From Verrucomicrobia bacterium S94 (GTDB lineage Bacteria; Verrucomicrobiota; Kiritimatiellia; Kiritimatiellales; Pontiellaceae): 64,000 nucleotides of DNA. Below are positions 1 to 64,000 of the stretch, piece after piece. Position 1 is the first letter of the stretch; the number at the start of each line of letters is the position of its first letter. The position numbers and the translations under genes were made by a program. The stretch is taken from positions 186,001 to 250,000 of the forward strand of contig CP036201.1 of NCBI GenBank assembly GCA_004299845.1, in the 5' to 3' direction. The notes beneath the pieces were generated by a model. It saw only the letters and a list, made by a program, of their open reading frames with translations, made no database searches and was not told the DNA's origin.

Positions 1-114
1 CTTTTCCAAGGATCGGAAAACATGGGGTTAGTTTTTTGGTAAATTGAATTTGTTACAAATAAATTACTCAATAGTTGCAGTATTAATTTTCATATCTATT
101 CCAGTGGACGAAAC

Positions 115-516
115 TTACCTGTACATAAAAAGATAAATGAATAATGATATAAAAAACAAAAAGAAAGATAGGTATGATAGTGATTTGCTGATATAAAATA
201 TTAATATTTTACTATCACTTTTATTGTAATGATTTATAAGATTTGCTAAATCAGCAAGTATCAAAGAAAACAAGGCAGAAATGCATACTCGCGCTGCTAT
301 TCCAGTAATAAGCAATCCATTATTGTGTTTTCCTGGAATATATATTTTGCCATTAGCAATAGAAATAATCAGATATATAGATAATCCAATTACAATTATT
401 CCAGATAACTGCCTATCGAATTTTGGCATAATGTTTCGATTATTCCAATTCTTTTGTTTTTCGTCAATAATTTCTCTAAATTTTAATAATATAATTTTAT
501 AATTAAAAACACTCAT
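115..516 (-). CDS. small multi-span membrane protein, unknown function
   Basis: A 133-aa protein with a basic, lysine-rich N-terminus (residues 1-30) followed by about three hydrophobic segments, at roughly 38-58, 68-92 and 107-130, so it is predicted to sit in the inner membrane with the N-terminus in the cytoplasm. No family is recognised. The gene is very AT-rich and uses many Ile, Asn and Lys codons, unlike the host genes from 1.9 kb onward, which suggests a horizontally acquired or poorly ameliorated patch. No strong ribosome-binding site precedes the ATG. Reality of the gene rests on its length in AT-rich sequence and its coherent membrane topology. Confidence 0.5.
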   Translation of the reverse strand: MSVFNYKIILLKFREIIDEKQKNWNNRNIMPKFDRQLSGIIVIGLSIYLIISIANGKIYIPGKHNNGLLITGIAARVCISALFSLILADLANLINHYNKSDSKILIFYISKSLSYLSFFLFFISLFIYLFMYR

Positions 517-826
517 TGTATTCTTATTTGTGGATGGGATTTATGTTGTTAATATTTTATTGCATTATCTTTATAAAATTCAGTTGCTTTATTTTGATTT
601 ATTGAAGCTTAATGGGCTTAGAGAGGCCGCACAATCTTCATCTGCATTCAGTGAGATTCCTCCCATATTAAAGGTGATGGGTTCAAACTCGTCTATACCG
701 TTGTTGTTTGATGTAGAAATCATGGGACTTTGGTAGAGAATCTCTTCGGCAGTGCGGTTTGATGCTGAATCCCCATCCATCTCTGAGGGAGGAAACAAAG
801 AAAATACCCGGAGTTATGCACTATAA
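517..826. other. intergenic region with one weak minus-strand ORF
   Basis: No convincing gene is seen in this 310-bp stretch. A minus-strand reading frame from an ATG at 780 to a stop at 589 would encode about 63 residues of acidic, hydrophilic sequence, but it has no ribosome-binding site and no recognisable family. It lies just downstream of the 827-1216 gene and could be a remnant of its missing 3' part. Confidence 0.3.
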
Positions 827-1216
827 CTAAAACTGACCAATGAGTGGTTTAAAGAGTGGGTCCACTTCTCTCCCCCAAAAAAGCTCCATTCCTGTTTGAT
901 TGTTTGGTTCAATATTAAGTTCACCATAATTAATAACCCCTCGAACAGGAACATCCATGCTAAGCATATCAATGGTTAGTTTGTGTGCGATATGACATAC
1001 GTCCATGAGATATAATTGGTCTTGCGAGTGGTGCTTGTAATAAATAATAATTGTATCGGAGAAATAGATCATTCCATAATCGCTTTGTTCACCTTGAAAA
1101 AAGTGCGATTGACTGGATACGAATTTTTTGAGTATGCGACTAACTTTATCTGGCTCGGTCTGGCATAAGCGCTCGAACCCAAGGATGTCTATAAATGCAA
1201 AGAATCTCTTTTTCAT
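827..1216 (-). CDS. nucleotide-cyclase-like domain protein, possibly truncated
   Basis: The reading frame is open further upstream, but the protein most likely starts at the internal Met at 1216 (MKKRFFAFIDILGF...), giving about 129 aa. The pattern FAFIDILGF near the N-terminus, followed by a segment around YFSDTIIIYY and then a VRGVINYGEL strand, resembles the hypothetical bacterial proteins with a class III nucleotidyl-cyclase-like fold (D...F..F....G.I..G). Such proteins are usually over 200 aa, so this copy may have lost its C-terminus. No enzymatic activity can be claimed. The gene shares the AT-rich composition of its left neighbour. Confidence 0.45.
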   Translation of the reverse strand: MKKRFFAFIDILGFERLCQTEPDKVSRILKKFVSSQSHFFQGEQSDYGMIYFSDTIIIYYKHHSQDQLYLMDVCHIAHKLTIDMLSMDVPVRGVINYGELNIEPNNQTGMELFWGREVDPLFKPLIGQF

Positions 1217-1291
1217 ATTCTGTGTCTTTATTTTTTGAAATAGAACAATTGGTTGGGCAGAAAATTTCGCGCTGTTTATTTTATAAAACAC

Positions 1292-1892
1292 GGTAATAAA
1301 ACGATGTTCGATTTGTAAGAGTTAAATTAAGAATTTTTAAGGGTTTGGCTGGTGCGGTTTTGCAGCAGGCGAGCCGCCTGCGGTACGATCAAACCCCGAA
1401 ACCACCGAGGCGGCGGTACAGACTGGTATCGCAGGCCGTCGGCCTGCCCCGTAAAGCAGATGAAGGGGTATCCTGTTAAGGCCATATCAGTTATACCATT
1501 TACTAAAACATTCCGGTCTTAACGTCAGCGTTATTCCGCGCAGCGACGCAGAGCGCGCGGAGCCATTTATGACTGAATTTCTCTGTGTCCTCAGCGCTTC
1601 TGCTAGGGATCAAATTTATACCGGATAGTATTAACGTTTGGTATTACTCATATGCGTGTAGGCCCGATGCCCCATCGGGCGCGTGTACGCAGGGCGATTT
1701 AACCGGATGACGGGGAGGGACACCTGGCCCGGTCAAAAGCTTTGCGTCTTTTTGCCAACAGTGGTTGGGAAATTGATCTCCCGCAGAGCCGCAGAAGAAC
1801 ACCGTGATATGAGTGGGAGTGCTTGCAGGGATGGGGCGAGGGAGAGGGTATTAAATACGGAGATACTTGGATCCGAGGACCGACCTTTTTGA
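1292..1892. repeat. gene-free stretch with repeat-like debris
   Basis: About 600 bp without a credible gene. It contains GC-rich inverted patches (for example the GCAGGC/GCCTGC motifs near 1365-1460) and two fragments of the widespread intergenic pattern in which GCAGAG and related units are interspersed (near 1535-1600 and 1782-1805). These look like degenerate copies of a dispersed genomic repeat. A 69-codon plus-strand frame at 1683-1892 crosses the repeat and is not considered real. Confidence 0.4.
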
Positions 1893-2891
1893 CTATTTTG
1901 CTGTCGGGTAGATGGTTTTCCAGTTTTCTTTCATGCTGACGATGATCCAGCCGCGGTCAGGACCTTCGTCGAGTCCGCGTTTAAGGGCACCGATTTGGGA
2001 ATCCCGGTCGTAGGCATATTCCCGTTCTTTATCATCGTGATGAATCAGGATCCCGAGTCGTTTTCCGTGGCCGGAGGTGGTGTATTCCAGCATCTGGAAA
2101 TCGCCATCGGAATTGCCGGCCGCAAAAATGGGGCGGCGTCCAATATGCATGTTAATGCCGACGGGTTTTCCGGCCTTGTCGTCGATGAAATTCAGTTCCG
2201 GGAGGCGGGTGAGCTGTGGTATCCCATCGAGGACTTCATATTTTGTTTTAATGCTGCTGCCGACGACCTGTTCCGGAGGAATGCCGTAAACTGCTTCGGT
2301 CCAGGGGCGCATAAATTCAATACCACCGCCGGACACAATATAGGTTTTAAACCCGTTGGCCCGCAGATAATCCAGCAGTTCGAGCATCGGTTGATAGACC
2401 ATTTCGGTGAAGGGTCTCCCGGTGTCCGGGTGCCGGGTGGTTTGCAGCCAGTTCAATACAATCCGCTCAAATTCGGCGTTGCTCATGCCGGCATGCGTGG
2501 CCATGGTCATTTTGAGCAGTGCTTTTTCGCCGCCGTCCAGGGCACTTTTCATATCGCCCATCAGCACCGAGGCAAACGGTTCGGTGGTCTTCCATTCCGG
2601 GTGTTCGGGAGCCAGCGTTTTAATCCGGTCGAAGATGAAACAGGCCTGGAAATAGAGGGGTTGTTCGCTCCACAGTGTGCCGTCGTTGTCGAACGTGGCG
2701 ATGCGTTCCGTCACCGGAACAAAATCACCGGAGTCGGGTGTGGTGACCTGCGATACAAATTCGACGATGGATTTTTTCTCAGCGCCGTCTTTCCACGAGG
2801 GAAGTGGATCGGTCGGCGGTTTTTCGCGTGATAAAGTCGTGCCGGCGGTCAGGGCGGCGGCGCATAGGATAATTATTTTTACGGTATTCAT
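1893..2891 (-). CDS. exported HAD-superfamily phosphatase/hydrolase
   Basis: A 332-aa protein with a signal peptide (about residues 1-21) and a complete haloacid-dehalogenase core: motif I as FDNDGTLW near residue 68 (the DxDGT nucleophile and acid), motif II as the YIVSGGG segment (Ser) near 185, and motif III/IV as the GNSDGDFQM segment near 258 (Asp pair binding Mg2+). The family hydrolyses phosphate esters; the secretion signal places it in the periplasm. It lies directly downstream of the arylsulfatase, 71 bp after its last codon, a pairing that suggests shared function in substrate turnover. IS66 insertion in the upstream cistron may have reduced or altered its transcription. The exact substrate cannot be read from sequence. 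Confidence 0.85.
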   Translation of the reverse strand: MNTVKIIILCAAALTAGTTLSREKPPTDPLPSWKDGAEKKSIVEFVSQVTTPDSGDFVPVTERIATFDNDGTLWSEQPLYFQACFIFDRIKTLAPEHPEWKTTEPFASVLMGDMKSALDGGEKALLKMTMATHAGMSNAEFERIVLNWLQTTRHPDTGRPFTEMVYQPMLELLDYLRANGFKTYIVSGGGIEFMRPWTEAVYGIPPEQVVGSSIKTKYEVLDGIPQLTRLPELNFIDDKAGKPVGINMHIGRRPIFAAGNSDGDFQMLEYTTSGHGKRLGILIHHDDKEREYAYDRDSQIGALKRGLDEGPDRGWIIVSMKENWKTIYPTAK

Positions 2892-2925
2892 TAGGAGCTA
2901 TCTCCTGATTGCCCGGTAACCAAAC

Positions 2926-2946
2926 CGCCCGCTGTGAAAGCGGGCG
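2926..2946 (-). promoter_or_regulatory. inter-cistronic hairpin between sulfatase and HAD genes
   Basis: A perfect stem (CGCCCGCT with its complement, 5-base loop) lies between the sulfatase stop codon and the HAD start. It is not followed by a clear T-run, so it is more likely an mRNA-stabilising or attenuating structure than a full terminator. Confidence 0.4.
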
Positions 2947-2962
2947 ATATTCGGCGGGTTGC

Positions 2963-3179
2963 TTATTTACCGGATGCGGCGTTTTCGATCTGCTGCTGGA
3001 TTTTGTCCAGATTGAAGGACCCGGGACTCTGGCTCGGGGGATATTCCGCCAGCGTTTCGAAAAACCTGCCGGCGATCTGCTGCATCGGAACAATCACATA
3101 AGGCCGGTCCAGGAACCAGTCGTGATAGACGTTGGCATCAATCTGTGCCTTTTCAAACGGATCGCGCCGCAGATGGAAG
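2963..3179 (-). pseudogene. arylsulfatase, severed C-terminal fragment
   Basis: This minus-strand piece encodes the last ~70 residues of a sulfatase (LRRDPFEKAQ... through YPPSQSPGSFNLDKI to the end), a segment typical of the C-terminus of family S1 arylsulfatases. It continues exactly the reading frame of the N-terminal piece at 5573-6945 once the IS66 element 3180-5564 and one copy of the 8-bp duplication are removed: the joined codons read ...IPLLFHLRRDP.... Alone, it has no start signal of its own; translation could begin only at a Met supplied by the IS end. Confidence 0.9.
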
Positions 3180-3202
3180 GTAAGCGTCTTTTGGATCACC
3201 CC

Positions 3203-4798
3203 CTATGCAGCCTCGCGAGATGCTGATAAGGTCTTGGATGATGGAGCAGGTTCGGCGTTTTCCCGGCGCGCCTTCCATTGGGCTGGCGTCCAGTCGGGGG
3301 CATCCCGACTGTCCATGGTCGGCAGGGCGTCCAGGACTTCTCTCAGATAGTCGGCGGGGTTGATATCGAGTTTGCGACAGGTTTCGACCAGGCTGTAAAT
3401 GACTGCGCTGGTCTGTCCGGAGTCCGGGCTGCCGAAGAACAGGAAGTTCTTCTTGCCGATGGCCGTGGGCCGGATGGCATTCTCCACGAGGTTGTTGTCG
3501 ATTTCCAGGCGGCTGTGATCGACATAATGAGTGAGGCTGTCCCACCGGCTCAGAGTGTAGCGAATGGCTTCGCCGAGTTTGCTTTTCGGGAGCTGACGTG
3601 TCTTTTCTCGCTCCAGAATGGTTTTCAGTTTTTCCAGGATGGGTGATGCGTCCTTCTGACGAACTGCGGATCGGTCGAGTTCAGGCGTCTTCCGCAGGTC
3701 GGTTTCGATGCGGTAGAGCTTGGCGATGTGTTTGACGATTTTGCGCGAGATGGAGTCGCCGGCCTCTACGAACTTGCGACGTGCATGGGCCCAGCACCCT
3801 GCATGGATGATGGATTCTTTTTCTTCAGTGTGGTCCGGTTTATTCAACCAGCATGGATACGCTTCGTAGCCGTCGCTTTGCAGATAGCCGGAAAAATCCG
3901 TGAGCATTCCGTCCAGACACTCATTGGCCCGGCTTGCGAACCATTCGAACAGCGCGCCGACCCCCGGGCTGTGATAAACCCATAGGTATCCGTTAGGACA
4001 GTAGTCCTTTTGCTTGTCCTGATGCTTGATAACAGTTTCGTCGGCCTGAATATATCCACTTTGTCGAATTTCATTTCGAAGGGATTCATAAATCATCGTC
4101 AGCCAATTGGCCGTCAGATACATCCAGTTGCCCATCGTTTTCCGACTGACTTCGATATCGTACCGATACTTTAAAATCCATTCCTGTCGATACAGGGGAA
4201 GATGGTCGCAGTATTTGTTCAGAATAATCTGTGCGATGAGTCCGGCTGAGGCATAGCTGTTTTGAATCAGTCGCTCCGGGGCCGGGGCAATCACCGGAGC
4301 GGCTTCACGATCATCGATCAGGACATATTTTTCGCGGACAATAATACGACGAAAGTAACGGGACGGAACCACGTCGAGTTCTTCAACCGTTTCTTCGCCA
4401 ATTTTCTTATAGAGCTCCGGTTCTTCCTGTACTTCATCCGGAATGATCACAACCCGTTCAACAGGCAGATCTTCCGGCACCCGTTCTTTCAGTGGTTTAC
4501 GTTTCCCGCGACGAGAGTCTTTTGGATCCTCCGGTTGCGGCATCTCATCCGCCGACTCTTCGGCCTCCTCCAGCTGCTTCTGCAATGCGTAGAGTTCTTC
4601 AAAGGCCAGCTCCATCTGATCCGGACTCAGTTTTTCCGAACTGCGCCCGAACAGTTTCTTCAGCAGATACTGAACCTTCTCTTCCAGGATTTTTATTTTG
4701 GATTTAAGCTGCTCACTTTCGGATTCGAGCGCTTCAAAAGAAGCGCTCTTCTCCAGCAGCAGATCGAAGTTTTCCCGATTAAAATCCATGGGATGCAT
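3203..4798 (-). CDS. tnpC: IS66 transposase TnpC (DDE)
   Basis: The DDE transposase of the element. After an N-terminal coiled coil (about residues 20-60 of the open frame) and the zinc-finger-like/linker region come the RNase-H-fold catalytic core, with candidate acidic residues in QADETVIKHQ, LQSDGYEAY and NNLVENAIRP, and the C-terminal IS66 tail (PADYLREVLDALPTM). The frame is open to a TTG at 4837 just after the tnpB stop, which would allow coupled translation; the first ATG is at 4798. Neither has a good Shine-Dalgarno sequence, so the start is uncertain by 13 residues. Confidence 0.95.
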   Translation of the reverse strand: MHPMDFNRENFDLLLEKSASFEALESESEQLKSKIKILEEKVQYLLKKLFGRSSEKLSPDQMELAFEELYALQKQLEEAEESADEMPQPEDPKDSRRGKRKPLKERVPEDLPVERVVIIPDEVQEEPELYKKIGEETVEELDVVPSRYFRRIIVREKYVLIDDREAAPVIAPAPERLIQNSYASAGLIAQIILNKYCDHLPLYRQEWILKYRYDIEVSRKTMGNWMYLTANWLTMIYESLRNEIRQSGYIQADETVIKHQDKQKDYCPNGYLWVYHSPGVGALFEWFASRANECLDGMLTDFSGYLQSDGYEAYPCWLNKPDHTEEKESIIHAGCWAHARRKFVEAGDSISRKIVKHIAKLYRIETDLRKTPELDRSAVRQKDASPILEKLKTILEREKTRQLPKSKLGEAIRYTLSRWDSLTHYVDHSRLEIDNNLVENAIRPTAIGKKNFLFFGSPDSGQTSAVIYSLVETCRKLDINPADYLREVLDALPTMDSRDAPDWTPAQWKARRENAEPAPSSKTLSASREAA

Positions 4799-4840
4799 TA
4801 TACCAAAACCCGGCGGAAAATCTGATAGAAACTTCAATAA

Positions 4841-5191
4841 TTATCGCTGATACCACGGCTTGAGAGAGCCGCGTCTGAGATCCACTCCGTCCAGTAGAAG
4901 CGATAGGGATTCCGGGGCAAGCTCCAGCTTTTTATCATCGCCCGTTACGCCTTTCGGCCAGGTAAAGCGCCCCTGCTCCAACCGCTTAATCATCACCCAC
5001 ATTCCCGTTCCATCCCAGTAAAGCGATTTGATCAAGGTTCTTCGCCGGTTCGTAAAAACAAACAACGCCCCGGAACAGGGATCTTCCTTCAGTTGTTCGA
5101 GCACAACGGTATGCAACCCGTTAAAACTCTTCCGCAAATCAACCGGCTCCACGGCAAGAAACACCCGCAGCGATCCTGTTAGGCTCAGCAT
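4841..5191 (-). CDS. tnpB: IS66 accessory protein TnpB
   Basis: A 116-aa protein of the IS66 Orf2/TnpB family, recognised by VDLRKSFNGL (about residues 17-26), ALFVFTNRRRTLIKSLYWDGTGMW and the R-F-TWP segment. It is required together with TnpA for efficient IS66 transposition, but its biochemical role is not established. Its start overlaps the end of tnpA by a few bases, consistent with coupled translation. Confidence 0.95.
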   Translation of the reverse strand: MLSLTGSLRVFLAVEPVDLRKSFNGLHTVVLEQLKEDPCSGALFVFTNRRRTLIKSLYWDGTGMWVMIKRLEQGRFTWPKGVTGDDKKLELAPESLSLLLDGVDLRRGSLKPWYQR

Positions 5192-5505
5192 TGTGCAGCC
5201 TCACGAAACACTGTCCCCAATGCCGAGGGAGAATCCACCTGCATGCGAACCTCCACCTGATTGGGGAAACAGACCCGAACTTCCAGTCTCGGAGCAGGCA
5301 GATTCACTTGAACTTCCTGCATCGGCGGTGAGTTCTTGCGCTCTTTTGCGAGCCAGCTGTAGAACGTCTGCAGATTGATCTCGTGCTCCGCACAGAACTT
5401 CACCGCCGAAAGGCCGCTCCGATGAAACTGAGCTACGAACTCCTGACGAACTGCCGCGCTGCGGTAAACTCGTCTCCGACATGTTTCTTGAGTATTGTTA
5501 TCCAT
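5185..5505 (-). CDS. tnpA: IS66 accessory protein TnpA (HTH)
   Basis: A 106-aa protein with an N-terminal helix-turn-helix of the transposase orfA type (YRSAAVRQEFVAQFHRSGLSAVKFCAEHEI..., about residues 13-52), the usual first cistron of IS66 elements. It presumably binds DNA. The gene is intact and starts near the right terminal repeat, from which the operon is transcribed leftward. Confidence 0.92.
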   Translation of the reverse strand: MDNNTQETCRRRVYRSAAVRQEFVAQFHRSGLSAVKFCAEHEINLQTFYSWLAKERKNSPPMQEVQVNLPAPRLEVRVCFPNQVEVRMQVDSPSALGTVFREAAQC

Positions 5506-5564
5506 GCCGATACCGTATCAGCGAATCGCAAGCCTGACTACGGGGTCGACGAAGAGACGTTTAC

Positions 5565-6945
5565 GATGGAAGAGCAGGGGAATACGCAGTTCCGTAAACG
5601 GTTCGCGCCAGATCTGGAACGCATCGGCGCGGTTTTCCTGAAAGACCGCTTTCCAGTCGCCCAGGCGCAGCGCAACCATCTGGCCGTCGTCATTGACATA
5701 GAAGAATTCCTTACGCGGTGATGCGCTGATATTCTCTTCAAAGGTTTCATAGCTCGCAGCCTGAGCAAAGTAGGCGTTCATGTCGTACCCGTCGAGGTGC
5801 TGGCGGTAGGTGCGGCCGATGGCTTCATAGCCGTCGAGCATATCCTCCTTCAGATCGGTTTTCCCGGCCGCGGAAGCGAGGGTAACCATCCAGTCTTCGT
5901 GGGCGACCAGTCCGTTCAGTGTGATGCCGGCCGGCCAGTGTCCATTCCAGCGGGCAAAGGCGGGTACGCGATAGGCCCCTTCCCAGTTGCTGTTTTTCTC
6001 CTTGCGGAAGGGGGTGTATCCGGCATCCGGCCAGGTGTTGAAGTGGGGGCCGTTGTCGGTGGAATACATAACGATCGTGTTGTCGGCAATGTCCAGTTCA
6101 TCCAGCAGATCCAGCAGTTCGCCCACATGCATATCGTGCTCCACCATACCGTCGTGGTATTCATTTCCCCGCGGTCCGGCCAGCCCGGTGTGTTCCTCCT
6201 TTACATGGGTGCGGAAATGCATGCGGGTGGCGTTCCACCAGCAGAAGAACGGTTTGCCGGTTTCGGCCTGCCGTTTGATATACGCCTTGGCCGCTGCGAC
6301 GGTTTCATCATCGATGGTTTCCATCCGTTTTTTGGTCAGCGGTCCGGTGTCCTCAATCGTCTGGGTTCCGTTCGGATTGACCCTGGAACGGATGACTCCG
6401 CGCGGGCCGTACTGCTCGATAAAGGTTTTCCCGTTGGGCAGTACATAGTCGGTGGGGTAATCGCGGTTTTCCGGTTCTTCGGAGGCATTCAGGTGATAGA
6501 GGCTGCCGAAATATTCATCGAAGCCGTGGTTGGTCGGCAGATGTTCATCGCGATCGCCGAAGTGGTTTTTGCCGAACTGACCGGTGGAATATCCGAGTGT
6601 TTTCAGCACGGCGGCGATGGTGATGTCCTGTTCCTGCCAGCCTTCTTTGGCGCCGGGCAGGCCGACTTTGGTCATGCCGGTCCGTACGGGAACAGTTCCG
6701 CCGATGAAGGCCGCCCGCCCGGCGGTACAGGACTGTTGGGCGTAATAATCTGTAAAGCTGAGTCCTTCGTGCGCAATCCGGTCGATATTCGGTGTACGGT
6801 AGCCCATCATGCCGCGGTTGTTGTGGCTGATGTTCCAGGTTCCGATATCATCGCCCCAGATAATAAGAATATTCGGTTTTTCCCCGGCCTGTCCGAGCAA
6901 AGGGATGGTGCCGGCAATACAAAGTACGGCAAGTGCGGTTTTCAT
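5565..6945 (-). pseudogene. arylsulfatase (family S1), N-terminal part, disrupted by IS66
   Basis: Encodes about 457 genuine residues before running into the IS end, where the frame reads on for 18 foreign codons to a stop at 5518. It has a signal peptide (residues 1-20), the metal-binding WGDDIG segment near 30 and the sulfatase signature SCTAGR near residue 74, in which Cys is converted to formylglycine, followed by the GWQEQDITIA and GKNHFGD motifs. The family hydrolyses sulfate esters, typically of algal or host polysaccharides, in the periplasm. The missing C-terminus is at 2963-3179. A GGAGGG ribosome-binding site precedes the ATG. Function is probably lost unless the truncated protein folds. 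Confidence 0.93.
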
Positions 6946-7068
6946 GATTCCCTCCAGTTTGTGAATGAACTGCGTTTCCGTCTGTGAACGCAGATTTTAA
7001 AGGGAGGGTGTAATAGGGCAATAAAAAATAAGTTAAAATTTTATGAGTTTTGTTATATTTTAAAAAGG

Positions 7069-7749
7069 TTAAAATCCTGCGGTATAGGAGGCAAAAAGAG
7101 CAATGCCGTCGATTTCGGAAGTTCCGCCGATTTCCGAGAAGTCGACATGGGCCCAGTTGGCCCGGGCCCCGAGGCCGAGCATGCCTTTTTCGTGAACGCG
7201 GAATTCGAATCCGGTGCGGGCGTACCAGCCCAGACCGAATACCGATTCGGAATCGTCATCCGTTGTGGTTCCGTCATCTGTCTCGGTACGATAGTGCGCA
7301 TAGAGCATCAACGGTCCGCTGCCGGCATAGATGCGGACCTTTCTGCCTTTATCCAGAAAAAGACCGGCATAAGCGCCGCCAGCCAGATCGAAGGTCCACA
7401 TCGAGGTGGATAGGCTGACATACAGGCCTCCTCCTCCGGCAGTCAGATAGTTGATCTTATCAAAGCGGAAGCCCAACAGGAAGGAGCATTCCAGACCATA
7501 CTGAAACCGCTCTCCCCGGGGCAGCGTCGTCCAGGCCCCGCCCAGCTGGGGCAGCAGCGAAACGTCGACCTTTTCTGTTTCACCGGTATCCGCATCCGGC
7601 GGCGAAAATTTGAGATCATCGTACTGAACGGCCCCCAGCAGGCCTGAAACGGTGAAGTTTTCTTCCCAGCTATCGTATTTATGGGTTTGTGCGGACAGCT
7701 TTCCGGCAATAAGTATGAGCAGCACAAGAGCCGGTTTCAGTTTCTGCAT
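7069..7749 (-). CDS. outer-membrane beta-barrel protein, unknown function
   Basis: A 226-aa protein with a signal peptide (about 1-20) and alternating hydrophobic/polar strands ending in an aromatic-Phe C-terminus (ALFASYTAGF), the usual signal for beta-barrel assembly. It follows the RND transporter gene by 3 bp and is therefore the last gene of the efflux operon. It is far too short to be a TolC-type channel, so it is not the pump's expected outer-membrane exit duct. It could be a small porin or an accessory barrel. No specific family is recognised. Confidence 0.65.
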   Translation of the reverse strand: MQKLKPALVLLILIAGKLSAQTHKYDSWEENFTVSGLLGAVQYDDLKFSPPDADTGETEKVDVSLLPQLGGAWTTLPRGERFQYGLECSFLLGFRFDKINYLTAGGGGLYVSLSTSMWTFDLAGGAYAGLFLDKGRKVRIYAGSGPLMLYAHYRTETDDGTTTDDDSESVFGLGWYARTGFEFRVHEKGMLGLGARANWAHVDFSEIGGTSEIDGIALFASYTAGF

Positions 7750-7752
7750 GGT

Positions 7753-10700
7753 TTATTCATCCTCTTCGGTTTCTGCCGGAAGTGCGGCCGGGGCCTTCTT
7801 CTGTTTTCTTTCTGCGGTACGCTGAACAATGTAATACAGCATCGGCACAAAAATCAAACTGGCAACAGTGGCCACAAGCATTCCGCCAAAAACAGTGGCG
7901 CCGAGCACGCGCCGGCTCATCGCCCCAGCTCCGGTTGCGATAACCAGCGGAATAACCCCGAGAATAAAAGAGAATGCGGTCATCAGAACCGCCCGGAAAC
8001 GCAGGTCGGCCGCACTCATCGCTGCATCAAAAACGGATTTTCCTCCTTCATGCTCCACTTTGGCAAACTCCACAATCAGAATGGCCGTTTTCGTACAGAG
8101 ACCGATCAGCAGAACGATGCCGACCTGGGCATAGACGTTGTTGTCAAATGCCGCTACTTTCAGGGCGATGACCGCTCCAAGCAGAGCCGTGGGTACCGAC
8201 AGACAGACGGAAACCGGAATGCTCCAGCTTTCATACTGCGCCGCCAGCACCAGATAGACCATTATAATGGCGAGAATGTAAATGATGTTTGATGAGCCCT
8301 GGGCGGCCTTTTCCTGGTAGGAGAGCTCGGTCCACTCGACGCCCATCGTATTCGGCAGTTTTCGGTCGGCCATATTTTCCGCAATTGCCATGGCCTGGCC
8401 GGTGCTGTAACCGCCGCCGGGCTGCCCCATGATTTTTGCGGAGGGATACATGTTGTAACGGGTGATGGACTGTGGACCGAGAATTTCCTCTACATCGATT
8501 ACGGATCCGAGCGGCAGCATTTTTCCATCGCGGCTGCGGATTTCCAGATCGCGGATCTGGTCGGCTTCACGGCGGAATTTTCCATCGGCCTGGGCACGAA
8601 CCTGAAAGACACGGTTCATATAGGTGAAGTCGTTCATATAGACCGAGCCGTAGAAATACTGCAGGGCATTGAAAACGGCACTCATGGAGACATTTTTGGA
8701 CAGGACCTGATCGCGTGTAATATCCACAAAAAGCTGGGGAACATTGGCGCGGAAAGTGGTGTACATGCCCTGCAGGCCGGACTGGGAATTTCCGTCGTTC
8801 ATGAATTCCTCGGCGACCTGCTGCAGGGTGCCCATTCCGACACCGCCGCGGTCCTGAAGCATCATCACCAAACCGCCGGACATGCCAACCCCCGGAAGGG
8901 AGGGCATCGGGAACGCGAACGTAACGCCGTCTTTCAGTTGTGCCAGTTTCTTATTCAGTTCACCGATGATTTCCGTCTGCGGCCGGTCGGCCCGTTCATC
9001 CCAGTGTTTAAATGTCACCACACTGAAGGCCGCGTTCGGAATGGCCGCGCCGTCGAGAATGGAGAATCCGGCAATGGTCATGTAGTCGGCAATACCGTCG
9101 GTACTGCCGATAATGGCATTGACCGATTTAATGAATTTATCCGTGCGCTCCAGCGAAGCTGCATCCGGAAGCTGGACATTGACCATGCAGTAGCCTTCGT
9201 CTTCCTGAGGTACAAAGCCGCTGGGCAGGTCGGAAAATCCGGAGAATGCCGCAAAGGCCATGACCGCAAAAGCGATCAGGCCGATAGCTGATTTGCGGAG
9301 TACCTGTTTTACAATTTTCAGATACCCCGAACGGGTTTTGTTCATGCTTTTATTGAAGGCACCGAAGAGTCCGGTTTGAGATTCGCCTTTAGACGGGCGC
9401 AGTAGAATTCCGCACAGAGCCGGGCTGAGGGTTAATGCATTGATACTGGAAAAAACAGTGGCCACGGAGATGGTTACGGCAAACTGTTTGAACAGAATAC
9501 CGGTGATTCCCGGCATGAATGAAGTCGGGACAAATACGGAAAGCAGGACCAGCGTCGTTGCAATGACCGGTCCGGAAACCTCGGTCATCGCCTGCATGGC
9601 CGCTTCTTTCGGCGGAAGTCCTTGCTCATCAATAAGACGCGTGCAGTTTTCCACCACCACAATCGCATCATCCACCACAATGCCGATGACCAGGACCAGT
9701 CCGAACAGCGTAAACTGGTTGATGGAATAGCCCAGTCCCGCCATGGCGGCGAAGGTGCCGATCAGAGCGACCGGAATCGTGACGGAGGGAATGACCGTGG
9801 CGCGGAAATTCTGCAGGAAAATATATACGGTCAGAACCACAAGGATCAGTGTCACGAACAGGGTATTGAGCACCTCGGCGATGGAGGCTTTAACGACCAC
9901 TGTGTTGTCGTAGATTACGGTGTAATCCATACCTTCAGGAAAACCGGCCTTGAGTTCTTCCATTTTGGCGCGGACGCCGTCGACCACATCAAGGGCGTTT
10001 TCGCCGGGGATCTGATAGACCGCGATGGTGGAGGAGGGCTGTCCGTTGAGGCTTGATCGGATAATATAATTCCGGGCGCCGAGTTCGACCCGGGCAATAT
10101 CCCGGATACGCAGTAACCGTCCGTCGTCGCCGGTACGGATGACAATGTCCCCGAATTCTTCGGCCTCCAGCAGACGGCCCTTCACCTGTATGGTAAACTG
10201 ATTCGCCTGGCCTTTCGGCACCGGCGGTTCTCCGATCTGTCCGGCGGCCACCTGCAGGTTTTGTTCGCGGACCGCATTGACCACATCGTCGGCCGCCAGA
10301 CCCCGCGCTTTCATCTTTTCCGGGTTGAGCCAGACCCGCATGGAATAGTCGCCCGCTCCAAAAGACTGCACTTCTCCAACCCCCGGAACGCGGGCCACTT
10401 CGTCTTTCACCCGGAGGGCCACGTAGTTGGCCAGAAAGATGTCGTCGTGATTTTCATTCGTACTGGTGAAGCCGATATACAGGTTGGCATCGGTCGATTT
10501 TTTCTGAGTGGAAACACCGAGACGCTGTACTTCCTGCGGAAGCTGGGGAATCGCTTTGGCCACCCGGTTCTGCACCAGTACATTGGCCATATCCAGATCC
10601 GCACCGGTTTCAAACGTCACGGTCAGTTTCATGGTTCCGTCGTTGGCGCTGACGGAGTTCATGTAGATCATGCCCTCGACACCGTTGACCTCTTTTTCGA

Positions 10701-10896
10701 TGACTGCGGCGACGGTGTCGGCGACGGTATTGGCATCGGCACCGGGGTAGGCGGCGTCCACCGTAATAGCCGGCGGGGCAATATTCGGGTAGCGCTCAAC
10801 CGGCAGCGAAACCAGCGAAAAGGTGCCGAGCAGCACGATGACAATCGAAATCACCGCAGCAAAGATAGGGCGTTTAATAAAAAAGTGGCTGAACAT
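7753..10896 (-). CDS. RND (HAE1-type) multidrug efflux transporter, AcrB/MexB-like
   Basis: At 1047 aa this is full length for the hydrophobe/amphiphile efflux family. It begins with the characteristic FFIKRPIFAAVISI first membrane helix, has the two large periplasmic loops, and contains the LFGLVLVIGIVVDDAIVVVEN helix with the Asp-Asp proton-relay pair in TM4, and GIVLLIGLCTKTAILIVEFA in TM10. Such pumps are trimeric inner-membrane proton antiporters exporting drugs, dyes or detergents. It is preceded by its adaptor gene (14-bp gap) and followed by a beta-barrel gene; no outer-membrane channel is encoded here. Confidence 0.96.
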   Translation of the reverse strand: MFSHFFIKRPIFAAVISIVIVLLGTFSLVSLPVERYPNIAPPAITVDAAYPGADANTVADTVAAVIEKEVNGVEGMIYMNSVSANDGTMKLTVTFETGADLDMANVLVQNRVAKAIPQLPQEVQRLGVSTQKKSTDANLYIGFTSTNENHDDIFLANYVALRVKDEVARVPGVGEVQSFGAGDYSMRVWLNPEKMKARGLAADDVVNAVREQNLQVAAGQIGEPPVPKGQANQFTIQVKGRLLEAEEFGDIVIRTGDDGRLLRIRDIARVELGARNYIIRSSLNGQPSSTIAVYQIPGENALDVVDGVRAKMEELKAGFPEGMDYTVIYDNTVVVKASIAEVLNTLFVTLILVVLTVYIFLQNFRATVIPSVTIPVALIGTFAAMAGLGYSINQFTLFGLVLVIGIVVDDAIVVVENCTRLIDEQGLPPKEAAMQAMTEVSGPVIATTLVLLSVFVPTSFMPGITGILFKQFAVTISVATVFSSINALTLSPALCGILLRPSKGESQTGLFGAFNKSMNKTRSGYLKIVKQVLRKSAIGLIAFAVMAFAAFSGFSDLPSGFVPQEDEGYCMVNVQLPDAASLERTDKFIKSVNAIIGSTDGIADYMTIAGFSILDGAAIPNAAFSVVTFKHWDERADRPQTEIIGELNKKLAQLKDGVTFAFPMPSLPGVGMSGGLVMMLQDRGGVGMGTLQQVAEEFMNDGNSQSGLQGMYTTFRANVPQLFVDITRDQVLSKNVSMSAVFNALQYFYGSVYMNDFTYMNRVFQVRAQADGKFRREADQIRDLEIRSRDGKMLPLGSVIDVEEILGPQSITRYNMYPSAKIMGQPGGGYSTGQAMAIAENMADRKLPNTMGVEWTELSYQEKAAQGSSNIIYILAIIMVYLVLAAQYESWSIPVSVCLSVPTALLGAVIALKVAAFDNNVYAQVGIVLLIGLCTKTAILIVEFAKVEHEGGKSVFDAAMSAADLRFRAVLMTAFSFILGVIPLVIATGAGAMSRRVLGATVFGGMLVATVASLIFVPMLYYIVQRTAERKQKKAPAALPAETEEDE

Positions 10897-10910
10897 GGGA
10901 GTTCTCCGTT

Positions 10911-12059
10911 CTATTCAGCAGCCGGGGCGGCTTCTTTTTCGGTGGAGGGTTGAGGTTCCTGTGCTGCAATGCGCACGGGGATACCCGGTCGGGCGCGCTG
11001 CAGGCCGTTGACAATCACCTGTTCGTCGACGTGCAGTCCGTCGGTGACAATACGGTCCGTACCCACCAGTGCACCACGCTGAATATAGCGGCTTTCCACT
11101 GTATTTGCATCGTTCACGATCAGTACAAAGGCTCCGCTGAGATCGCGCTGAATGGCCATGTCGGGAACCAGTATGGCTTTTTTGATTGCTTTCGGAAGCA
11201 GGATGTTGCCGTACATGCCGGGAATCAGATTGATGTTTGTATTGGGAAATTCAGCCCGAACCCGCAGGGTGCCGGTAGCCGGATCAATTTCCGGATCGGA
11301 ATAATCCACGGTACCCTCTTCGGTATGCTGTATGCCGTCGGCCAGTTCGAGTTTCACCGGCGGCATTTTTTTCTTATCGTCGGTGGTGCCGCGTCCTTCG
11401 CGCAGAAACGGCATCAGCGTGCGTTCATCGACGTTGAAAAAGACATCAATAGGTGTTTCCGCCACAATGGTGGTCAGCAGGGTGGGATTACCACTGCCGA
11501 CCAGATTGCCGACGGAGAGCGAGCGCCGGGCCACGCGCCCGGAAAACGGGGCGTGAATTTCGGTATAGGACAGATCCAGCATGGCCTTTTCGAGTCCGGC
11601 TTCGGCGGCCATCACTGCCGCGGCGGCGGAATCTTTATTGGCTTCGGCCGTAAGCACATCCACTTCCGAAACCGCCTTGGTTTTGTAGGCGTTTTGGTTG
11701 CGCTGCAAGGTGGCCTCGGCCAGCTTCAGTGCGGCCTGCGCCTGGGCCAGCTGGGCTTTGGCGGCATTGACTGCCGCTTCATACTGTTCCGGCTCGATGG
11801 TGAAGAGCAGGTCACCTTTGTTCACCCGCTGGCCATCAGTAAATTCGATGGATTTCAGGAAACCCGTGACACGGGCACGGATATCCACTTTGTCCGAGGC
11901 CTCAACACGACCGGGAAAGCTGGCGAAGATGGTGACATCTTTCACGACCGGTTTCTGCACTCCCACTTCGGGCGGCGGTGGAGGCTGGAATTCATTTTTC
12001 GGGGTACACCCAGCCAGAATCAGGGCGGAAAAAGCACCGGAAAGAAACCGTTTATTCAT
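10911..12059 (-). CDS. RND efflux periplasmic adaptor (AcrA/MexA-like) lipoprotein
   Basis: A 382-aa membrane-fusion protein. The N-terminus (MNKRFLSGAFSALILAGCTP) is a lipoprotein signal with lipobox LAGC, anchoring it to the inner membrane. It shows the barrel-lipoyl-hairpin order of the family: ASFPGRVEASDKVDIRARVTG, then a long alpha-hairpin rich in Ala/Gln/Glu (about residues 95-155), then the HAPFSGRVARRSLSVGNLV lipoyl return. It bridges the RND pump to an outer-membrane channel. It is the first gene of the operon; a GAGGAG ribosome-binding site lies 7 bp before the ATG. Confidence 0.95.
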   Translation of the reverse strand: MNKRFLSGAFSALILAGCTPKNEFQPPPPPEVGVQKPVVKDVTIFASFPGRVEASDKVDIRARVTGFLKSIEFTDGQRVNKGDLLFTIEPEQYEAAVNAAKAQLAQAQAALKLAEATLQRNQNAYKTKAVSEVDVLTAEANKDSAAAAVMAAEAGLEKAMLDLSYTEIHAPFSGRVARRSLSVGNLVGSGNPTLLTTIVAETPIDVFFNVDERTLMPFLREGRGTTDDKKKMPPVKLELADGIQHTEEGTVDYSDPEIDPATGTLRVRAEFPNTNINLIPGMYGNILLPKAIKKAILVPDMAIQRDLSGAFVLIVNDANTVESRYIQRGALVGTDRIVTDGLHVDEQVIVNGLQRARPGIPVRIAAQEPQPSTEKEAAPAAE

Positions 12060-12229
12060 TGAATATCTCCTCGTTTTGAGGATAAAAGCCTAGTTTTCCG
12101 GATGGGGTGTTGTCGAGATTTAATCCTATTTATTAAAATCGTTATCTGATATTCAGAAGAGTTTTAAGGTCTTTTACTTATTCGGAGGGCCGCTTTGTCC
12201 CGATTTTACGGAATGAAAGGGACGATGAT

Positions 12230-13030
12230 TCAGCGTTTGAAAAGTGCGTTTTCGGGGAGCAGATATTCGATGGAGAAAAACATCGACCAGTCAGCGAGAT
12301 CGTTGGGGCTTTCGGGGTAGGTATATGCTTCGAGTTTGAGGTTGAGGGGCAGTCTGCCGTCGATCACTTTTCCGAATCCTCCGCCGACAGGTACGGTCCG
12401 GATATTTTTAGAATCAGCTTCCCAGTTGGCGATGTTGACCGGAGAGGTGCCGATCCACCATCCGCGCCCGAGGTTGGCGTAGATCCAGTATTCGATCAGA
12501 GTCCGGTTGACATCCTCCCGATGGTCTTTCCCGGCAAACGACCAAAGCTGATTCGCACGGATGCCGGCGGTAAAAGCGCCGGTTTCGAGATGGGCGGCGA
12601 CGGAGAGCCCTGCACTCCATTTTCCGGTGCCGATCTGCGGGTCGGTTGCGGTTGGAATCTGAAAGGCCGGGCCGAGGCCGATATTAAATCGGCGCCGTCC
12701 GGAAAGTGTATAGAAACTTTCATAGGTTACATCGCTCAGCCCGAACGAATCCTTCTCCCCGACAGTACGGCCGGGCTGGTATTTGAACGGGATATCGAGC
12801 CGGTTGACCAGATTCCAGTCATCGGAAAGCGCGGATACCATGGAGGGCTGAAAGGCAGAGGTACAGCTGACGCCGTTTTTCGGGCCATAGCCGAAATCCA
12901 GTTTGGTTTCGATCGGGAGTTTGATCAGATCGGCCAGCGGATTCTGTGCCTGCTTTGCCCAGTACGTCAGCTCATTCGCGCCGCAGGAAAGGGCGCAGCA
13001 GGCAAATACGATGGAGGCCAGACGTTTCAT
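12230..13030 (-). CDS. exported outer-membrane transporter-like protein
   Basis: A 266-aa protein with a signal peptide and a predicted beta-barrel, in the style of the bacterial family often annotated as MetA-pathway/neuromedin-U-like transporters: ELTYWAKQAQNPLADLIKLPIETKLDFGYGP, LNRLDIPF-type strands and a C-terminal W-SMFFSIEYLLP strand. The substrate is unknown. It starts 4 bp before the end of its upstream neighbour at 13034-13468, so the two barrel-type genes probably form a pair. Confidence is good for gene and location, moderate for family. Confidence 0.75.
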   Translation of the reverse strand: MKRLASIVFACCALSCGANELTYWAKQAQNPLADLIKLPIETKLDFGYGPKNGVSCTSAFQPSMVSALSDDWNLVNRLDIPFKYQPGRTVGEKDSFGLSDVTYESFYTLSGRRRFNIGLGPAFQIPTATDPQIGTGKWSAGLSVAAHLETGAFTAGIRANQLWSFAGKDHREDVNRTLIEYWIYANLGRGWWIGTSPVNIANWEADSKNIRTVPVGGGFGKVIDGRLPLNLKLEAYTYPESPNDLADWSMFFSIEYLLPENALFKR

Positions 13031-13033
13031 GAA

Positions 13034-13468
13034 TCAGAAATAGATACCGGCGGTCAAAGCACCGCCGTCCCAGTCGCCGGCGACATATTTGGCTTCGATG
13101 AAGAGCCGGGTTTCGGCGTTGAGGTCAAACACACCGCCGAAACCGAGGTTGGCTCCGATCCGGTTGTACTTGCTCTCCGCGGCCCAGTCGACGCCGGCCA
13201 GTGGATAAAACTGAACGCCCGATTCGGGATTCAGAACATAGTGGAAATCCGCATCGAAGCGGCCGGTAATGCTGTGCTGGTTATAGAGTCCGGCCTGCAG
13301 AACGATGCCGTACTGCAGTTCAGGGCCGAAGATGAAATCCTTGCGCGCCTGGCCGCCGAAATCGCCGTCAAACGTTCCCAGTCCGATGCCCCAGCCTTTG
13401 GGAGCGGCCATTGATGGAACAACCGTAATCAGTAAAGCTGCGATAAACAGTGGATATATTTTTTTCAT
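13034..13468 (-). CDS. small exported beta-barrel protein
   Basis: The frame opens at 13516, but the best start is the ATG at 13468 (MKKIYPLFIAALLITVVPSMA), which gives a clean signal peptide and a mature protein of about 125 aa. The mature part contains repeated amphipathic strands and ends in LTAGIYF, a typical barrel terminus with Phe. About 145 residues would form at most an 8-stranded barrel. Function unknown; its neighbour downstream is also a predicted barrel. Confidence 0.65.
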   Translation of the reverse strand: MKKIYPLFIAALLITVVPSMAAPKGWGIGLGTFDGDFGGQARKDFIFGPELQYGIVLQAGLYNQHSITGRFDADFHYVLNPESGVQFYPLAGVDWAAESKYNRIGANLGFGGVFDLNAETRLFIEAKYVAGDWDGGALTAGIYF

Positions 13469-13487
13469 AATCAGAAAAAAGGCCGTT

Positions 13488-13688
13488 TTATGATAATAGA
13501 AAAATCGTATCACCATCGAAATTAAAGCCTGAAAACATCACTATATTCATAGGTTCCGGGAATTCATAGCTGAAACCGATGTTTACATCTCCGGGATAGC
13601 TCTCCGGTCTCCGCTGCGTTGCCGTTCTCTGTTCCGGTGTGGTTGAACACCGGAAAAAAGCGGGAAGGAATAGAAACAGAGCTTTCAT
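13488..13688 (-). CDS. possible small exported peptide or remnant
   Basis: From the ATG at 13688 a 66-residue product has a short hydrophobic start (MKALFLFLPAFFRCS) followed by a hydrophilic stretch with GDVNIGFSYEFPEP, which looks like part of a beta-barrel strand. It may be the remnant of an outer-membrane protein rather than a working gene. It lies just upstream of the 13034-13468 gene on the same strand. Confidence 0.3.
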   Translation of the reverse strand: MKALFLFLPAFFRCSTTPEQRTATQRRPESYPGDVNIGFSYEFPEPMNIVMFSGFNFDGDTIFLLS

Positions 13689-13740
13689 TCTGCATCTCTT
13701 TTCTTTAATCAATTTTCTAATTCTGTAATTCTGGTGCCTT

Positions 13741-13821
13741 ATGAAGACCGTCTTACTGATTTTAATGGTATCGTTTGTTTTGAACGGTTGTTTCCCTTAT
13801 TCGCCGGAAGGATTCCGGTGA
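13741..13821 (+). CDS. very short lipoprotein-like peptide
   Basis: A 26-codon plus-strand frame reads MKTVLLILMVSFVLNGCFPYSPEGFR: a lysine, a hydrophobic stretch, a lipobox (LNGC) and a short tail, like the tiny entericidin-style or attachment lipoproteins. The mature peptide would have only ten residues after processing. No good ribosome-binding site is visible, so it may be the truncated start of a former lipoprotein gene. Confidence 0.35.
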   Translation: MKTVLLILMVSFVLNGCFPYSPEGFR

Positions 13822-13877
13822 ACGGTATTGTACGTGCCGTGCGTCTGAAACCCTGAGCCTACTGATGGAGTTTCCCA

Positions 13878-14156
13878 ATGTTGCTGTTTATATTTTTCAG
13901 TGTTGCTGCTGTCGGATGTTTTATTGCTTCGGTGAAGGAATATCAGAAGTTAAAGCTGTGTCTTTTCGAAAGGGAGGAGGAACCGGAGGAGGGGGAGCCT
14001 ACGCCGTCGTTCTCGTTTGTTGATCTGCTGTTTCATGATCGCATAAAAGAGGACGCTGACGTCCGGACCATTCAGAAGCGGACAATCGGGTTTTTCGTCG
14101 TCGCTCTGTTGATGGTGCATGTGGCGATGCTCTGTTGCGGGCAATGTATGCAGTAA
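13878..14156 (+). CDS. small two-span membrane protein, unknown
   Basis: A 92-aa protein with hydrophobic helices at about 1-18 and 72-90 separated by a charged, acidic cytoplasmic or periplasmic loop (REEEPEEGEPTPS). A GGAG ribosome-binding site lies about 7 bp before the ATG, which supports it as a real gene. No family is recognised and no operon partner lies on this strand. Confidence 0.55.
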   Translation: MLLFIFFSVAAVGCFIASVKEYQKLKLCLFEREEEPEEGEPTPSFSFVDLLFHDRIKEDADVRTIQKRTIGFFVVALLMVHVAMLCCGQCMQ

Positions 14157-14241
14157 CAGTGAGGGGCGAACCGGAAACCGCCTCTTCCGGGGATCTGCTG
14201 GGCGGGGCGTAGGGTGAATAAGAAGCGGTATCTGTCGCAAT

Positions 14242-15321
14242 CTATTCCGGGTTTGCTCCGTAAATCCCCAGACCGAGTTCGCCGGCAATCTGACGGATGG
14301 CTTTCATCGCCTTAATGGAATTGCCCGCCGGATTCAATCGCGGCGAAAAGGCCGCAATGGCAAATTTCCCCGGGGCGACAGCGAGGATGCCCCCGCCGAC
14401 GCCGGTTTTCGCGGGCAGTCCCGCTTCCGCCATCCATTCGCCGGATTCGTCGTAAAACCCGGCCGTAGCCATAATGGCCAGCAGTTCGGGGACATGCTCT
14501 TTTTTCAGGACCTGTTTTCCGGTGACGGGATTTTTTCCGCCGTTGGCCAGTGTGGCCCCCATAATTGCCAGGTCCTTGCAGCTGACGCCGAGAGCGCACT
14601 GTTTGGTATAAACCCGAAGAGCTTCCTCCGGATCGCAGTAGAGCCGGCTGTAACTGTACAGCAGGTTGGCGATCCCTCGGTTGCTCCAGGCGGTATCGTA
14701 TTCCGATTTGTAGACCTTTTCCAGCAACTGGAGTTCGGTTCCGGCAAAGTCGCTGAGATTCTGGCGGATCAGATACCAGCGTTTATCCTCGGAATCCGCC
14801 TCAATCATACTGACCGCTGCAAGGGCCCCGGCATTCACAAGAGGATTGACCGACCGTTTTTCGTGGATTTCCAGGGCGAGTTTGGAATTGAAAGGAAGAC
14901 CGGTGGGTTCAAAGCCGATTTTCTTTTCCAGTTCATCGGGGCCGAACCGGTTCAGGACCAATGCGGTTGTGAACGGTTTTGAGATGGATTGAATGGAAAA
15001 GGTGTAGTCGGTGTCGCCGGCGGTGAACAGGGTGCCGTCGGGGGCGGCCAGTACGATGCCGAAAAGATCGCTGGGGGTTTCTTTCAGAATTGGAATATAG
15101 TCCGCGTTCCTGCCCTCGTTCAGGTCTTTGAAGTCTGCATAGGCTTTGTTGACAGCGGCCTGAAGCTGTGACGCGGTAAACCCGGAATACATGGGCTCTT
15201 TCTGGAGGGAATTCATCTGCGTTTCGTCAGATGGAGGGGCGGGCGGTCTACTTGCTCCTGCAAATGAGCCGGTTGCTGTGAGTAGTGCGAGAAATAAGGC
15301 TGAACACGATAAAGCTTGCAT
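14242..15321 (-). CDS. glsA: periplasmic glutaminase A
   Basis: A serine-dependent beta-lactamase-fold glutaminase (glutamine to glutamate plus ammonia). The start at 15321 gives a signal peptide (MQALSCSALFLALLTATGSFA), so this copy is exported, unlike the usual ~310-aa cytoplasmic enzyme. The nucleophile motif SISK is in FSIQSISKPFT; the VNPLVNAGAL, EYDTAWSNRGIANLLYSY, CALGVSCKDLAIMGATLANGG and GLPAKTGVGGGI motifs of the family are all present. It stands alone, transcribed away from the lipoprotein gene at 15410. An exported glutaminase fits a scavenging role in a marine heterotroph. Confidence 0.93.
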   Translation of the reverse strand: MQALSCSALFLALLTATGSFAGASRPPAPPSDETQMNSLQKEPMYSGFTASQLQAAVNKAYADFKDLNEGRNADYIPILKETPSDLFGIVLAAPDGTLFTAGDTDYTFSIQSISKPFTTALVLNRFGPDELEKKIGFEPTGLPFNSKLALEIHEKRSVNPLVNAGALAAVSMIEADSEDKRWYLIRQNLSDFAGTELQLLEKVYKSEYDTAWSNRGIANLLYSYSRLYCDPEEALRVYTKQCALGVSCKDLAIMGATLANGGKNPVTGKQVLKKEHVPELLAIMATAGFYDESGEWMAEAGLPAKTGVGGGILAVAPGKFAIAAFSPRLNPAGNSIKAMKAIRQIAGELGLGIYGANPE

Positions 15322-15409
15322 GATGGCTCTCCCTGTCAATTATAACTGCTCAGAAACCACTGAAATCTTCCGCCGTCGGGGGATCATGTCAAATCAATAT
15401 GAGGAACGT

Positions 15410-15889
15410 ATGAGGCTGAATAAACTGTTAAAAAGCGGGCTGGTGGCAGTTGCTGCTGTGCTGACCGGATGTGCGATGATAGGGCGTGAGCATGATCTCG
15501 CTATGAATCACACTGCCGATCATACACTGGCGGGAATGATACTGGAACATCAGGATTTACAGTCGCGGCTGGGAATGGCTCCGGGGTATCTCATCGTGGA
15601 GCGCTCCGGATCTCTGTTTTCGAAATTCGGCAAAAGAGGCCGGGGTATTCTGACCAATACAAAAACGGATGAGCGGATCCCGGTACGTTTGAATGAACTC
15701 GAGATTGATGGCGGCTGGGGATTGGGTGATTATATCGGCCTTTATCTGTTTCAATCGAAGGAAGCGCTTGATGAGGCCCGGAAAGGTGCGTGGAGTGCGG
15801 GCAAGGATGCAGGTACGATTTTTGTCCGTGCCGATGAGGGTAGGTCGGTGGAGTATGCGGTATTGAAAATATCCACTGAACCGAATTAA
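15410..15889 (+). CDS. lipoprotein, possibly SYLF/YSC84-like
   Basis: The start at 15410 is favoured by a GAGGA ribosome-binding site 4 bp upstream and by the resulting lipoprotein signal (MRLNKLLKSGLVAVAAVLTGC). The mature ~138-aa part has a pattern (APGYLIVERSG, GRGILTNTKT, GWGLGDYIGLYLFQS, then AWSAGKDAGTIFV...) that recalls the SYLF lipid-binding domain, in which Gly-rich strands alternate in this way. The assignment to that family is tentative. The stop codon overlaps the end of the opposite-strand psiE-like gene by 4 bp. Confidence 0.6.
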   Translation: MRLNKLLKSGLVAVAAVLTGCAMIGREHDLAMNHTADHTLAGMILEHQDLQSRLGMAPGYLIVERSGSLFSKFGKRGRGILTNTKTDERIPVRLNELEIDGGWGLGDYIGLYLFQSKEALDEARKGAWSAGKDAGTIFVRADEGRSVEYAVLKISTEPN

Positions 15890-16320
15890 CGGTCCGGGTT
15901 TTCTGAGCGCTTCCGGTGGTCGGACAGGGAATGGCGCACCAGGAAAAAGCCGGCCGACATGGAGAGCACCAGTGCGGCAACCGCCAGCATCATCTCGGGA
16001 CTGACCGTTTTGTAATCCAGAATGATGACTTTTCTGGCCACGGCCACCAGGGCAATCAGCAGTACAACCTCCACATGAATTTCATGCTTCATCAGGTAGG
16101 CTTTGATCGTATCCAGCAGTTCAAGACCGATGACCACCATCAGGATAAACCCGAAGACTTCCATCATTTCTGCAACGTTCAGCAGCCATTTCGGCGGCTT
16201 CAGCATTTCCTGCCAGAGGATAACCCCCACTTCGATGGTAGTGAGAAGCACAGCAAGCATCATGAAGCTCATCAGGGTGAGAACGATAACGCGTTCAAAT
16301 TTTTCAAGGAGTGTTTTCAT
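15886..16320 (-). CDS. PsiE-family inner-membrane protein
   Basis: A protein of about 144 aa with four hydrophobic helices and the layout of the phosphate-starvation-inducible PsiE family (first helix after LEKFERVIVLTLM, IEVGVILW, a loop, then EVFGFILMVVIGLELLDTIKAY and a final pair). The charged HEIHVEVVLLIALVAVARKVII segment is typical. The start at 16320 is preferred over 16335 because it puts the basic KFER stretch directly at the N-terminus. Its physiological role is not known in any organism. Confidence 0.8.
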   Translation of the reverse strand: MKTLLEKFERVIVLTLMSFMMLAVLLTTIEVGVILWQEMLKPPKWLLNVAEMMEVFGFILMVVIGLELLDTIKAYLMKHEIHVEVVLLIALVAVARKVIILDYKTVSPEMMLAVAALVLSMSAGFFLVRHSLSDHRKRSENPDR

Positions 16321-16375
16321 ACGGAAACCGTACACTGAAACAGGGCGGCCGGAAAGACCCGGATGAAACCGAAAC

Positions 16376-18043
16376 CTATTTTTTCAGCGGGCGGTAACGA
16401 ATGCGGTGGGGGCTCCAGCTTTCACCCTTCGACTTTTTCATGAATTCCTTGAAAGATTCATAGTTGCCTTCGTGCCAGATAACTTCATCGCCCTCAAACG
16501 CGAGAATATGGGTGGCGACACGGTCGAGGAACCAGCGGTCATGGCTGATTACCACCGCGCATCCGCCGAAATTCATCAGGCCTTCTTCCAGCGAGCGGAG
16601 CGTTGCCACATCGAGGTCGTTGGTCGGTTCGTCGAGCATCAGCAGGTTGCCGCCGCCTCGTAACAGTTTGGCCAGATGCACGCGGTTGCGCTCGCCGCCG
16701 GAAAGTACGCCGACTTTTTTCTGCTGTTCAGCACCTTTGAAATTAAAACGCGCGCAATAGGCCCGCGAGCTCATTTCGCGTCCGCCGACCTCAATGGTCT
16801 CTTCTCCTCCGGAAATTTCCTCCCAGATGGTTTTATCGGGATCGAGATCGTCGCGTAGCTGATCGACGTAGGAGATGTCGACACTGTCGCCCAGTTCCAG
16901 GGTTCCGGCCGTCAGGTCTTCCACACCGATGATCATTTTGAAGAGGGTGGTCTTACCTGCACCGTTTCCGCCAATGATCCCGACGATGCCGCCGGGCGGA
17001 AGATCAAAATTGACGTTATCAAACAGTAGACGGTCACCGAAGGCTTTTGCCACATCGCGCGCCTGCACCACTTTCCGGCCGAGGCGTCTGCCGACGGGAA
17101 TCTGAATGGAAAGATTATCTTCGGCCGTATCGAATTCCTGATTGGCCAGTTCTTCATAACGTTTCAGACGCGCCTTGTTTTTAGTCAGGCGGCTGGAGGC
17201 ATTCATGCGCACCCATTCCAGCTCCTGTTTCAGCAGTTTTTTACGGGAGGCGTTGAGTTTCTGTGTCTGTTCCGCGATCCGTTGTTTCTGCTCCAGCCAG
17301 GCTTCATAATTTCCTTTATAGGGGAAGGCGCGTCCCGCATCCAGCTCAAGGATCCATTCGGTTACGTTGGAAAGGAAGTAACGGTCATGTGTTACCACAA
17401 TGAGTGTGCCGGTAAAGCGCTTAAGGTGTTCTTCCAGCCATCCGACGGATTCGGCGTCCAGATGGTTGGTCGGTTCGTCGAGCAGCAGTACGTCCGGATT
17501 CTGAAGGAGCAGACGGCAGAGGGCCACACGTCGTTTTTCACCGCCGGAGAGAACGTCCACAACCTGGTCACCCTCCGGCAGGCGAAGGGCATCCATGGCC
17601 ATTTCCACCTGACGGTCAATCTCCCAGAGGTTGTTGGCATCAATCTCATCCTGCAGTCTGGCCACTTCATCGTTCAGTTTGTCGGATTCTTCATCAGAAA
17701 GTTCTCCGCCGAGGAGTTCCCAGATTTCATCATAGCGATCCAGCTTGGCCTGCTGTTCGGCCACGCCTTCCATCACGCATTCCTGCACGGTTTTTCCGGG
17801 GGTCAGTTCCGGTTCCTGCTCAAGATAACCGATTTTTGTATTCTTTGCGATGATGCACTGGCCCATGAATTCGTCATCCAGTCCGGCCATAATTTTTAAT
17901 AGACTCGATTTTCCTGAACCGTTGCCGCCGATTACGCCGATGCGCGCTCCGAAAAAGAAGGACAGATTGACATCGTCCAGGATGGTTTTGGCGCCATGCT
18001 GTTTAGTCAGATTCTCCAGCGTATATACATATTCTCCTGCCAT
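16376..18043 (-). CDS. ettA: energy-dependent translational throttle protein EttA (ABC-F)
   Basis: A 555-aa ABC-F ATPase with no membrane segment. It has two nucleotide-binding domains, with Walker A motifs GGNGSGKS (about residue 37) and GGNGAGKT (about 357), signature motifs LSGGEKRR and LSGGERNR and Walker [11 protein letters not shown] and [10 protein letters not shown], joined by the P-site-tRNA-interaction linker with the basic helix [23 protein letters not shown]. EttA binds the ribosomal E site and gates the first peptide bond according to ATP/ADP ratio. The open frame begins 7 codons earlier, but the family starts at [12 protein letters not shown]. Confidence 0.96.
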
Positions 18044-18266
18044 TGGAAAACTCCGTCGCCGCACTGCGGCCGTTTTAAATGTTCGATTTCCGGTTCCCGA
18101 ATGCGGGGCCGTACCCTGAAAATGAAGTCCGGCTTTTTACCTGCGGACACCGGAAAGGGCAAGCCAGAGCTGGATTATCCTTTGATTTCTTTCAGCTAAA
18201 AGAGCGATTGTGCTTTTGTTAAATAAAAGTTGAAGGCTGTGGGATGGATCTGAAAATGGAGTGGTT

Positions 18267-20014
18267 TCAGGGAAGTGCGTCGGGCAGTGGCGGATCGGGA
18301 AGCCAGTTTCCGTCTTCATTCAATCGGAAAACAAGCTTCATTTCTTTGGCCTTCCCGTTGTTCAGGTATTTCAGCCGGAACGGTTCTGCAGTGGGATGCT
18401 GTTTTCCCGGAGGCAGCGACATATTGGAAACCTGAACGCCCGGATATGTTTTTCGGAAAACATGGAGGGCTCCGGCCGGGCTGGGGCGGACTTTCTGTAT
18501 GAGTTTTTCCGCTTCCGGAAGATGAAGTTCAAGCATTGCGTCATAAAAGGGGGAATTATGCAGGTCTCCGCCGTTTTCGATCCGGGAGGCAAAATTTTCG
18601 ATTACAGCAGCGATTGTACGGGGGTCATCCTTGATAGTTGCGAGTATTTTTGCGGCGTGTGCTGCAATTTGAATATCGCTGTCGTTGAGAGCGGCCATTA
18701 AAGGAAGTTTTGCGGTGTTTTTATAAACACGGAGTTTTCGGTAGGCCAGCTGACGACGTTCCCGTGCACTTTTTATTTCTGCCGGATTCTCTGAACGGGG
18801 GCGGCCATCTGCCGGATCAGCAGGGGAATTATTTCACGGCGCGGGCGAAAATCATCAGAACGGAGCAGATCGATTGTGGGTTTTCCGGTGTCATTAAGCA
18901 GTATGACCTGCCGGGCATTGAGCAGAAAGAAGGGATTAAGGGCTGTGGCGGCACCCCAGAGGTCGAGCTGCCAGGCCGGTGCTCCTGGCCATGTATTTCT
19001 GCCGTTCAGCCATTTCGAGGCTTCGGGGTTGGCGGCGGCCGCTGCGGCGAGTGCCGGTGCGGCAGCGGATTTTCCGATGAATTCTATCGCGATAAATGCA
19101 TGTTCGCGAATAACTTCGTTCGGATGGGCAAGGGCTTCAAGAAGCGGTTCTGCGGCCCCTTCGATTGTTGCGATTTCCAGAGCGGCGGATCTGCGGATTT
19201 CGGGATTTACTCCGACAGCAAGGTCAGCAAGACAATACCAGACCCGATCATTTCCGACCGTTGGAACTTTGCCGGTTTTGTCAAGAATGGTGAGTGCACC
19301 CTGTCGGGCGTGGTCGTTGGGGCTGCGCAGCATGAGAAGAGCTTTTGCTTCCACTTTGTCGCCCTGTTCAATCAGTCCGGCTACGGCTTCGTTGTGAACT
19401 CTGGTACTCGGGTCATTCAGTGCGGCAAAGAGCAGGTCGGTCGCCCCCGAACCGCCGATCTGACGAATAGATGCCACGCATGCGGCTCGGTAGCGTACGG
19501 ACCCCTTTTCAGCGGCTTCCCCAAGGGCGGAAAGGGCTTTTGCATCTCCGATTTTTCCCAGCGCAACTGCGGCTTCGACTCCGACGTTTTCATATGTATC
19601 GTCAAGAGCGGCGATCAGTGCCTCTACGGCTTCGGTCGATTTCAGGTTGCCAAGTGCACGAGCGGCTGTGCGCCGGGCGGGTTCCGTATCGAAGGTAACC
19701 GCCTGCAGCATGTAGGGTTCAATGGATGGTGTGTTGATTGCCGCCAGAGCTTCGATGGCGCTGTGAACAACCACCGCATCGGTATCCTTGAGGAGGGCGC
19801 CAAGTGGATTGACCGCATTTTCGGCATTCAACTCTTTCAGGGCTTCGATGGCTTGGAGCCGCATGAACTGCCGTTCATCGTTGAGGGCTTTTATCAGCCG
19901 CCCCGTATTGTTTTCAGCTTTCCACGTTTCGATATCATCGGGGTTAGGCTGGCATCCTGCCAGCAGTATTGCCGTTGCCGCAAGGGCCTGAAAAAACCGT
20001 ATTCTCCCGTTCAT
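18267..20014 (-). pseudogene. HEAT-repeat lipoprotein, split by a frameshift
   Basis: Two minus-strand frames together match the full paralogue at 20121-21938. Frame one (20014-18773, 413 aa) has lipobox LAGC and at least six HEAT/PBS-lyase-like helical repeats (ALKELNAENAVNPLGALLKD-type units) up to IIPLLIRQMAAPVQ. Frame two (18698-18267, open from about 18790) continues with AALNDSDIQIAAHAAKIL to the PPLPDALP end, matching the paralogue's C-terminus. Insertion of one A in the AAATAAAAA run near 18771-18778 would restore a single ~580-aa protein. It may be a real pseudogene or an assembly error. HEAT proteins generally act as interaction scaffolds; no partner is known. Confidence 0.85.
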
Positions 20015-20120
20015 TCATCTCTCCTCTAACACGAATCCCCTGTTCCCCAATGGAGCAGGACTTAAGGTTATTCGCCGGTTAGAGGAGAATTAGGCATGAA
20101 CTTGTGGATATCTTATTCGG

Positions 20121-21938
20121 CTACAGGCTCGGGAGCTGTTCGGGAAGCGGCGGGGTGGGGACCCAGTCTCCCTCTTCATCGGACATGAAGGTAACCATCA
20201 TATCTCCGATCCGACCGCTGTTGTTAATGTAGCCGATCCGGAAGTGTACGGGCTGGGAAGGATCATCAACATCATTTTTGGTTTCCGCGCTGATGGGGCG
20301 AATGCCTTCATACTTCCGCGCGAATACGCGCATGGCGCGGTCCGGATTCGGGCGGATTTTCAGCAACAGCGGTTCAGCTACAGGTTCATCCATTTTCTGC
20401 AGGGCGATATAAAACGGGGAATCTGTCAGAATTTCTCCGGCTTCCAGTTTTTTTCTGACCACATTCATCAGGGGTTCAAGCGCACGTTTTTCGCCCTGGC
20501 TGCCCAGGATGTGTGCGGCATTTCCGGCGATCAGTTCATCTTCGTCCTCAATGGCGGCGATGAGTGGAAGGGTGGCTTTATATCCCGCAGCGGAAAGTTT
20601 TTCCTCGCTGATGGTGCGGTTGGCTTCGCCGCGGAACATATCGCGTTTTTCTTTGATAATCGGAATGCCGTCGGCGTCGTAATCAGCCTGTTCCGAGGGC
20701 GGCATGGTGGTGTCGCCAAGCAGGGCAATCAGAAGCGGAATATATTCGCGAGTAACGTTAAACTGCGGGTTAATGATGACGTTGAACGCCGGACGGGCCT
20801 GCATTTCCAGGCTGGAGACAACCGCGCGGTCGAGATTGAAGGATGGATCAAGGGCGGCCAGAGCGGCCCAGAGGTCGATCTGCCACGAGGGCGCCCCGGG
20901 CCAGGAGCCGCGCGCCGCCATCCATTTTTTTGCGGCGTCACCGGCATTTTTTTCTGCGGCGGCGATCACCGCTTCAAGTACGCTGCGGCCCATATGTTCG
21001 AGGACATAGGTGGCATGTTCACGGAATGCTTCAACCGGATGCGCTGCGGCCAGCAGTAACGTGTCGACTGCGGCGTCACCCATATTGATCAGATTGGCCG
21101 TGACTCCTTCGTCGAGATCCTGGTCCGAATCGACAGATGCACGGGCAAGCTGATACCAGATCAGATCATTGCCGGACGTTGGGACCGCTTTCAGACGTCG
21201 CAATACTGCAATCGCACCGGACCGGATCTGTGCGTTTTCATGTTTGATTGCTTCAAGTGCGTATGATCTGGAAAAATCGCCGAGTGTTTCGAGCGAATCA
21301 ATGGCGGCTTTGCTGATGTTCGAATCAGAATCACCCAGTGCCCGGATGAGCGCGGCTGCGGCGGCATCGCCGCCGCACTGTCCCAGGGCTTTAACACAGG
21401 CGAGGCGTAAAGCGGCAGAGGAATCGTCGATTTTGCCGGCCAGACCTTCGCCGGCGGAGGGATCGCCGATCTGACCGAGAGATTGAGCGGCGGCCAGCTG
21501 TACAGCGGCTTCGGAATCGTCGAGTGCATCAACCAGCTGAGGCACTGCGCCGACTGCTTTGAGTTCGCCCAGTTTTTCCGCTGCGATGATACGGGATTCA
21601 GAAAAGTCGAGTTTCAGTGCGGCGCTGAGCGGCGTTACGGTCGCCGCCGTGCCGATTTCAGCCAAGGCTTCAACGGCGGCCATAACAATTTCGTCTTCGG
21701 TATCGTTGTACAATGCGGCGAGATCGTCAATAGCCTGTTCAGCTTTGAGGTCGCCGAGGGCTTCTGTTGCGGCAAGGCGCACTTCATATTTCGGGTCCTG
21801 CAGTGCTTTGATCAGTTTTTCAACATTTCCGCCGGCTTTCCATTTGGCCACATCATCGACCGTTCGGCTGCAGCCGGTAAGGCCCAGCAGTAGGGCGAGT
21901 GTGATTACATAGATGAATGAAAATCGTTTTTTCTTCAT
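20121..21938 (-). CDS. HEAT-repeat lipoprotein (intact paralogue)
   Basis: About 605 aa with the start at 21938, which yields a lipoprotein signal (MKKKRFSFIYVITLALLLGLTGC) and lipobox LTGC. The first ~300 residues are a regular array of ~31-residue HEAT/PBS units (LIKALQDPKYEVRLAATEALGDLKAEQAIDDLAALYND and so on), then a WPGAPSWQIDLWAAL region, a linker with IIKEKRDMFRGEANRTISEEKL and a C-terminal segment ending WVPTPPLPEQLPS. The same order occurs in the broken neighbour, so the pair arose by tandem duplication. Likely outer- or inner-membrane-anchored and facing the periplasm. Confidence 0.85.
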   Translation of the reverse strand: MKKKRFSFIYVITLALLLGLTGCSRTVDDVAKWKAGGNVEKLIKALQDPKYEVRLAATEALGDLKAEQAIDDLAALYNDTEDEIVMAAVEALAEIGTAATVTPLSAALKLDFSESRIIAAEKLGELKAVGAVPQLVDALDDSEAAVQLAAAQSLGQIGDPSAGEGLAGKIDDSSAALRLACVKALGQCGGDAAAAALIRALGDSDSNISKAAIDSLETLGDFSRSYALEAIKHENAQIRSGAIAVLRRLKAVPTSGNDLIWYQLARASVDSDQDLDEGVTANLINMGDAAVDTLLLAAAHPVEAFREHATYVLEHMGRSVLEAVIAAAEKNAGDAAKKWMAARGSWPGAPSWQIDLWAALAALDPSFNLDRAVVSSLEMQARPAFNVIINPQFNVTREYIPLLIALLGDTTMPPSEQADYDADGIPIIKEKRDMFRGEANRTISEEKLSAAGYKATLPLIAAIEDEDELIAGNAAHILGSQGEKRALEPLMNVVRKKLEAGEILTDSPFYIALQKMDEPVAEPLLLKIRPNPDRAMRVFARKYEGIRPISAETKNDVDDPSQPVHFRIGYINNSGRIGDMMVTFMSDEEGDWVPTPPLPEQLPSL

Positions 21939-22052
21939 GGAACTTAACCCCCTTGGTTTACGGGACGTATCCACATACAATCTCTGGACGGTCCCGGTTC
22001 GAATTTGCGGTTATAGTACTGTGCGCTATGCGGTCTTTCAAGTGAGTTGCAT

Positions 22053-22520
22053 CTACTCCGCGAACGATGCCGGTTCCTCCTGGAGTGAGGCGATCCAGTT
22101 GGAATAGCGGGTAATCGTCACCCAGTGGATTATCCAGCAGACGAATCCGCCGATGCTTAATATGCTTCCCAGATAGGGAATCGGACTGATTACATTCAGA
22201 ATACACATGGCCAGTCCCACCGCTTTTCCGGGGTCTGCGCTATCGGGTTCGACATTAAGCGATGCCAATTCGTTTTTAAGCGATTTCGACACGTTGATGA
22301 CCACAAAAAACTGCCAGACGATGTTGAAAATCGGAATCAGCACCAGCCAGACCATCGCCGGCGCCATGGCCTGATTTTCCGGCCGGCAGCGACTGAGTGC
22401 TTTCTGAAGGGTGAGCAGCCAGAAGAGGGTCGGAATAAACAGCAGCAGCATTACAGCGAGCATCACTCCGATAGTGATGCCGATATCTGCAGTGCCCAGA
22501 TTGCCAAACACGGTGTTCAT
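22053..22520 (-). CDS. four-span inner-membrane protein, DUF4328-like
   Basis: A 155-aa protein with four hydrophobic helices (about residues 12-35, 50-75, 100-120 and 122-140). The LFWLLTLQKALSRC...NQAMAPAMVWLVLIPIFNIVWQFFVV segment and the WVTITRYSNWI end resemble the DUF4328/DUF805-type small membrane proteins found near sensory or stress genes. The function is unknown. It stands upstream of the HEAT gene on the same strand but is separated by over 100 bp that shows no gene. Confidence 0.65.
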   Translation of the reverse strand: MNTVFGNLGTADIGITIGVMLAVMLLLFIPTLFWLLTLQKALSRCRPENQAMAPAMVWLVLIPIFNIVWQFFVVINVSKSLKNELASLNVEPDSADPGKAVGLAMCILNVISPIPYLGSILSIGGFVCWIIHWVTITRYSNWIASLQEEPASFAE

Positions 22521-22547
22521 GAACAGTTCCTTTCGGGAGGCAAACGA

Positions 22548-23093
22548 TTAAAAAACGAGCAGGTTCTGCGGAGCATCAATTCCGAACAGTTTTTTGGACA
22601 GATCGGCCATCGCACCCAGGGTCTCAGGCGAAAGCAGTTCGATAATTTCCTCAATAACATCACCGCACAGGATATAGGGGGCGCCGCTGAAGATCAGGTC
22701 TTTGTCTATGCAGAACCCGTACAGCTGGTATTCATCGACTTCTTCAACGGGGAATCCTTTTATGAGGCAATGCGAAATCCACGGTTCATGGTGGGTGCCG
22801 TATTTTTCCAGAAACTGCTCCTGCCGGGCATTCATATCAACATGCGCGGCAAAATAGTCGGCAATGCGCTCGCGGCTTTCGGAGGACATGGCGTTGTGGC
22901 TTTGGGTGTAGCAATCCAGACAGAGGGCATGTTCAAAAATGGTTTCGCCCTTTTTAAACGCTTTTTCGATCAGATAGTTGGTGCCCGGCTCCATGAGGTC
23001 GGTTTCGCAAAGCCGACACTTTTTAAAGGGTTTTCCGGTTTCGAACGACCAGAAAACTTCCGGAAGCGGTATGTAGTCTCGATGAATATCCAT
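22548..23093 (-). CDS. cytoplasmic protein with paired CxxC motifs
   Basis: The frame is open to 23348, but the first 85 codons are low-quality; the likely start is the ATG at 23093 (MDIHRDYIPLPEVF), giving 181 aa. It contains CRLC near residue 26 and CLDC near residue 58, a spacing that would suit one structural zinc site, followed by a mostly helical, acidic second half. No family is recognised. It is encoded 27 bp upstream of the four-span membrane protein on the same strand and may be its operon partner. Confidence 0.6.
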   Translation of the reverse strand: MDIHRDYIPLPEVFWSFETGKPFKKCRLCETDLMEPGTNYLIEKAFKKGETIFEHALCLDCYTQSHNAMSSESRERIADYFAAHVDMNARQEQFLEKYGTHHEPWISHCLIKGFPVEEVDEYQLYGFCIDKDLIFSGAPYILCGDVIEEIIELLSPETLGAMADLSKKLFGIDAPQNLLVF

Positions 23094-23414
23094 AAAGGAA
23101 AGGTACGCTTCTGAAGGTATGAGGCAAGTCTTTATAAAGCAGGATGAACGCCCGCTTCCCGGGTTAGTATTTTTTCTGTATTCATCTTTTGCCGTTGAAA
23201 AAGGAGCAGGAAAACCATGCGTCACAAACTTGAAATTCCGTGGACGACCCGGCTGAGGAATGTGCTCTGTATCCGCCGTGCCCGAACGGTATTTTTCCGA
23301 CAGTTCGCAGAATAGGAGCTCCGTGCGAAACATTCCGGGGCCGGACACGGTGGAGGGGATGTATTTTGAACATAGCCTTGAAACGTGTGTCTGATGGGCC
23401 TATAAGGATTTCAT

Positions 23415-23846
23415 ATGAAACGAGCACCGTCATCCCGCACATTGAGAAGCCGCCGTAAAAGGCCGGCGATATCTTTGCTGGTAGTGGGTGCTTTTCTTTT
23501 CACCGTTCTGATTAACTGCATGTGCGGCCCGTATTGCGCGCAAGCCGCTCTTGAAGACGGCCTGGCAAAACCGGTGCAGAGCGGCTGCTGTTCATCGCAT
23601 GCTCCGGCACCGGAGCACAGTTGCTGTAAACACAAAGCGGGTGAAACGCATTGCGATGAAGATATCGCTGAAAATGCACTGGAACTTCCGAATTCATCGG
23701 TTCAGGTTGCCGTTCCGGCTGCCGCGATTGTTGAGATCGTGCTTTTTGAGCCGTTGGAATCCGTGGCATTTCATGTGCCGGATATCTGCAGTTATATCGT
23801 CCACGCCCCGCCGAACTATATTCAGTTCCAATCCTTCCTGATCTGA
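23415..23846 (+). CDS. cysteine-rich membrane-anchored or exported protein
   Basis: A 143-aa protein with a basic start (MKRAPSSRTLRSRRKRPAIS), one hydrophobic helix at about 20-38 and then a Cys/His-rich stretch (CMCGPYC, GCCSSHAPAPEHSCCKH, HCDED) that could bind soft metals such as copper or zinc. It is the first gene of an apparent six-gene operon with a membrane-fusion protein and ABC exporter, so it may handle the exported metal or ligand. The C-terminal half is hydrophobic/aliphatic without clear motifs. No named family is recognised. Confidence 0.65.
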   Translation: MKRAPSSRTLRSRRKRPAISLLVVGAFLFTVLINCMCGPYCAQAALEDGLAKPVQSGCCSSHAPAPEHSCCKHKAGETHCDEDIAENALELPNSSVQVAVPAAAIVEIVLFEPLESVAFHVPDICSYIVHAPPNYIQFQSFLI

Positions 23847-23889
23847 TTCCTTCCGGCCTTTCTTTTTAGAAAAGCACTGCAGGTGAACT

Positions 23890-25326
23890 GTGCCTGCACT
23901 AACCGGAAATCAGGATCAGAGAATGGAACACGATTTATCAAAAACCATGGCGGAATTCCCGGCCGCCGGGGAAAAAACGAGTCATCGGGAGCGGCTTCGT
24001 CCGTTGCTGCTGGCGGTATTACTGTTGGGCGGTATGGCAGCTTTGCTGGGCTACGTCTTTCGCGCACAGCTGACTCCGGCGGTGCCGGTGGAGACGGCGC
24101 GCGTTGTGCTGTTGGCGCAGGAGGAAGGGGCTGCTGAGGAAAGATCTGCTGCTGCAAACCCGCAGCTGCTTTTTCAGGCTTCAGGATGGGTGGAACCCGA
24201 TCCGTGGCACGAGAGCATTGCCGTCAAAACCGACGGTTACATCGAGGATGTTTTTGTTCGCGAAGGGGATGCGGTTACCAACGGGCAGATTCTGGCCACG
24301 CTGGATCCGGCCGATCATCAACTGGCATTGGCTGAAGCGGACGCCAATGTGCGCAAGCAGGAGGCGGTACTGCATTCCCGGAAAAGTATCGCCGATGCAG
24401 AACGGAAGCAGGTTGAAGCGGCGCGGTTCAAGGTCGAGGCTGCCGTGGCGCGCCTGACCCGCGAACGCGATACCTCCGAACGCTATGCCAACTCTTCGCC
24501 GGGCGTGATTTCGCATGCCGACCGTGTGTCGGCGGAGCAGGCGGTGGTCGAATTCGAGGCCGAGGAAAAGGCGGCGAGGGCGGAGCTGACGGCACTGGAA
24601 GCGCGCGCACTTGCTGCTGAAGCTGAAATCAGGGTTGCTGCTGCGGCGCTGGCATCGGTCAGAGAGAAGCGTGCTATTGCGCAGCTGGCACTGGACCGGA
24701 CGGTTGTCCGGTCGACCATGGACGGGATCATTTTACGACGGTTTGTGAAGCCGGGCGATAAACGTGTGGTGATGTCGGACGATCCGCACAGTGCACATAT
24801 AGCTGAAGTGTATAATCCCGAAAAGCTGCAGGTGCGGGTCGATGTACCATTGTCGGAAGCGGGCAAGCTGGAGATCGGGCAGCCGACTAAGATTACAACA
24901 GCGATGCTGCCGGGGCGCAGTTTCGACGGCGAGGTGACCGCCATTACCGGCCAGGCCGATCTCCAGCGGAATACACTGCAGGCCAAGGTGGCGATCAGAG
25001 AACCCGATCCGCGTTTACGGCCGGATGTGCTCTGTCGCGTGGAATTTTATGGGATGCCGGCCGCCGGAAATTCCGGAAACGTTTCTGTTTCCGGATATTC
25101 GTTGTGGATTCCTCAGGCCGCTCTGCAGTCGGATGCTTCGGAGCAGACGGTGTGGGTGGTGGATCCGTTAAATCATGTGGCAGAGCCGCGCGCGGTCAGG
25201 CTGACGACCGCCGTTAAAGATGGATTTCGTGGTGTATCAGAGGGCGTTCGGGCCAATGAAAAGGTCGTCGTGCAGGCCGAAGGCAAACTGGCCGATGGTG
25301 TAAGGGTGAAGGAGATGAGTAAATGA
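23890..25326 (+). CDS. membrane-fusion (HlyD/MacA-type) protein of ABC exporter
   Basis: A 478-aa protein with one transmembrane helix at about 37-57 and a long coiled alpha-hairpin (residues ~130-260) flanked by lipoyl half-motifs (GYIEDVFVREGDAVTNGQILATLDPADH and TVVRSTMDGIILRRFVKPGDKRV), followed by the beta-barrel. This is the DevB/MacA-type adaptor of an FtsX-type ABC exporter. Translation may begin at GTG 23890 behind an AGGTGA site or at ATG 23923. The stop codon overlaps the ATPase start (ATGA-type), indicating coupled expression. Confidence 0.85.
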   Translation: MPALTGNQDQRMEHDLSKTMAEFPAAGEKTSHRERLRPLLLAVLLLGGMAALLGYVFRAQLTPAVPVETARVVLLAQEEGAAEERSAAANPQLLFQASGWVEPDPWHESIAVKTDGYIEDVFVREGDAVTNGQILATLDPADHQLALAEADANVRKQEAVLHSRKSIADAERKQVEAARFKVEAAVARLTRERDTSERYANSSPGVISHADRVSAEQAVVEFEAEEKAARAELTALEARALAAEAEIRVAAAALASVREKRAIAQLALDRTVVRSTMDGIILRRFVKPGDKRVVMSDDPHSAHIAEVYNPEKLQVRVDVPLSEAGKLEIGQPTKITTAMLPGRSFDGEVTAITGQADLQRNTLQAKVAIREPDPRLRPDVLCRVEFYGMPAAGNSGNVSVSGYSLWIPQAALQSDASEQTVWVVDPLNHVAEPRAVRLTTAVKDGFRGVSEGVRANEKVVVQAEGKLADGVRVKEMSK

Positions 25327-26021
25327 ATGAAAGCAACGATGTTTTAATCCGGTGCCGTAATCTGACAAAGCACTATAAAAAAGGCAGCCGGCAGGTGACG
25401 CCGCTGGAAGGGCTGGACCTTGATGTGCAGCGGGGTGAATTTCTGGCGCTGATGGGGCCGTCAGGATCGGGCAAAACCACACTGCTGAATCTGATGGCCG
25501 GTATTGATCAGCCGAGTGAAGGTCTGCTGGAGGTCTGCGGCGAAGAAATCGGCAAACTCTCGCGCAGTCGGCTGACGCGCTGGCGGGCGGCGAATGTGGG
25601 GTATATTTTTCAGCTGTATCATCTGGTGCCGGTACTGACGGCTTTTGAAAATGTGGAGCTTCCGCTGCTGCTCAGCAATATGTCGCGTCGGGAACGGAGG
25701 GAGCGGGTGGAGCATACGCTGGCGCTGGTCGGGCTGGACGGGCGCATGCACCATTACCCGAAAGAGCTCTCCGGCGGACAGGAGCAGCGTGTGGCGATTG
25801 CGCGGGCGCTGGTGACTTCGCCGGACCTGCTGGTCGCCGACGAGCCGACCGGCGACCTCGATCGCGAGGCCGCGGATTCTGTGCTGCAGCTGCTGCAACA
25901 GCTGGTAACGGAATACGGTAAAACCATCGTGATGGTCACCCACGACCCGCGTGCCGCCGAGCGTGCGCATCGGCTGCTGCATCTGGAAAAAGGCCGATTG
26001 CTGGAAACGGAGGCTTCGTGA
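25323..26021 (+). CDS. ABC transporter ATP-binding protein (MacB/LolD type)
   Basis: A 232-aa nucleotide-binding subunit with Walker A GPSGSGKTT (about residue 43), signature LSGGQEQRVAIARAL (the family usually has LSGGQQQR, here Q-E-Q), Walker B LLVADEPTGDLD and the H-loop of VMVTHDPRAAERAHR. The LDLDVQRGEFLALMGPSGSGKTTLLNLMAGID start and the GEEIGKLSRSRLTRWRAANVGYIFQ segment place it with the LolD/MacB/FtsE group that partners FtsX-like permeases. It shares start/stop overlaps with both neighbours. Confidence 0.92.
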   Translation: MNESNDVLIRCRNLTKHYKKGSRQVTPLEGLDLDVQRGEFLALMGPSGSGKTTLLNLMAGIDQPSEGLLEVCGEEIGKLSRSRLTRWRAANVGYIFQLYHLVPVLTAFENVELPLLLSNMSRRERRERVEHTLALVGLDGRMHHYPKELSGGQEQRVAIARALVTSPDLLVADEPTGDLDREAADSVLQLLQQLVTEYGKTIVMVTHDPRAAERAHRLLHLEKGRLLETEAS

Positions 26022-27172
26022 TGTTCATGAAACTCATAAGATTGCTGGTGTTGTCCTGCAAACAGTTGATCCGGCATCGGGTCCGGACGCTGCTGACGCT
26101 GCTGGGCGTGGCGTCGGGGATGTTTCTTTTTACGACGGTGCAGACGATGCAGCGGTCGCTGGATAAATCCACCCGGATGACGGCGTCGGATACCACGCTG
26201 GTGGTGTACCGGGAAAACCGTTTCTGCCCGGAGACAAGCCGGCTTCCGGAATTCTATCTGGATGAAATTGCCCGGATTGACGGGGTCCGTGAAGTGATTC
26301 CGGTAAAAATTGCCGTGAGCAACTGCGGGGCGAGTCTCGATGTGGTGACGTTCCGGGGGGTGCCGGCGGACCGGTTGGCGAACTATGCCCCGGAGATGGA
26401 GATTCTTGAGGGATCATATGATGCCTGGCGCAAACGCGATGACGGTGCATTGGTGGGTAAAGAACTGGCCGCTAAGCGCGGACTGAAACCCGGCGATGCC
26501 TTTGAGGCGGCCGGTGTGCGTGTGGTGGTTTCGGGGATAGTGGATTCGCCGCTGCCGCAGGATAACAGTGTGGCGTATGTGCATCTTCCGTTTATCCAGC
26601 AGGCGTCGAAGCAGGGCCTGGGGATTGTGACGCAGTTCAATGTGCGGGTAAATGCGGGCGAGGATCTTGAAGCGGTTGCCGACCGCATTGATGAGCGGTT
26701 CCGCAGTGAAACGGAACCGACTTCGACACAGCCGGAAAAAGCATTTTTTGCGCAGACGGCGCGGGAGCTGATTGACCTGATCAGCTTTACCCGCTGGATC
26801 GGACTGGGAGCGGTACTGGCGGTGCTGGGCCTGATCGCTAATGCGGTATTGCTGGTGGTGCGCGGCCGGGTGAAGGAGAATGCCATTCTGCAGACGATCG
26901 GATTTCCGGGCGTGGCCATCGGCTATCTGGTGATTTGCGAGGGGGCACTGCTCGGATTCGGCGGCAGTCTGCTGGGTGTAGGGCTGGCGACGCTGTTTCT
27001 GCATGTGCGCGGTCTTTCGTTCGGTAATGAGGGCCAGGTGATGGCATTGCTGCCGGATGCCACGGTTCTGTTTTCGGGTATGGGCCTGGCGCTTATTCTG
27101 GGGATGGGGGCGTCGCTGGTTCCGGCATGGACGGCGATGCGCCGGCCGATTGTGGAAAGTCTGAGGAGTTGA
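26021..27172 (+). CDS. FtsX/MacB-type ABC permease, first copy
   Basis: A 384-aa permease with an N-terminal helix (about 10-35), a large periplasmic domain (~45-255) and three C-terminal helices (~265-380), the classic MacB_PCD plus FtsX order. The ATG overlaps the TGA of the ATPase gene (TGATG). In these exporters the ATPase acts as a mechanotransmitter that pushes substrate through the membrane-fusion protein and an outer-membrane channel. The substrate is not evident. Confidence 0.85.
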   Translation: MFMKLIRLLVLSCKQLIRHRVRTLLTLLGVASGMFLFTTVQTMQRSLDKSTRMTASDTTLVVYRENRFCPETSRLPEFYLDEIARIDGVREVIPVKIAVSNCGASLDVVTFRGVPADRLANYAPEMEILEGSYDAWRKRDDGALVGKELAAKRGLKPGDAFEAAGVRVVVSGIVDSPLPQDNSVAYVHLPFIQQASKQGLGIVTQFNVRVNAGEDLEAVADRIDERFRSETEPTSTQPEKAFFAQTARELIDLISFTRWIGLGAVLAVLGLIANAVLLVVRGRVKENAILQTIGFPGVAIGYLVICEGALLGFGGSLLGVGLATLFLHVRGLSFGNEGQVMALLPDATVLFSGMGLALILGMGASLVPAWTAMRRPIVESLRS

Positions 27173-27174
27173 TT

Positions 27175-28326
27175 ATGCTGCCGTTTGGATATGCTTTACG
27201 AAACCTGATGCGCGATCCGATGCGTCTGCTGCAGGCGGTACTCGGCAGCGGGCTGGTGGTGCTGATGGTGATGATTGCCGCGGCGATCAATAATGGAATG
27301 ACCGGTGTGCTGTCGGCCTCGGGATCGGAACAGAATGTGATCCTGCTTGGCGCGGGGTCGGAGGAGAGTGTGCTGCGCAGTGAGATTTCGGAGCGCACGG
27401 CCGGGATTGTGGAGTCGAGCATCACGGGGTTGGAAGAGACGGCCGGTGTACGGGCGGTTTCGCCGGAAATTCATCAGATGACCTTTATTTCGGTGGATTC
27501 CGGGGATCGGAAACAGGCCTTTGTGCGCGGCGTGACACCGCAGGCGCTGATGGTTCATCAGGAGACTTCGGTGCAGGCGGGGCGTTATCTGCGTCCGGGC
27601 CAGGTGATGGTCGGGCGGCTGGCCTGGCGCCGGCTGGGATTGCCGGAGGAGGCCCTGCAGCCGGGGAAGGAGATCCGGATTGAAGATTCGACGATGACGA
27701 TTGCCGGTATTTTTTCCGCGCCTGGCACGGTGATGGAATCGGAGATCTGGATGGATATCAATGATCTGCGATCCATGAGTCAGCGCGAACATCTGAGCTG
27801 TGTGGTGGTGCGGCTGGGCGACGGCGAATTCGAGGATATCGATCTGTTCACGAAACAGCGGCTGGATCTGGAGCTGGGGGCACTGCGGGAAAGTGATTAT
27901 TTCGCTAAAATCGCGGCGTTTTATGCGCCGATTCGCGGCATGACCTGGGTGACGGCATTGCTGATCGCCACCGGTGCGCTGCTCGGCGGTCTGAATACCC
28001 TCTATGCCGCGTTTGCGCCGCGCATTCGGGAAATTGCCACGCTGCAGGCGATCGGTTACGGACGCCGGGCGATTATGTTTTCGCTGATTCAGGAATCCAC
28101 GATTGCCGCGCTGAGCGGGGCGCTGCTGGCATCGTTTGCGGCGATTGGATTCCTCGACGGCATTGCGGTGTCATTTTCGATCGGCAGTTTTATTCTGCGG
28201 GTTTCGCCGTCGGTGGCGGCAGCGGGATTGATTGCCGGGCTGGGGCTTGGACTGGTGGGGGCGATCCCTCCGGGACTTAGATGCCTGCTGCCGCCGCTGC
28301 CGAGTGCGCTGCGTTCAGCAGGGTAG
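27175..28326 (+). CDS. FtsX/MacB-type ABC permease, second copy
   Basis: The true start is the ATG at 27175, 2 bp after the preceding stop and behind a GAGGAG site, giving about 383 aa. It shares the helix-periplasmic domain-three-helix layout of the first permease but has diverged widely. Two different FtsX-type subunits with one ATPase and one adaptor give a heterodimeric exporter, as in DevBCA/LolCDE-like systems. The LLIATGALLGGLNTLYAAFAPRIREIATLQAIGYGRR motif marks the FtsX core. Confidence 0.85.
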   Translation: MLPFGYALRNLMRDPMRLLQAVLGSGLVVLMVMIAAAINNGMTGVLSASGSEQNVILLGAGSEESVLRSEISERTAGIVESSITGLEETAGVRAVSPEIHQMTFISVDSGDRKQAFVRGVTPQALMVHQETSVQAGRYLRPGQVMVGRLAWRRLGLPEEALQPGKEIRIEDSTMTIAGIFSAPGTVMESEIWMDINDLRSMSQREHLSCVVVRLGDGEFEDIDLFTKQRLDLELGALRESDYFAKIAAFYAPIRGMTWVTALLIATGALLGGLNTLYAAFAPRIREIATLQAIGYGRRAIMFSLIQESTIAALSGALLASFAAIGFLDGIAVSFSIGSFILRVSPSVAAAGLIAGLGLGLVGAIPPGLRCLLPPLPSALRSAG

Positions 28327-28438
28327 GCTAAAAGGTCAGCCGCTGAAGTTATGGAGGATACAGCAAAGCTGAAATTGGAACCGTTCTGTGAATACGGTGG
28401 TTCTTTGGTGTGAAAACAGGAGAGAAACGGAGAATACG

Positions 28439-28966
28439 ATGAAGAAGATGATGACGATGGGAATGCTGGCCGCTGTGGTGTTGCTGGCCGGATGCGGGAA
28501 AAAGGATGCGGTGGTTCAGACTGCGAAAGCGGATCTTCCTCCGGTGTTTGTTTCGGAGCCGATTGCCGGAACGCCGGTACCGATTCCGGAAGCCCGCAAA
28601 GCGGAACCGGGCGATGAAATTGTGCTGACCGGACTGGTCATGGGCGTGCCGAATCCGTTTGTGGAAGGGCGCGCGGTTTTTGTTCTGGGCGATGAGGGGA
28701 CTGTCACGCCGTGTGATGCCATGGGAGACGATGATCATTGCCCGACGCCGTGGGACGCCTGCTGCGATCCGGCGGAACTCAAGCAGGCGGGTACCGCTGC
28801 CATACAGGTTGTCGGCGAAAACGGCCGGCCGGTCAAAACCGGGCTTAAAGGGGTAAGCGGCCTGAAAGAACTCAGCCGCGTCACGGTTTCCGGCACCGTT
28901 GCACAGAATTCCACCCCGGACGCCTTTATCGTCAATGCCTCCGCCATTCATGTCGGCGTGCGGTAG
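28439..28966 (+). CDS. exporter-associated lipoprotein with Cys residues
   Basis: The ATG at 28439 has a GGAGA site 5 bp upstream and yields a lipoprotein signal (MKKMMTMGMLAAVVLLAGC). The mature part (~157 aa) contains EIVLTGLVMGVPNPF, a CD-DDHCPTPWDACCDP cluster of four Cys plus His that could bind metal, and a VTVSGTVAQ strand, together suggesting an OB-like beta fold. It closes the operon of Cys-rich protein, adaptor, ATPase and two permeases; the shared Cys/His content with the first gene hints at a metal-linked export task. No family is recognised. Confidence 0.7.
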   Translation: MKKMMTMGMLAAVVLLAGCGKKDAVVQTAKADLPPVFVSEPIAGTPVPIPEARKAEPGDEIVLTGLVMGVPNPFVEGRAVFVLGDEGTVTPCDAMGDDDHCPTPWDACCDPAELKQAGTAAIQVVGENGRPVKTGLKGVSGLKELSRVTVSGTVAQNSTPDAFIVNASAIHVGVR

Positions 28967-29064
28967 GATCATGGCCCATGCGGAGGGAAGGGGAGGGCGT
29001 TATACCGCTTGACGGATGAACGTTTTTCATGTTCCCTCTGTCTCTGCTTATGACCCATTGATTT

Positions 29065-29419
29065 GGGGGCGACTGGTTTCGACGGGTAGGTTGAAGCTTC
29101 AGTGGCGTGTCGAGGTTGGTCTCCAGGCCTCGTAAAAAGGAGCCCGAAAAACACAAATGCTGACGAAAGTTACGCACTGGCTGCATAAATGCGCCACGTC
29201 TCTACTCTGACTCCCGCTAAGGGATAGAGGCGACGACAGCGGGATAAGGCCAATACCGGGGATCCGGGTTGCGGCACGAAAATGATAACAGGATTCTAGC
29301 GACCCAAGTGGCCCCGTCGGGGGGCAGCGAAGGCGGCGAATCTTTTAATCCCCGACTACACACGTAGAAGCTGTAGTGACTCTTACTCGGACGGGGGTTC
29401 AACTCCCCCGCCTCCACCA
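29065..29419 (+). ncRNA. ssrA: transfer-messenger RNA (tmRNA)
   Basis: A one-piece tmRNA of about 355 nt that rescues stalled ribosomes. The 5' end (GGGGGCGACTGGTTTCGACG) and the 3' T-arm/acceptor (GGGTTCAACTCCC ... CGCCTCCACCA) pair as the tRNA-like domain, with the CCA encoded. The tag reading frame ends with NTNADESYALAA followed by TAA, carrying the usual ALAA degradation signal. The internal pseudoknot-rich region lies between. A terminator follows directly. The gene marks the left limit of the prophage region, though no duplicated ssrA end is seen elsewhere in the window. Confidence 0.96.
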
Positions 29420-29423
29420 GTTT

Positions 29424-29463
29424 TATAAAAAAACTCCTTCTCTCACGAGGGGGAGTTTTTTTT
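29424..29463 (+). terminator. rho-independent terminator of ssrA
   Basis: An A-rich arm ending ACTCC is followed, across a loop, by GGAG and a T-run (GGGGAGTTTTTTTT), which gives a stem with a long U-tract 5-45 nt after the encoded CCA. Confidence 0.85.
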
Positions 29464-29898
29464 ATTTATGCCTCGTTTGCCCCTTAAACAGCGGCGTTTC
29501 TGACGTTTCAGCATTTTATATTGAACCGGACATGGGCTGCTATTCTCCGGTTCTCAGCAACATGTATTCTCTGTTTCTCCGCTTTTTCTCTGAATTCTTC
29601 GGACTGAGTCCGGATCGCGTCCGAAAATAGATATCCTTTAGATGCAGGTATTTGCGCAATATGCCGTTTTTCACGGTTGTGCCTGCGCAACATTCGGTGG
29701 CTTATTTCGGGCGCACATTCGAACCACAGATTCGGACTGGCCAAAGGAAGAAACGTTAATTTTCCTTCTGCCATGCCGTTACCAACTCAAAACAAGTCAG
29801 TTGCAAAATCCTCGCGCCGAACCTAATTGCTCTGCCCCGATGTAACAGGAATTAACTTTCCTTCCTCGCTGGGCAATCCGCTGAAGCGGTCCAGACAG
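29464..29898. other. non-coding stretch between ssrA and the recombinase module
   Basis: About 435 bp in which no credible gene is found; short frames on both strands lack ribosome-binding sites and recognisable content. It is where the left attachment-site junction (attL) of a serine-recombinase prophage would be expected, because such integrases normally sit next to their attachment site. No duplicated core is visible inside this window. Confidence 0.5.
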
Positions 29899-29932
29899 CA
29901 AAAAGCCCGAACAGCGTGATGCTGCCCGGGCC
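29899..29932 (-). terminator. terminator of the recombinase operon
   Basis: Read on the minus strand, GCCCGGGCAGC, a short loop and GCTGTTCGGGC form a stem with a few G-U pairs, followed by TTTTT. It lies about 20 bp past the stop codon of the HTH gene. Confidence 0.75.
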
Positions 29933-29954
29933 TGCCGTAACGTTTACCTTTCGT

Positions 29955-30368
29955 TTATTTGAATCCGAAATGCGCTCGTTGCTCTTCCCAATCCAAGGGG
30001 AAGCTGAGCACCAGCTTGGACAGCGATAGGCCGTCGGGTTCCTCTCCATTAAGAATGGCTTCAATGATATCAGGGGCAAGCGTGGTGAGTTTGAGCGTTC
30101 GCGAGATATACGAACCGTCCACATAAAGCGACCGGGCGAGTTCGGCCACAGATTTTACCTTGCCGCTCTCCAGTAGCTCAGCCCATGAAAACGCCCGGGC
30201 GAGTGACTGAGCGACTGCGGATTGAACGATGTCCGGCATATCGGCGTTGTCGCCTTCCAGTGTTTGGGGCGTATAAATAATCTTCCGACCGTGGCTTCTC
30301 TTCACAAACATGGGAATATGAATGTGCAGATTGCCGTTTTCGTTCACGCTGATGGTTGCTTTGCTCAT
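29955..30368 (-). CDS. ParB-like HTH protein of the recombinase module
   Basis: A 137-aa protein whose second half (KSVAELARSLYVDGSYISRTLKLTTLAPDIIEAIL) is a helix-turn-helix of the ParB/KorB type. Small HTH proteins of this kind regularly follow DUF2924 and serine-recombinase genes in phages and integrative elements, where they are probably directionality or regulatory factors, though the role is not proved. The start overlaps the recombinase stop by 4 bp (ATGA), so translation is coupled. Confidence 0.75.
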   Translation of the reverse strand: MSKATISVNENGNLHIHIPMFVKRSHGRKIIYTPQTLEGDNADMPDIVQSAVAQSLARAFSWAELLESGKVKSVAELARSLYVDGSYISRTLKLTTLAPDIIEAILNGEEPDGLSLSKLVLSFPLDWEEQRAHFGFK

Positions 30369-31941
30369 GCTGTCCTCCCTTCGACTTCTTCCGCCAGACC
30401 GCTCAGTTCGGATACCAATCCGGTCAGTCCGTTGGTTTTCAGCGTCATATCTATTCCTTCTTCCCGAAGTTCAATCCGATCCACCAGCAGTTGAATAAGT
30501 CGATGTCGCTCCAATGGGAAAAGATCCTCCCAGAAGACCTCAATGCTTTGGAATGCGGCGGAAACGTCGGCCTCTGTAATGGCTCCAGACTTCATCGCAT
30601 TCAGGCGGGCCACGATTGGGGCGAGCTGATCGCTGAGTTCGCCCACAAGGCGATTGGCCTCCGTTAATTGGCTAAAGGCTTCAGGATCGGTGTTGTCTGC
30701 CGACATCAAGGCCAATGCGCCCCTTTGTGCGGAGCGGAGCTTCTCTTCCAGCTTCAATCGTTCCGCATCCAGCCGTTCCCGTTCTTCATTTTCCAGATCC
30801 CGGGCGGTGAAGTAGGTTTTCGCCACCAACGTTGGCGTCCGGAAAACTGCGCCAAGTTGTTCCAGCACCACCTTTTCAATGTCGCCGCTAGAAACGCGCT
30901 TTATCGGGCACGTACTGACCGGGCGCTTATCATCTTTCATGCAGATGTAATATGAATAGCGGCGATCCTTCTTCTTCGTGTAGGTGATCCCCATCGCGCA
31001 ATCGCAATGGCCGCACCGAATCATGCCGCTCAGGGGGATATTGTTTTCACGCGAGCTTTGACCCTCTTGGCTCGTTGATTTTCTGAAAGTAGCGCCTGCG
31101 CTTGATTCCACACCTGCTGGTCGATCACCGCATCATGCTCTGCCGGATAGTTTTTTCCCTTATAGGCGATCTCACCAAGATACAGTCGATTATTCAGCAA
31201 TCGATAAAGTTGGCCGTTATTCCATTCGGTGCCTATTCGCTCTATCCCTTTTTTGGTTGTCCACGACTTGGTTCGATAGCCTTGTTCGTTCAGTTCTTTT
31301 CCCAATTGCTGAACGGAGCCGAGCTGAACGTATCGTTTGAAAATGCGCTGTACCAATCGCGACTCTTCCGGATTAACCATCAACTTTTTCTTATCTCGAT
31401 CCACGTCATATCCCAGAGGAGGAACGCCACCACAATATTTACCGCGCCGCTTTGCCGCCGACACCTTGTCTCGGATGCGTTCGCCGATCACTTCGCGTTC
31501 GTATTGAGCGAACGTAATCAGGATTCCGAGGAACATACGCCCCGTAGGATCCGTTGTACTGAAATGCTGGGTGACGGAAACAAAGCTCACTTCCTTCTCA
31601 TTAAACACCTCAATCATTTTCATGAAATCAAGTAATGAGCGTGAAAGCCGGTCTATCTTATAGACCACAATCAAATCGACCTTTCCGGCATCGATGTCAG
31701 CCAGAAGCTGCTTCAAAGCCGGACGCTCCATGGTACCGCCGGAAAAACCGCCATCGTCATAGCGCGTTGGAATAGCCTGCCAGCCCTGAAGCTTCTGACT
31801 TTCAATATAGGCCTCTGCCGATTCGCGCTGAGCATCCAGCGAGTTGAATTCCTGATCCAATCCCTCTTCATGACTCTTACGGGTATAGATCGCGCACCGC
31901 AGGGGTTTCCCATCTTGTCGGGTATTTACATTATTAAGCAT
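30365..31941 (-). pseudogene. large serine recombinase (phage integrase), frameshifted
   Basis: The first frame (31941-31030, 303 aa) holds the catalytic resolvase domain (YTRKSHEEGLDQEFNSLDAQRESAEAYI with the R and nucleophile Ser, VYKIDRLSRSLLDF, FAQYEREVIGERI) and the recombinase domain to ALLSENQRAKRVKARVKTISP. The second frame (31111-30365) supplies IPLSGMIRCGHCDCAM, the zinc ribbon (C..C ... C), and a coiled-coil C-terminus. They would join at the five-C run at 31033-31037 by a -1 shift, giving ~525 aa, normal for the family. The site could be an indel, an assembly error or a slippery site: CCC followed by TGA lets a tRNA re-pair after -1 slippage. Confidence 0.9.
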
Positions 31942-32443
31942 CTGCGGCCTCCTTTTTCTTTCTGTAGTCTCGCTTCACGCCGAAAAAGATTTTCCCGTTC
32001 CATTGCGTCCCTGTGATCGTACGAGCCACTGCGCTGAGTGAACGGTATATTTGCCCTTCGTATTCGAACCCCGTTTCCCGGGCGATTACTTCGTACCGTC
32101 TTTTGTGCCAAATTCTCACAAAGCGCGTCCCGGGCAGGATGGACTCCTGTGGCTTCCGGGCATCTGGAACCTGAACTTTGACCGTCGCGACTGGATCTTT
32201 GGCCGCAATTTTCTTCAGGCATTTTTTTGCGGGGGCCGATAGCCCGCCGTGATAAAGCTCCTGAATCCGATACGCCAGCCGTTTTAAGAGAAACGACTTC
32301 CGGTAATTCGGGGCCTTCTCTCCATACAGATCCAGCCACTTTTCCCGTAGCTGCTGAGCGCTCATTTTGTCCAATGCGGCCAACTGGCGCAGGACTGATA
32401 TGCGGGACCGTTCATCGTTCCGCTGTTTCTTTAATTCATCCAT
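31934..32443 (-). CDS. DUF2924 protein of the recombinase module
   Basis: A 169-aa protein from the ATG at 32443, which is preceded by a perfect AGGAGG site 6 bp upstream. Features typical of DUF2924 are an early LRQLAALDKMSAQQLREKWLDLYGE helix pair, a RKSFLLKRLAYRIQELYHGGLS segment and the C-terminal YEGQIYRSLSAVARTITGTQWNGKIFFGV core. The family accompanies large serine recombinases in phages and integrative elements, probably as a DNA-binding accessory. It overlaps the recombinase start by 8 bp. Confidence 0.85.
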   Translation of the reverse strand: MDELKKQRNDERSRISVLRQLAALDKMSAQQLREKWLDLYGEKAPNYRKSFLLKRLAYRIQELYHGGLSAPAKKCLKKIAAKDPVATVKVQVPDARKPQESILPGTRFVRIWHKRRYEVIARETGFEYEGQIYRSLSAVARTITGTQWNGKIFFGVKRDYRKKKEAADA

Positions 32444-32536
32444 GAAATCCTCCTTCTCTTGGTTCTGGACTTGGTTTCCATGACACACACGCTCTTGTCG
32501 CAAAACTTAGCAAGTCCTTCTCTGACCACATCGGCA

Positions 32537-32704
32537 TTAATCTGACGGGTGTAGCCGTCTGAAGCGGTTTCTGAGCACTGCAACCGCTAGAATTTCCGAA
32601 ACGGCATCCCATTGATCCTTGGATGCCAGTTGGTTGGACGGACCGGATGACTCTTGAAGTGGGGCTGAAAATGGGTTTTCCGGGGCAAGCTCAATGTTCT
32701 GCAT
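32537..32704 (-). CDS. 55-aa leader ORF of the recombinase module
   Basis: A short minus-strand gene with an AGGAG site 7 bp before its ATG at 32704; the product has a Pro-rich N-terminus and a helical C-terminus (DQWDAVSEILAVAVLRNRFRR). Short ORFs of this kind often precede DUF2924 in such modules. Its start lies 34 bp downstream of a minus-strand copy of the phage promoter element at 32739-32768, which would place it first in the recombinase operon. Confidence 0.6.
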   Translation of the reverse strand: MQNIELAPENPFSAPLQESSGPSNQLASKDQWDAVSEILAVAVLRNRFRRLHPSD

Positions 32705-32738
32705 ACGATATCTCCTAAATTTCGAGGTGTACTGTCGT

Positions 32739-32768
32739 TTACCTACCGGAAACGTTAGAAAAATGCCG
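32739..32768 (-). promoter_or_regulatory. phage bipartite element, copy 1 (minus strand)
   Basis: Reads CGGCAT, ten bases, then TTTCCGGTAGGTAA on the minus strand. It is a variant in the first box (CGGCAT instead of CGACAC) but keeps the exact 10-bp spacing and the second box. It points toward the recombinase operon. Confidence 0.7.
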
Positions 32769-32860
32769 AAAAGCAGAACTAAAAATAGGTTTCCATTTTC
32801 TTTTAAGAGCCTACTTCGATAAAGTTAAACGGTTTTTTGGTATTAAAAGAGAGATAAGCC

Positions 32861-34027
32861 ATGAGTACGCTGAATTTACGTCGTTTTTCAAAGCCGGAGG
32901 TGCTGCAACAGATCGATAAATCCCATCTGATCAGCTTCTTTACGCCGCATGCGGATTACTTCCATACCCGTAATGTTGATGTTGTGGGTGAGCTGAACAG
33001 TGATGAGCCGAATTACGGATCCATTCGGCAAATTCTCGTTACCTCCGACGACGCAACGCCGGATGAACTGGCCGAAGCTCTTTATTATATAAACGAGGTT
33101 TCAACAGATGATGGAGCGGATGCCATATTAGAGTATTTGGAACGGGAACCTCCGCTTTTCCCTATCAATCAGAATACCTCTCCGGCGGATTTAGCTCTGC
33201 AGGTCTGGATGGTTTTACCGGATGTCATTAAACGCATTAGCGGAAATCTGCTCTCTACCAGTAAACGGGCATTCGATTACTACAAAACCAGCCAGAACCC
33301 TGTCCCCAACTTTGAAGATCCTTCTGAAGAAGTCCTCACTTTGCTGGAAAATACGCTCGATAATTGGTTCCAGCGCCATCTCAAAGGCCGTTTTTCTAAA
33401 ATCATATGCGTATCAAAGAACGATTATATCTGGTTTATGGTTCGTCATGGGAAGCGCTACTCCCGCGAAGCCGTGATTGACGACGGAAACTCCACTAGCT
33501 TCCATTTCCGCCCAGAAAAACATGACGTCGTTGTTTACAACCCGGCCAACGGCGAATTGCGGATCAACGCTGATTCCAAAGGTGAGATTAAACTCTATCG
33601 AGCCGCATTCGGCGCACATATCTTCGGCGACGGGAACTACTTTGACTTGTGCAGGCAGTTCAATCTGGATCCGATTCGTACAGATGGTGAAGATGCCATG
33701 CTTTCCGAAGATATTGATGAAATTGAATTTGTGAAGTTGCGTGAAGTGCAGATTTCGAGGGGCGGGCCGTTTAAGGATGTTGAAATATTCAAATCCGATG
33801 ACCTTTTCGCATCTCTTCGGGATCGCGGTGGTGCATTGCCGACTTACGGTGAGATTACTCAGATCAAGGTTCGCATTAAGTTTCGCCACTCGCCGAGCCC
33901 CAAGATCATCTCGATTACCTCGGGTAATCGAGCGCAATATAAATGCAATGAAGACGCAGAAGCGGTTGAACGGTGGCTGTGGAATCGTGGGTTTATCATA
34001 GATGGTGATGGTGAATCGGATGCCTGA
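32861..34027 (+). CDS. unknown protein, gene A of an overlapping pair
   Basis: A 388-aa, acidic, soluble protein with no signal peptide or membrane helix and no recognisable domain. The N-terminal half is helical (KPEVLQQIDKSHLISFF; SPADLALQVWMVLPDVI), the centre has strand-like FSKIICVSKNDYIWFMVRHGKRYSREAVIDD and the C-terminus is mixed. An AGAGAG-type site precedes the ATG. It overlaps the next gene by 26 bp in another frame, so the two form a unit. Location between integrase and replication modules, ahead of a terminator, is typical of phage accessory (moron or defence) genes, but this is inference. Confidence 0.65.
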   Translation: MSTLNLRRFSKPEVLQQIDKSHLISFFTPHADYFHTRNVDVVGELNSDEPNYGSIRQILVTSDDATPDELAEALYYINEVSTDDGADAILEYLEREPPLFPINQNTSPADLALQVWMVLPDVIKRISGNLLSTSKRAFDYYKTSQNPVPNFEDPSEEVLTLLENTLDNWFQRHLKGRFSKIICVSKNDYIWFMVRHGKRYSREAVIDDGNSTSFHFRPEKHDVVVYNPANGELRINADSKGEIKLYRAAFGAHIFGDGNYFDLCRQFNLDPIRTDGEDAMLSEDIDEIEFVKLREVQISRGGPFKDVEIFKSDDLFASLRDRGGALPTYGEITQIKVRIKFRHSPSPKIISITSGNRAQYKCNEDAEAVERWLWNRGFIIDGDGESDA

Positions 34028-35081
34028 TCCGGTTTGGTCATTCATTGAGTCGCTTCCTGGCTATTCCGCTCCGCAGGCAGAATGGAATCAAGGGCTGGAT
34101 GAGTGGCCGCAATTGCCCCATTTCAAAAAGCACTTTCTACAGCTAACGAAAGAGCATGCGGACTCTATTCGTTGTCTGACCAAGTGCGCTTTCAGTTGTC
34201 CGCGCCGGATCGTGCGCCATTCCGATGACGACATTGCTGCAATCTGTGATGAGGGGGAGCCAGAATTTCAGGTATCCCGCAGCGACTTGCTGATCTATAA
34301 GCTGAAACAAACCATATTAAACAAGGCGCTGTGCGCTTCACTGGACATTTCATTTAAAGAATCCGCAATCGATGGTCTATGTAACACATGGAGGATCGGC
34401 GAATTTATTCCAACTGAGGGATTTCGGTTCCCAGTATTCGTCACCATGCAAAAAACAGAATCCGCTTTACAGGATGTTTGTCGCCAGCTCTGCCATACCC
34501 ACGAGGACTCGTTTGCACTGATCATCCCCTCCCGCTGTGGATTGACACCATCCATTGAAGAACTGCTGGCACAAAAGAAATGTGCGCTAGGCGTTTTCGC
34601 GGAAGATTTCAATATCAACAAATCGGCTCTCACTGTGAACCGGACGCCTGAGATCATCTTTAAGCCATTGCTGGATCAGGTGCCTGAAGCGGATTCCGGC
34701 GGCACCGTATTCTTCCAGACTCCGAAAGGAACCACATGGGAAGACATCAAAATTCAGTTCCGCGACAATCACACTGTCAGTATTTGGGCCGGTGAAAAAA
34801 CCGGCATGTACACCTATAGCGATATGGGAATGAGCAACCAAAGAAATAAGAAGCCCACAAAGCAGTGGGTTGCCTTCCTAGCTTTTGCTGCGACAGAGGG
34901 GGCAATTGATTGGAACAGTGAACTGGCCGCTACAAACTTGAAATCGCAGAAGGCAGCTCTTTCAAAACGACTCCGAGCATTCTTCCATTTGGAAGATGAC
35001 CCCATCTACTGGGATGATTCCTCTGGTAGCTATCGTTGCCGCTTCACAATTCTTTCGGAGGGTACAGACGACAGCTGGTAG
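34002..35081 (+). CDS. unknown protein with C-terminal winged-helix-like domain, gene B of the pair
   Basis: About 359 aa from ATG 34002 (ATG 34020 is an alternative). A Cys-containing N-terminal helical region (LTKCAFSCPRRIVRH) is followed by a mixed domain (LALIIPSRCGLTPSIEELLAQKKCALGVF) and a C-terminal part (WVAFLAFAATEGAIDWNSELAATNLKSQKAALSKRLRAFF) that looks like a winged helix. DNA binding is possible but unproved. A strong terminator follows at 35113, so genes A and B constitute a separate transcription unit, unlike their neighbours in not having the shared phage promoter element directly in front. Confidence 0.65.
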   Translation: MVMVNRMPDPVWSFIESLPGYSAPQAEWNQGLDEWPQLPHFKKHFLQLTKEHADSIRCLTKCAFSCPRRIVRHSDDDIAAICDEGEPEFQVSRSDLLIYKLKQTILNKALCASLDISFKESAIDGLCNTWRIGEFIPTEGFRFPVFVTMQKTESALQDVCRQLCHTHEDSFALIIPSRCGLTPSIEELLAQKKCALGVFAEDFNINKSALTVNRTPEIIFKPLLDQVPEADSGGTVFFQTPKGTTWEDIKIQFRDNHTVSIWAGEKTGMYTYSDMGMSNQRNKKPTKQWVAFLAFAATEGAIDWNSELAATNLKSQKAALSKRLRAFFHLEDDPIYWDDSSGSYRCRFTILSEGTDDSW

Positions 35082-35112
35082 CTGCCATTGATAACAACCA
35101 CTCTATAAAGAG

Positions 35113-35150
35113 CCTCGATCCATTCATTTGGGTCGGGGCTTTTTTCGTTT
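35113..35150 (+). terminator. terminator after gene pair A/B
   Basis: AGCCTCGATCC, an 8-base loop and GGGTCGGGGCT form a stem with one bulge, followed by TTTTTT. It separates the A/B pair from the sigma-like gene. Confidence 0.8.
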
Positions 35151-35162
35151 CCGGCGGTGGTT

Positions 35163-35297
35163 CGGTGAAATTTCACCGGGCAAGCAGAAGAAAAAGTTAA
35201 GAAATATTTCCCGACACAATCATCAAATTCCTTAGCAAATCAGGGAATTCGTCTCTCTGTGAGTAGTGAAATTTCACCGTCTCAACGAAATTTCACC
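35163..35297 (+). promoter_or_regulatory. cluster of three GTGAAATTTCAC operators
   Basis: A perfect palindrome CGGTGAAATTTCACCG lies at 35163-35178, a 12-bp version GTGAAATTTCAC at 35266-35277 and a shorter one (GAAATTTC with CACC extension) at 35287-35297, the last two with centres 19 bp apart. They sit in the 240 bp before the sigma-like gene and look like repressor sites. A partial match to the phage promoter element (CGACAC at 35212 followed by a TTCC...AG-type box) lies between the first and second copies. Confidence 0.7.
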
Positions 35298-35403
35298 AAG
35301 GCGGGGTGACAGGTCTGGTGTTCAGCATGAAACCACGACCGCACCCGGAGAAAATTTTCCAGTCCTGTCATTCGGGCGGTTCGACAATGACAGGAGATTC
35401 GGA

Positions 35404-35988
35404 ATGTTATCACCGAATTCGTATGAAGGTATTGATACCTACGCCGCCGACCTTATCAGAAACAAAGCCCGATTGCTGATTGGCAAAGCTGGTCTCACCG
35501 AAAGCGACCGCCCCGACCTGGAGCAGGAACTAATGATTGACCTGCTCGAACGCATGAAACGTTACAACCCGGCCAAAGCCAAAAAGACCACCTTTATGGC
35601 CCGGATTGTTGAACGCCGCATTGCGTCGCTGCTGGAAAAGCGATTTGCACAACGCCGCGATTGCCGCCTTTGTTCTACCTCCCTAAACGAGATCGTTCCC
35701 GGAAATTACGGAGACCGAGACCAGCGGGTTGACCTTTTGAGCAGCGACCTGAATCCGGCATCGAAAACCAGCGAACCACTGGAGCGAAAGTCCGGCGATA
35801 TGCAGATTGATCTGGAGGAGGTCATCGCTTCGCTTCCCGAACAATTGCGTGACCTCTGCGAACGACTGCGGACCAGCAATATGATGGAGATTTCGCGGGA
35901 TACCGGCATTTGTCGCGGCACCCTTTATTACCGCCTGACCCTTCTGCGCGAGGCGTTTCAGGAAGCTGGGCTGAAAGAATACCTCTAA
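35404..35988 (+). CDS. phage sigma-70-like (ECF-type) factor
   Basis: A 194-aa protein from ATG 35404 (AGGAG site upstream). The layout matches a two-domain sigma factor: a region-2-like helical block (TDRPDLEQELMIDLLERMKRYNPAKAKKTTFMARIVERRIASLLEKRF, about residues 30-85) and a region-4-like helix-turn-helix (SLPEQLRDLCERLRTSNMMEISRDTGICRGTLYYRLTLLREAF, about 145-190), joined by a variable linker. Such factors direct RNA polymerase to special promoters. It lies immediately upstream of a copy of the bipartite phage element (35995) and behind the operator cluster, so it is a good candidate master regulator. An HTH-only regulator is the alternative. Confidence 0.75.
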   Translation: MLSPNSYEGIDTYAADLIRNKARLLIGKAGLTESDRPDLEQELMIDLLERMKRYNPAKAKKTTFMARIVERRIASLLEKRFAQRRDCRLCSTSLNEIVPGNYGDRDQRVDLLSSDLNPASKTSEPLERKSGDMQIDLEEVIASLPEQLRDLCERLRTSNMMEISRDTGICRGTLYYRLTLLREAFQEAGLKEYL

Positions 35989-35994
35989 CCACCC

Positions 35995-36024
35995 CGACAC
36001 TTTTCACCTGTTTCCGGTAGGTAA
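35995..36024 (+). promoter_or_regulatory. phage bipartite element, copy 2
   Basis: CGACAC, ten bases (starting TTTTC), then TTTCCGGTAGGTAA. It begins 6 bp after the sigma-like gene's stop and lies 75 bp before the start of the replication operon. Confidence 0.85.
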
Positions 36025-36099
36025 CGACTACCGCCCAGAAAGCGGATTACCGGGGCCTCGGTGAAGAACATTTAACTGCAATCAACTGGAGAATAAACA

Positions 36100-36414
36100 A
36101 TGGAACACTACACCTATCGCTTTGCCTCGGATGTTCCGGCACAGGAAATGGAAGACACTTTTATGCTGGCTCTGTTGGCCGTCGAAAGCCTGTACGGTCA
36201 CTCCCGGGTACGTATGGAATCCCGCTTCACCGTAAACAAAGAAAAACGCACCTGCCTGATCGAAACCATGACGCAGATCGGCAGTGATCTGGCCAAAATT
36301 TTCACCGGCTTCGCCACCAAAGAATATGGCGAACGCGCCGTGATGATTGATCGCCAAAACGGCGATGTCTTCGGTTCCAAAGCCGAACAGAAAATGGCTC
36401 AGGGGGTGGCGTAA
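36100..36414 (+). CDS. small phage protein of unknown function
   Basis: A 104-aa acidic protein with no recognised family. GGAG at suitable distance precedes the ATG. It is the first gene of the replication/recombination operon and overlaps the following nuclease gene by one base (TAATG), so it is translationally coupled. Length and position suggest an accessory factor of recombination, but this cannot be shown. Confidence 0.7.
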   Translation: MEHYTYRFASDVPAQEMEDTFMLALLAVESLYGHSRVRMESRFTVNKEKRTCLIETMTQIGSDLAKIFTGFATKEYGERAVMIDRQNGDVFGSKAEQKMAQGVA

Positions 36415-37448
36415 TGAATAAGCCGATGACCACCACCTATTCGATGTGGCGCATGTTCCGCAACTGCCGAAAGGCCTGTGAATACCGCTACCTTCGCAAT
36501 CTCGTCCCATTAGAAAAAGACCACAATATGGCTTTCGGATCCGTGATTCACGACTGCCTTGAGATTTGGCACGGAGAGCGCGAACTTGAAAAGGTGATTG
36601 AGCATATCGACCGCACGTATGCCGACCGCATAAAGGACGATAAACAATTAGCGGACTGGCATTTGGCTACCGCAATGATGACCTCCTATTCGGAACGGTA
36701 TGCCACAGAGGGATTCGATGTTCAGGCGCTGGAAGAAACCTTTGAAGGCTCTATTATCAATCCGGATACCAACGCTGCCTCCCGCAGTTTTGTGCTGGCG
36801 GGCAAGGTTGACGGGTTGGTGATTCAGGATGGTCAGTATTTCCTGTTGGAGCATAAAACCGCTGCGCAGGTTGATGCCGCTTACTTGGAACGACTCTGGA
36901 CGGACTTTCAGATCATTCTTTATGCGTGGTACCTGGAGCAGACGCTTGGCATCAAAATAACAGGCATCATTTACAACGTGCTGGTTAAAGCAAAATTGCG
37001 CCAGAGCAAAGGTGAAACCGAAGCAGAGTTTGAAACTCGGCGTGCCGAACTGATCGCCAAATCTAAGACCGGAAAAAGCAGTGCAAAGCGCAAGATGCCG
37101 GAAACTGATGAGGCCTTTCAGGCGCGGCTCAGGGCGAAGTATGACGATCCGGGCATGTTCCATCGCGAGGAGCTATACCTTTCCCGCGATCAATTTACCG
37201 AGCTGCGCAGTGAGCTATGGGAGCTGTCCAAAGCGATGCTCGATGCTCGCCGCCGGAACACATTTTATCGAAACACCGCCTTTTGTTTTCAGTATGGCCG
37301 GGCCTGTCCTTACTACCCGCTTTGCCGTAGTGGCGAAAACCCCAACGTTATCGAGAACTGTTTCGAGGAGGTCCGCCCGCATGAGGAACTCCGGACAGAG
37401 CCGAAAAGCGATGCACCGAAGTCGGATCCGCAAAACCCTGTTTTTTAA
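36414..37448 (+). CDS. RecB/Cas4-like PD-(D/E)XK nuclease
   Basis: A 344-aa single-domain exonuclease. Motifs of the PD-(D/E)XK superfamily are seen: FGSVIHDCLEIWHGER (GxxxH), SRSFVLAGKVDGLVIQDGQYFLLEHKTA (the D...ExK core) and QIILYAWYLE. Cys residues at the start (CRKACEYRY) and end (CFQYGRACPYYPLCRSG) have the layout of the Fe-S cluster of Cas4/AddB-like nucleases. It probably generates single strands for phage recombination together with the following RecA-like and SSB-like proteins. Confidence 0.85.
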   Translation: MNKPMTTTYSMWRMFRNCRKACEYRYLRNLVPLEKDHNMAFGSVIHDCLEIWHGERELEKVIEHIDRTYADRIKDDKQLADWHLATAMMTSYSERYATEGFDVQALEETFEGSIINPDTNAASRSFVLAGKVDGLVIQDGQYFLLEHKTAAQVDAAYLERLWTDFQIILYAWYLEQTLGIKITGIIYNVLVKAKLRQSKGETEAEFETRRAELIAKSKTGKSSAKRKMPETDEAFQARLRAKYDDPGMFHREELYLSRDQFTELRSELWELSKAMLDARRRNTFYRNTAFCFQYGRACPYYPLCRSGENPNVIENCFEEVRPHEELRTEPKSDAPKSDPQNPVF

Positions 37449-37479
37449 CCCGCAACATCATTAACCGAAGGAGATAACT

Positions 37480-38223
37480 ATGCTTCCTCAAAGCAAAACC
37501 AAACCGAAAGCAAGCCTGCATAACCTGACCGCCTTGGTCTACGGACCGAGCAAAATCGGAAAGTCAACGTGGTGCTCCCATGCCGAAAATGCCCTGTTCC
37601 TTGCAACCGAGCCGGGACTGAACTCCCTTGAGGTGTTCGAAGCCCCGATCACCTGTTGGGATGACCTACTGCAGGCCTGCGCCGAAATCGCGGAAGGAAA
37701 ACACGATTTCAAAACCATCATCATTGATACGGTCGATAATGCCTATCGCATGTGCGCCGACTATGTGTGTAAAAAATTCCAGATCGAGCACGAGTCCGAC
37801 CTCGGTTTCGGCAAGGGCTATGCGCTGATCAACAATGAGTTCCAGCGGGTCATTAACAAGCTGGCGTTCCTTCCGTATGGCCTGATTCTCATTTCGCATT
37901 CACAGGAGCGCGAGATTGAAACGCGTACCGGTAAACACACGCGTATCATGCCAACGCTTCCGGACAAAGCCCGCAAACTGCTGACCGGATTGGTCGACTT
38001 GATTCTGTTTTGTGATCTTGAAACCAAGGTCGGAGAAAACAGCAAGCCTATCCACCAACGGGTGATGCGAACGAAACCCAGCCCCAACTATGACGCAGGT
38101 GACCGTACCGGAATGCTGCCGGAAGTAATCCCGCTCGACTTCCCATCCTTCATGCAGGCGTTTGCCGCGACGAGCGCTCCCAAGCCCACCGCAAAAGAAA
38201 CCGCTAAACCCAAGGAGAAATAA
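37480..38223 (+). CDS. RecA-like ATPase (Sak4 type)
   Basis: A 247-aa P-loop ATPase with Walker A GPSKIGKSTW near residue 24 and Walker B FKTIIIDTVDN around 84. Small phage proteins of this form belong to the Sak4 group of single-strand annealing recombinases. It is followed by an SSB-like and an ERCC4 nuclease gene, a common recombination cassette. The C-terminus is rich in Lys/Ala/Thr. A GGAG ribosome-binding site precedes the ATG. Confidence 0.8.
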   Translation: MLPQSKTKPKASLHNLTALVYGPSKIGKSTWCSHAENALFLATEPGLNSLEVFEAPITCWDDLLQACAEIAEGKHDFKTIIIDTVDNAYRMCADYVCKKFQIEHESDLGFGKGYALINNEFQRVINKLAFLPYGLILISHSQEREIETRTGKHTRIMPTLPDKARKLLTGLVDLILFCDLETKVGENSKPIHQRVMRTKPSPNYDAGDRTGMLPEVIPLDFPSFMQAFAATSAPKPTAKETAKPKEK

Positions 38224-38225
38224 TC

Positions 38226-38699
38226 ATGAGCTGGAATGAAAATGACGATCTCGACCTCGCGCAGTTTGATGACGACTTTGAAACGGCAGATGTTGAAGAG
38301 AAGGAATTCGACGAGATTCCAGATGGGAAATATCAGGTCAAAGTGGATCGCGTTGAGCTGACCCGCTCAGAGACATCCGGCAATCCGATGCTGAAGTGGG
38401 CGTTGAAGATTCTCGGTCCGGCCCATAAAGGCCGTCTGCTGTGGCGCAATAACGTGATCGCCAGTAAAGACAATGTGAAATGGCTGAAACAGGATCTCTA
38501 CACCTGCGGTCTTCAGATTGAAAAGTTGTCGGAGCTTTCGGGCAAACTGGAGTCCCTGCTGGATGTTGGCCTCGAAGTGACCAAGCGCACGAAAAACGAA
38601 TTCGAGAATATCTATTTCAACCGACGCATTGTGTTGGATGAAAGCGATACAACCGGTTCGGCGGACGGTCAGGACGTAAACGACATGATCCCGTTTTAG
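38226..38699 (+). CDS. DUF669-like single-stranded-DNA-binding protein
   Basis: A 157-aa protein with an acidic N-terminus, a central predicted OB-like segment (DGKYQVKVDRVELTRSETSGNPMLKWALKILGPAHKGRLLWRNN) and an acidic tail ending NDMIPF. This last hexapeptide mimics the DDIPF tip by which bacterial SSB recruits partner proteins. The phage DUF669 family is associated with Sak4-type recombinases. It starts 2 bp after the ATPase stop. Confidence 0.8.
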   Translation: MSWNENDDLDLAQFDDDFETADVEEKEFDEIPDGKYQVKVDRVELTRSETSGNPMLKWALKILGPAHKGRLLWRNNVIASKDNVKWLKQDLYTCGLQIEKLSELSGKLESLLDVGLEVTKRTKNEFENIYFNRRIVLDESDTTGSADGQDVNDMIPF

Positions 38700-38702
38700 G
38701 CC

Positions 38703-39164
38703 ATGATGACCGTTGTAATCGATACAAGGGAGCAAGAGGGATATTCTTTCTCTGCTCCCTCTATTCGCCGGAAACTGGAGGCGGGCGATTATTCCCTTGA
38801 AGGCTTTGAAGACTGGGTGGCTGTGGAGCGCAAATCGATGGCTGATTTTGTTTCCACCGTCGTTCGAGGGCGCAAACGCTTTCACAAGGAACTGCAGAAG
38901 CTTCGTGATTATGACGCAGCCTGTGTGGTTGTCGAAGGGAACTTTCGCGATCTGCTCGAAGGGCGTTATTTGAGCGACGTGCATCCCAACGCCCTCGCGG
39001 GAACCATTGCCTCCATCATTATCGACTTCGGTGTGCCGGTCTACTTTTGCTCGGACCGGCAGGCCTCCTGCCTTTTCACCGAAACCTTTTTATCCCGATT
39101 TTACCGGAGGTTTGCTCCATGCCACGAAAAAGAAAAACCCCCGTCAGACTCCGGGGACGTATAG
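38703..39164 (+). CDS. ERCC4-domain nuclease
   Basis: A 153-aa compact nuclease with the family signature DTREQ near residue 7, GDYSLEGFEDWVAVERKS (the ERKxxxD core) near 30 and RKRFHKELQKL near 60. Such small ERCC4 nucleases cut branched or flap DNA during phage recombination or replication. The 3' end overlaps the start of the helicase gene by 46 bp. Confidence 0.85.
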   Translation: MMTVVIDTREQEGYSFSAPSIRRKLEAGDYSLEGFEDWVAVERKSMADFVSTVVRGRKRFHKELQKLRDYDAACVVVEGNFRDLLEGRYLSDVHPNALAGTIASIIIDFGVPVYFCSDRQASCLFTETFLSRFYRRFAPCHEKEKPPSDSGDV

Positions 39165-41320
39165 AAAAAGTATATTTTGCCGGGCCGAAATTTTCAGCCG
39201 GTCGAATGCTGACGGACAGCGGCGATGCCGTGCAGTTCGCTGGAAACCTGTTTGCGCAAGAAGAGCAGCCTGTTGTTTTTGTTGGAGAATGGGCAACGCA
39301 TCCGAAGTTTGGTCGCCAGTTTAAGGTGGAAATGATGGAGCACGACTTGGACTTGGATCAGGACGGGCTTATTCATTATTTGGCCAACCATCCGGAGATT
39401 AAAGGCATCGGCCCGGCCAAGGCCCGACGTATCGTTGAGGCCTTCGGTGATGATTTTGAAGCCACGTTGATGGCTGAACCGGAACGCATCGCTACGGAAG
39501 CAAGAGTCTCCATTGAGGCCGTCGAGCGTCTGCAGGAAGAATGGGCGAAGAACCGGAGCGTCAACGCCGTATTGGCATGGCTGTCCGCCTTCGGTCTGAC
39601 ACACCATCAGGTCACGACGCTGGTGGATAAGCTGGGAGGCAATGCGCTCGATGTGCTGAAGGCCGATCCATATATTCTAATTCGGGAACTGCGCGGCTTC
39701 GGCTTTAAGAAGGTAGACAAGATTGCCCGCCAGCTCGGCACACCAAAAGACCATCCGCCCCGCGTTCGAGCCGGAATCATCTATTGTGTAAAAGACGCGC
39801 TTGATCAAGGGAACTGCTGGGTGGAATACGAGGAGCTGCTTGATCAGTCCAATCTCCTGTTGGTGATGGATTGCTTTGATAGCCGGGATCGAATTGAAAC
39901 CGCATTGGATCAGTTGATTCATGAAAACCTGCTGGTCTGCGATTCAATCGGTGGTCGGTTTGTGGTTGCCTTGCCCGAAATCCTCAAGATGGAACGGGAA
40001 CTGGCAGACTTCTTTAAGCGGGCTACTAAACCCAATCCGCACTTCGGGGTGGAGAAGGATCTGAAAACCATCATCCTTCGCCAATGCGAAACGCTGAATG
40101 AAAAGCAGTTTGAAGCCGTAGAGCTGGCCTTGCGCAATTCGGTCAGCCTGATTTCCGGGGGCGCTGGATCGGGTAAGAGTTTCACGGTGGCCGCAATCAA
40201 TGCGATCTGCGAAGAGTGTGATTTGGAAGTGGTATTGACTGCGCCGACCGGTAAAGCAGCCAAACGTCTGGAAGAAGTCAGTGGCCGTCAGGGAACCACC
40301 ATCCATCGCCTGCTGGGCTATGACGGTAAAGAGTTCGCCCGGAACCGGGACAATCCGATTGATGCCGATTGGCTGATTATCGATGAATTTTCCATGGTCG
40401 ATGTATCGCTTGCATGGCATTTGATTCAGGCGGTTGATGCATCGCGCACCGCTATTATTATCGTCGGGGATCACAATCAGCTCCCTCCGGTTGGGCCGGG
40501 CAATGTTCTACGAGACCTGATTCAGACCCGGGCGATCCCGACGGTGATTCTCGATAAGGTGGTTCGTCAGGCCGGAGTGCTGAAAGAAAACAGCATCGCG
40601 ATATTGAACGGAGAGGTCCGCAAAACCAGCGAGGCAAAATCGCAAGAATGCCGGGACTGGTATCTGGCTGACAAATTCACCGATCCATCCGAAGCCCGTC
40701 GTTTCCTGCTCAGCCTATTTTCGACGCGATTGGATGAACTGGGATTTGACCTCGTAAAAGAAGTCCAGGTTTTAACCCCCACGCATAAAGGCCCGCTTGG
40801 TACGCAGGTTTTGAATGAAGAGCTACAGCGTCTCATTCAGAAGAAATTCTGGAATGTAATTGTCCCGCCGATACCGCCCAAACGCAAACCGCCTCTATTC
40901 AAACACGACAAGGTAATCCAGACTCGGAACAACTATGATCTTAATGTGATGAACGGCTCCATTGGGTATGTGCTGGACGTTTTGCCCAACGGCACGTTGC
41001 TGGTTGATTTTGACGGTGTGGCCGTGGAGATTGAAAAAGGTTCGCCCAACCTGAAGGATATTCAGCTTGCCTATGCACTGAGTTTTCACAAAGTCCAGGG
41101 ATCGGAATTTCCATGCGCCGTATTGCTTGTTCATAAGATGCATTCCTTTATGCACCACCGGAACCTGTTTTATACCGGCGTCACCCGTGCAAAGAAGACG
41201 GCCATCATTATTGGCGATCATTGGGGCGTCAGAAACTGTGCGAAGAAATCACAGGTCGATGAGCGCAAAACCTTCCTCTCCATTCTGCTGAATCCAGCCG
41301 CATTGGAGGTGGCTCAATGA
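39119..41320 (+). CDS. RecD-like helicase
   Basis: The start at 39119 has GGAGG 8 bp upstream, so the upstream 24 codons of the open frame are ignored; product 733 aa. It has the RecD2 arrangement: an N-terminal OB-like domain, tandem helix-hairpin-helix units (GIGPAKARRIVEAFG), a helicase core with Walker A GGAGSGKS, motif II WLIIDEFSMVD, motif III GDHNQLPP and the C-terminal motif VI region FYTGVTRAKK. A 5'-3' superfamily 1B helicase, in the phage replication or recombination block. The stop overlaps the primase start (ATGA). Confidence 0.92.
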   Translation: MPRKRKTPVRLRGRIEKVYFAGPKFSAGRMLTDSGDAVQFAGNLFAQEEQPVVFVGEWATHPKFGRQFKVEMMEHDLDLDQDGLIHYLANHPEIKGIGPAKARRIVEAFGDDFEATLMAEPERIATEARVSIEAVERLQEEWAKNRSVNAVLAWLSAFGLTHHQVTTLVDKLGGNALDVLKADPYILIRELRGFGFKKVDKIARQLGTPKDHPPRVRAGIIYCVKDALDQGNCWVEYEELLDQSNLLLVMDCFDSRDRIETALDQLIHENLLVCDSIGGRFVVALPEILKMERELADFFKRATKPNPHFGVEKDLKTIILRQCETLNEKQFEAVELALRNSVSLISGGAGSGKSFTVAAINAICEECDLEVVLTAPTGKAAKRLEEVSGRQGTTIHRLLGYDGKEFARNRDNPIDADWLIIDEFSMVDVSLAWHLIQAVDASRTAIIIVGDHNQLPPVGPGNVLRDLIQTRAIPTVILDKVVRQAGVLKENSIAILNGEVRKTSEAKSQECRDWYLADKFTDPSEARRFLLSLFSTRLDELGFDLVKEVQVLTPTHKGPLGTQVLNEELQRLIQKKFWNVIVPPIPPKRKPPLFKHDKVIQTRNNYDLNVMNGSIGYVLDVLPNGTLLVDFDGVAVEIEKGSPNLKDIQLAYALSFHKVQGSEFPCAVLLVHKMHSFMHHRNLFYTGVTRAKKTAIIIGDHWGVRNCAKKSQVDERKTFLSILLNPAALEVAQ

Positions 41321-44300
41321 GTTCAGGTACGGCTGATAATATTCGTGAATATTATCGTCAGATCACCGAAGTCGATATTGGCGATATTGCCCGGGAGTTG
41401 CTGTCCGGACGGATCACGCAGGAAACGAAACAAAGTATCCTGTGTGATTGTCCGCATCATCAAAGCCAGTCACGGCGTTCGCTGCATATCATGCTCGATA
41501 AACAGGGCTGGTATTGTTTCGGGTGCGGTGTGGGCGGCGACGTGCTGCAGCTGGCGGAGTTTGTTTTATACGGCACTGTCACTGCTGGTCAATCCGGCCC
41601 CATGCCTGAGAGCCATAAGAATGCCCGCGATTTCCTTGCTGGAAAGGCCGGGCTTCCGCCGCTTTCGGGCTATGGGTTGTCGCCGGAACGATTAGAGCAG
41701 TTAGAAAAAGAACGCACCCACGAGCTGCGTGTGAAGGATGCGCTCTCGACGTTAGCCGCGTTTTATCACCAGCAACTGAAATCCAATCCGGACGCAATGG
41801 AGTGGCTGAAATCCAAGTATGCGATCAGCGATGAAACCATTGATGCCCTGCAGATCGGCTTTGCCGACAACACCGGCGTAATGGCGCACCTGTTGTCCGG
41901 TGACCAGAAATTTACCAAACGCGAACTCGCCGCCACCGGAGCCTTCCGCACCACATCGCAGGACGGGCTGGTTCCCTTTTTTGAAAAGCGGATGATTTTC
42001 CCGTACTGGAGCCGTGGACGAGTCGTGTTCATGATTGGGCGCAAAACACCAAAGACGCCCAACAATAAATGGGAACAGGGAAAATATAAGAAGCTCCCAG
42101 TTTACGATGAGCATCAGCGCCCGACCATCGCACCGTTTATCAATAACGCCGTCCTCTTTAATGAAGATGCTCTCCTGAGCAAACCTGAGCGGATCATTAT
42201 CACCGAGGGCGTGACGGATTGCATTGCCCTCATGCAGCAAGGATTCCCGGTTATTTCACCGGTAACTGTTCGGATTCGCGGAGAAGACTGGAAGCGGTTG
42301 ATTCCAAAAATGCGCGACATAAAAACGGTCTATATCTGTCAGGACAACGAGATCTCCGAAGCCGGATTGAACGGTGCACTGATTACCGCACGCACGCTGG
42401 TCAAGCACCAGATCGAAACAAAGGTGGTAACGATCCCGCTGAACGAATCGCAGACGCTGGCTCGGTCTGCATTGCGGGAACGCTACAATTTAACGACTGC
42501 AGTCGGCCCCAAAGAGCTGATCAAATTGCTGGCCGGTCGGTCGGATGAGGAGGTGCGTGAAGCCAAGGCTTTGTTGGCGCAGGCAAAGATCGATGCGAAC
42601 GACTACTTTGCATCAGGAAAAGAATCCTCCGATTTTGAGGGACTGCTCGCGTCGGCCTGTACGCCGGTTGAGTTGGGCATTCAAAACCTGCCGGACGACA
42701 TGTCGGAATCAGAGCGGGATCGCCTGCTGGAGCCGATTCTGGCCGAAGTCGCCGCCCACTCGCCGCTAAAGCAGGATCGTTTGTTGAAACAGATCCATAC
42801 GCGGATCAATAAAACCGTTCCTCTTGCCGCCCTGAAAGAAGAGATCCGGCAGGTGTCTCGCAATCGAAAGAAGTCAGAGACGGAAGCTGAAAAACGGGCA
42901 AAACGTCTGAGCGGCATTACTCCAGGTTCCTGCAAGGCTCGGATTCAGGAAGCTCTTTTTGATTCCGAGCTGGCAACTGGATCCGCTGATTATACCCAAG
43001 CCGCCGAAGCTGCCTTTGAATGGTTCGCCGAACATAGCGGTCAGTTTTTCTATACCTTGGCAAAAGAGCCGTTCATGTATTACGACAACTCTATCTATTG
43101 GATGGATTCATCGGACCGTGGGCGCAAACGACACTTTGCTTCGATGATTTATAAAATGACTGGTCTTGTTCCAACCAACAATGGCGGACGCATCTTCTTT
43201 GACGTGCTGCCGACTCTTGCGCTGATCAAAGGCGAACGGCGCGACCATTTTTCATGGCTCCATTCCGACATTTCCAAGCATGCCGTTTTTTTTAATCTCA
43301 ATAATGAGGCGCAGGAAATCGTAAAGATCACACCCGATGGTATTGAGGTCATGAAAAATGGCGGAAACGCCGACGGTGTGATTCTCGACGGATCGCAAAA
43401 GATGAAGCCGATCAAATTCATGTCCGACGCAGATGTAGAGGAAGCCGACCGCCTGCTGATTGATCTTATTTTCCATAATCTGACCTGCTCACCGGACGAC
43501 CGTTATCTCATCATGTCGTGGATGAGCTGTTTTCTGCTGATTGATTTTTCCGGCACCAAACCAATGACCCGCTTCGAGGGTTCCGCCGGATCCGGAAAGA
43601 CCACGGCCAGCAAACTGATCTCGACACTCCTCTACGGAGACCCGCAGCACAAGAAAGCGACCGATGCCGCCAACTATACCGATGGCACGAAGAACCCGCT
43701 GATCGCACTCGACAACATCGAGGTCAAACAGATGACCGAGGAGCTGACGACATTCATGCTCACCAGTATCACCGGCATAGCAAAGGAAAAGCGAAAAGGA
43801 GGAACCGATAGCGAAACGGTATCGGAGCGCACCAAGTGCCTGCTCAATACGACCGGCATTGAACCGCTTTGCGGGGAGCTATCTGAAATCCAGTCGCGCA
43901 GCTTTGTCATCAACTTTGAACGGAAGAACCAAACGAACGCCTGTTTTATTGAGTCGGAGATCATTGCGGCCATTCAAAAGAATCGCGACCTGATCCTTTC
44001 GGCCCTTATGAAACGAACCAGCGAGGTATTGGCGATGATCCGGGATGGTAAGCGTTCAAAAACTATGGAGCTATTGCTCGGAGCGTTAGGCGATCACGAT
44101 AAACGCCGCTGCAATGAATATCTCAGTCTGATGTATCTGATGATGCTTTCCAATGATTCTGCCGAAGAGCGGGAGCAGGCATTGTCTGAGGTCCGGCCAG
44201 AGTTTGTTCAACAAATAAAAAGCCTGAACGAGGCGACACAAGCTACGGCTCGGGATTCAAATCATATTGCGACGGCCTTGCACGCACTATTCAAGGCATA

Positions 44301-44616
44301 CAAAAATGCGGTCGAGCTGGATGAAAAAGCCACCTTTTCAGGAGAACGGAGCAATCATCTCAGCTCGTTTATAGAGCGGTACCAGATCAAATTATCCCAC
44401 CGGGATCATCTGAATGGACTCTCATCCAGTCAGCTGTTGATTGCGCTCCGGCGTATCAGTAAGGACTTCAGCCTGGAGTTTGATTTCAAGACCCCGGCAC
44501 AGTTGGGTAAACGAATCGCCAACGACATGGAAATTATCGAATCCGCTGGGCTAAGAATCGAGCGAACCCAAAACAAAAAGATGAAAAGCTGGCAGTATTC
44601 CATTGAGCTTATATGA
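41317..44616 (+). CDS. bifunctional DNA primase-helicase
   Basis: A 1099-aa protein. A CHC2 zinc finger lies at the N-terminus (C45, H48, C67, C70), then a Toprim catalytic segment (IITEGVTDCIAL ... YICQDNEISEAG, about residues 292-350) and, after a long linker, a helicase/ATPase domain with Walker A GSAGSGKTTASKL near 755. This resembles phage DNA primases fused to a replicative helicase in one chain. The gene closes the replication operon; a terminator and an iteron-like region follow. Confidence 0.85.
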   Translation: MSSGTADNIREYYRQITEVDIGDIARELLSGRITQETKQSILCDCPHHQSQSRRSLHIMLDKQGWYCFGCGVGGDVLQLAEFVLYGTVTAGQSGPMPESHKNARDFLAGKAGLPPLSGYGLSPERLEQLEKERTHELRVKDALSTLAAFYHQQLKSNPDAMEWLKSKYAISDETIDALQIGFADNTGVMAHLLSGDQKFTKRELAATGAFRTTSQDGLVPFFEKRMIFPYWSRGRVVFMIGRKTPKTPNNKWEQGKYKKLPVYDEHQRPTIAPFINNAVLFNEDALLSKPERIIITEGVTDCIALMQQGFPVISPVTVRIRGEDWKRLIPKMRDIKTVYICQDNEISEAGLNGALITARTLVKHQIETKVVTIPLNESQTLARSALRERYNLTTAVGPKELIKLLAGRSDEEVREAKALLAQAKIDANDYFASGKESSDFEGLLASACTPVELGIQNLPDDMSESERDRLLEPILAEVAAHSPLKQDRLLKQIHTRINKTVPLAALKEEIRQVSRNRKKSETEAEKRAKRLSGITPGSCKARIQEALFDSELATGSADYTQAAEAAFEWFAEHSGQFFYTLAKEPFMYYDNSIYWMDSSDRGRKRHFASMIYKMTGLVPTNNGGRIFFDVLPTLALIKGERRDHFSWLHSDISKHAVFFNLNNEAQEIVKITPDGIEVMKNGGNADGVILDGSQKMKPIKFMSDADVEEADRLLIDLIFHNLTCSPDDRYLIMSWMSCFLLIDFSGTKPMTRFEGSAGSGKTTASKLISTLLYGDPQHKKATDAANYTDGTKNPLIALDNIEVKQMTEELTTFMLTSITGIAKEKRKGGTDSETVSERTKCLLNTTGIEPLCGELSEIQSRSFVINFERKNQTNACFIESEIIAAIQKNRDLILSALMKRTSEVLAMIRDGKRSKTMELLLGALGDHDKRRCNEYLSLMYLMMLSNDSAEEREQALSEVRPEFVQQIKSLNEATQATARDSNHIATALHALFKAYKNAVELDEKATFSGERSNHLSSFIERYQIKLSHRDHLNGLSSSQLLIALRRISKDFSLEFDFKTPAQLGKRIANDMEIIESAGLRIERTQNKKMKSWQYSIELI

Positions 44617-44647
44617 CACGCTGAATAGACGATACATAATATTGTTA

Positions 44648-44677
44648 ACGGGCATCCTTCGGGGTGCTTTTTTTGTT
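44648..44677 (+). terminator. terminator after the primase-helicase gene
   Basis: GGCATCC, TTC loop and GGGGTGC followed by T7, 32-61 bp after the stop codon. Confidence 0.8.
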
Positions 44678-45046
44678 GGCGGGTGATGGGCTGATCTGTT
44701 GCGGGTGGTCGGCGGGTAACAAAAAAGGATCCCCCGCCTCGGCATCTAGCTATCAATGAGGTTGTTATATTCGTTGGCGGGTGTTGCGGGTGTTTTTTCG
44801 GAAACTATGACCCTCTATATCACACGTTTTTTCTCTCTCCCTCTCTTATACGCATACATAGGAAAAAAAGTCTGTCGCACGATGGTGGGTTTTCTAAATT
44901 AACCCCCGCAACACCCGCCTCTCTGTTTTTTATTATTCATATCTGCTTAAATATAAATAAATAACAACGTTCTTCAGCTGGCGGGTGTTGTGTTTTTCAT
45001 CCCCCGCCCATCCCCCGCCGTCCCCCGCCAACACCCGCCAATAAGA
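44676..45046. repeat. GC-rich iteron cluster, candidate phage replication origin
   Basis: At least eight copies of a GGCGGGTGTTG/CGGGTG unit occur in both orientations: clear examples at 44676-44686, 44701-44718, 44773-44794, 44977-44990 and, inverted, at 44902-44919 and 45001-45039. They flank an AT-rich stretch (about 44935-44975). Repeated short iterons, an AT-rich unwinding zone and a position directly behind the primase-helicase gene are the usual features of a phage origin. The region holds no gene. Confidence 0.55.
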
Positions 45047-45073
45047 CTATCCCCGTTAAAACAGGCGGGATTA

Positions 45074-45103
45074 CGACACTCCTCCTCTGTTTCCGGTAAG
45101 TAA
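45074..45103 (+). promoter_or_regulatory. phage bipartite element, copy 3
   Basis: CGACAC, ten bases, then TTTCCGGTAAGTAA, ending 28 bp before the ATG of the next gene. Confidence 0.85.
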
Positions 45104-45131
45104 GAACCAGTATTAACCACCGGAGCAAAGT

Positions 45132-45845
45132 ATGTTTCTCGAAGGCATCCGACATTTACTGGGGTCTAGCAATGACCACGATGAAGATAGCGAACAGCAG
45201 GCGCTGTACGTTTCTACCGATTTGAACGCGCAGGTACTCACACTCCAGGAGCAGGACGTTAACCATGACGGGCAAACCTATCGTCAGTTAACCCCCGACT
45301 ATTTTGCTTGGCTCCGTTCCCGCATGCAGACCGCTCAGTCCGCGCACCGGAATAAACGGATCTCAGACAAAAACTGGAACATACTCCGAGAACGCTTCAA
45401 TCCCATTCAGCACCATGCCATTGAGATGTTCGGGCAGGATGCTCTCAAAACGGCCTGTGAAAATTTCAACTCAAACCGTTATCAGCCTCCGCAGGATTTT
45501 CTGGAGGAACGGTGGATCTATCCACAAAACGAAACGCTTAAATTTTCTGCGGACGTTAAATCAAGCGCCGTCGCCAAAGTAGATGCAATTCGCTCACAAG
45601 CCATGGATCTCGGATGGACGGAACCTCAGCTTTATCAAAATCAAGGCCGCCACCGATTTCCCTGCGGCGGTGATTATGGACTCATCTGTTTTGTCGGTAG
45701 CGACCGGAAAATTGGCGAGGTGACCGAATCCTACATTGGGATTGTTCACGGCATAGGCACCGCCCGAGAGCGTGTGTTGAAATTTCATAACTCCAAGGTA
45801 ATGCAACCATGGATGAAAAAGGTGGAGGTACCCCATGTCCACTAA
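45132..45845 (+). CDS. unknown phage protein
   Basis: A 237-aa soluble protein, acidic at the N-terminus and basic toward the C-terminus, without a recognised domain. A WIYPQNETLKFSADVKSSAVAKVDAIRSQAMDLGW segment appears helical and is followed by a Gly/Cys-containing strand region. It opens the transcription unit after the origin-like region, directly downstream of a promoter element. Its stop overlaps the following HTH gene by 11 bp. Confidence 0.65.
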   Translation: MFLEGIRHLLGSSNDHDEDSEQQALYVSTDLNAQVLTLQEQDVNHDGQTYRQLTPDYFAWLRSRMQTAQSAHRNKRISDKNWNILRERFNPIQHHAIEMFGQDALKTACENFNSNRYQPPQDFLEERWIYPQNETLKFSADVKSSAVAKVDAIRSQAMDLGWTEPQLYQNQGRHRFPCGGDYGLICFVGSDRKIGEVTESYIGIVHGIGTARERVLKFHNSKVMQPWMKKVEVPHVH

Positions 45846-46110
45846 GCCCTATGCAAACGCAGAAGACGTCCTGCCACTAGAATTGCTCCAAGAGATCCAG
45901 AAACATCATTCGGGTATGCTTTGGATTCCCGCCGCCGAGTCATTTTACCGCCAACGCCGCAAACTGGTGATTGCTCTCAAGGATGAAGGCATCAGCACGG
46001 AGGAGATTGCCAACCTTGCCGGAATTACACCGCGCCGGGTGAACCAGATTCTGGCCCAGCACAAAAAAGAGCAGGCCGTCCGACACATTGACCCGGCTTC
46101 CGGTAAGTAA
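45835..46110 (+). CDS. Mor/CD3324-like HTH protein
   Basis: A 91-aa protein resembling the small HTH family that includes the Mu Mor activator domain: NAEDVLPLELLQEIQKHHSG..IP followed by RRKLVIALKDEGISTEEIANLAGITPRRVNQIL as the helix-turn-helix. It could regulate late or lysogenic genes. The last codons, encoding SGK and the stop, are themselves part of the second box of promoter element 4. Confidence 0.75.
   Translation: MSTKPYANAEDVLPLELLQEIQKHHSGMLWIPAAESFYRQRRKLVIALKDEGISTEEIANLAGITPRRVNQILAQHKKEQAVRHIDPASGK
46081..46110 (+). promoter_or_regulatory. phage bipartite element, copy 4
   Basis: CGACAC, ten bases, then CTTCCGGTAAGTAA. It overlaps the 3' end of the HTH gene and lies 88 bp before the terminase small subunit candidate. 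Confidence 0.85.
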
Positions 46111-46197
46111 GCGTTGAGGTTCGATACGGGGCTAAATTTCTCTCCCGCCCCGAACCCCGGATTATCAAAACGAAAATACAAAATCGGAGATTTACCG

Positions 46198-46761
46198 TTG
46201 GCCATTTCAAAAACAGATAAAGGCAGCTTGGATCGCTGGCACCGGAATGAGGGAAAAACCGAAATGTCCGACGCGATGAAAAAGAAAGCGGAATCCATGG
46301 AAGGCAACCTGCAGACCCTCAAGCACGGCATCTTTGCCGACCGCTGCCTGACGCCCGAAGAAAAGGTCATGTTCGACCACATCATCGAGAAGCTGCACGG
46401 CGACTTCCAGTTCAACAAATCCAGCGACTTCCTGCAGGTGGAACTGGTGGGTATCTATTCCGTAAAGCTGGTCCGGGCGCAGATTGAAGGTAACACACAG
46501 GCCGCCGAAAGTCTGGACCGGATGATCCGCTGTCACATGAAGGATCTTAAAACCACCAAGATTGCCCGGGAAGGCGAAGAAGCCAAAGGGCCGACCACGT
46601 CTCCCTCGGACTGGGCCACCGCACTATTGGAAAAGGTGGAGGAAGTCGCCGAGAAAAAGAGCGCTCCCCGTAAAAAGAGGAAAAAAACTGCGGATAACAC
46701 CAAAGCCGCCAAAAAGAAGACCCCCACCAAACGGGGCGATGCGGAGGCTGAGAATGAGTGA
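46198..46761 (+). CDS. terminase small subunit candidate
   Basis: Starts at a TTG at 46198, preceded by CGGAG; the ORF is open further upstream only through the promoter region. The 187-aa product has ALKHGIFADRCLTPEEKVMFDHIIEKLHGDF-type helices, SLDRMIRCHMKDLKTTKI and a long Lys/Ala-rich tail, similar to small terminase subunits, which bind the packaging site and recruit the large subunit. The match is by pattern only. It is about 2.5 kb before the large terminase gene because an opposite-strand recombinase cassette intervenes. Confidence 0.6.
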   Translation: MAISKTDKGSLDRWHRNEGKTEMSDAMKKKAESMEGNLQTLKHGIFADRCLTPEEKVMFDHIIEKLHGDFQFNKSSDFLQVELVGIYSVKLVRAQIEGNTQAAESLDRMIRCHMKDLKTTKIAREGEEAKGPTTSPSDWATALLEKVEEVAEKKSAPRKKRKKTADNTKAAKKKTPTKRGDAEAENE

Positions 46762-46838
46762 AAGTGCGCATAACTCTGGTTCTAGGAAATTTTGCTTAAC
46801 CAATATTTCCCGGAATGCGCCGCTGGGGACATTGTTTC

Positions 46839-46959
46839 ATGGTTTCCCATGGTCCGGACATCGTCAGAGATCATCAGGACATGGTGAGTCATGGTCCAAA
46901 CATGATCAAACATCATCGGGGAATCGTCGGGAATTATCAGCATATCGTCGGCTGGCATC
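46839..46959. repeat. helically phased array of 12 short repeats
   Basis: Units of the form AT(G/C)(G/A)TC begin at 46839, 46849, 46860, 46870, 46881, 46891, 46902, 46912, 46923, 46933, 46944 and 46954, i.e. alternately 10 and 11 bp apart, averaging 10.5 bp, the pitch of B-DNA. Equivalently there are six imperfect 21-bp repeats. Such phasing puts every unit on the same face of the helix, as for a protein that covers several sites. It lies between the terminase small subunit candidate and the recombinase cassette. Confidence 0.8.
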
Positions 46960-47011
46960 GGGAATTGTGTGCTTTGAGCTATACTCTCTCATACTGTCTC
47001 TATGCTGTAAG

Positions 47012-47038
47012 CAAAAGAGAGCGGCCTCAACCGCTCCC
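47012..47038 (-). terminator. terminator of the tyrosine recombinase cassette
   Basis: Read on the minus strand, GAGCGG, a six-base loop and CCGCTC are followed by TCTTTT, about 30 bp past the integrase stop codon. Confidence 0.7.
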
Positions 47039-47063
47039 GGAAACAATGCCGAATTGCCCAAGG

Positions 47064-47975
47064 TTACAGTCGCTCCAACGCATCCTCCAGCTGGCCATCA
47101 ACCAGATGGGTGTAAATCTGCGTGGTGGAAACGTCCCGGTGCCCCAGTGCCCGCTGAACAACCAACAGGTCGTTGGTGGCCTCGTAAAGGTGCGTGGCGA
47201 ACGTATGCCGCAATCCGTGAGGGGAAACCTCTTTCTGGATTCCGGCCTTCTTCATCCAATGCGCGATGCGGTTGGCCATCTGCCTTTTGCAGAGCCGCGT
47301 CTTTCGATTGGAGATCAGCAGCGCATTGCACTGCGGTGTGTTTTGCCGGGATCGTTCTCGCATATATCTTCTCAGCAGGATGCGGAGGTCGGTCTTTATG
47401 AATTTGACCTGTATCACATTTCCTTTGGCCCGCACCCGTAGCTGTTTGGCATCGAGGTCGATGTCGTTGACCGTCAGCGCCGCCAGCTCACCGATGCGGA
47501 TCCCGGTGCCGAGCAGGATTTCAATCATCACTCGATCCCGCAAGCTCGCAAAGCCAGTCCTCGATTTGACTTCCTTCAGTAAGGCTTTCTTTTCCGCGCC
47601 AGTCAGGAAAACAGGCGGCTTCTGCGGGAGCCGCTTCATACGCAGGGACCGCGCCGGATTGTCCGGCGTGATACCCATGTCAGAGGTCCAGCCAAAGAAT
47701 GAACGCACTGCCGCTTTCATCCGGTGCAGGGATGCGGGCGACCGCTCGCCTTTCGGGGACTGCAATACCGCGTCCGACGAAAAGACCCGATCCAGCAAAG
47801 CAGGCGTTGCTTCGGAGCATCGCGACAATGCGGCCACACGCGCCACAAGGCGCAGGTCTCTTCCGTATGCGGTAATAGTTCCTTCGGCACGGCCTTCGGC
47901 GGACAGGTGCGCACAAAAGGCCGCGATTGCGGCCTCTGCGGTTACTTCTGGTTGTAACGCGTGGTTATTCACCAT
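47064..47975 (-). CDS. tyrosine recombinase (XerC/D-like)
   Basis: A 303-aa protein from the ATG at 47975 (the frame is open 21 codons further). It has a SAM-like N-terminal core-binding domain (about 10-105) and a complete catalytic domain with R in GTGIRIGELAAL, HGLRH (H-x-x-R), LGHRDVSTTQIYTH (H and nucleophile Tyr). It closely resembles Xer-type recombinases of integrative elements. Its upstream gene overlaps the start by 11 bp and encodes a second, stand-alone core-binding domain. Transcription is opposite to the surrounding phage genes. Confidence 0.9.
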   Translation of the reverse strand: MVNNHALQPEVTAEAAIAAFCAHLSAEGRAEGTITAYGRDLRLVARVAALSRCSEATPALLDRVFSSDAVLQSPKGERSPASLHRMKAAVRSFFGWTSDMGITPDNPARSLRMKRLPQKPPVFLTGAEKKALLKEVKSRTGFASLRDRVMIEILLGTGIRIGELAALTVNDIDLDAKQLRVRAKGNVIQVKFIKTDLRILLRRYMRERSRQNTPQCNALLISNRKTRLCKRQMANRIAHWMKKAGIQKEVSPHGLRHTFATHLYEATNDLLVVQRALGHRDVSTTQIYTHLVDGQLEDALERL

Positions 47976-48330
47976 CGCTGGCCTCCTCGGCCTTGTCGCG
48001 TCCCATCGGGGTGCTCTTCGGAAGCGGGAGGTCTTCAATCTTTCCCGTATCCTTCGCCCAGACCAGCATCATGCGAAAAACCCGCACGGTCTTGGCCACG
48101 GTGCGCTCGGCCCGTGCTTCGCCGTTGCCCCGTTTCAACAGCTGGTCGGATTTCAGGAATTTGCCGACCTGCGGAACGCGAAGGCTGGCCAGCTTTTTGT
48201 CGGAGCCGAAATACTCCTCAATCAGAGCGAGATCTTTCGCGTAGGTGTAGAGCGTCCGCTCCTTTTTGCCCAGCCCGCGCAAATGCTCGATAAAGGCTTC
48301 GGTTGCTTCGTGAATAGTCATCTCTGTCAT
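47965..48330 (-). CDS. stand-alone recombinase core-binding (SAM-like) domain protein
   Basis: A 121-aa protein that matches only the N-terminal helical DNA-binding domain of phage integrases (TIHEATEAFIEHLRGLGKKERTLYTYAKDLALIEEYFG... FRMMLVWAKDTG), ending in an acidic tail, with no catalytic domain. Overlap with the full recombinase downstream suggests that the two are made together, perhaps as a hetero-complex. It may also be the relic of a second integrase. Confidence 0.75.
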   Translation of the reverse strand: MTEMTIHEATEAFIEHLRGLGKKERTLYTYAKDLALIEEYFGSDKKLASLRVPQVGKFLKSDQLLKRGNGEARAERTVAKTVRVFRMMLVWAKDTGKIEDLPLPKSTPMGRDKAEEASDGE

Positions 48331-48363
48331 GGCTTTGTCTCCTTTGTGGTTAAGTCGGGGCGG

Positions 48364-48558
48364 TTACCCCATGAATTCAATCACCTGCTGAAGAAGCTCT
48401 TCAACGTGCCCGAGCGAACCGACGTGCGCCCAATTGACCGTGTCGGTTTCCGCCGCCACGTTCACCTTTTCCTGAATGAGCTTCAGGCTCTCATCAATGT
48501 TCGCCTGCCGCTTCGCAAAGGCGGTCCGAGGGGTGTCGCTGTTCTTGATCTTCTGCAT
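48364..48558 (-). CDS. 64-aa protein leading the recombinase cassette
   Basis: From ATG 48558 with a GGAG site 8 bp upstream; the product is a mostly helical 64-aa protein (RTAFAKRQANIDESLKLIQEKVNVAAETDT...HVEELLQQVIEFMG). It precedes the core-binding-domain gene by 33 bp. No homology is evident; an excisionase-like or accessory role is possible but untested. Confidence 0.55.
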   Translation of the reverse strand: MQKIKNSDTPRTAFAKRQANIDESLKLIQEKVNVAAETDTVNWAHVGSLGHVEELLQQVIEFMG

Positions 48559-48694
48559 GGTGTTTCTCCGTTTTCTGCTCTCGCGGGCTTCTCCCGCAAC
48601 GCCAGCACTAACGCTCTTATCCCGTTGCACATCAAGTCATTGAGACGAGTAATGTGCATTTAAAACAAACCATAAACCCAAGGAGACCAAGACG

Positions 48695-48967
48695 ATGAAA
48701 AAGTTGATCGTACTCGTTGCCATCACCTGCGCGGCTGTCGGCCTGTTGGCCGGATGCACGACCTATGAGCCGCCTGAAAAGATAAAGTCGGCCACAGCGA
48801 CGCTGAACCGCTACACGCCCGAATACGTCCGCGAGGCCAACAAGGCGCTCACGGAATCGAACCACCCGGATGCGGAGCGGTTGACCGGCATCGGCCAGCG
48901 ATTGGAAACGGCGATTGATTCGCTCGACCGCTGGGCCAACGAAACTAATACGGAGGCGACACCGTGA
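48695..48967 (+). CDS. small phage lipoprotein
   Basis: A 90-aa protein with a lipoprotein signal (MKKLIVLVAITCAAVGLLAGC, lipobox LAGC) and an alpha-helical mature part (DAERLTGIGQRLETAIDSLDRW). Short lipoproteins of this sort in phages include outer-membrane spanins (Rz1) and superinfection-exclusion proteins; no Rz partner is recognised. Placed just before the terminase genes, it is separated from the recombinase cassette by a divergent intergenic region. Confidence 0.65.
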   Translation: MKKLIVLVAITCAAVGLLAGCTTYEPPEKIKSATATLNRYTPEYVREANKALTESNHPDAERLTGIGQRLETAIDSLDRWANETNTEATP

Positions 48968-49239
48968 AACAGATCCTCGAACAGAACAGCGATGCCGTGC
49001 AGCAGGCTGGTCAGGCGCTGGTAGATATCGGCTCCGAACTGGCCGCCGGAAAGATTGATTCCGCCTTTAACCGTTTGGCAACGGAGCAGCAGAAGTATGC
49101 CGAATGGGAAGAGCTGGATCAGGCTGCGTTGGACATTGAAGATGCCATCGCCAACCGTAAGAACTCGCTGGCGGTTCAGCAGGTGCTCACCGAACTGTTG
49201 ACCGCTGTGCTGGGTTCTGCCCTGCGTGTGGGCATGTAA
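48964..49239 (+). CDS. coiled-coil phage protein
   Basis: A 91-aa protein predicted as a nearly continuous helix (DAVQQAGQALVDIGSELAAGKIDSAFNRLATEQQKYAEWEELDQAALDIEDAI) with a mildly hydrophobic C-terminus. It overlaps the lipoprotein gene by 4 bp and precedes the large terminase by 2 bp, so all three are probably translated together. It may be a lysis-complex partner of the lipoprotein or a terminase accessory protein; neither is proved. Confidence 0.55.
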   Translation: MKQILEQNSDAVQQAGQALVDIGSELAAGKIDSAFNRLATEQQKYAEWEELDQAALDIEDAIANRKNSLAVQQVLTELLTAVLGSALRVGM

Positions 49240-49241
49240 GT

Positions 49242-50765
49242 ATGGCACTGACGGCCAGAGAACGTAAACTCGCGGAAACACTGCGTGATCCCGTGTTGTG
49301 GGGACAAGCCTATCTCCACAACCGGGACGGCTCTGGCCGTACCTATTGGGACCACCAACTCGAAGACCTGCGGAGTTCCCATAAAAACATCATCCACCTG
49401 GATGGTCGCGATGTCGGCAAATCCATAGTGCTGTCAACGGATGCGCTGCATTACGCATTCACGACCCGGGGTGGACAGGGCCTTATCGCCGCGCCGCACC
49501 AAGGGCACCTCGACACGTTGATTGAAGAGATCGAATTCCAGCTGGACCACAACGAAGACCTGATGAACAGCATCGCGCTGACCAAATACGGAAAACCGAA
49601 GATCCAGCGCAAACCCTACTTCCGAATCGAATTCACCAATGGCTCGGTGATCTATTTTCGTCCTGCAGGCGCGTATGGCGATGCGTTCCGTTCTCTCCAC
49701 GTCAATCGCGTATGGGTCGATGAGGGTGCGTGGTTACCGGAACGGGCATGGAAGGCCCTGCGCCAATGTCTGAAAACTGGCGGGCGCTTAAAGATTTATT
49801 CCACTCCCAACGGTCTGCGCAACACGACCTATTATCGCCTGACGCTATCGGAGCAGTTCCAAGTGTTCCGCTGGTCATCTTGGCTGAATCCTCATTGGAA
49901 CGCCGAACGCGAAGCCGAACTGCTGGAGTTCTATGGCGGGCGCGATACCTCCGGCTGGCAGCATGAGGTCGCGGGGGAACACGGCAAGCCGTCCTACGGC
50001 GCGTTCAATATCGAGCAACTCAACCTTTGCCGACAGGAGCTGCTGGAATATCAGAAGATCACCATTACCGACGCAGAGCTCCGGGACTGCGAAACCGAAG
50101 AAGCCGCCTATGACCGGCTGGAACTGCTGCTGAACCTCATGCCTCGAACCGGGCTGTTTTGGATCGGCGGCGACTTGGGCTATACGAACGATCCAACCGA
50201 ACTGGTTGTTTTTCAGGAGGTGGAAGTTGGCGATCGCACCATCTTGAAGCTGGTGCTACGGCTTCACATGAAGCATGTATCCTATCCGCATATCGCTCAG
50301 ACCATCGCCTTGTTGGAACGCTATTTCACTCCGGCTGGCATCGGCGTGGATAATGGCGGTAACGGCTTGTCCGTCGTCCAGGAGTTGCTGACGCTCGACA
50401 AATACAAAGAGTTACAGCTCGAAGAGCGCCTCAAAGGTTTTGATTTCGGCGGTATGACACGGATCACACTGCGTGATGGCAAGGAGATCAAAAAACGCAC
50501 CAAGGAGCTGATGACCAACCTTATCAATGGGTCTCTCCAACGCAAGCAGCTTATCTTTCCGTCGGACGATCTGGAAATTGAAGACCAGTTCACCACGCAG
50601 ACCTACACCTTACGCGACGGGAAAATCATCTATTCAAAGGGCAACGATCACATCATCGATGCCGTCCGCTGCGCTATGCTGGTTCGGGAACTCGGCGATC
50701 TGGATGCAGGAACCGAAGAAACCGTCTTTATCAAACCCGTCCTGACTGATCCGGTTTTTGTTTAA
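49242..50765 (+). CDS. terminase large subunit
   Basis: A 507-aa DNA-packaging motor protein. The ATPase domain shows Walker A GRDVGKSIV (about residue 56) and Walker B RVWVDEGAW (about 155); the C-terminal RNase-H-like nuclease domain has Asp residues in WIGGDLGYTNDPTE, GIGVDNGGNG and HIIDAVRCAML. Terminase couples ATP hydrolysis to DNA translocation into the procapsid and cuts the concatemer. The class is confidently recognised even though the closest relatives are not. A promoter element follows within 10 bp of its stop. Confidence 0.9.
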   Translation: MALTARERKLAETLRDPVLWGQAYLHNRDGSGRTYWDHQLEDLRSSHKNIIHLDGRDVGKSIVLSTDALHYAFTTRGGQGLIAAPHQGHLDTLIEEIEFQLDHNEDLMNSIALTKYGKPKIQRKPYFRIEFTNGSVIYFRPAGAYGDAFRSLHVNRVWVDEGAWLPERAWKALRQCLKTGGRLKIYSTPNGLRNTTYYRLTLSEQFQVFRWSSWLNPHWNAEREAELLEFYGGRDTSGWQHEVAGEHGKPSYGAFNIEQLNLCRQELLEYQKITITDAELRDCETEEAAYDRLELLLNLMPRTGLFWIGGDLGYTNDPTELVVFQEVEVGDRTILKLVLRLHMKHVSYPHIAQTIALLERYFTPAGIGVDNGGNGLSVVQELLTLDKYKELQLEERLKGFDFGGMTRITLRDGKEIKKRTKELMTNLINGSLQRKQLIFPSDDLEIEDQFTTQTYTLRDGKIIYSKGNDHIIDAVRCAMLVRELGDLDAGTEETVFIKPVLTDPVFV

Positions 50766-50774
50766 CGCTCCCTC

Positions 50775-50804
50775 CGACACTTTTTCCGCCGCTCCGGTAA
50801 GTAA
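50775..50804 (+). promoter_or_regulatory. phage bipartite element, copy 5
   Basis: CGACAC, ten bases (starting TTTTT), then GCTCCGGTAAGTAA. It lies between terminase and portal genes, 68 bp before the portal start. Confidence 0.85.
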
Positions 50805-50871
50805 CCGATCAAGGCATTGTTTCGCCCGTACGGGGCAAATGTGCACGATGAACCCCGCGACGGAGAACAGG

Positions 50872-52341
50872 ATGGAAGCAACAGCAGAACAGCAATCTAA
50901 TGGCGACGTGTTAACACCGATGGCTACGGCGGCGGCGCTGGACAGCTCAGCCTTCAGTACGATCAGTGCCAACAATGCGGTTCCGGCTTCATGGGAAGAT
51001 CGAGCGCGAAAGGCGTGGGAATATTATCTGGAAGAGCCGCTAGTGAAAAACTGTGTTAACTCATGGCGCACCTTTGCTGTGGGGGATGAAATTAAAATCT
51101 CCAGTGATGACGACAAGCTGAAAGATGTCGCGTTGGACGTCGCAGGAAAACTGGGAGTATCGGAATTCATCAAAGATATGATTCTGCAATTACTGGTCAA
51201 AGGCGATGCGGTTGGTTTCAAACGATACGGCGAAACGGGCAATGATACGGAAGAGCTGGTTTGCGTTAACCCGGTATCCGTGAAGGTTAAATATGCCCAA
51301 GGCGAGCTGATTGAAGCCAAGCAACAACCGGAAAATAGTGGCGGCGACTCAATTGATCTTCCTGTTGATCAGACCATCCATCTGAAATGGGATGCACCAG
51401 CTTTTTCTCCCCGGGGTAATTCGCTGGTGCTTCCGGCGTTCCAATCCATTGAACTACTGCGAGACTATCGCAAGGCCGAACAGGCCATTGCCAAACGATG
51501 GACTACCCCGTTCCGAATGCTGAAGGTCGGCGGCGCATTCGGCCAAAAGATGGTGATGCCTGACCAGCGCATGCTCGAGCAGGTGCGCGACATGGTCAAT
51601 AAGATGGATATGAAAAGCGGCCTCGTTGTTCCGTTTTACGTCAATGTTGAGACCCACGGGACCGACGGACAGGTGCTGAATGTCGAAGACAAGGTGAAGG
51701 AAGTCAAAGAGGATATTGTTGTAGCTCTCGGCCTTTCCCGCTCATTGGTAACCGGTGACGGCCCCAACTTTGCCACCGCCTCCGTCAGCATGCAGAAAAT
51801 GATGGTGATGATCCGGGAAATTAAACAGGCCGCCCGGAAGCTGCTAGACTGGGTCTTCGACGATTGGATGGAGCAGAATGGATACGATGACAAATCGCTT
51901 CAGTTCATTTTTAACGATCTCGATCCCAGCGACGCCGTCGATTTCAAGAAGCTGCTTATCGAGCTGTATGACCGCAAATTGATCAGTCGCTCCAGCCTGC
52001 AGCTCAAGATGGATCTGGACCCGGCCATTGAATCGGCCAACCGGGAAAACGAACAGAAGGTCATTGATCTGCTGGATGAAAAGCAAGTGAAGCCGATTAA
52101 CGATATGGTGGTCTCCGGTATCATGAGTGTTCCATCCGCCCGCAAAATGCTCGGAATTCCAAATGAAGAAGCCGATATGCCGGGCACGGAGACAGCTCAG
52201 GCGTCGCTAAATGCACAGGCCGACAGCCTTTGTGATGAATGCACCCACTTCAACTCAGAGACCAACCACTGCCGGGTACATAATGCAGAGCGGAGTTTTG
52301 ACGCACCTGCCTGTCGGTTTATGGATTCACGGGAGGCTTAA
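50872..52341 (+). CDS. portal protein
   Basis: A 489-aa head-vertex protein from ATG 50872 (GGAG six bases upstream); the longer open frame would start inside the promoter element and is rejected. The helical middle (QSIELLRDYRKAEQAIAKRWTTPFRMLKVGG), the long loop region and the ADFLLSRSLVTGDGPNFATASVSMQKMMVMIREIKQ-type segment fit dodecameric phage portals. Oddity: the C-terminus has a CDECTHFNSETNHCRVH...ACRF Cys/His cluster that could bind zinc, not usual for portals. Confidence 0.8.
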   Translation: MEATAEQQSNGDVLTPMATAAALDSSAFSTISANNAVPASWEDRARKAWEYYLEEPLVKNCVNSWRTFAVGDEIKISSDDDKLKDVALDVAGKLGVSEFIKDMILQLLVKGDAVGFKRYGETGNDTEELVCVNPVSVKVKYAQGELIEAKQQPENSGGDSIDLPVDQTIHLKWDAPAFSPRGNSLVLPAFQSIELLRDYRKAEQAIAKRWTTPFRMLKVGGAFGQKMVMPDQRMLEQVRDMVNKMDMKSGLVVPFYVNVETHGTDGQVLNVEDKVKEVKEDIVVALGLSRSLVTGDGPNFATASVSMQKMMVMIREIKQAARKLLDWVFDDWMEQNGYDDKSLQFIFNDLDPSDAVDFKKLLIELYDRKLISRSSLQLKMDLDPAIESANRENEQKVIDLLDEKQVKPINDMVVSGIMSVPSARKMLGIPNEEADMPGTETAQASLNAQADSLCDECTHFNSETNHCRVHNAERSFDAPACRFMDSREA

Positions 52342-52343
52342 CC

Positions 52344-55300
52344 ATGCCCTCCGATCTTAAACAGCGGATCCTGAAAGCTACGGAGAAGAGTCTGAAGACC
52401 CGCAACCGTTACAGCGATTCCGTCACCGCGCAACTTACGCAGGCACTGAAAAAGGCGGAGCAGGAAGTCGCGCAGGCGATTCTTAAATATAAATCGCTCG
52501 GCTCTCTCCCCGATAATCAACTGGCCCGGCTCTCCGGCCTTGAAAAACTGCAGGGCGAATTGGGAGACGTAACACGGACGCTCAAAAAACAGCAAACGCT
52601 GATCTTTCGCAAAAGCACCAAGGAGGCATTCAAGGGCGGCATTGCGGAAGGCATCGGAGAATTGACCTCTGCCCAGTTGCCGTTCTACGCCGACCTCACC
52701 CCCGGTGGTATCGACAAGTTGGCCACCAAAGCCTTCACCATTGTCGATACCAACGCGCTTGATTTTATGGCGCAATACAACCTGACGTTGGCAGGCGATG
52801 TAAACCGCGAGCTGGCTGACGGCATTCAGCGCACTATTTTGAATGGAATCGCCACCGGAAAAGGAGCGGATGATATTGTCCGGGATCTGGGTTCCGTAAT
52901 TGTGGACAAGGATTCGTTCCGCCAAGCCGGAACCCGGGTATTCAGCAAAGCGCAGTACCGGATGGAAATGATCGCCCGGACAGAAATTCTGCGGGCGCAT
53001 AACATGGGGCGGCTTAAATTTCATGAGCGGGTCGGTGTCCAGAAGCTCGAATGGATGACCATGGGCGACGAACGAACCTGCCCGGTTTGCGGGCCATTGA
53101 ATGGCCAGACTTATCTTATCGACAAATTTCCCCAACAGCCTGCACATCCCCATTGCCGATGCACCAACATGGTCGCATGGCCCATGACGATCTGCGGTTC
53201 CGACATGTCAGCTCAGGCCGCTCCAACTGCGATTCAAGGCGATGCCTGCATTCTGCCCCCTCACGTTGTGGAAGGTATGGCCGATGCACAGGCTGCAGAG
53301 GAAAAGCAGCTCAAGCAGGTGTTTGAAAACGGCTCCGTGGATGGCCTCAAAGGACTGACGGCCAAACAGCTCCAAACGCTCGCCAAGGGAAACGGAGTGT
53401 CCGTCGCCCGTACTAAGGCCGATTTTATCAAGCTCCTCGATAAGGCCGACCCCGGCGTGGATCACAGCGGACTGGCTGGAGCTGCACTGAAGGCAAAACT
53501 GAAGGAGCACAAAATCGGCCTGCTACGCACGAAAGATGAGTTGATTGAACTGCTGTCCCAAAAGCAGGCGCAACTCAAACAGGCGCAGATGGTCGCCCAG
53601 CAAATGGCCAAGCTTCCGCCGGTCGAGGGGCTGGATGGCATGACAGCCAAACAGCTGAAAGAAATGGCCAAGGGCAACAGCATATCGCTGAATATGACCA
53701 AGCAGGAAACCATTGAACTGCTCGATAAACTCGAGCCTGGCATTGATCACACAGGGCTCAAGGGCCAGGAATTGCTCGCAAAGAAAAAGCAGCACGGCAT
53801 CGGCATTCTGAAAAACAAACAGCAGCTGATCGACGCCCTCCAGAAGAAGGAGGGATCCGATCTAGCCGAATCGGCCAAACAGCAAGCGGTGGATGAAGCA
53901 AAAAAGCTGCTCATCAAAAAGCAGATGGAGCTGGTCAAAAATACCGTCTCCGGCGTTCAGGTACCGGATTCTCCACTCGATTACGGCCAGTTTATCAGTC
54001 AGCTGGGTGATGCAGAAAAAGCGCTATCCTCCGCGACGGATCTGTCTCAGGATCTGCTGGCAGGTCATGCAAAAGAGATCGCGCTCAAAAAAAAGCTATT
54101 TCAGGATCAGGTGACCAAACTCAAAGCGTCCGAGCTGAAAAATATTGCGAAGGAATCCAAACTGAAGCATTGGCAGTGGGCGGGCAAAGACGATCTGGTC
54201 ACGATTTTTACCGAAACCGATCCAAGCAAAGTGGATTTTGCTAAGCAAAACATTGAAACCAAATGGTCAAAGTGGGCGGAAAAGTATAGCGGGAAGAAAA
54301 AGCTAAAACCCAAGGCTCCGGCAAAAGCACCGAACCCTAAACCCGAACCTCAGAAGAAACCCGTCTTTGCCAAGAAAGGCTCCGAATATGACGAAGCCGA
54401 CCTGAGCTGGAAAAAGAAGCCCGCCAGTGCCTTTAAAAAATCTGGAAAAGCCGATGTCGGCGGTGCGCACGAAAAGGAATTCTGGACGGATGAAAACGGC
54501 GAGAAATGGCTATTTAAACCGGCGAAGAACTCCAGCGACAACTTTATCGCGCACGGAGAAGAAGCGGCGTACAAGATTGGCCGCCTAATTGACCCTGATG
54601 CCATTGAAGTACGAACCATTCAGCTCAACGGACGAACCGGCTCCATTCAGAAATGGCGCACCGACCTGAAAAGCGACTTTGATTTTCGCGGTGTACTTCC
54701 CGAAAACCTGTCCACGCTGGAAATTGAACAGCTCCAGCGTGAGCATGTGGTCGATTGGCTGATTGCGAATCACGACGGTCACTCTAAGCAGTTTATCCGT
54801 GCGACGGATGGACAGGTGTACGGCATCGATAAAGGTCAGGCGTTTAAGTTTCTGGGGAAAGACCAGCTATCACTCAATTACCATCCCAATCGCAACTGCG
54901 GTGAGGCAGAGCCGTTCTACAACACTGTTTTCCGTGCGGCCAAAGACGGCAAGGTTAACTTCGACCCCAACGTGACACTGAAATATATTCAGGAGGTTGA
55001 AAAATTTTCAGACGAGTCCTATCTCGATATGATCCGCCCCTACGCAGAGGGCCGATTCGGGAAAAACAAAGCCGGATTGAATCAGTTTTATGAACAGGCA
55101 TTGGACCGAAAGCATAACCTGCACCGTGATTTTGAAAGCTACTATGGCGAGGTGCTTGGTCAAAAGGGATTCCGTTTTGACACAAAGAAGTCGACGGTCA
55201 GTGCAAAAAAACTCCTTCAGGCGGCAGATGAGGCCCTCATTGAGGATGCCGGAAAACTTGGCTGGCAGGGGAAAACACTGCCGTTCGACAGCGGCGACGT

Positions 55301-56903
55301 GGAAGACCAGAACGCATTGATCTTTACGGAAATGTTCAACGGCAAGCCCCGCACGGTCGTTAAAATGAAAATTCGCCCCGATACCGATGGAACCATCGTT
55401 TCCAAACTCCAGGGGCAACTGGACCGTGTTACGATTCCGAAAGGAAAGCCGCTTAAAGAAGATTCCTTTTACACGGATATTCTGGAGGCCGTTAAGAACG
55501 TGAATTACCACTCCACCCAAAGCGGAAAATACAATCAGACCAAGCTCGATAAGGCGATGATACTTCGGAACAAGCTGGGCCAGCTCGCGAAAAGCGATGA
55601 TCCGAATGTTCGCAAGATGGCGGAAAATTATGTCAGCTGGCTGGATCAGCTCGATGATGCGGTTAAAAACAAAAAAATAACGAAGGGCACGTTTGAGCAA
55701 TATCTGCCGGAAGCTCCCAAACCGAAGAAACAGAAGAAACCTGATTTCAAAGTGAAAAAAGGATCCGTTACGCACACCAAGCGCGAGATCAAGAATGGAG
55801 AGATTTTGGTGGATAAGGACGGGGTGAATAACTCCACTATATTCCGGGGCCGGTCTGTGAAAGGCGGCGTTCAATACACGGCGGAATTCGACGACGGAAC
55901 CCGGATCAACTATCGCCCGTGGAAAGGTGACAACCTGTACGCCCAGCGTGGTGAAATGGAGATCACCATCGACGGGAAGGTTTCGCCCAACAAGATGGAA
56001 TCGTTGATGGATAAGCTGGATCAACTGGGCATTGATGCTCGGGTAGCTTCGCCGGAAAATGCCGAACAGATGTATTTAGAAAAGATGGCATACATTCGCA
56101 AGGTGGATCATAAGGCTGACTTTAAACGGTTGCAGAAAGGACTGGATGATCGTGAGGCGTCCACCACCGAGCGGGTGCAGGCAATGCGGGAATATTGGCA
56201 AAAAGAACTGAAAGTCGACGATCTCACGAAACTTCCCGATTACGATCCAATGGGTGCGTATCAGGCCGGGTTTTTGGACCGAAAATTAAAAGGCGGTTAC
56301 CGGAACCAATTCCGGTTCGACATCTCTGAACAGGAGCTGGAAGAAAAGATGAAGGGACACTCCCTTGTCCATAGTTTGACCAACAGCGAGAAAATGTCGG
56401 ATTTCGTCGAGACGATCATGCAGAACAACGGTGCCATGGTCAGCACGGTTGAAAAGATGCGGATGGGGATTCCGCCGGGAGGCATGTCGCCGGTCGCTGA
56501 TATGAATTCAGGCGGAGCTAGCTACTTTTTTACCCGTATCAAAAAGAATCCATCCAGCCACGCCCAACCCGCGCTCTATTTCAAAAAGAGTATGCTTCGC
56601 CGCATGGATGCGATCAGCTACAACCACGATGCCTACGGAAAGGTTGTTGATGGTTATGTCAAAACGCACCGAGGAAGCGACATCGCGGACTGGAAGCAAT
56701 TCTCCAGCAACAGCGGCAATGAAACGATTTTTAAATATTCGGTGACGTTGCTGGACAACATTGAATACATCGTTACCCATTCAACAACAGAACAGAAAAA
56801 GGTGATTCAGAGTTTCGTCAATCGAGGCATAACCAAATTACCGGACGGACGAAAGATAGAGGATATGGTCCGAACGTCGGACAACTGGAGCAGCAGGAAA
56901 TGA
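52344..56903 (+). CDS. giant MuF-type minor head protein with kinase-like domain
   Basis: A 1519-aa virion protein starting 2 bp after the portal stop. Order of parts: phage Mu F / SPP1 gp7-type head-morphogenesis domain (about residues 130-285; ARTEILRAHNMG and CPVCGPLNGQTY...HPHCRC); two tandem SAP-like helix repeats (about 335-405 and 430-500) with LTAKQLQTLAKGNGVSVARTK and MTAKQLKEMAKGNSISLNMTK; a Lys/Pro linker; a HipA/PI-kinase-like domain (about 710-910; WLFKPAKN, VVDWLIANHDGHSKQF, GIDKGQAF); and a long region to 1519 with no known fold, including a final FFTRI...SYNHDAYGKV segment. MuF proteins often carry C-terminal toxin domains injected with phage DNA; this is a strong candidate for that class. 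Confidence 0.75.
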   Translation: MPSDLKQRILKATEKSLKTRNRYSDSVTAQLTQALKKAEQEVAQAILKYKSLGSLPDNQLARLSGLEKLQGELGDVTRTLKKQQTLIFRKSTKEAFKGGIAEGIGELTSAQLPFYADLTPGGIDKLATKAFTIVDTNALDFMAQYNLTLAGDVNRELADGIQRTILNGIATGKGADDIVRDLGSVIVDKDSFRQAGTRVFSKAQYRMEMIARTEILRAHNMGRLKFHERVGVQKLEWMTMGDERTCPVCGPLNGQTYLIDKFPQQPAHPHCRCTNMVAWPMTICGSDMSAQAAPTAIQGDACILPPHVVEGMADAQAAEEKQLKQVFENGSVDGLKGLTAKQLQTLAKGNGVSVARTKADFIKLLDKADPGVDHSGLAGAALKAKLKEHKIGLLRTKDELIELLSQKQAQLKQAQMVAQQMAKLPPVEGLDGMTAKQLKEMAKGNSISLNMTKQETIELLDKLEPGIDHTGLKGQELLAKKKQHGIGILKNKQQLIDALQKKEGSDLAESAKQQAVDEAKKLLIKKQMELVKNTVSGVQVPDSPLDYGQFISQLGDAEKALSSATDLSQDLLAGHAKEIALKKKLFQDQVTKLKASELKNIAKESKLKHWQWAGKDDLVTIFTETDPSKVDFAKQNIETKWSKWAEKYSGKKKLKPKAPAKAPNPKPEPQKKPVFAKKGSEYDEADLSWKKKPASAFKKSGKADVGGAHEKEFWTDENGEKWLFKPAKNSSDNFIAHGEEAAYKIGRLIDPDAIEVRTIQLNGRTGSIQKWRTDLKSDFDFRGVLPENLSTLEIEQLQREHVVDWLIANHDGHSKQFIRATDGQVYGIDKGQAFKFLGKDQLSLNYHPNRNCGEAEPFYNTVFRAAKDGKVNFDPNVTLKYIQEVEKFSDESYLDMIRPYAEGRFGKNKAGLNQFYEQALDRKHNLHRDFESYYGEVLGQKGFRFDTKKSTVSAKKLLQAADEALIEDAGKLGWQGKTLPFDSGDVEDQNALIFTEMFNGKPRTVVKMKIRPDTDGTIVSKLQGQLDRVTIPKGKPLKEDSFYTDILEAVKNVNYHSTQSGKYNQTKLDKAMILRNKLGQLAKSDDPNVRKMAENYVSWLDQLDDAVKNKKITKGTFEQYLPEAPKPKKQKKPDFKVKKGSVTHTKREIKNGEILVDKDGVNNSTIFRGRSVKGGVQYTAEFDDGTRINYRPWKGDNLYAQRGEMEITIDGKVSPNKMESLMDKLDQLGIDARVASPENAEQMYLEKMAYIRKVDHKADFKRLQKGLDDREASTTERVQAMREYWQKELKVDDLTKLPDYDPMGAYQAGFLDRKLKGGYRNQFRFDISEQELEEKMKGHSLVHSLTNSEKMSDFVETIMQNNGAMVSTVEKMRMGIPPGGMSPVADMNSGGASYFFTRIKKNPSSHAQPALYFKKSMLRRMDAISYNHDAYGKVVDGYVKTHRGSDIADWKQFSSNSGNETIFKYSVTLLDNIEYIVTHSTTEQKKVIQSFVNRGITKLPDGRKIEDMVRTSDNWSSRK

Positions 56904-57409
56904 AAGAAGTGATCGCACAGGAAAAAGCCCGGATTCAAAACCTATTCCGGTTGTTTAATCAGAATGGCTGCAGGATGCAGGTCCGCGAACATGGAGGGGA
57001 AAACTTCATCGATACCATTGTCGCTGAATGGATCGTCACACGCATTGCCCCTCATTTTGATACAGCGGGGAAAATAACCCGAGTAGATTTCTGGCTGCTC
57101 TGGAAAGAACTCGGTTATTCCGAAGACCGGCGTTGCTGCCACACCACCAAGGTGATTGGTGTGGATGTAGACGATACGCTTCCTGTTGAAATTGACGGGC
57201 AAACCATCGATGCGTGGCTGATTGTTGAGCTGACCGATGAGCACAAGCGGATCCATCACATCGAGATGATCGAACCTGTCACCGAGCCGGACCATGCTGC
57301 CGATTGGAAACAATGGACAAAATACCGGTGTGACCATCCGGATCTGTTCAAACGAATTGACGAGAGCGTATTGGAAGAACACCTCGAAATTGCGGAGGAT
57401 TGGGAATGA
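56900..57409 (+). CDS. unknown protein downstream of the MuF gene, candidate immunity
   Basis: A 169-aa acidic soluble protein overlapping the MuF stop by 4 bp. No recognised domain; a TTKVIGVDVDDTLPVEIDGQTIDAWLIVELTDEHKRIHHIEMI strand-rich centre and acidic C-terminus (EEHLEIAEDWE). In polymorphic MuF systems the gene immediately 3' of the toxin part often codes its immunity protein. This is context-based inference only. Its stop overlaps the next gene's ATG (ATGA), so it may be co-made with it. Confidence 0.55.
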   Translation: MKEVIAQEKARIQNLFRLFNQNGCRMQVREHGGENFIDTIVAEWIVTRIAPHFDTAGKITRVDFWLLWKELGYSEDRRCCHTTKVIGVDVDDTLPVEIDGQTIDAWLIVELTDEHKRIHHIEMIEPVTEPDHAADWKQWTKYRCDHPDLFKRIDESVLEEHLEIAEDWE

Positions 57410-57747
57410 AGCTACGTTACATGATCGATTCCATTTTACCCGTTCCATCCAAGTCGGAATACCACCCAGTCGGAGTTTGGGTTCAGGGTTTCGGTGCCGG
57501 ATTGGACATTGAAATGTTCTACCTGGACTCCAAGGATCCGGCCATCCTTGAGCGGCGAGAGGCTGCCGATTGGGTGATTAACCGCCTTGTCGAGAATGAT
57601 ATCAGGACTCTTCCTGATGATTTTCTGGAATACCACCAGCAACAACGCTCGCCGTATGACGGCACATTTTCTGAGATTTCCGAGACCTCAGAGTATCCAT
57701 CCACTACGGCCTGTGGAGCTGCTTTGCTCGCCTCGATAAAAAAATAA
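57406..57747 (+). CDS. unknown small protein, second candidate immunity gene
   Basis: A 113-aa protein from ATG 57406 with GGAGG upstream (the open frame begins at a TTG at 57400). An N-terminal amphipathic strand region (LRYMIDSILPVPSKSEYHPVGVWVQGFGAGLDIEMFYLD) is followed by a helical segment (ADWVINRLVENDI). No family recognised. With the preceding gene it forms a two-gene tail of the MuF operon, ending just before promoter element 6. Confidence 0.55.
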   Translation: MKLRYMIDSILPVPSKSEYHPVGVWVQGFGAGLDIEMFYLDSKDPAILERREAADWVINRLVENDIRTLPDDFLEYHQQQRSPYDGTFSEISETSEYPSTTACGAALLASIKK

Positions 57748-57758
57748 GGCCACTCGTC

Positions 57759-57788
57759 CGACACTTTTCAAACTTCTCCGGTAAGTAA
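57759..57788 (+). promoter_or_regulatory. phage bipartite element, copy 6
   Basis: CGACAC, ten bases (starting TTTTC), then TCTCCGGTAAGTAA. It starts 12 bp after the preceding stop and 92 bp before the fusion gene, opening the capsid operon. Confidence 0.85.
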
Positions 57789-57850
57789 CCGCTGAACAAC
57801 CGGTCGCGTCTACACGCGCCGAACTTTACAGCGACTAACCGGAGATTTCA

Positions 57851-60181
57851 ATGAAGACATTTGCGACCGACCTTGACCGGCTGGCGTTTCTCTTAGAAGC
57901 AGATGCGGCGCTCGCAATCGATCCCGAAGAATTGGGAACCGATGCCGCCGAACAGACAGCTCCTGAAGAGCAGGCTCCCGGGAAACGCCCGAAATACATC
58001 ACCAATTACATCGGCAGTAAACAGAAGCTGGTGGATTGGATTTGGAAAAACACGCCCGACAAGGTCGGCTCGGTACTGGATGCCTTTTCCGGTTCTGCCG
58101 TCGTCGCCTACATGTACAAATCCAAAGGGATGCAGGTAACCACCAACGACCGGCTTCATTTTTGCCATCATGCGGCAAAGGCGATTGTTGAAAACAGCTC
58201 AGTCACCCTGACCGAAGCTGAAATGGATGCGCTGGTTGCCGACAACGCCAATGCCGGAACCTTTGTGCGCGACAATTTTAAGGGCATCTTCTTTGTTAAA
58301 GGTGTCCATGGGGTGATCGATGCGATTCGGGCCAACTGCGACAAACTTTCCGGCTATAAAAAGGATATCGCATTGTTTGCGCTGGGCAAAACCTGCGCCA
58401 GCGGCGGGTTCGGGCACTTTTCATCCTCTGCTGAGGGCGGCCAACGTAAGGATACGCCCGAACAGTTTAAGGCGCGGTACCGCAAGAATCTGGAGCGAAT
58501 CAATGCGCTGGTATTCGACAACGGCAAAACGAACAAGGCTCACCATGGCGATGTGAACGCCATTCTGCCGAAGGTGAATGCCGATCTTGCCTATTTTGAT
58601 CCGCCGTATGCGACTGAATTTTCGACCACCAACTATGAAAAAGCCTATCACTTTGTGGAAGGCCTCATGGTCTACTGGAAAGGCCTTGAAATCAACAAGG
58701 ACAGTAAGACCAAGCATTATTCTACGGATCACCAGACTGTTACTAAAGGCAACTCCTCCGCCTTTTTTGAAACGTTCCTCGGTAACGCCAAACACATCAA
58801 ACATTGGCTGATTTCCTATCGCGACCATGCTCATCCGAACGAATCGCAGATGAAAAAGATCATTGCGGGGCACGGTCGCTCATCCCGGATGCAGTCAAAG
58901 GATCACTCTTATTCAATCACGGCAAAGCGTGGAGCCGCATCATCGGCCAAGGAACGCCTGTTTGTTTGCGTGAAGGGAGCCTCGGCCAAAGCATCGGAAG
59001 AAAAGACCCAACCCATGGCCGCCGCTGCGAATTTCCACACATCTATTCCGGTGGAGCTTGCTTTGGACGAGGATGCTATGCGCTCAGAGGCGATGATGGG
59101 AGCTACTGGCGATCCCCAGTTCACCTTTATTCTTTGCCGAACCGGTACCAATCGGAATGGCGATCACTTTACTGCGGAAGAACTAAACCAACGTCACATG
59201 ACGGCCATCAATAAGAAGGTCGACCTGCAGCACTCGCAGGATTTTGGCGATATTGTGGGCGGTATCGTCGCCGCAGATTATCAGGAAGATGAGCAAGGCG
59301 GGCGCATTGAATGTGTCGGCGAACTCTACGCAGCCGACACACCCAACGCGCAATTGGCCTACAAGCTCATGAAGCGCGGCATTATCACTCAGGTTTCGAT
59401 GGAGTGTGATTACGAAGAAGGCGAATGCTCCGTCTGCCACAAGCGATTCAAAAGCAAAGCCGACTACTGCACCCACCTGCGTAAATTTAAAGGCCGCGAA
59501 CTGAGCGGCAAACCCGTCTACGAAATCCTGCACGGCGTCACCTTTTCCGGACTAGGCCTTCTCGACCGAAAAGGAGCCGATGAGCAGGCCCGAATTCTAC
59601 AGGTGGCGTCGGTTCAGGATCCATCTGATGAACAACAACCCCAAGGAGAATCCCTAATGGACGATAAAGACAAGAAACCCGATCTGTCGTCTTCCGATGC
59701 CGCGAAAAGCAAAGCTGCGGAAGAAACGCCGAATGCGGAGCTGGAAAAGGAAAACCGTGAGCTGAAAGCTAAGGTATCCGAACTTCAGAAGAAAATTGAG
59801 GAACTTGAAGCCGAGCAGAAAGCCGCTGCATCCAAAGCTCGTGCCAGCCAGTTGATCGGTAAGCTCGAAAAACAGGGCATGGACTTCGGCGAAGAGCGAG
59901 ACAACGAACTCAACCGTTTGGCCGAACTCTCGGATGATGCCTTTTCCGCAACCGAGGCCGCCTATGCAAAAATGGCGAAAACGAACACTACAGAACCGCC
60001 GGATAAAGAGCCTCCTCCCAAGAAGGCCAAAGCCTCGAATGATTCGCCGATGCGAACGTCCGCCGGAGTCCGTCCGCACGATGTGGACGACCAAAAGCTC
60101 TCGCTCGAGGACCGCCTGAAAAACGGCTTCATGGCCGCCTATAACAACCGCGTCGGAAGCGAAGCAACCACCAACGCCTAA
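57851..60181 (+). CDS. fusion: DNA adenine methyltransferase - capsid maturation protease - scaffold
   Basis: One uninterrupted 776-aa frame. Residues 45-375 are a D12-class N6-adenine DNA methyltransferase (NYIGSKQKLVDWI, DAFSGSAVVAYMYKSKG as motif I, catalytic DPPY at 250-253). Residues about 390-590 look like a U35/S78-type prohead protease (LQHSQDFGDIVGG, GELYAADTPNAQ, ITQVSMECDYE) with an inserted zinc-finger-like C-x2-C...C-x2-H. Residues 603-776 form a charged coiled-coil scaffold (ELEKENRELKAKVSELQKKIEELEAEQ). A phage normally keeps the methyltransferase separate, so the first joint is unusual; protease-scaffold joints are standard. Confidence 0.8.
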   Translation: MKTFATDLDRLAFLLEADAALAIDPEELGTDAAEQTAPEEQAPGKRPKYITNYIGSKQKLVDWIWKNTPDKVGSVLDAFSGSAVVAYMYKSKGMQVTTNDRLHFCHHAAKAIVENSSVTLTEAEMDALVADNANAGTFVRDNFKGIFFVKGVHGVIDAIRANCDKLSGYKKDIALFALGKTCASGGFGHFSSSAEGGQRKDTPEQFKARYRKNLERINALVFDNGKTNKAHHGDVNAILPKVNADLAYFDPPYATEFSTTNYEKAYHFVEGLMVYWKGLEINKDSKTKHYSTDHQTVTKGNSSAFFETFLGNAKHIKHWLISYRDHAHPNESQMKKIIAGHGRSSRMQSKDHSYSITAKRGAASSAKERLFVCVKGASAKASEEKTQPMAAAANFHTSIPVELALDEDAMRSEAMMGATGDPQFTFILCRTGTNRNGDHFTAEELNQRHMTAINKKVDLQHSQDFGDIVGGIVAADYQEDEQGGRIECVGELYAADTPNAQLAYKLMKRGIITQVSMECDYEEGECSVCHKRFKSKADYCTHLRKFKGRELSGKPVYEILHGVTFSGLGLLDRKGADEQARILQVASVQDPSDEQQPQGESLMDDKDKKPDLSSSDAAKSKAAEETPNAELEKENRELKAKVSELQKKIEELEAEQKAAASKARASQLIGKLEKQGMDFGEERDNELNRLAELSDDAFSATEAAYAKMAKTNTTEPPDKEPPPKKAKASNDSPMRTSAGVRPHDVDDQKLSLEDRLKNGFMAAYNNRVGSEATTNA
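59657..60181 (+). CDS. nested scaffold protein (internal start)
   Basis: An in-frame ATG at 59657 (codon 603 of the fusion) has AAGGAG at 59643-59648, 8 bp upstream, the best ribosome-binding site in the whole gene and the same as used by the next gene. It would give a 174-aa scaffold, in the manner of lambda Nu3 nested in gene C. The charged helical content supports a scaffold role. Confidence 0.7.
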   Translation: MDDKDKKPDLSSSDAAKSKAAEETPNAELEKENRELKAKVSELQKKIEELEAEQKAAASKARASQLIGKLEKQGMDFGEERDNELNRLAELSDDAFSATEAAYAKMAKTNTTEPPDKEPPPKKAKASNDSPMRTSAGVRPHDVDDQKLSLEDRLKNGFMAAYNNRVGSEATTNA

Positions 60182-60198
60182 CCCCAAGGAGAATCGAT

Positions 60199-60564
60199 AT
60201 GCCATTTATTAATCCAACCCATCCCGGCCTCGCATATGGCGATGGCTACATGCAGGGAAGCGGCGAGATCGGTCAGTTTGTAGCTGTGGCCGGAAACGAC
60301 CAATTTGCCGTCAACACCGATCCGGAAGTTCGCTCGTTCGGAATGCTGATAAAGAGCTATGCCGACGGCGAAATGCCCGGCATTCACTGCAAAGGCGGCA
60401 CGTATGAAACCGATGTTTTCGAAGGAACGATCAATCCCGGTGACGATTTGAAAGTTTCGGACCACGGTACGCTTGAGGGCGGAAACATTGCCGATGATGA
60501 ACATGTGATCGCTCAGGCCATCTCCGTTCAGAGCGGCGTGCTGAAATTTAAACTGCTGATTTAA
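60199..60564 (+). CDS. capsid decoration (cement) protein, DUF2190-like
   Basis: A 121-aa protein, Gly- and Asp-rich, with the pattern of phage head decoration proteins (YGDGYMQGSGEIGQFVAVAGNDQFAVNTDPEVRSFGMLIKSYADGEMPGIHCKGGTYETDVFEG...ISVQSGVLKFKL). Such proteins bind the assembled capsid lattice. Immediately precedes the major capsid gene, with a CAAGGAG ribosome-binding site. Confidence 0.7.
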   Translation: MPFINPTHPGLAYGDGYMQGSGEIGQFVAVAGNDQFAVNTDPEVRSFGMLIKSYADGEMPGIHCKGGTYETDVFEGTINPGDDLKVSDHGTLEGGNIADDEHVIAQAISVQSGVLKFKLLI

Positions 60565-60580
60565 CCAAGGAGCCTATTCA

Positions 60581-61444
60581 ATGGAAAACGAACTTATTGA
60601 TATTCACAGTCAGGAATACATGGAGACCATGGCGCAACTGATGACGGAAGCGCTGGAGTCTCCCGAGGGGATGCAGGCATTGGCCGCCGCTATCGCCGCG
60701 CCTATTGAGCAGGAAATCCGGCGTAAGGAGATTTCCTCCCTGTTGCTTACTCGTCACACCTTGCCCAAAGGTGAGCGTCCGCTGTACCAGAAAAAGCCAA
60801 CCGTTAAGGCCCACTGGATCAGCAAAGATGGCGAAGCGCAGGAACAAGAAGTCGGTAGCGACGAAGTCGAATTCCCGACCAACCGAATCCACTCCAACCC
60901 GATGGTCGACATTTCCGTCCTCAAAAACGGCAACATCGGCACGCTGATGGATATTCAGACCAGCGCATCGGATGCCATTCGGAAAGAGATGGATAGCCGC
61001 TCAATCAACGTGTTATCCACTGCGGTTCCTCCAGAAAACACGGTGGAGGTAGTTGGCAATACGCTGACCGAAGAGGCGCTCAACGAAGCCATCTCTATTA
61101 TTGAAGACCTGGAGCTGTCGGTAAAATATATCGTGCTGCGCGGTCGCCGTTTCAACGATCTACGCGGCTGGGATCTCGATCCTCAGACCAAGTTGGAACT
61201 ACGCCAAAAGGGCGTGGTGAAAAACTATGGTACCGGAGGCATTCTGTTGACCGCCGCGATGCCGCTGGATGAAGTGCTGATCATTCCTGACAAGGAAGTT
61301 GGAAAACTCCCGGTCCGCGAAAAGCTCAAAGCGGAGTCGGTCGAAAAGAAAACGCGCTTCAAAACCGGCTGGCTGGTCTGGTCGGAAATCGGTCAGGGCA
61401 TCACCCGCCCGGACATCATGGCGCGAATCAAACTGGGACTGTAG
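60581..61444 (+). CDS. major capsid protein (HK97 fold)
   Basis: A 287-aa protein in the expected position and size for a phage major head protein of HK97 fold. Its N-terminal helix (IDIHSQEYMETMAQLMTEALESPEGMQALAAAIAAPIEQEIRRKEI), E-loop-like region (residues ~60-110) and the P-domain spine (LTEEALNEAISIIEDLELSVKYIVLRGRRFNDL) fit that class. The assignment leans on neighbours: protease/scaffold, decoration and head-tail connectors. Confidence 0.75.
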   Translation: MENELIDIHSQEYMETMAQLMTEALESPEGMQALAAAIAAPIEQEIRRKEISSLLLTRHTLPKGERPLYQKKPTVKAHWISKDGEAQEQEVGSDEVEFPTNRIHSNPMVDISVLKNGNIGTLMDIQTSASDAIRKEMDSRSINVLSTAVPPENTVEVVGNTLTEEALNEAISIIEDLELSVKYIVLRGRRFNDLRGWDLDPQTKLELRQKGVVKNYGTGGILLTAAMPLDEVLIIPDKEVGKLPVREKLKAESVEKKTRFKTGWLVWSEIGQGITRPDIMARIKLGL

Positions 61445-61461
61445 GAAAGGAGATCTTTATT

Positions 61462-61803
61462 ATGGTTACGATTAAGAATGAACGCCCCGGCATCCTGATT
61501 ATTCCGGATGCCGGACTGAAACTGCTGCCGGGAGAATCCATCACCGTTGAGCAGCGCACCGATCAGATCAAGCATGCCCTAAAGCAAAAGCTGGTGAAAC
61601 GTTCAGAGGAAGAAACGGAGGCTCCGGAAGAAAAATCCGTCGACCTCAGCACAATGAACGCAACTGAAGCCATTGCCGAAGTCAATCAAATGGACGATCC
61701 CGATCTGCTTCAAGGGTACCTGCAGACTGAAAAGCGCAAAACCGTACTCGAAGCGCTGGGCGACCGGCTCGAAGAAGTGGGAAGCGAACGTGTTGCTGAC
61801 TGA
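61462..61803 (+). CDS. small phage head protein, unknown
   Basis: A 113-aa acidic protein following the major capsid gene. The N-terminal half (NERPGILIIPDAGLKLLPGESITVEQRT) suggests a beta-rich fold, the C-terminal half (AEVNQMDDPDLLQGYLQTEKRKTVLEALGDRL) a helix pair. It starts behind AAAGGAGA. Possibly a head-stabilising or neck factor; no family is recognised. Confidence 0.6.
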   Translation: MVTIKNERPGILIIPDAGLKLLPGESITVEQRTDQIKHALKQKLVKRSEEETEAPEEKSVDLSTMNATEAIAEVNQMDDPDLLQGYLQTEKRKTVLEALGDRLEEVGSERVAD

Positions 61804-62260
61804 CCTCATCAGCGATCTTCGTATTGACCTGTCCGATCCGGACGCATCGCTCTTTCAAGAGAACACCTTGGAGCGGTGCGTCCGGAAGGCGGTCTATAAG
61901 TTTTCTCGGGATGCGAAGCTAACGCTGACCATTTCCGGAGATAACATTTCACCGGATCCAGAGGGAGAAACGCGAGAGCTGCTTCTTTTGCTGGGCCAGA
62001 TCCATGCCTGTCAGGTGATGCGGTCGGCCACGGCCAATGCTTTCTCTTTCTCCAGCGGTGACAAGAAGGTCGACAAATCCAAACAGCCGGAACACTGGGC
62101 CAAGTTGGAACTAGATCTACAAGCTGAATATGACCGTCGACTGGAAGCTTTAAATCCTGATATTCAGATTAATGACGATAACTACATGATCACGCCGGGA
62201 CTACAACCTGTCATTTACGAACAAGGCATCTGCGTGGATGAGGGCTGTGAATGCTGCTGA
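61790..62260 (+). CDS. head-tail connector protein (gp6-like), candidate
   Basis: Begins at GTG 61790 (or TTG 61793), overlapping the previous stop; about 157 aa. The VLLTDLISDLRIDLSDPDASLFQENTLERCVRKAVYKFSRDAKL start with four helices is typical of small phage adaptor proteins that fit between portal and tail. Longer upstream extensions of the frame look spurious because they overlap coding sequence of the neighbour. The C-terminus is Cys-rich (CVDEGCECC), which is unusual. Confidence 0.6.
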   Translation: MLLTDLISDLRIDLSDPDASLFQENTLERCVRKAVYKFSRDAKLTLTISGDNISPDPEGETRELLLLLGQIHACQVMRSATANAFSFSSGDKKVDKSKQPEHWAKLELDLQAEYDRRLEALNPDIQINDDNYMITPGLQPVIYEQGICVDEGCECC

Positions 62261-62610
62261 GCGAGCAGGAAAAGGCGCAGGCCGTCCGTGATGTCCGCGA
62301 GTTGATCGTTTCTTCCGGCGTTACCGCCGCTGTGTTGCGCGTGGAGCCCTCAGAAAACCTGTATGGAAGCGATGACCAATCCTACAGCGAAAACGCCACC
62401 ATCCCCGTGGAAATTGTCCACACGCCGCCCGAGGAACTGAGCGGTAAAATCGACGCGACCCTTTCCGTCCTTCCGGATGCCGATGTTTTGGCTGAAGATC
62501 GTCTTCGAATCGAGGATGTTGTTTATCGGATCCAAACCATTGCCGAAGAACATTTTTTCGGCACGACCACCCATCAATCCATTGAACTGGTAAAGCTTCA
62601 TGGGCGTTAA
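62251..62610 (+). CDS. head-closure or neck protein, candidate
   Basis: A 119-aa protein overlapping the previous stop by 10 bp. The LLSEQEKAQAVRDVRELIVSSGVTAAVLRVEPSENLYGSDDQSYSENATIPVEIVHTPPEELS pattern and short beta segments (IDATLSVLPDADVLAEDRLRIEDVVYRIQTIAEEHFF) match small phage head-completion proteins. Function is inferred from position and pattern only. Confidence 0.55.
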   Translation: MLLSEQEKAQAVRDVRELIVSSGVTAAVLRVEPSENLYGSDDQSYSENATIPVEIVHTPPEELSGKIDATLSVLPDADVLAEDRLRIEDVVYRIQTIAEEHFFGTTTHQSIELVKLHGR

Positions 62611-63085
62611 ACGAACCGGCGACTGGAATAAGGCAAAGGCCAAACTCAATGGTACGCTCGGTGCCCGTATCGCGGCGGCCCTGCAGCAGGCCACCATTCG
62701 CAACACCCTTTTCCTTGTTCGCGAAATCCAGCGCGGTATCCGTAGTCAGGCTCCTGGCGGCAAACCCTTCGCCAAACTGGCCGACAGCACCATTGACCGC
62801 AAAGGTTCCAGCAAAGCCCTCATCGACACCGGCTTTCTGATCAATTCCATCACCCAGAAAATCATGGCCGACAAAGCTTTTGTCGGCCTGCTCCGAGGCA
62901 CCGTCAACAAAGACGGCGAGGATATGGTCAACATCGGCGCGGTAATGGAATACGGCGCGACCATCAACCATCCCAACGGCGCGACCATTATTATCCCCGC
63001 CCGCCCATTTTTGCACCCGGTTATGCAGAAGCACCGCAAGGCGATTGAGCAGAATTATCGGGAGGCTCTGCAGTCCCTTCTCTAA
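62600..63085 (+). CDS. tail-completion protein, HK97 gp10/virion morphogenesis-like
   Basis: A 161-aa protein with PGGKPFAKLADSTIDRKGSSKALIDTGFLINSITQK, where a bulky Thr/Lys-rich loop is followed by LIDTGFLINSI, as in the HK97 gp10 or phage virion morphogenesis families; later YGATINHPNGATIIIPARPFLHPV is also characteristic. These join tail to head. It is the last phage gene in the window. The tube, tape-measure and fibre genes that normally follow are absent. Confidence 0.75.
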   Translation: MGVKRTGDWNKAKAKLNGTLGARIAAALQQATIRNTLFLVREIQRGIRSQAPGGKPFAKLADSTIDRKGSSKALIDTGFLINSITQKIMADKAFVGLLRGTVNKDGEDMVNIGAVMEYGATINHPNGATIIIPARPFLHPVMQKHRKAIEQNYREALQSLL

Positions 63086-63098
63086 AGGAAATACTGGA

Positions 63099-63139
63099 TT
63101 GACATTTGCTTAGCTCAATATAGGGTATACCCCTATACA
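63099..63139 (+). promoter_or_regulatory. promoter and operator of the metal-responsive operon
   Basis: A -35 box TTGACA at 63099-63104 lies 16-17 bp before a -10-like TAGGGT; the -10 lies within the inverted repeat TAGGGTATACCCCTA, which has the G-tract/C-tract form used by CsoR/RcnR-family repressors. The arrangement would let the repressor block RNA polymerase until metal binds. Confidence 0.75.
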
Positions 63140-63164
63140 CTATTAAATTTGGAAAGGTATTCAG

Positions 63165-63443
63165 ATGGCTCTCTGTGGAACAGATCAAAATAAAGAACGA
63201 CTTATCAAGCGGCTCAATCGCATTGAAGGTCAAATTCGCGGTCTCAGTGGAATGATTGAAAATGATCGAGATTGCATCGATGTTCTCCGTCAAGTGGTTT
63301 CCGTATCAGGAGCCATTAAAGGTGTTTGGACTCAAATTGTTGGAGACCACCTGAAAGGGTGCATAAAAAACGCAACGCTTCAAGATGACAGTAGCGATCA
63401 GCTTATAGATGAGTTAGTCGATCATCTCAGCAAAATCAAATAA
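63165..63443 (+). CDS. CsoR/RcnR-family metal-sensing repressor
   Basis: A 92-aa all-helical repressor of the DUF156 family. The family signature RLIKRLNRIEGQIRGLSGMIENDRDCIDVLRQ is complete and the metal-binding Cys37, His62 and Cys66 triad is of the C-H-C type known in CsoR and the nickel sensor InrS. The gene is behind its own operator, 79 bp upstream of the start, and precedes a DmeF-like transporter, so it is probably a Ni/Co (less likely Cu or Zn) sensor. Confidence 0.88.
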   Translation: MALCGTDQNKERLIKRLNRIEGQIRGLSGMIENDRDCIDVLRQVVSVSGAIKGVWTQIVGDHLKGCIKNATLQDDSSDQLIDELVDHLSKIK

Positions 63444-63463
63444 TTGCCTCAAGGACATAAATC

Positions 63464-64000
63464 ATGCACGAAAACGTATTAAAGCAGCTTCATCATGAGC
63501 ACAATTTCGAAGGTGATGCTCAGGAAAATGAAAAAAAGACACTACAAGTAATTATCCTGACCGGGATAACGATGTGTGTAGAAATTGTTGCTGGAATCTT
63601 TACCGGTTCAATGGCTTTGCTGGCAGACGGCTGGCATATGGGAACTCATGCTTTTGCGCTGGGAATCACCTATTTTGCTTATGTCATGGCCAGAAAGTAT
63701 TCCGGCTCTTCAAAGTTTGGTTTTGGCACCGGAAAATTCGGGATTCTATCCGCTTACACAAGCGCTCTGTTTTTGGGCGGAACAGCAATTTATATGATGG
63801 TTGAGTCGGTTGAGCGTTTTTTTCACCCCGTAAATATTGCATTTAATGAAGCTATTGGAGTCGCTCTTGTCGGGCTTATTGTCAACGTAGTAAGCGTATG
63901 GATGCTCCATGGTCAAGAAGGTCACCATCACCACCATGAACATGACCACCATCATGAGCATGATCATCACCATGATCACAACCTTCGAGCGGCATATTTG
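63464..64000 (+). CDS. DmeF-like cation diffusion facilitator (partial, runs off the window)
   Basis: The N-terminal 179 residues of a CDF-family metal/proton antiporter. It has ITMCVEIVAGIFTGSMALLADGWHMGTHAFALGITYFAYV (TM1-2 with the metal-binding HxxxD-type core, here D and H) and the FGFGTGKFGILSAYTSALFLGG helix, then a His-rich cytoplasmic loop with many H, E and D residues that would bind metal. The family member DmeF exports Co2+/Ni2+. The AAGGAC site precedes the ATG. The gene is cut at the window end. Confidence 0.88.
   Translation, partial: MHENVLKQLHHEHNFEGDAQENEKKTLQVIILTGITMCVEIVAGIFTGSMALLADGWHMGTHAFALGITYFAYVMARKYSGSSKFGFGTGKFGILSAYTSALFLGGTAIYMMVESVERFFHPVNIAFNEAIGVALVGLIVNVVSVWMLHGQEGHHHHHEHDHHHEHDHHHDHNLRAAYL

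Follow-up and report, generated by a model that had tools for sequence, protein, structure and literature searches.

A helically phased repeat array beside a dif-like site in the terminase cluster of a prophage

A dif-like module between two terminase genes

Xer/dif sites that carry an accessory arm are already known as a kind of recombination system. In the plasmid site cer, a 30-bp core is accompanied by wrapped accessory DNA about 180 bp long (PMC2409434, PMC5357621). More generally, the cer/Xer plasmid sites, which are controlled by PepA and ArgR, place a dif-type core next to ~100-200 bp of accessory DNA that is thought to be wrapped, and they serve intramolecular resolution. In the single-recombinase systems XerS/difSL and XerH/difH, one Xer protein acts at its own dif-like site, and the XerS gene adjoins difSL (PMC5357621). 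The site described here resembles cer in its dif-type core with adjacent accessory DNA and in the resolution role that we propose for it, resembles XerS/difSL in having one Xer gene beside its own site, and resembles P1 Cre-loxP in pairing a phage tyrosine recombinase with a site of its own, possibly for multimer resolution or cyclisation.

The window, a 64-kb stretch of a single-contig 4.1-Mb genome, contains part of a prophage that extends from ~29.9 kb to ~92 kb, with both ends judged from gene content only. A serine recombinase lies near a tmRNA gene at the left end, and tail genes lie beyond the window. The left flank was found to share no direct repeat of at least 15 bp with the region up to 36 kb beyond the window. 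The terminase cluster begins with the small terminase subunit candidate TerS (46198..46761, plus strand, 187 aa, TTG start), which is assigned through the family matches of its relatives and its synteny with TerL. These relatives have hits to terminase small subunit families of PHROG (phrog_1889, best E 3e-8) and, weakly, to NF040601; the window TerS itself gave no family match. The large subunit TerL is encoded at 49242..50765 on the plus strand (phrog_2, E 3e-31; Pfam Terminase_6N/6C).

Between the terminase genes, on the minus strand, lies an Xer-type tyrosine recombinase (47064..48038) supported by Pfam, NCBIfam, structure and alignment. It matches PF00589 (E 2e-42) and the XerD structure 1a0p (E 2e-34), its matches to the XerC, XerD and XerA NCBIfam models fall below the curated cut-offs, and the catalytic residues (RKHRHY) are intact in all eight aligned sequences. 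A second minus-strand gene (47965..48330) is predicted from structure to encode a 121-aa stand-alone core-binding (SAM-like) domain protein with no catalytic domain. Its model (pLDDT 88) matches the core-binding domains of lambda Int, Tn1549 Int and XerD (Foldseek probability 1.00, E about 0.006-0.07). We know of no described role for a stand-alone core-binding domain beside a full recombinase. In complete loci, these two genes always lie between TerS and TerL.

Directly behind TerS is a 28-bp dif-like core, AGTGCGCATAA-CTCTGG-TTCTAGGAAAT (46763..46790, plus strand, 11-6-11), which the sequence-only reading of this DNA had missed. The element, with a 6-bp centre between its 11-bp arms, is shared by the TerS-recombinase intergenic regions of about 60 loci, some of them redundant. 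Its typical form in relatives is AGTTCAGATAA-GACGTG-TTCTCTGAAAT, and relative L138 carries ATTTCGCATAA-ACTTGA-TTATGCGAATA. The arms form an imperfect dyad, with a mean of 7.5 of 11 positions palindromic in 32 relatives' cores. A position weight matrix made from 32 distinct relatives' sites, with the window and its near relatives left out, scored 25.7 bits at the core and 9.6 bits at the next best position on either strand of the 64 kb. The left arm is one base off what we take to be the left arm of E. coli dif. In addition, the 3′ end of TerS contains a left half-site, ACTGCGGATAACACC (46687..46701, plus strand), at 76 bp from the ATAA of the core. A corresponding half-site, GNATAACACC, lies 74-76 bp upstream of the core in 44 scanned entries, some redundant, and core and half-site together are kept in dozens of relatives from several phyla.

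We considered the core as the attachment site of the integrated prophage and rejected this reading, given that the core lies unbroken within the prophage, whose left end carries a serine recombinase. The core is likewise intact between TerS and TerL in all loci, chromosomal ones included, indicating that the prophages are not integrated through it. Integration at host dif, as in IMEX elements, would call for a centre and an arm that match host dif. The best dif-like site of the host, a candidate only, is TCGCATAA-TATATC-TTATGTCTA, and its centre differs from the CTCTGG of the phage core.

Several traits separate this module from its described counterparts. Unlike cer, which PepA and ArgR bind, it has a phage-encoded, adjacent recombinase and an arm with a 10.5-bp-phased array in a Kiritimatiellota host, although the position and phasing of the array fit a cer-type accessory sequence. 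Unlike XerS/difSL and XerH/difH, it sits between phage terminase genes and has, besides the recombinase, a protein with a core-binding domain only, as well as a half-site at a distance of 76 bp. It also differs from P1 Cre-loxP, since no accessory arm of this sort is known for loxP and the present module is embedded in a terminase cluster. Titles and abstracts in a limited open library yielded nothing that we recognised as this terminase-gene setting. Against that searched literature, the terminase-cluster setting, the lone core-binding-domain partner, the fixed half-site and the phased, length-variable arm appear to be new.

The phased array and its variable arm

About 48 bp from the core, eleven ATNRT(C) units form an array (46839..46954, plus strand) that was delimited by pattern, periodicity and genome searches. 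The units start at 46839, 46849, 46860, 46870, 46881, 46891, 46902, 46912, 46923, 46933 and 46944, with the last unit core at 46944-46948, and the gaps alternate strictly between 10 and 11 bp without exception (~10.5 bp, or one unit per helical turn). The sequence-only reading had placed the array at 46839-46959, which is correct within a few bases, and its alternating 10/11-bp starts are borne out at every unit. It had counted twelve units, but the supposed twelfth (ATCGGG, 46957) follows at 13 bp and is off-motif. Its unit type, AT(G/C)(G/A)T, describes ten of the eleven and fails at 46933, which reads ATTAT. The sixth base is C in nine units.

A four-unit array pattern had three overlapping matches in the window and none in 100 dinucleotide shuffles. 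Identity at lags of 21 and 42 bp, measured over 117 bp, reaches its window maximum at the array (0.58; next best 0.44; window mean 0.27, sd 0.04), making it the strongest 21-bp-periodic stretch of the 64 kb. The array is the sole occurrence of a five-unit ATNRT pattern in the 4.1-Mb genome, and among 346 genomes of the class a six-unit pattern was found only here (reversed control, 0).

Within the unit, A1, T2 and T5 are invariant in all eleven copies, and conservation varies between columns by more than homogeneous decay would produce (P = 5e-5). Spacer sequence is nearly random: similarity is 0.32 between same-parity units (multiples of 21 bp) and 0.31 between the other pairs, leaving no trace of a 21-bp duplication. 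Invariant A, T and T amid random spacers suggest selection, and the array looks like a helically phased protein-binding array whose long form is present in one genome only.

The array belongs to an arm with a recurrent order. To the right of the core, relatives carry an inverted repeat, a variable part, a TGTGTTC-like box, ACTGT repeats ~11 bp apart and the recombinase terminator. In the window, the inverted repeat GGAAATTTTGCTTAACCAATATTTCC (46785..46810, unstranded) overlaps the right arm of the core, and similar inverted repeats occur in most relatives having an accessory arm. The array occupies the variable part. It is followed on the plus strand (46966..47008) by a TGTGTGC box and the direct repeats ATACTC/ATACTGT/ATGCTGT, 10 and 11 bp apart, the counterpart of the relatives' TGTGTTC box and ACTGT repeats. 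An intrinsic terminator-like hairpin of the recombinase gene (47017..47038, minus strand) completes the arm. The neighbours had been named correctly, with the TerS candidate upstream and the tyrosine recombinase downstream, but it is the 3′ end of the latter gene that the array faces, from beyond the terminator. Searches of the array region, which lies between convergent genes, gave no promoter and no Rfam match.

The length of the arm varies among relatives. The nearest ones with the prophage, a Pontiellaceae bacterium (B12219) and a Kiritimatiellales MAG (OB10), have three units in the variable part (ATAGT-10-ATTGT-11-ATGGT). Their variable part is exactly 84 bp, or 8 turns, shorter, although the region is nearly identical otherwise, and the 55 bp downstream are identical. 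The arm is almost absent from L030, L031, L033, L135, L137 and L139. Where it exists, ACTGT occurs in 13 pairs spaced 10-13 bp, with 0.007 expected (18 lineage representatives, some related), and ATSRT units cluster before the TGTGTTC box (16 against 1.1 expected, from few independent lineages). When the array was looked for beside the small terminase genes of relatives, as the sequence-only reading had recommended, the closest relatives had three units and the long array was absent elsewhere.

The TerS-TerL cassette occurs in isolates of Desulfobacterota, the gammaproteobacterium Ectothiorhodospira and Pontiellaceae, and in MAGs of other phyla. In sequenced phages, TerL matches were at most 28% identical, and TerS and the core-binding-domain protein had no match. 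Viral contigs contained no exact match to the array flanks. An array-type pattern was present in 27 of them, mostly as coding microsatellites; of the pattern-matching arrays examined closer, those of L076/L078 and L090 fall inside replication-initiator-like genes and those of L086 and L098 were uninformative.

Accessory DNA and the competing readings

We give about an even chance to the reading that the array serves as accessory, arm-type DNA whose wrapping governs recombination at a phage Xer/dif-like site in the terminase cluster. Several copies of a small DNA-binding protein would occupy one face of ~11 turns, with the core-binding-domain-only protein, TerS or a host factor as candidate binders. 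The bound protein would wrap or bend the array DNA and so steer the synapsis of two core sites, as PepA and ArgR do at cer. The product would probably be the resolution of phage genome multimers, or the cyclisation of genomes that carry two copies of the site in their terminal redundancy, and this would account for the persistence of the site beside packaging genes. Multimer resolution or P1-like cyclisation is likely, though we infer it from position only, and position is also what ties the array to the core, the sequence offering nothing further. The occurrence of three units in the closest relatives and of nearly armless lineages indicates that a long array is not essential to the site. An attachment-site arm or nucleoprotein-bending site had been among the functions suggested from the sequence, and of those suggestions the context favours this kind: the array does lie in an accessory arm, that of a conserved dif-like site, though not one that served to integrate the prophage. 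If the accessory reading is true, a recombination module has been kept over long evolution between two terminase genes of a widespread prophage family, and the locus provides a natural, length-variable and strictly phased array for testing DNA wrapping in recombination or packaging.

A bolder possibility, which we hold to be doubtful, is that recombination and packaging are coupled and that the phased array is a platform for wrapping that serves both the recombinase complex and terminase or switches between them. A phage lineage spread across several phyla would then have built an Xer/dif-like system, comprising the recombinase, its core-binding-domain-only partner, the half-site at 76 bp and a fast-evolving phased arm, into its terminase cluster, with P1-like cyclisation tied to the start of packaging.

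A role in packaging alone is unlikely. In such a pac or cosB-like initiation site, the subunits of a TerS ring would each contact one motif per turn and wrap ~115 bp, as proposed for SPP1/SF6 pac. The array does lie just behind TerS, its helical phasing fits a ring, and as at SPP1/SF6 pac the repeats cover ~100 bp beside the small terminase gene; small-terminase rings have been proposed to wrap about 100 bp of DNA (Greive et al. 2015, PMC4737164). However, the same study found that the SF6 repeats are not what the DNA-binding domain recognises (PMC4737164). The low-confidence predicted structure of TerS (pLDDT 62) had no PDB match and no visible DNA-binding fold. The position differs as well: SPP1 pac lies at the promoters and the beginning of the TerS gene, the array here behind it. 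Furthermore, unlike SPP1/SF6 pac, the array does not follow the conservation of its terminase: TerS is ~90-93% identical in relatives with only three units, and the armless lineages keep both TerS and TerL. The pac/cos-type function suggested earlier thus gained no specific support.

We are also sceptical that the array serves another phage DNA-binding protein, as a parC/ParR-like partition site, replication iterons or an operator. ParR-bound parC-type centromeres are the best-known arrays of 10-11-bp direct repeats and, like this one, have multiple repeats about one helical turn apart. The same 10/11 spacing recurs in L090 and L076 inside genes that look by eye like replication initiators, and a small HTH protein gene (45835-46110) lies upstream. 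In contrast to parC, no ParR or ParM family was found among the flanking genes scanned, and motif and context are unrelated. A better origin candidate exists at 44678-45070 beside the primase gene, and the array lies between convergent genes in a region where no promoter was found.

That the array is a neutral minisatellite, a degenerate 21-bp tandem repeat with no function, is improbable. Close relatives do differ in copy number and the long form is confined to one genome, but the spacers have no duplication trace and the three unit positions are invariant. Coding heptad repeats, on either strand, can be dismissed as very improbable: several open frames span the array, but the 10-bp step, not being a multiple of 3, puts odd and even units in different reading frames so that coding cannot explain their shared core, a stop interrupts the plus-strand ORF in relatives, and the minus-strand ORF end is not kept, in agreement with the earlier view that no gene is supported there.

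Further features of the prophage family

The origin candidate at 44678-45070, the densest cluster of its kind in the window, directly follows the primase gene; its boxes, GGCGGGTG / CACCCGCC, number about a dozen, are oriented both ways and surround an AT-rich stretch. The phased arrays of L090 (3571-3617) and L076 (815-861), which belong to other phages, are possibly origins read as heptads. In the prophage structural region, a CsoR-like and a cation-efflux-like gene were recognised by eye at 63165-64420, running past the window end, with a His-rich repeat stretch at 63923-63983; this is probably cargo.

Some relatives also have cargo genes, named by eye, that separate the dif-like core from the recombinase: endonuclease-like genes (L009, L018, L120, L134) or Doc-like genes (L071, L140, L177), as if the dif-like site were an insertion hot spot there. 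In Desulfobacterota prophages (L022, L121-L128), the same arm holds intergenic CATAAGCCAAGCAGATATTGGCATGT-motif repeats of variable copy number. Elsewhere in the host genome (2304189-2304368), a recombinase has an insertion typical of integron integrases. TerL, which had no close match in 50,697 phage records, is ~72-99% identical across prophages of Kiritimatiellota, Desulfobacterota, a gammaproteobacterium and MAGs of other phyla (L116-L145), an unusually wide spread for one prophage family.
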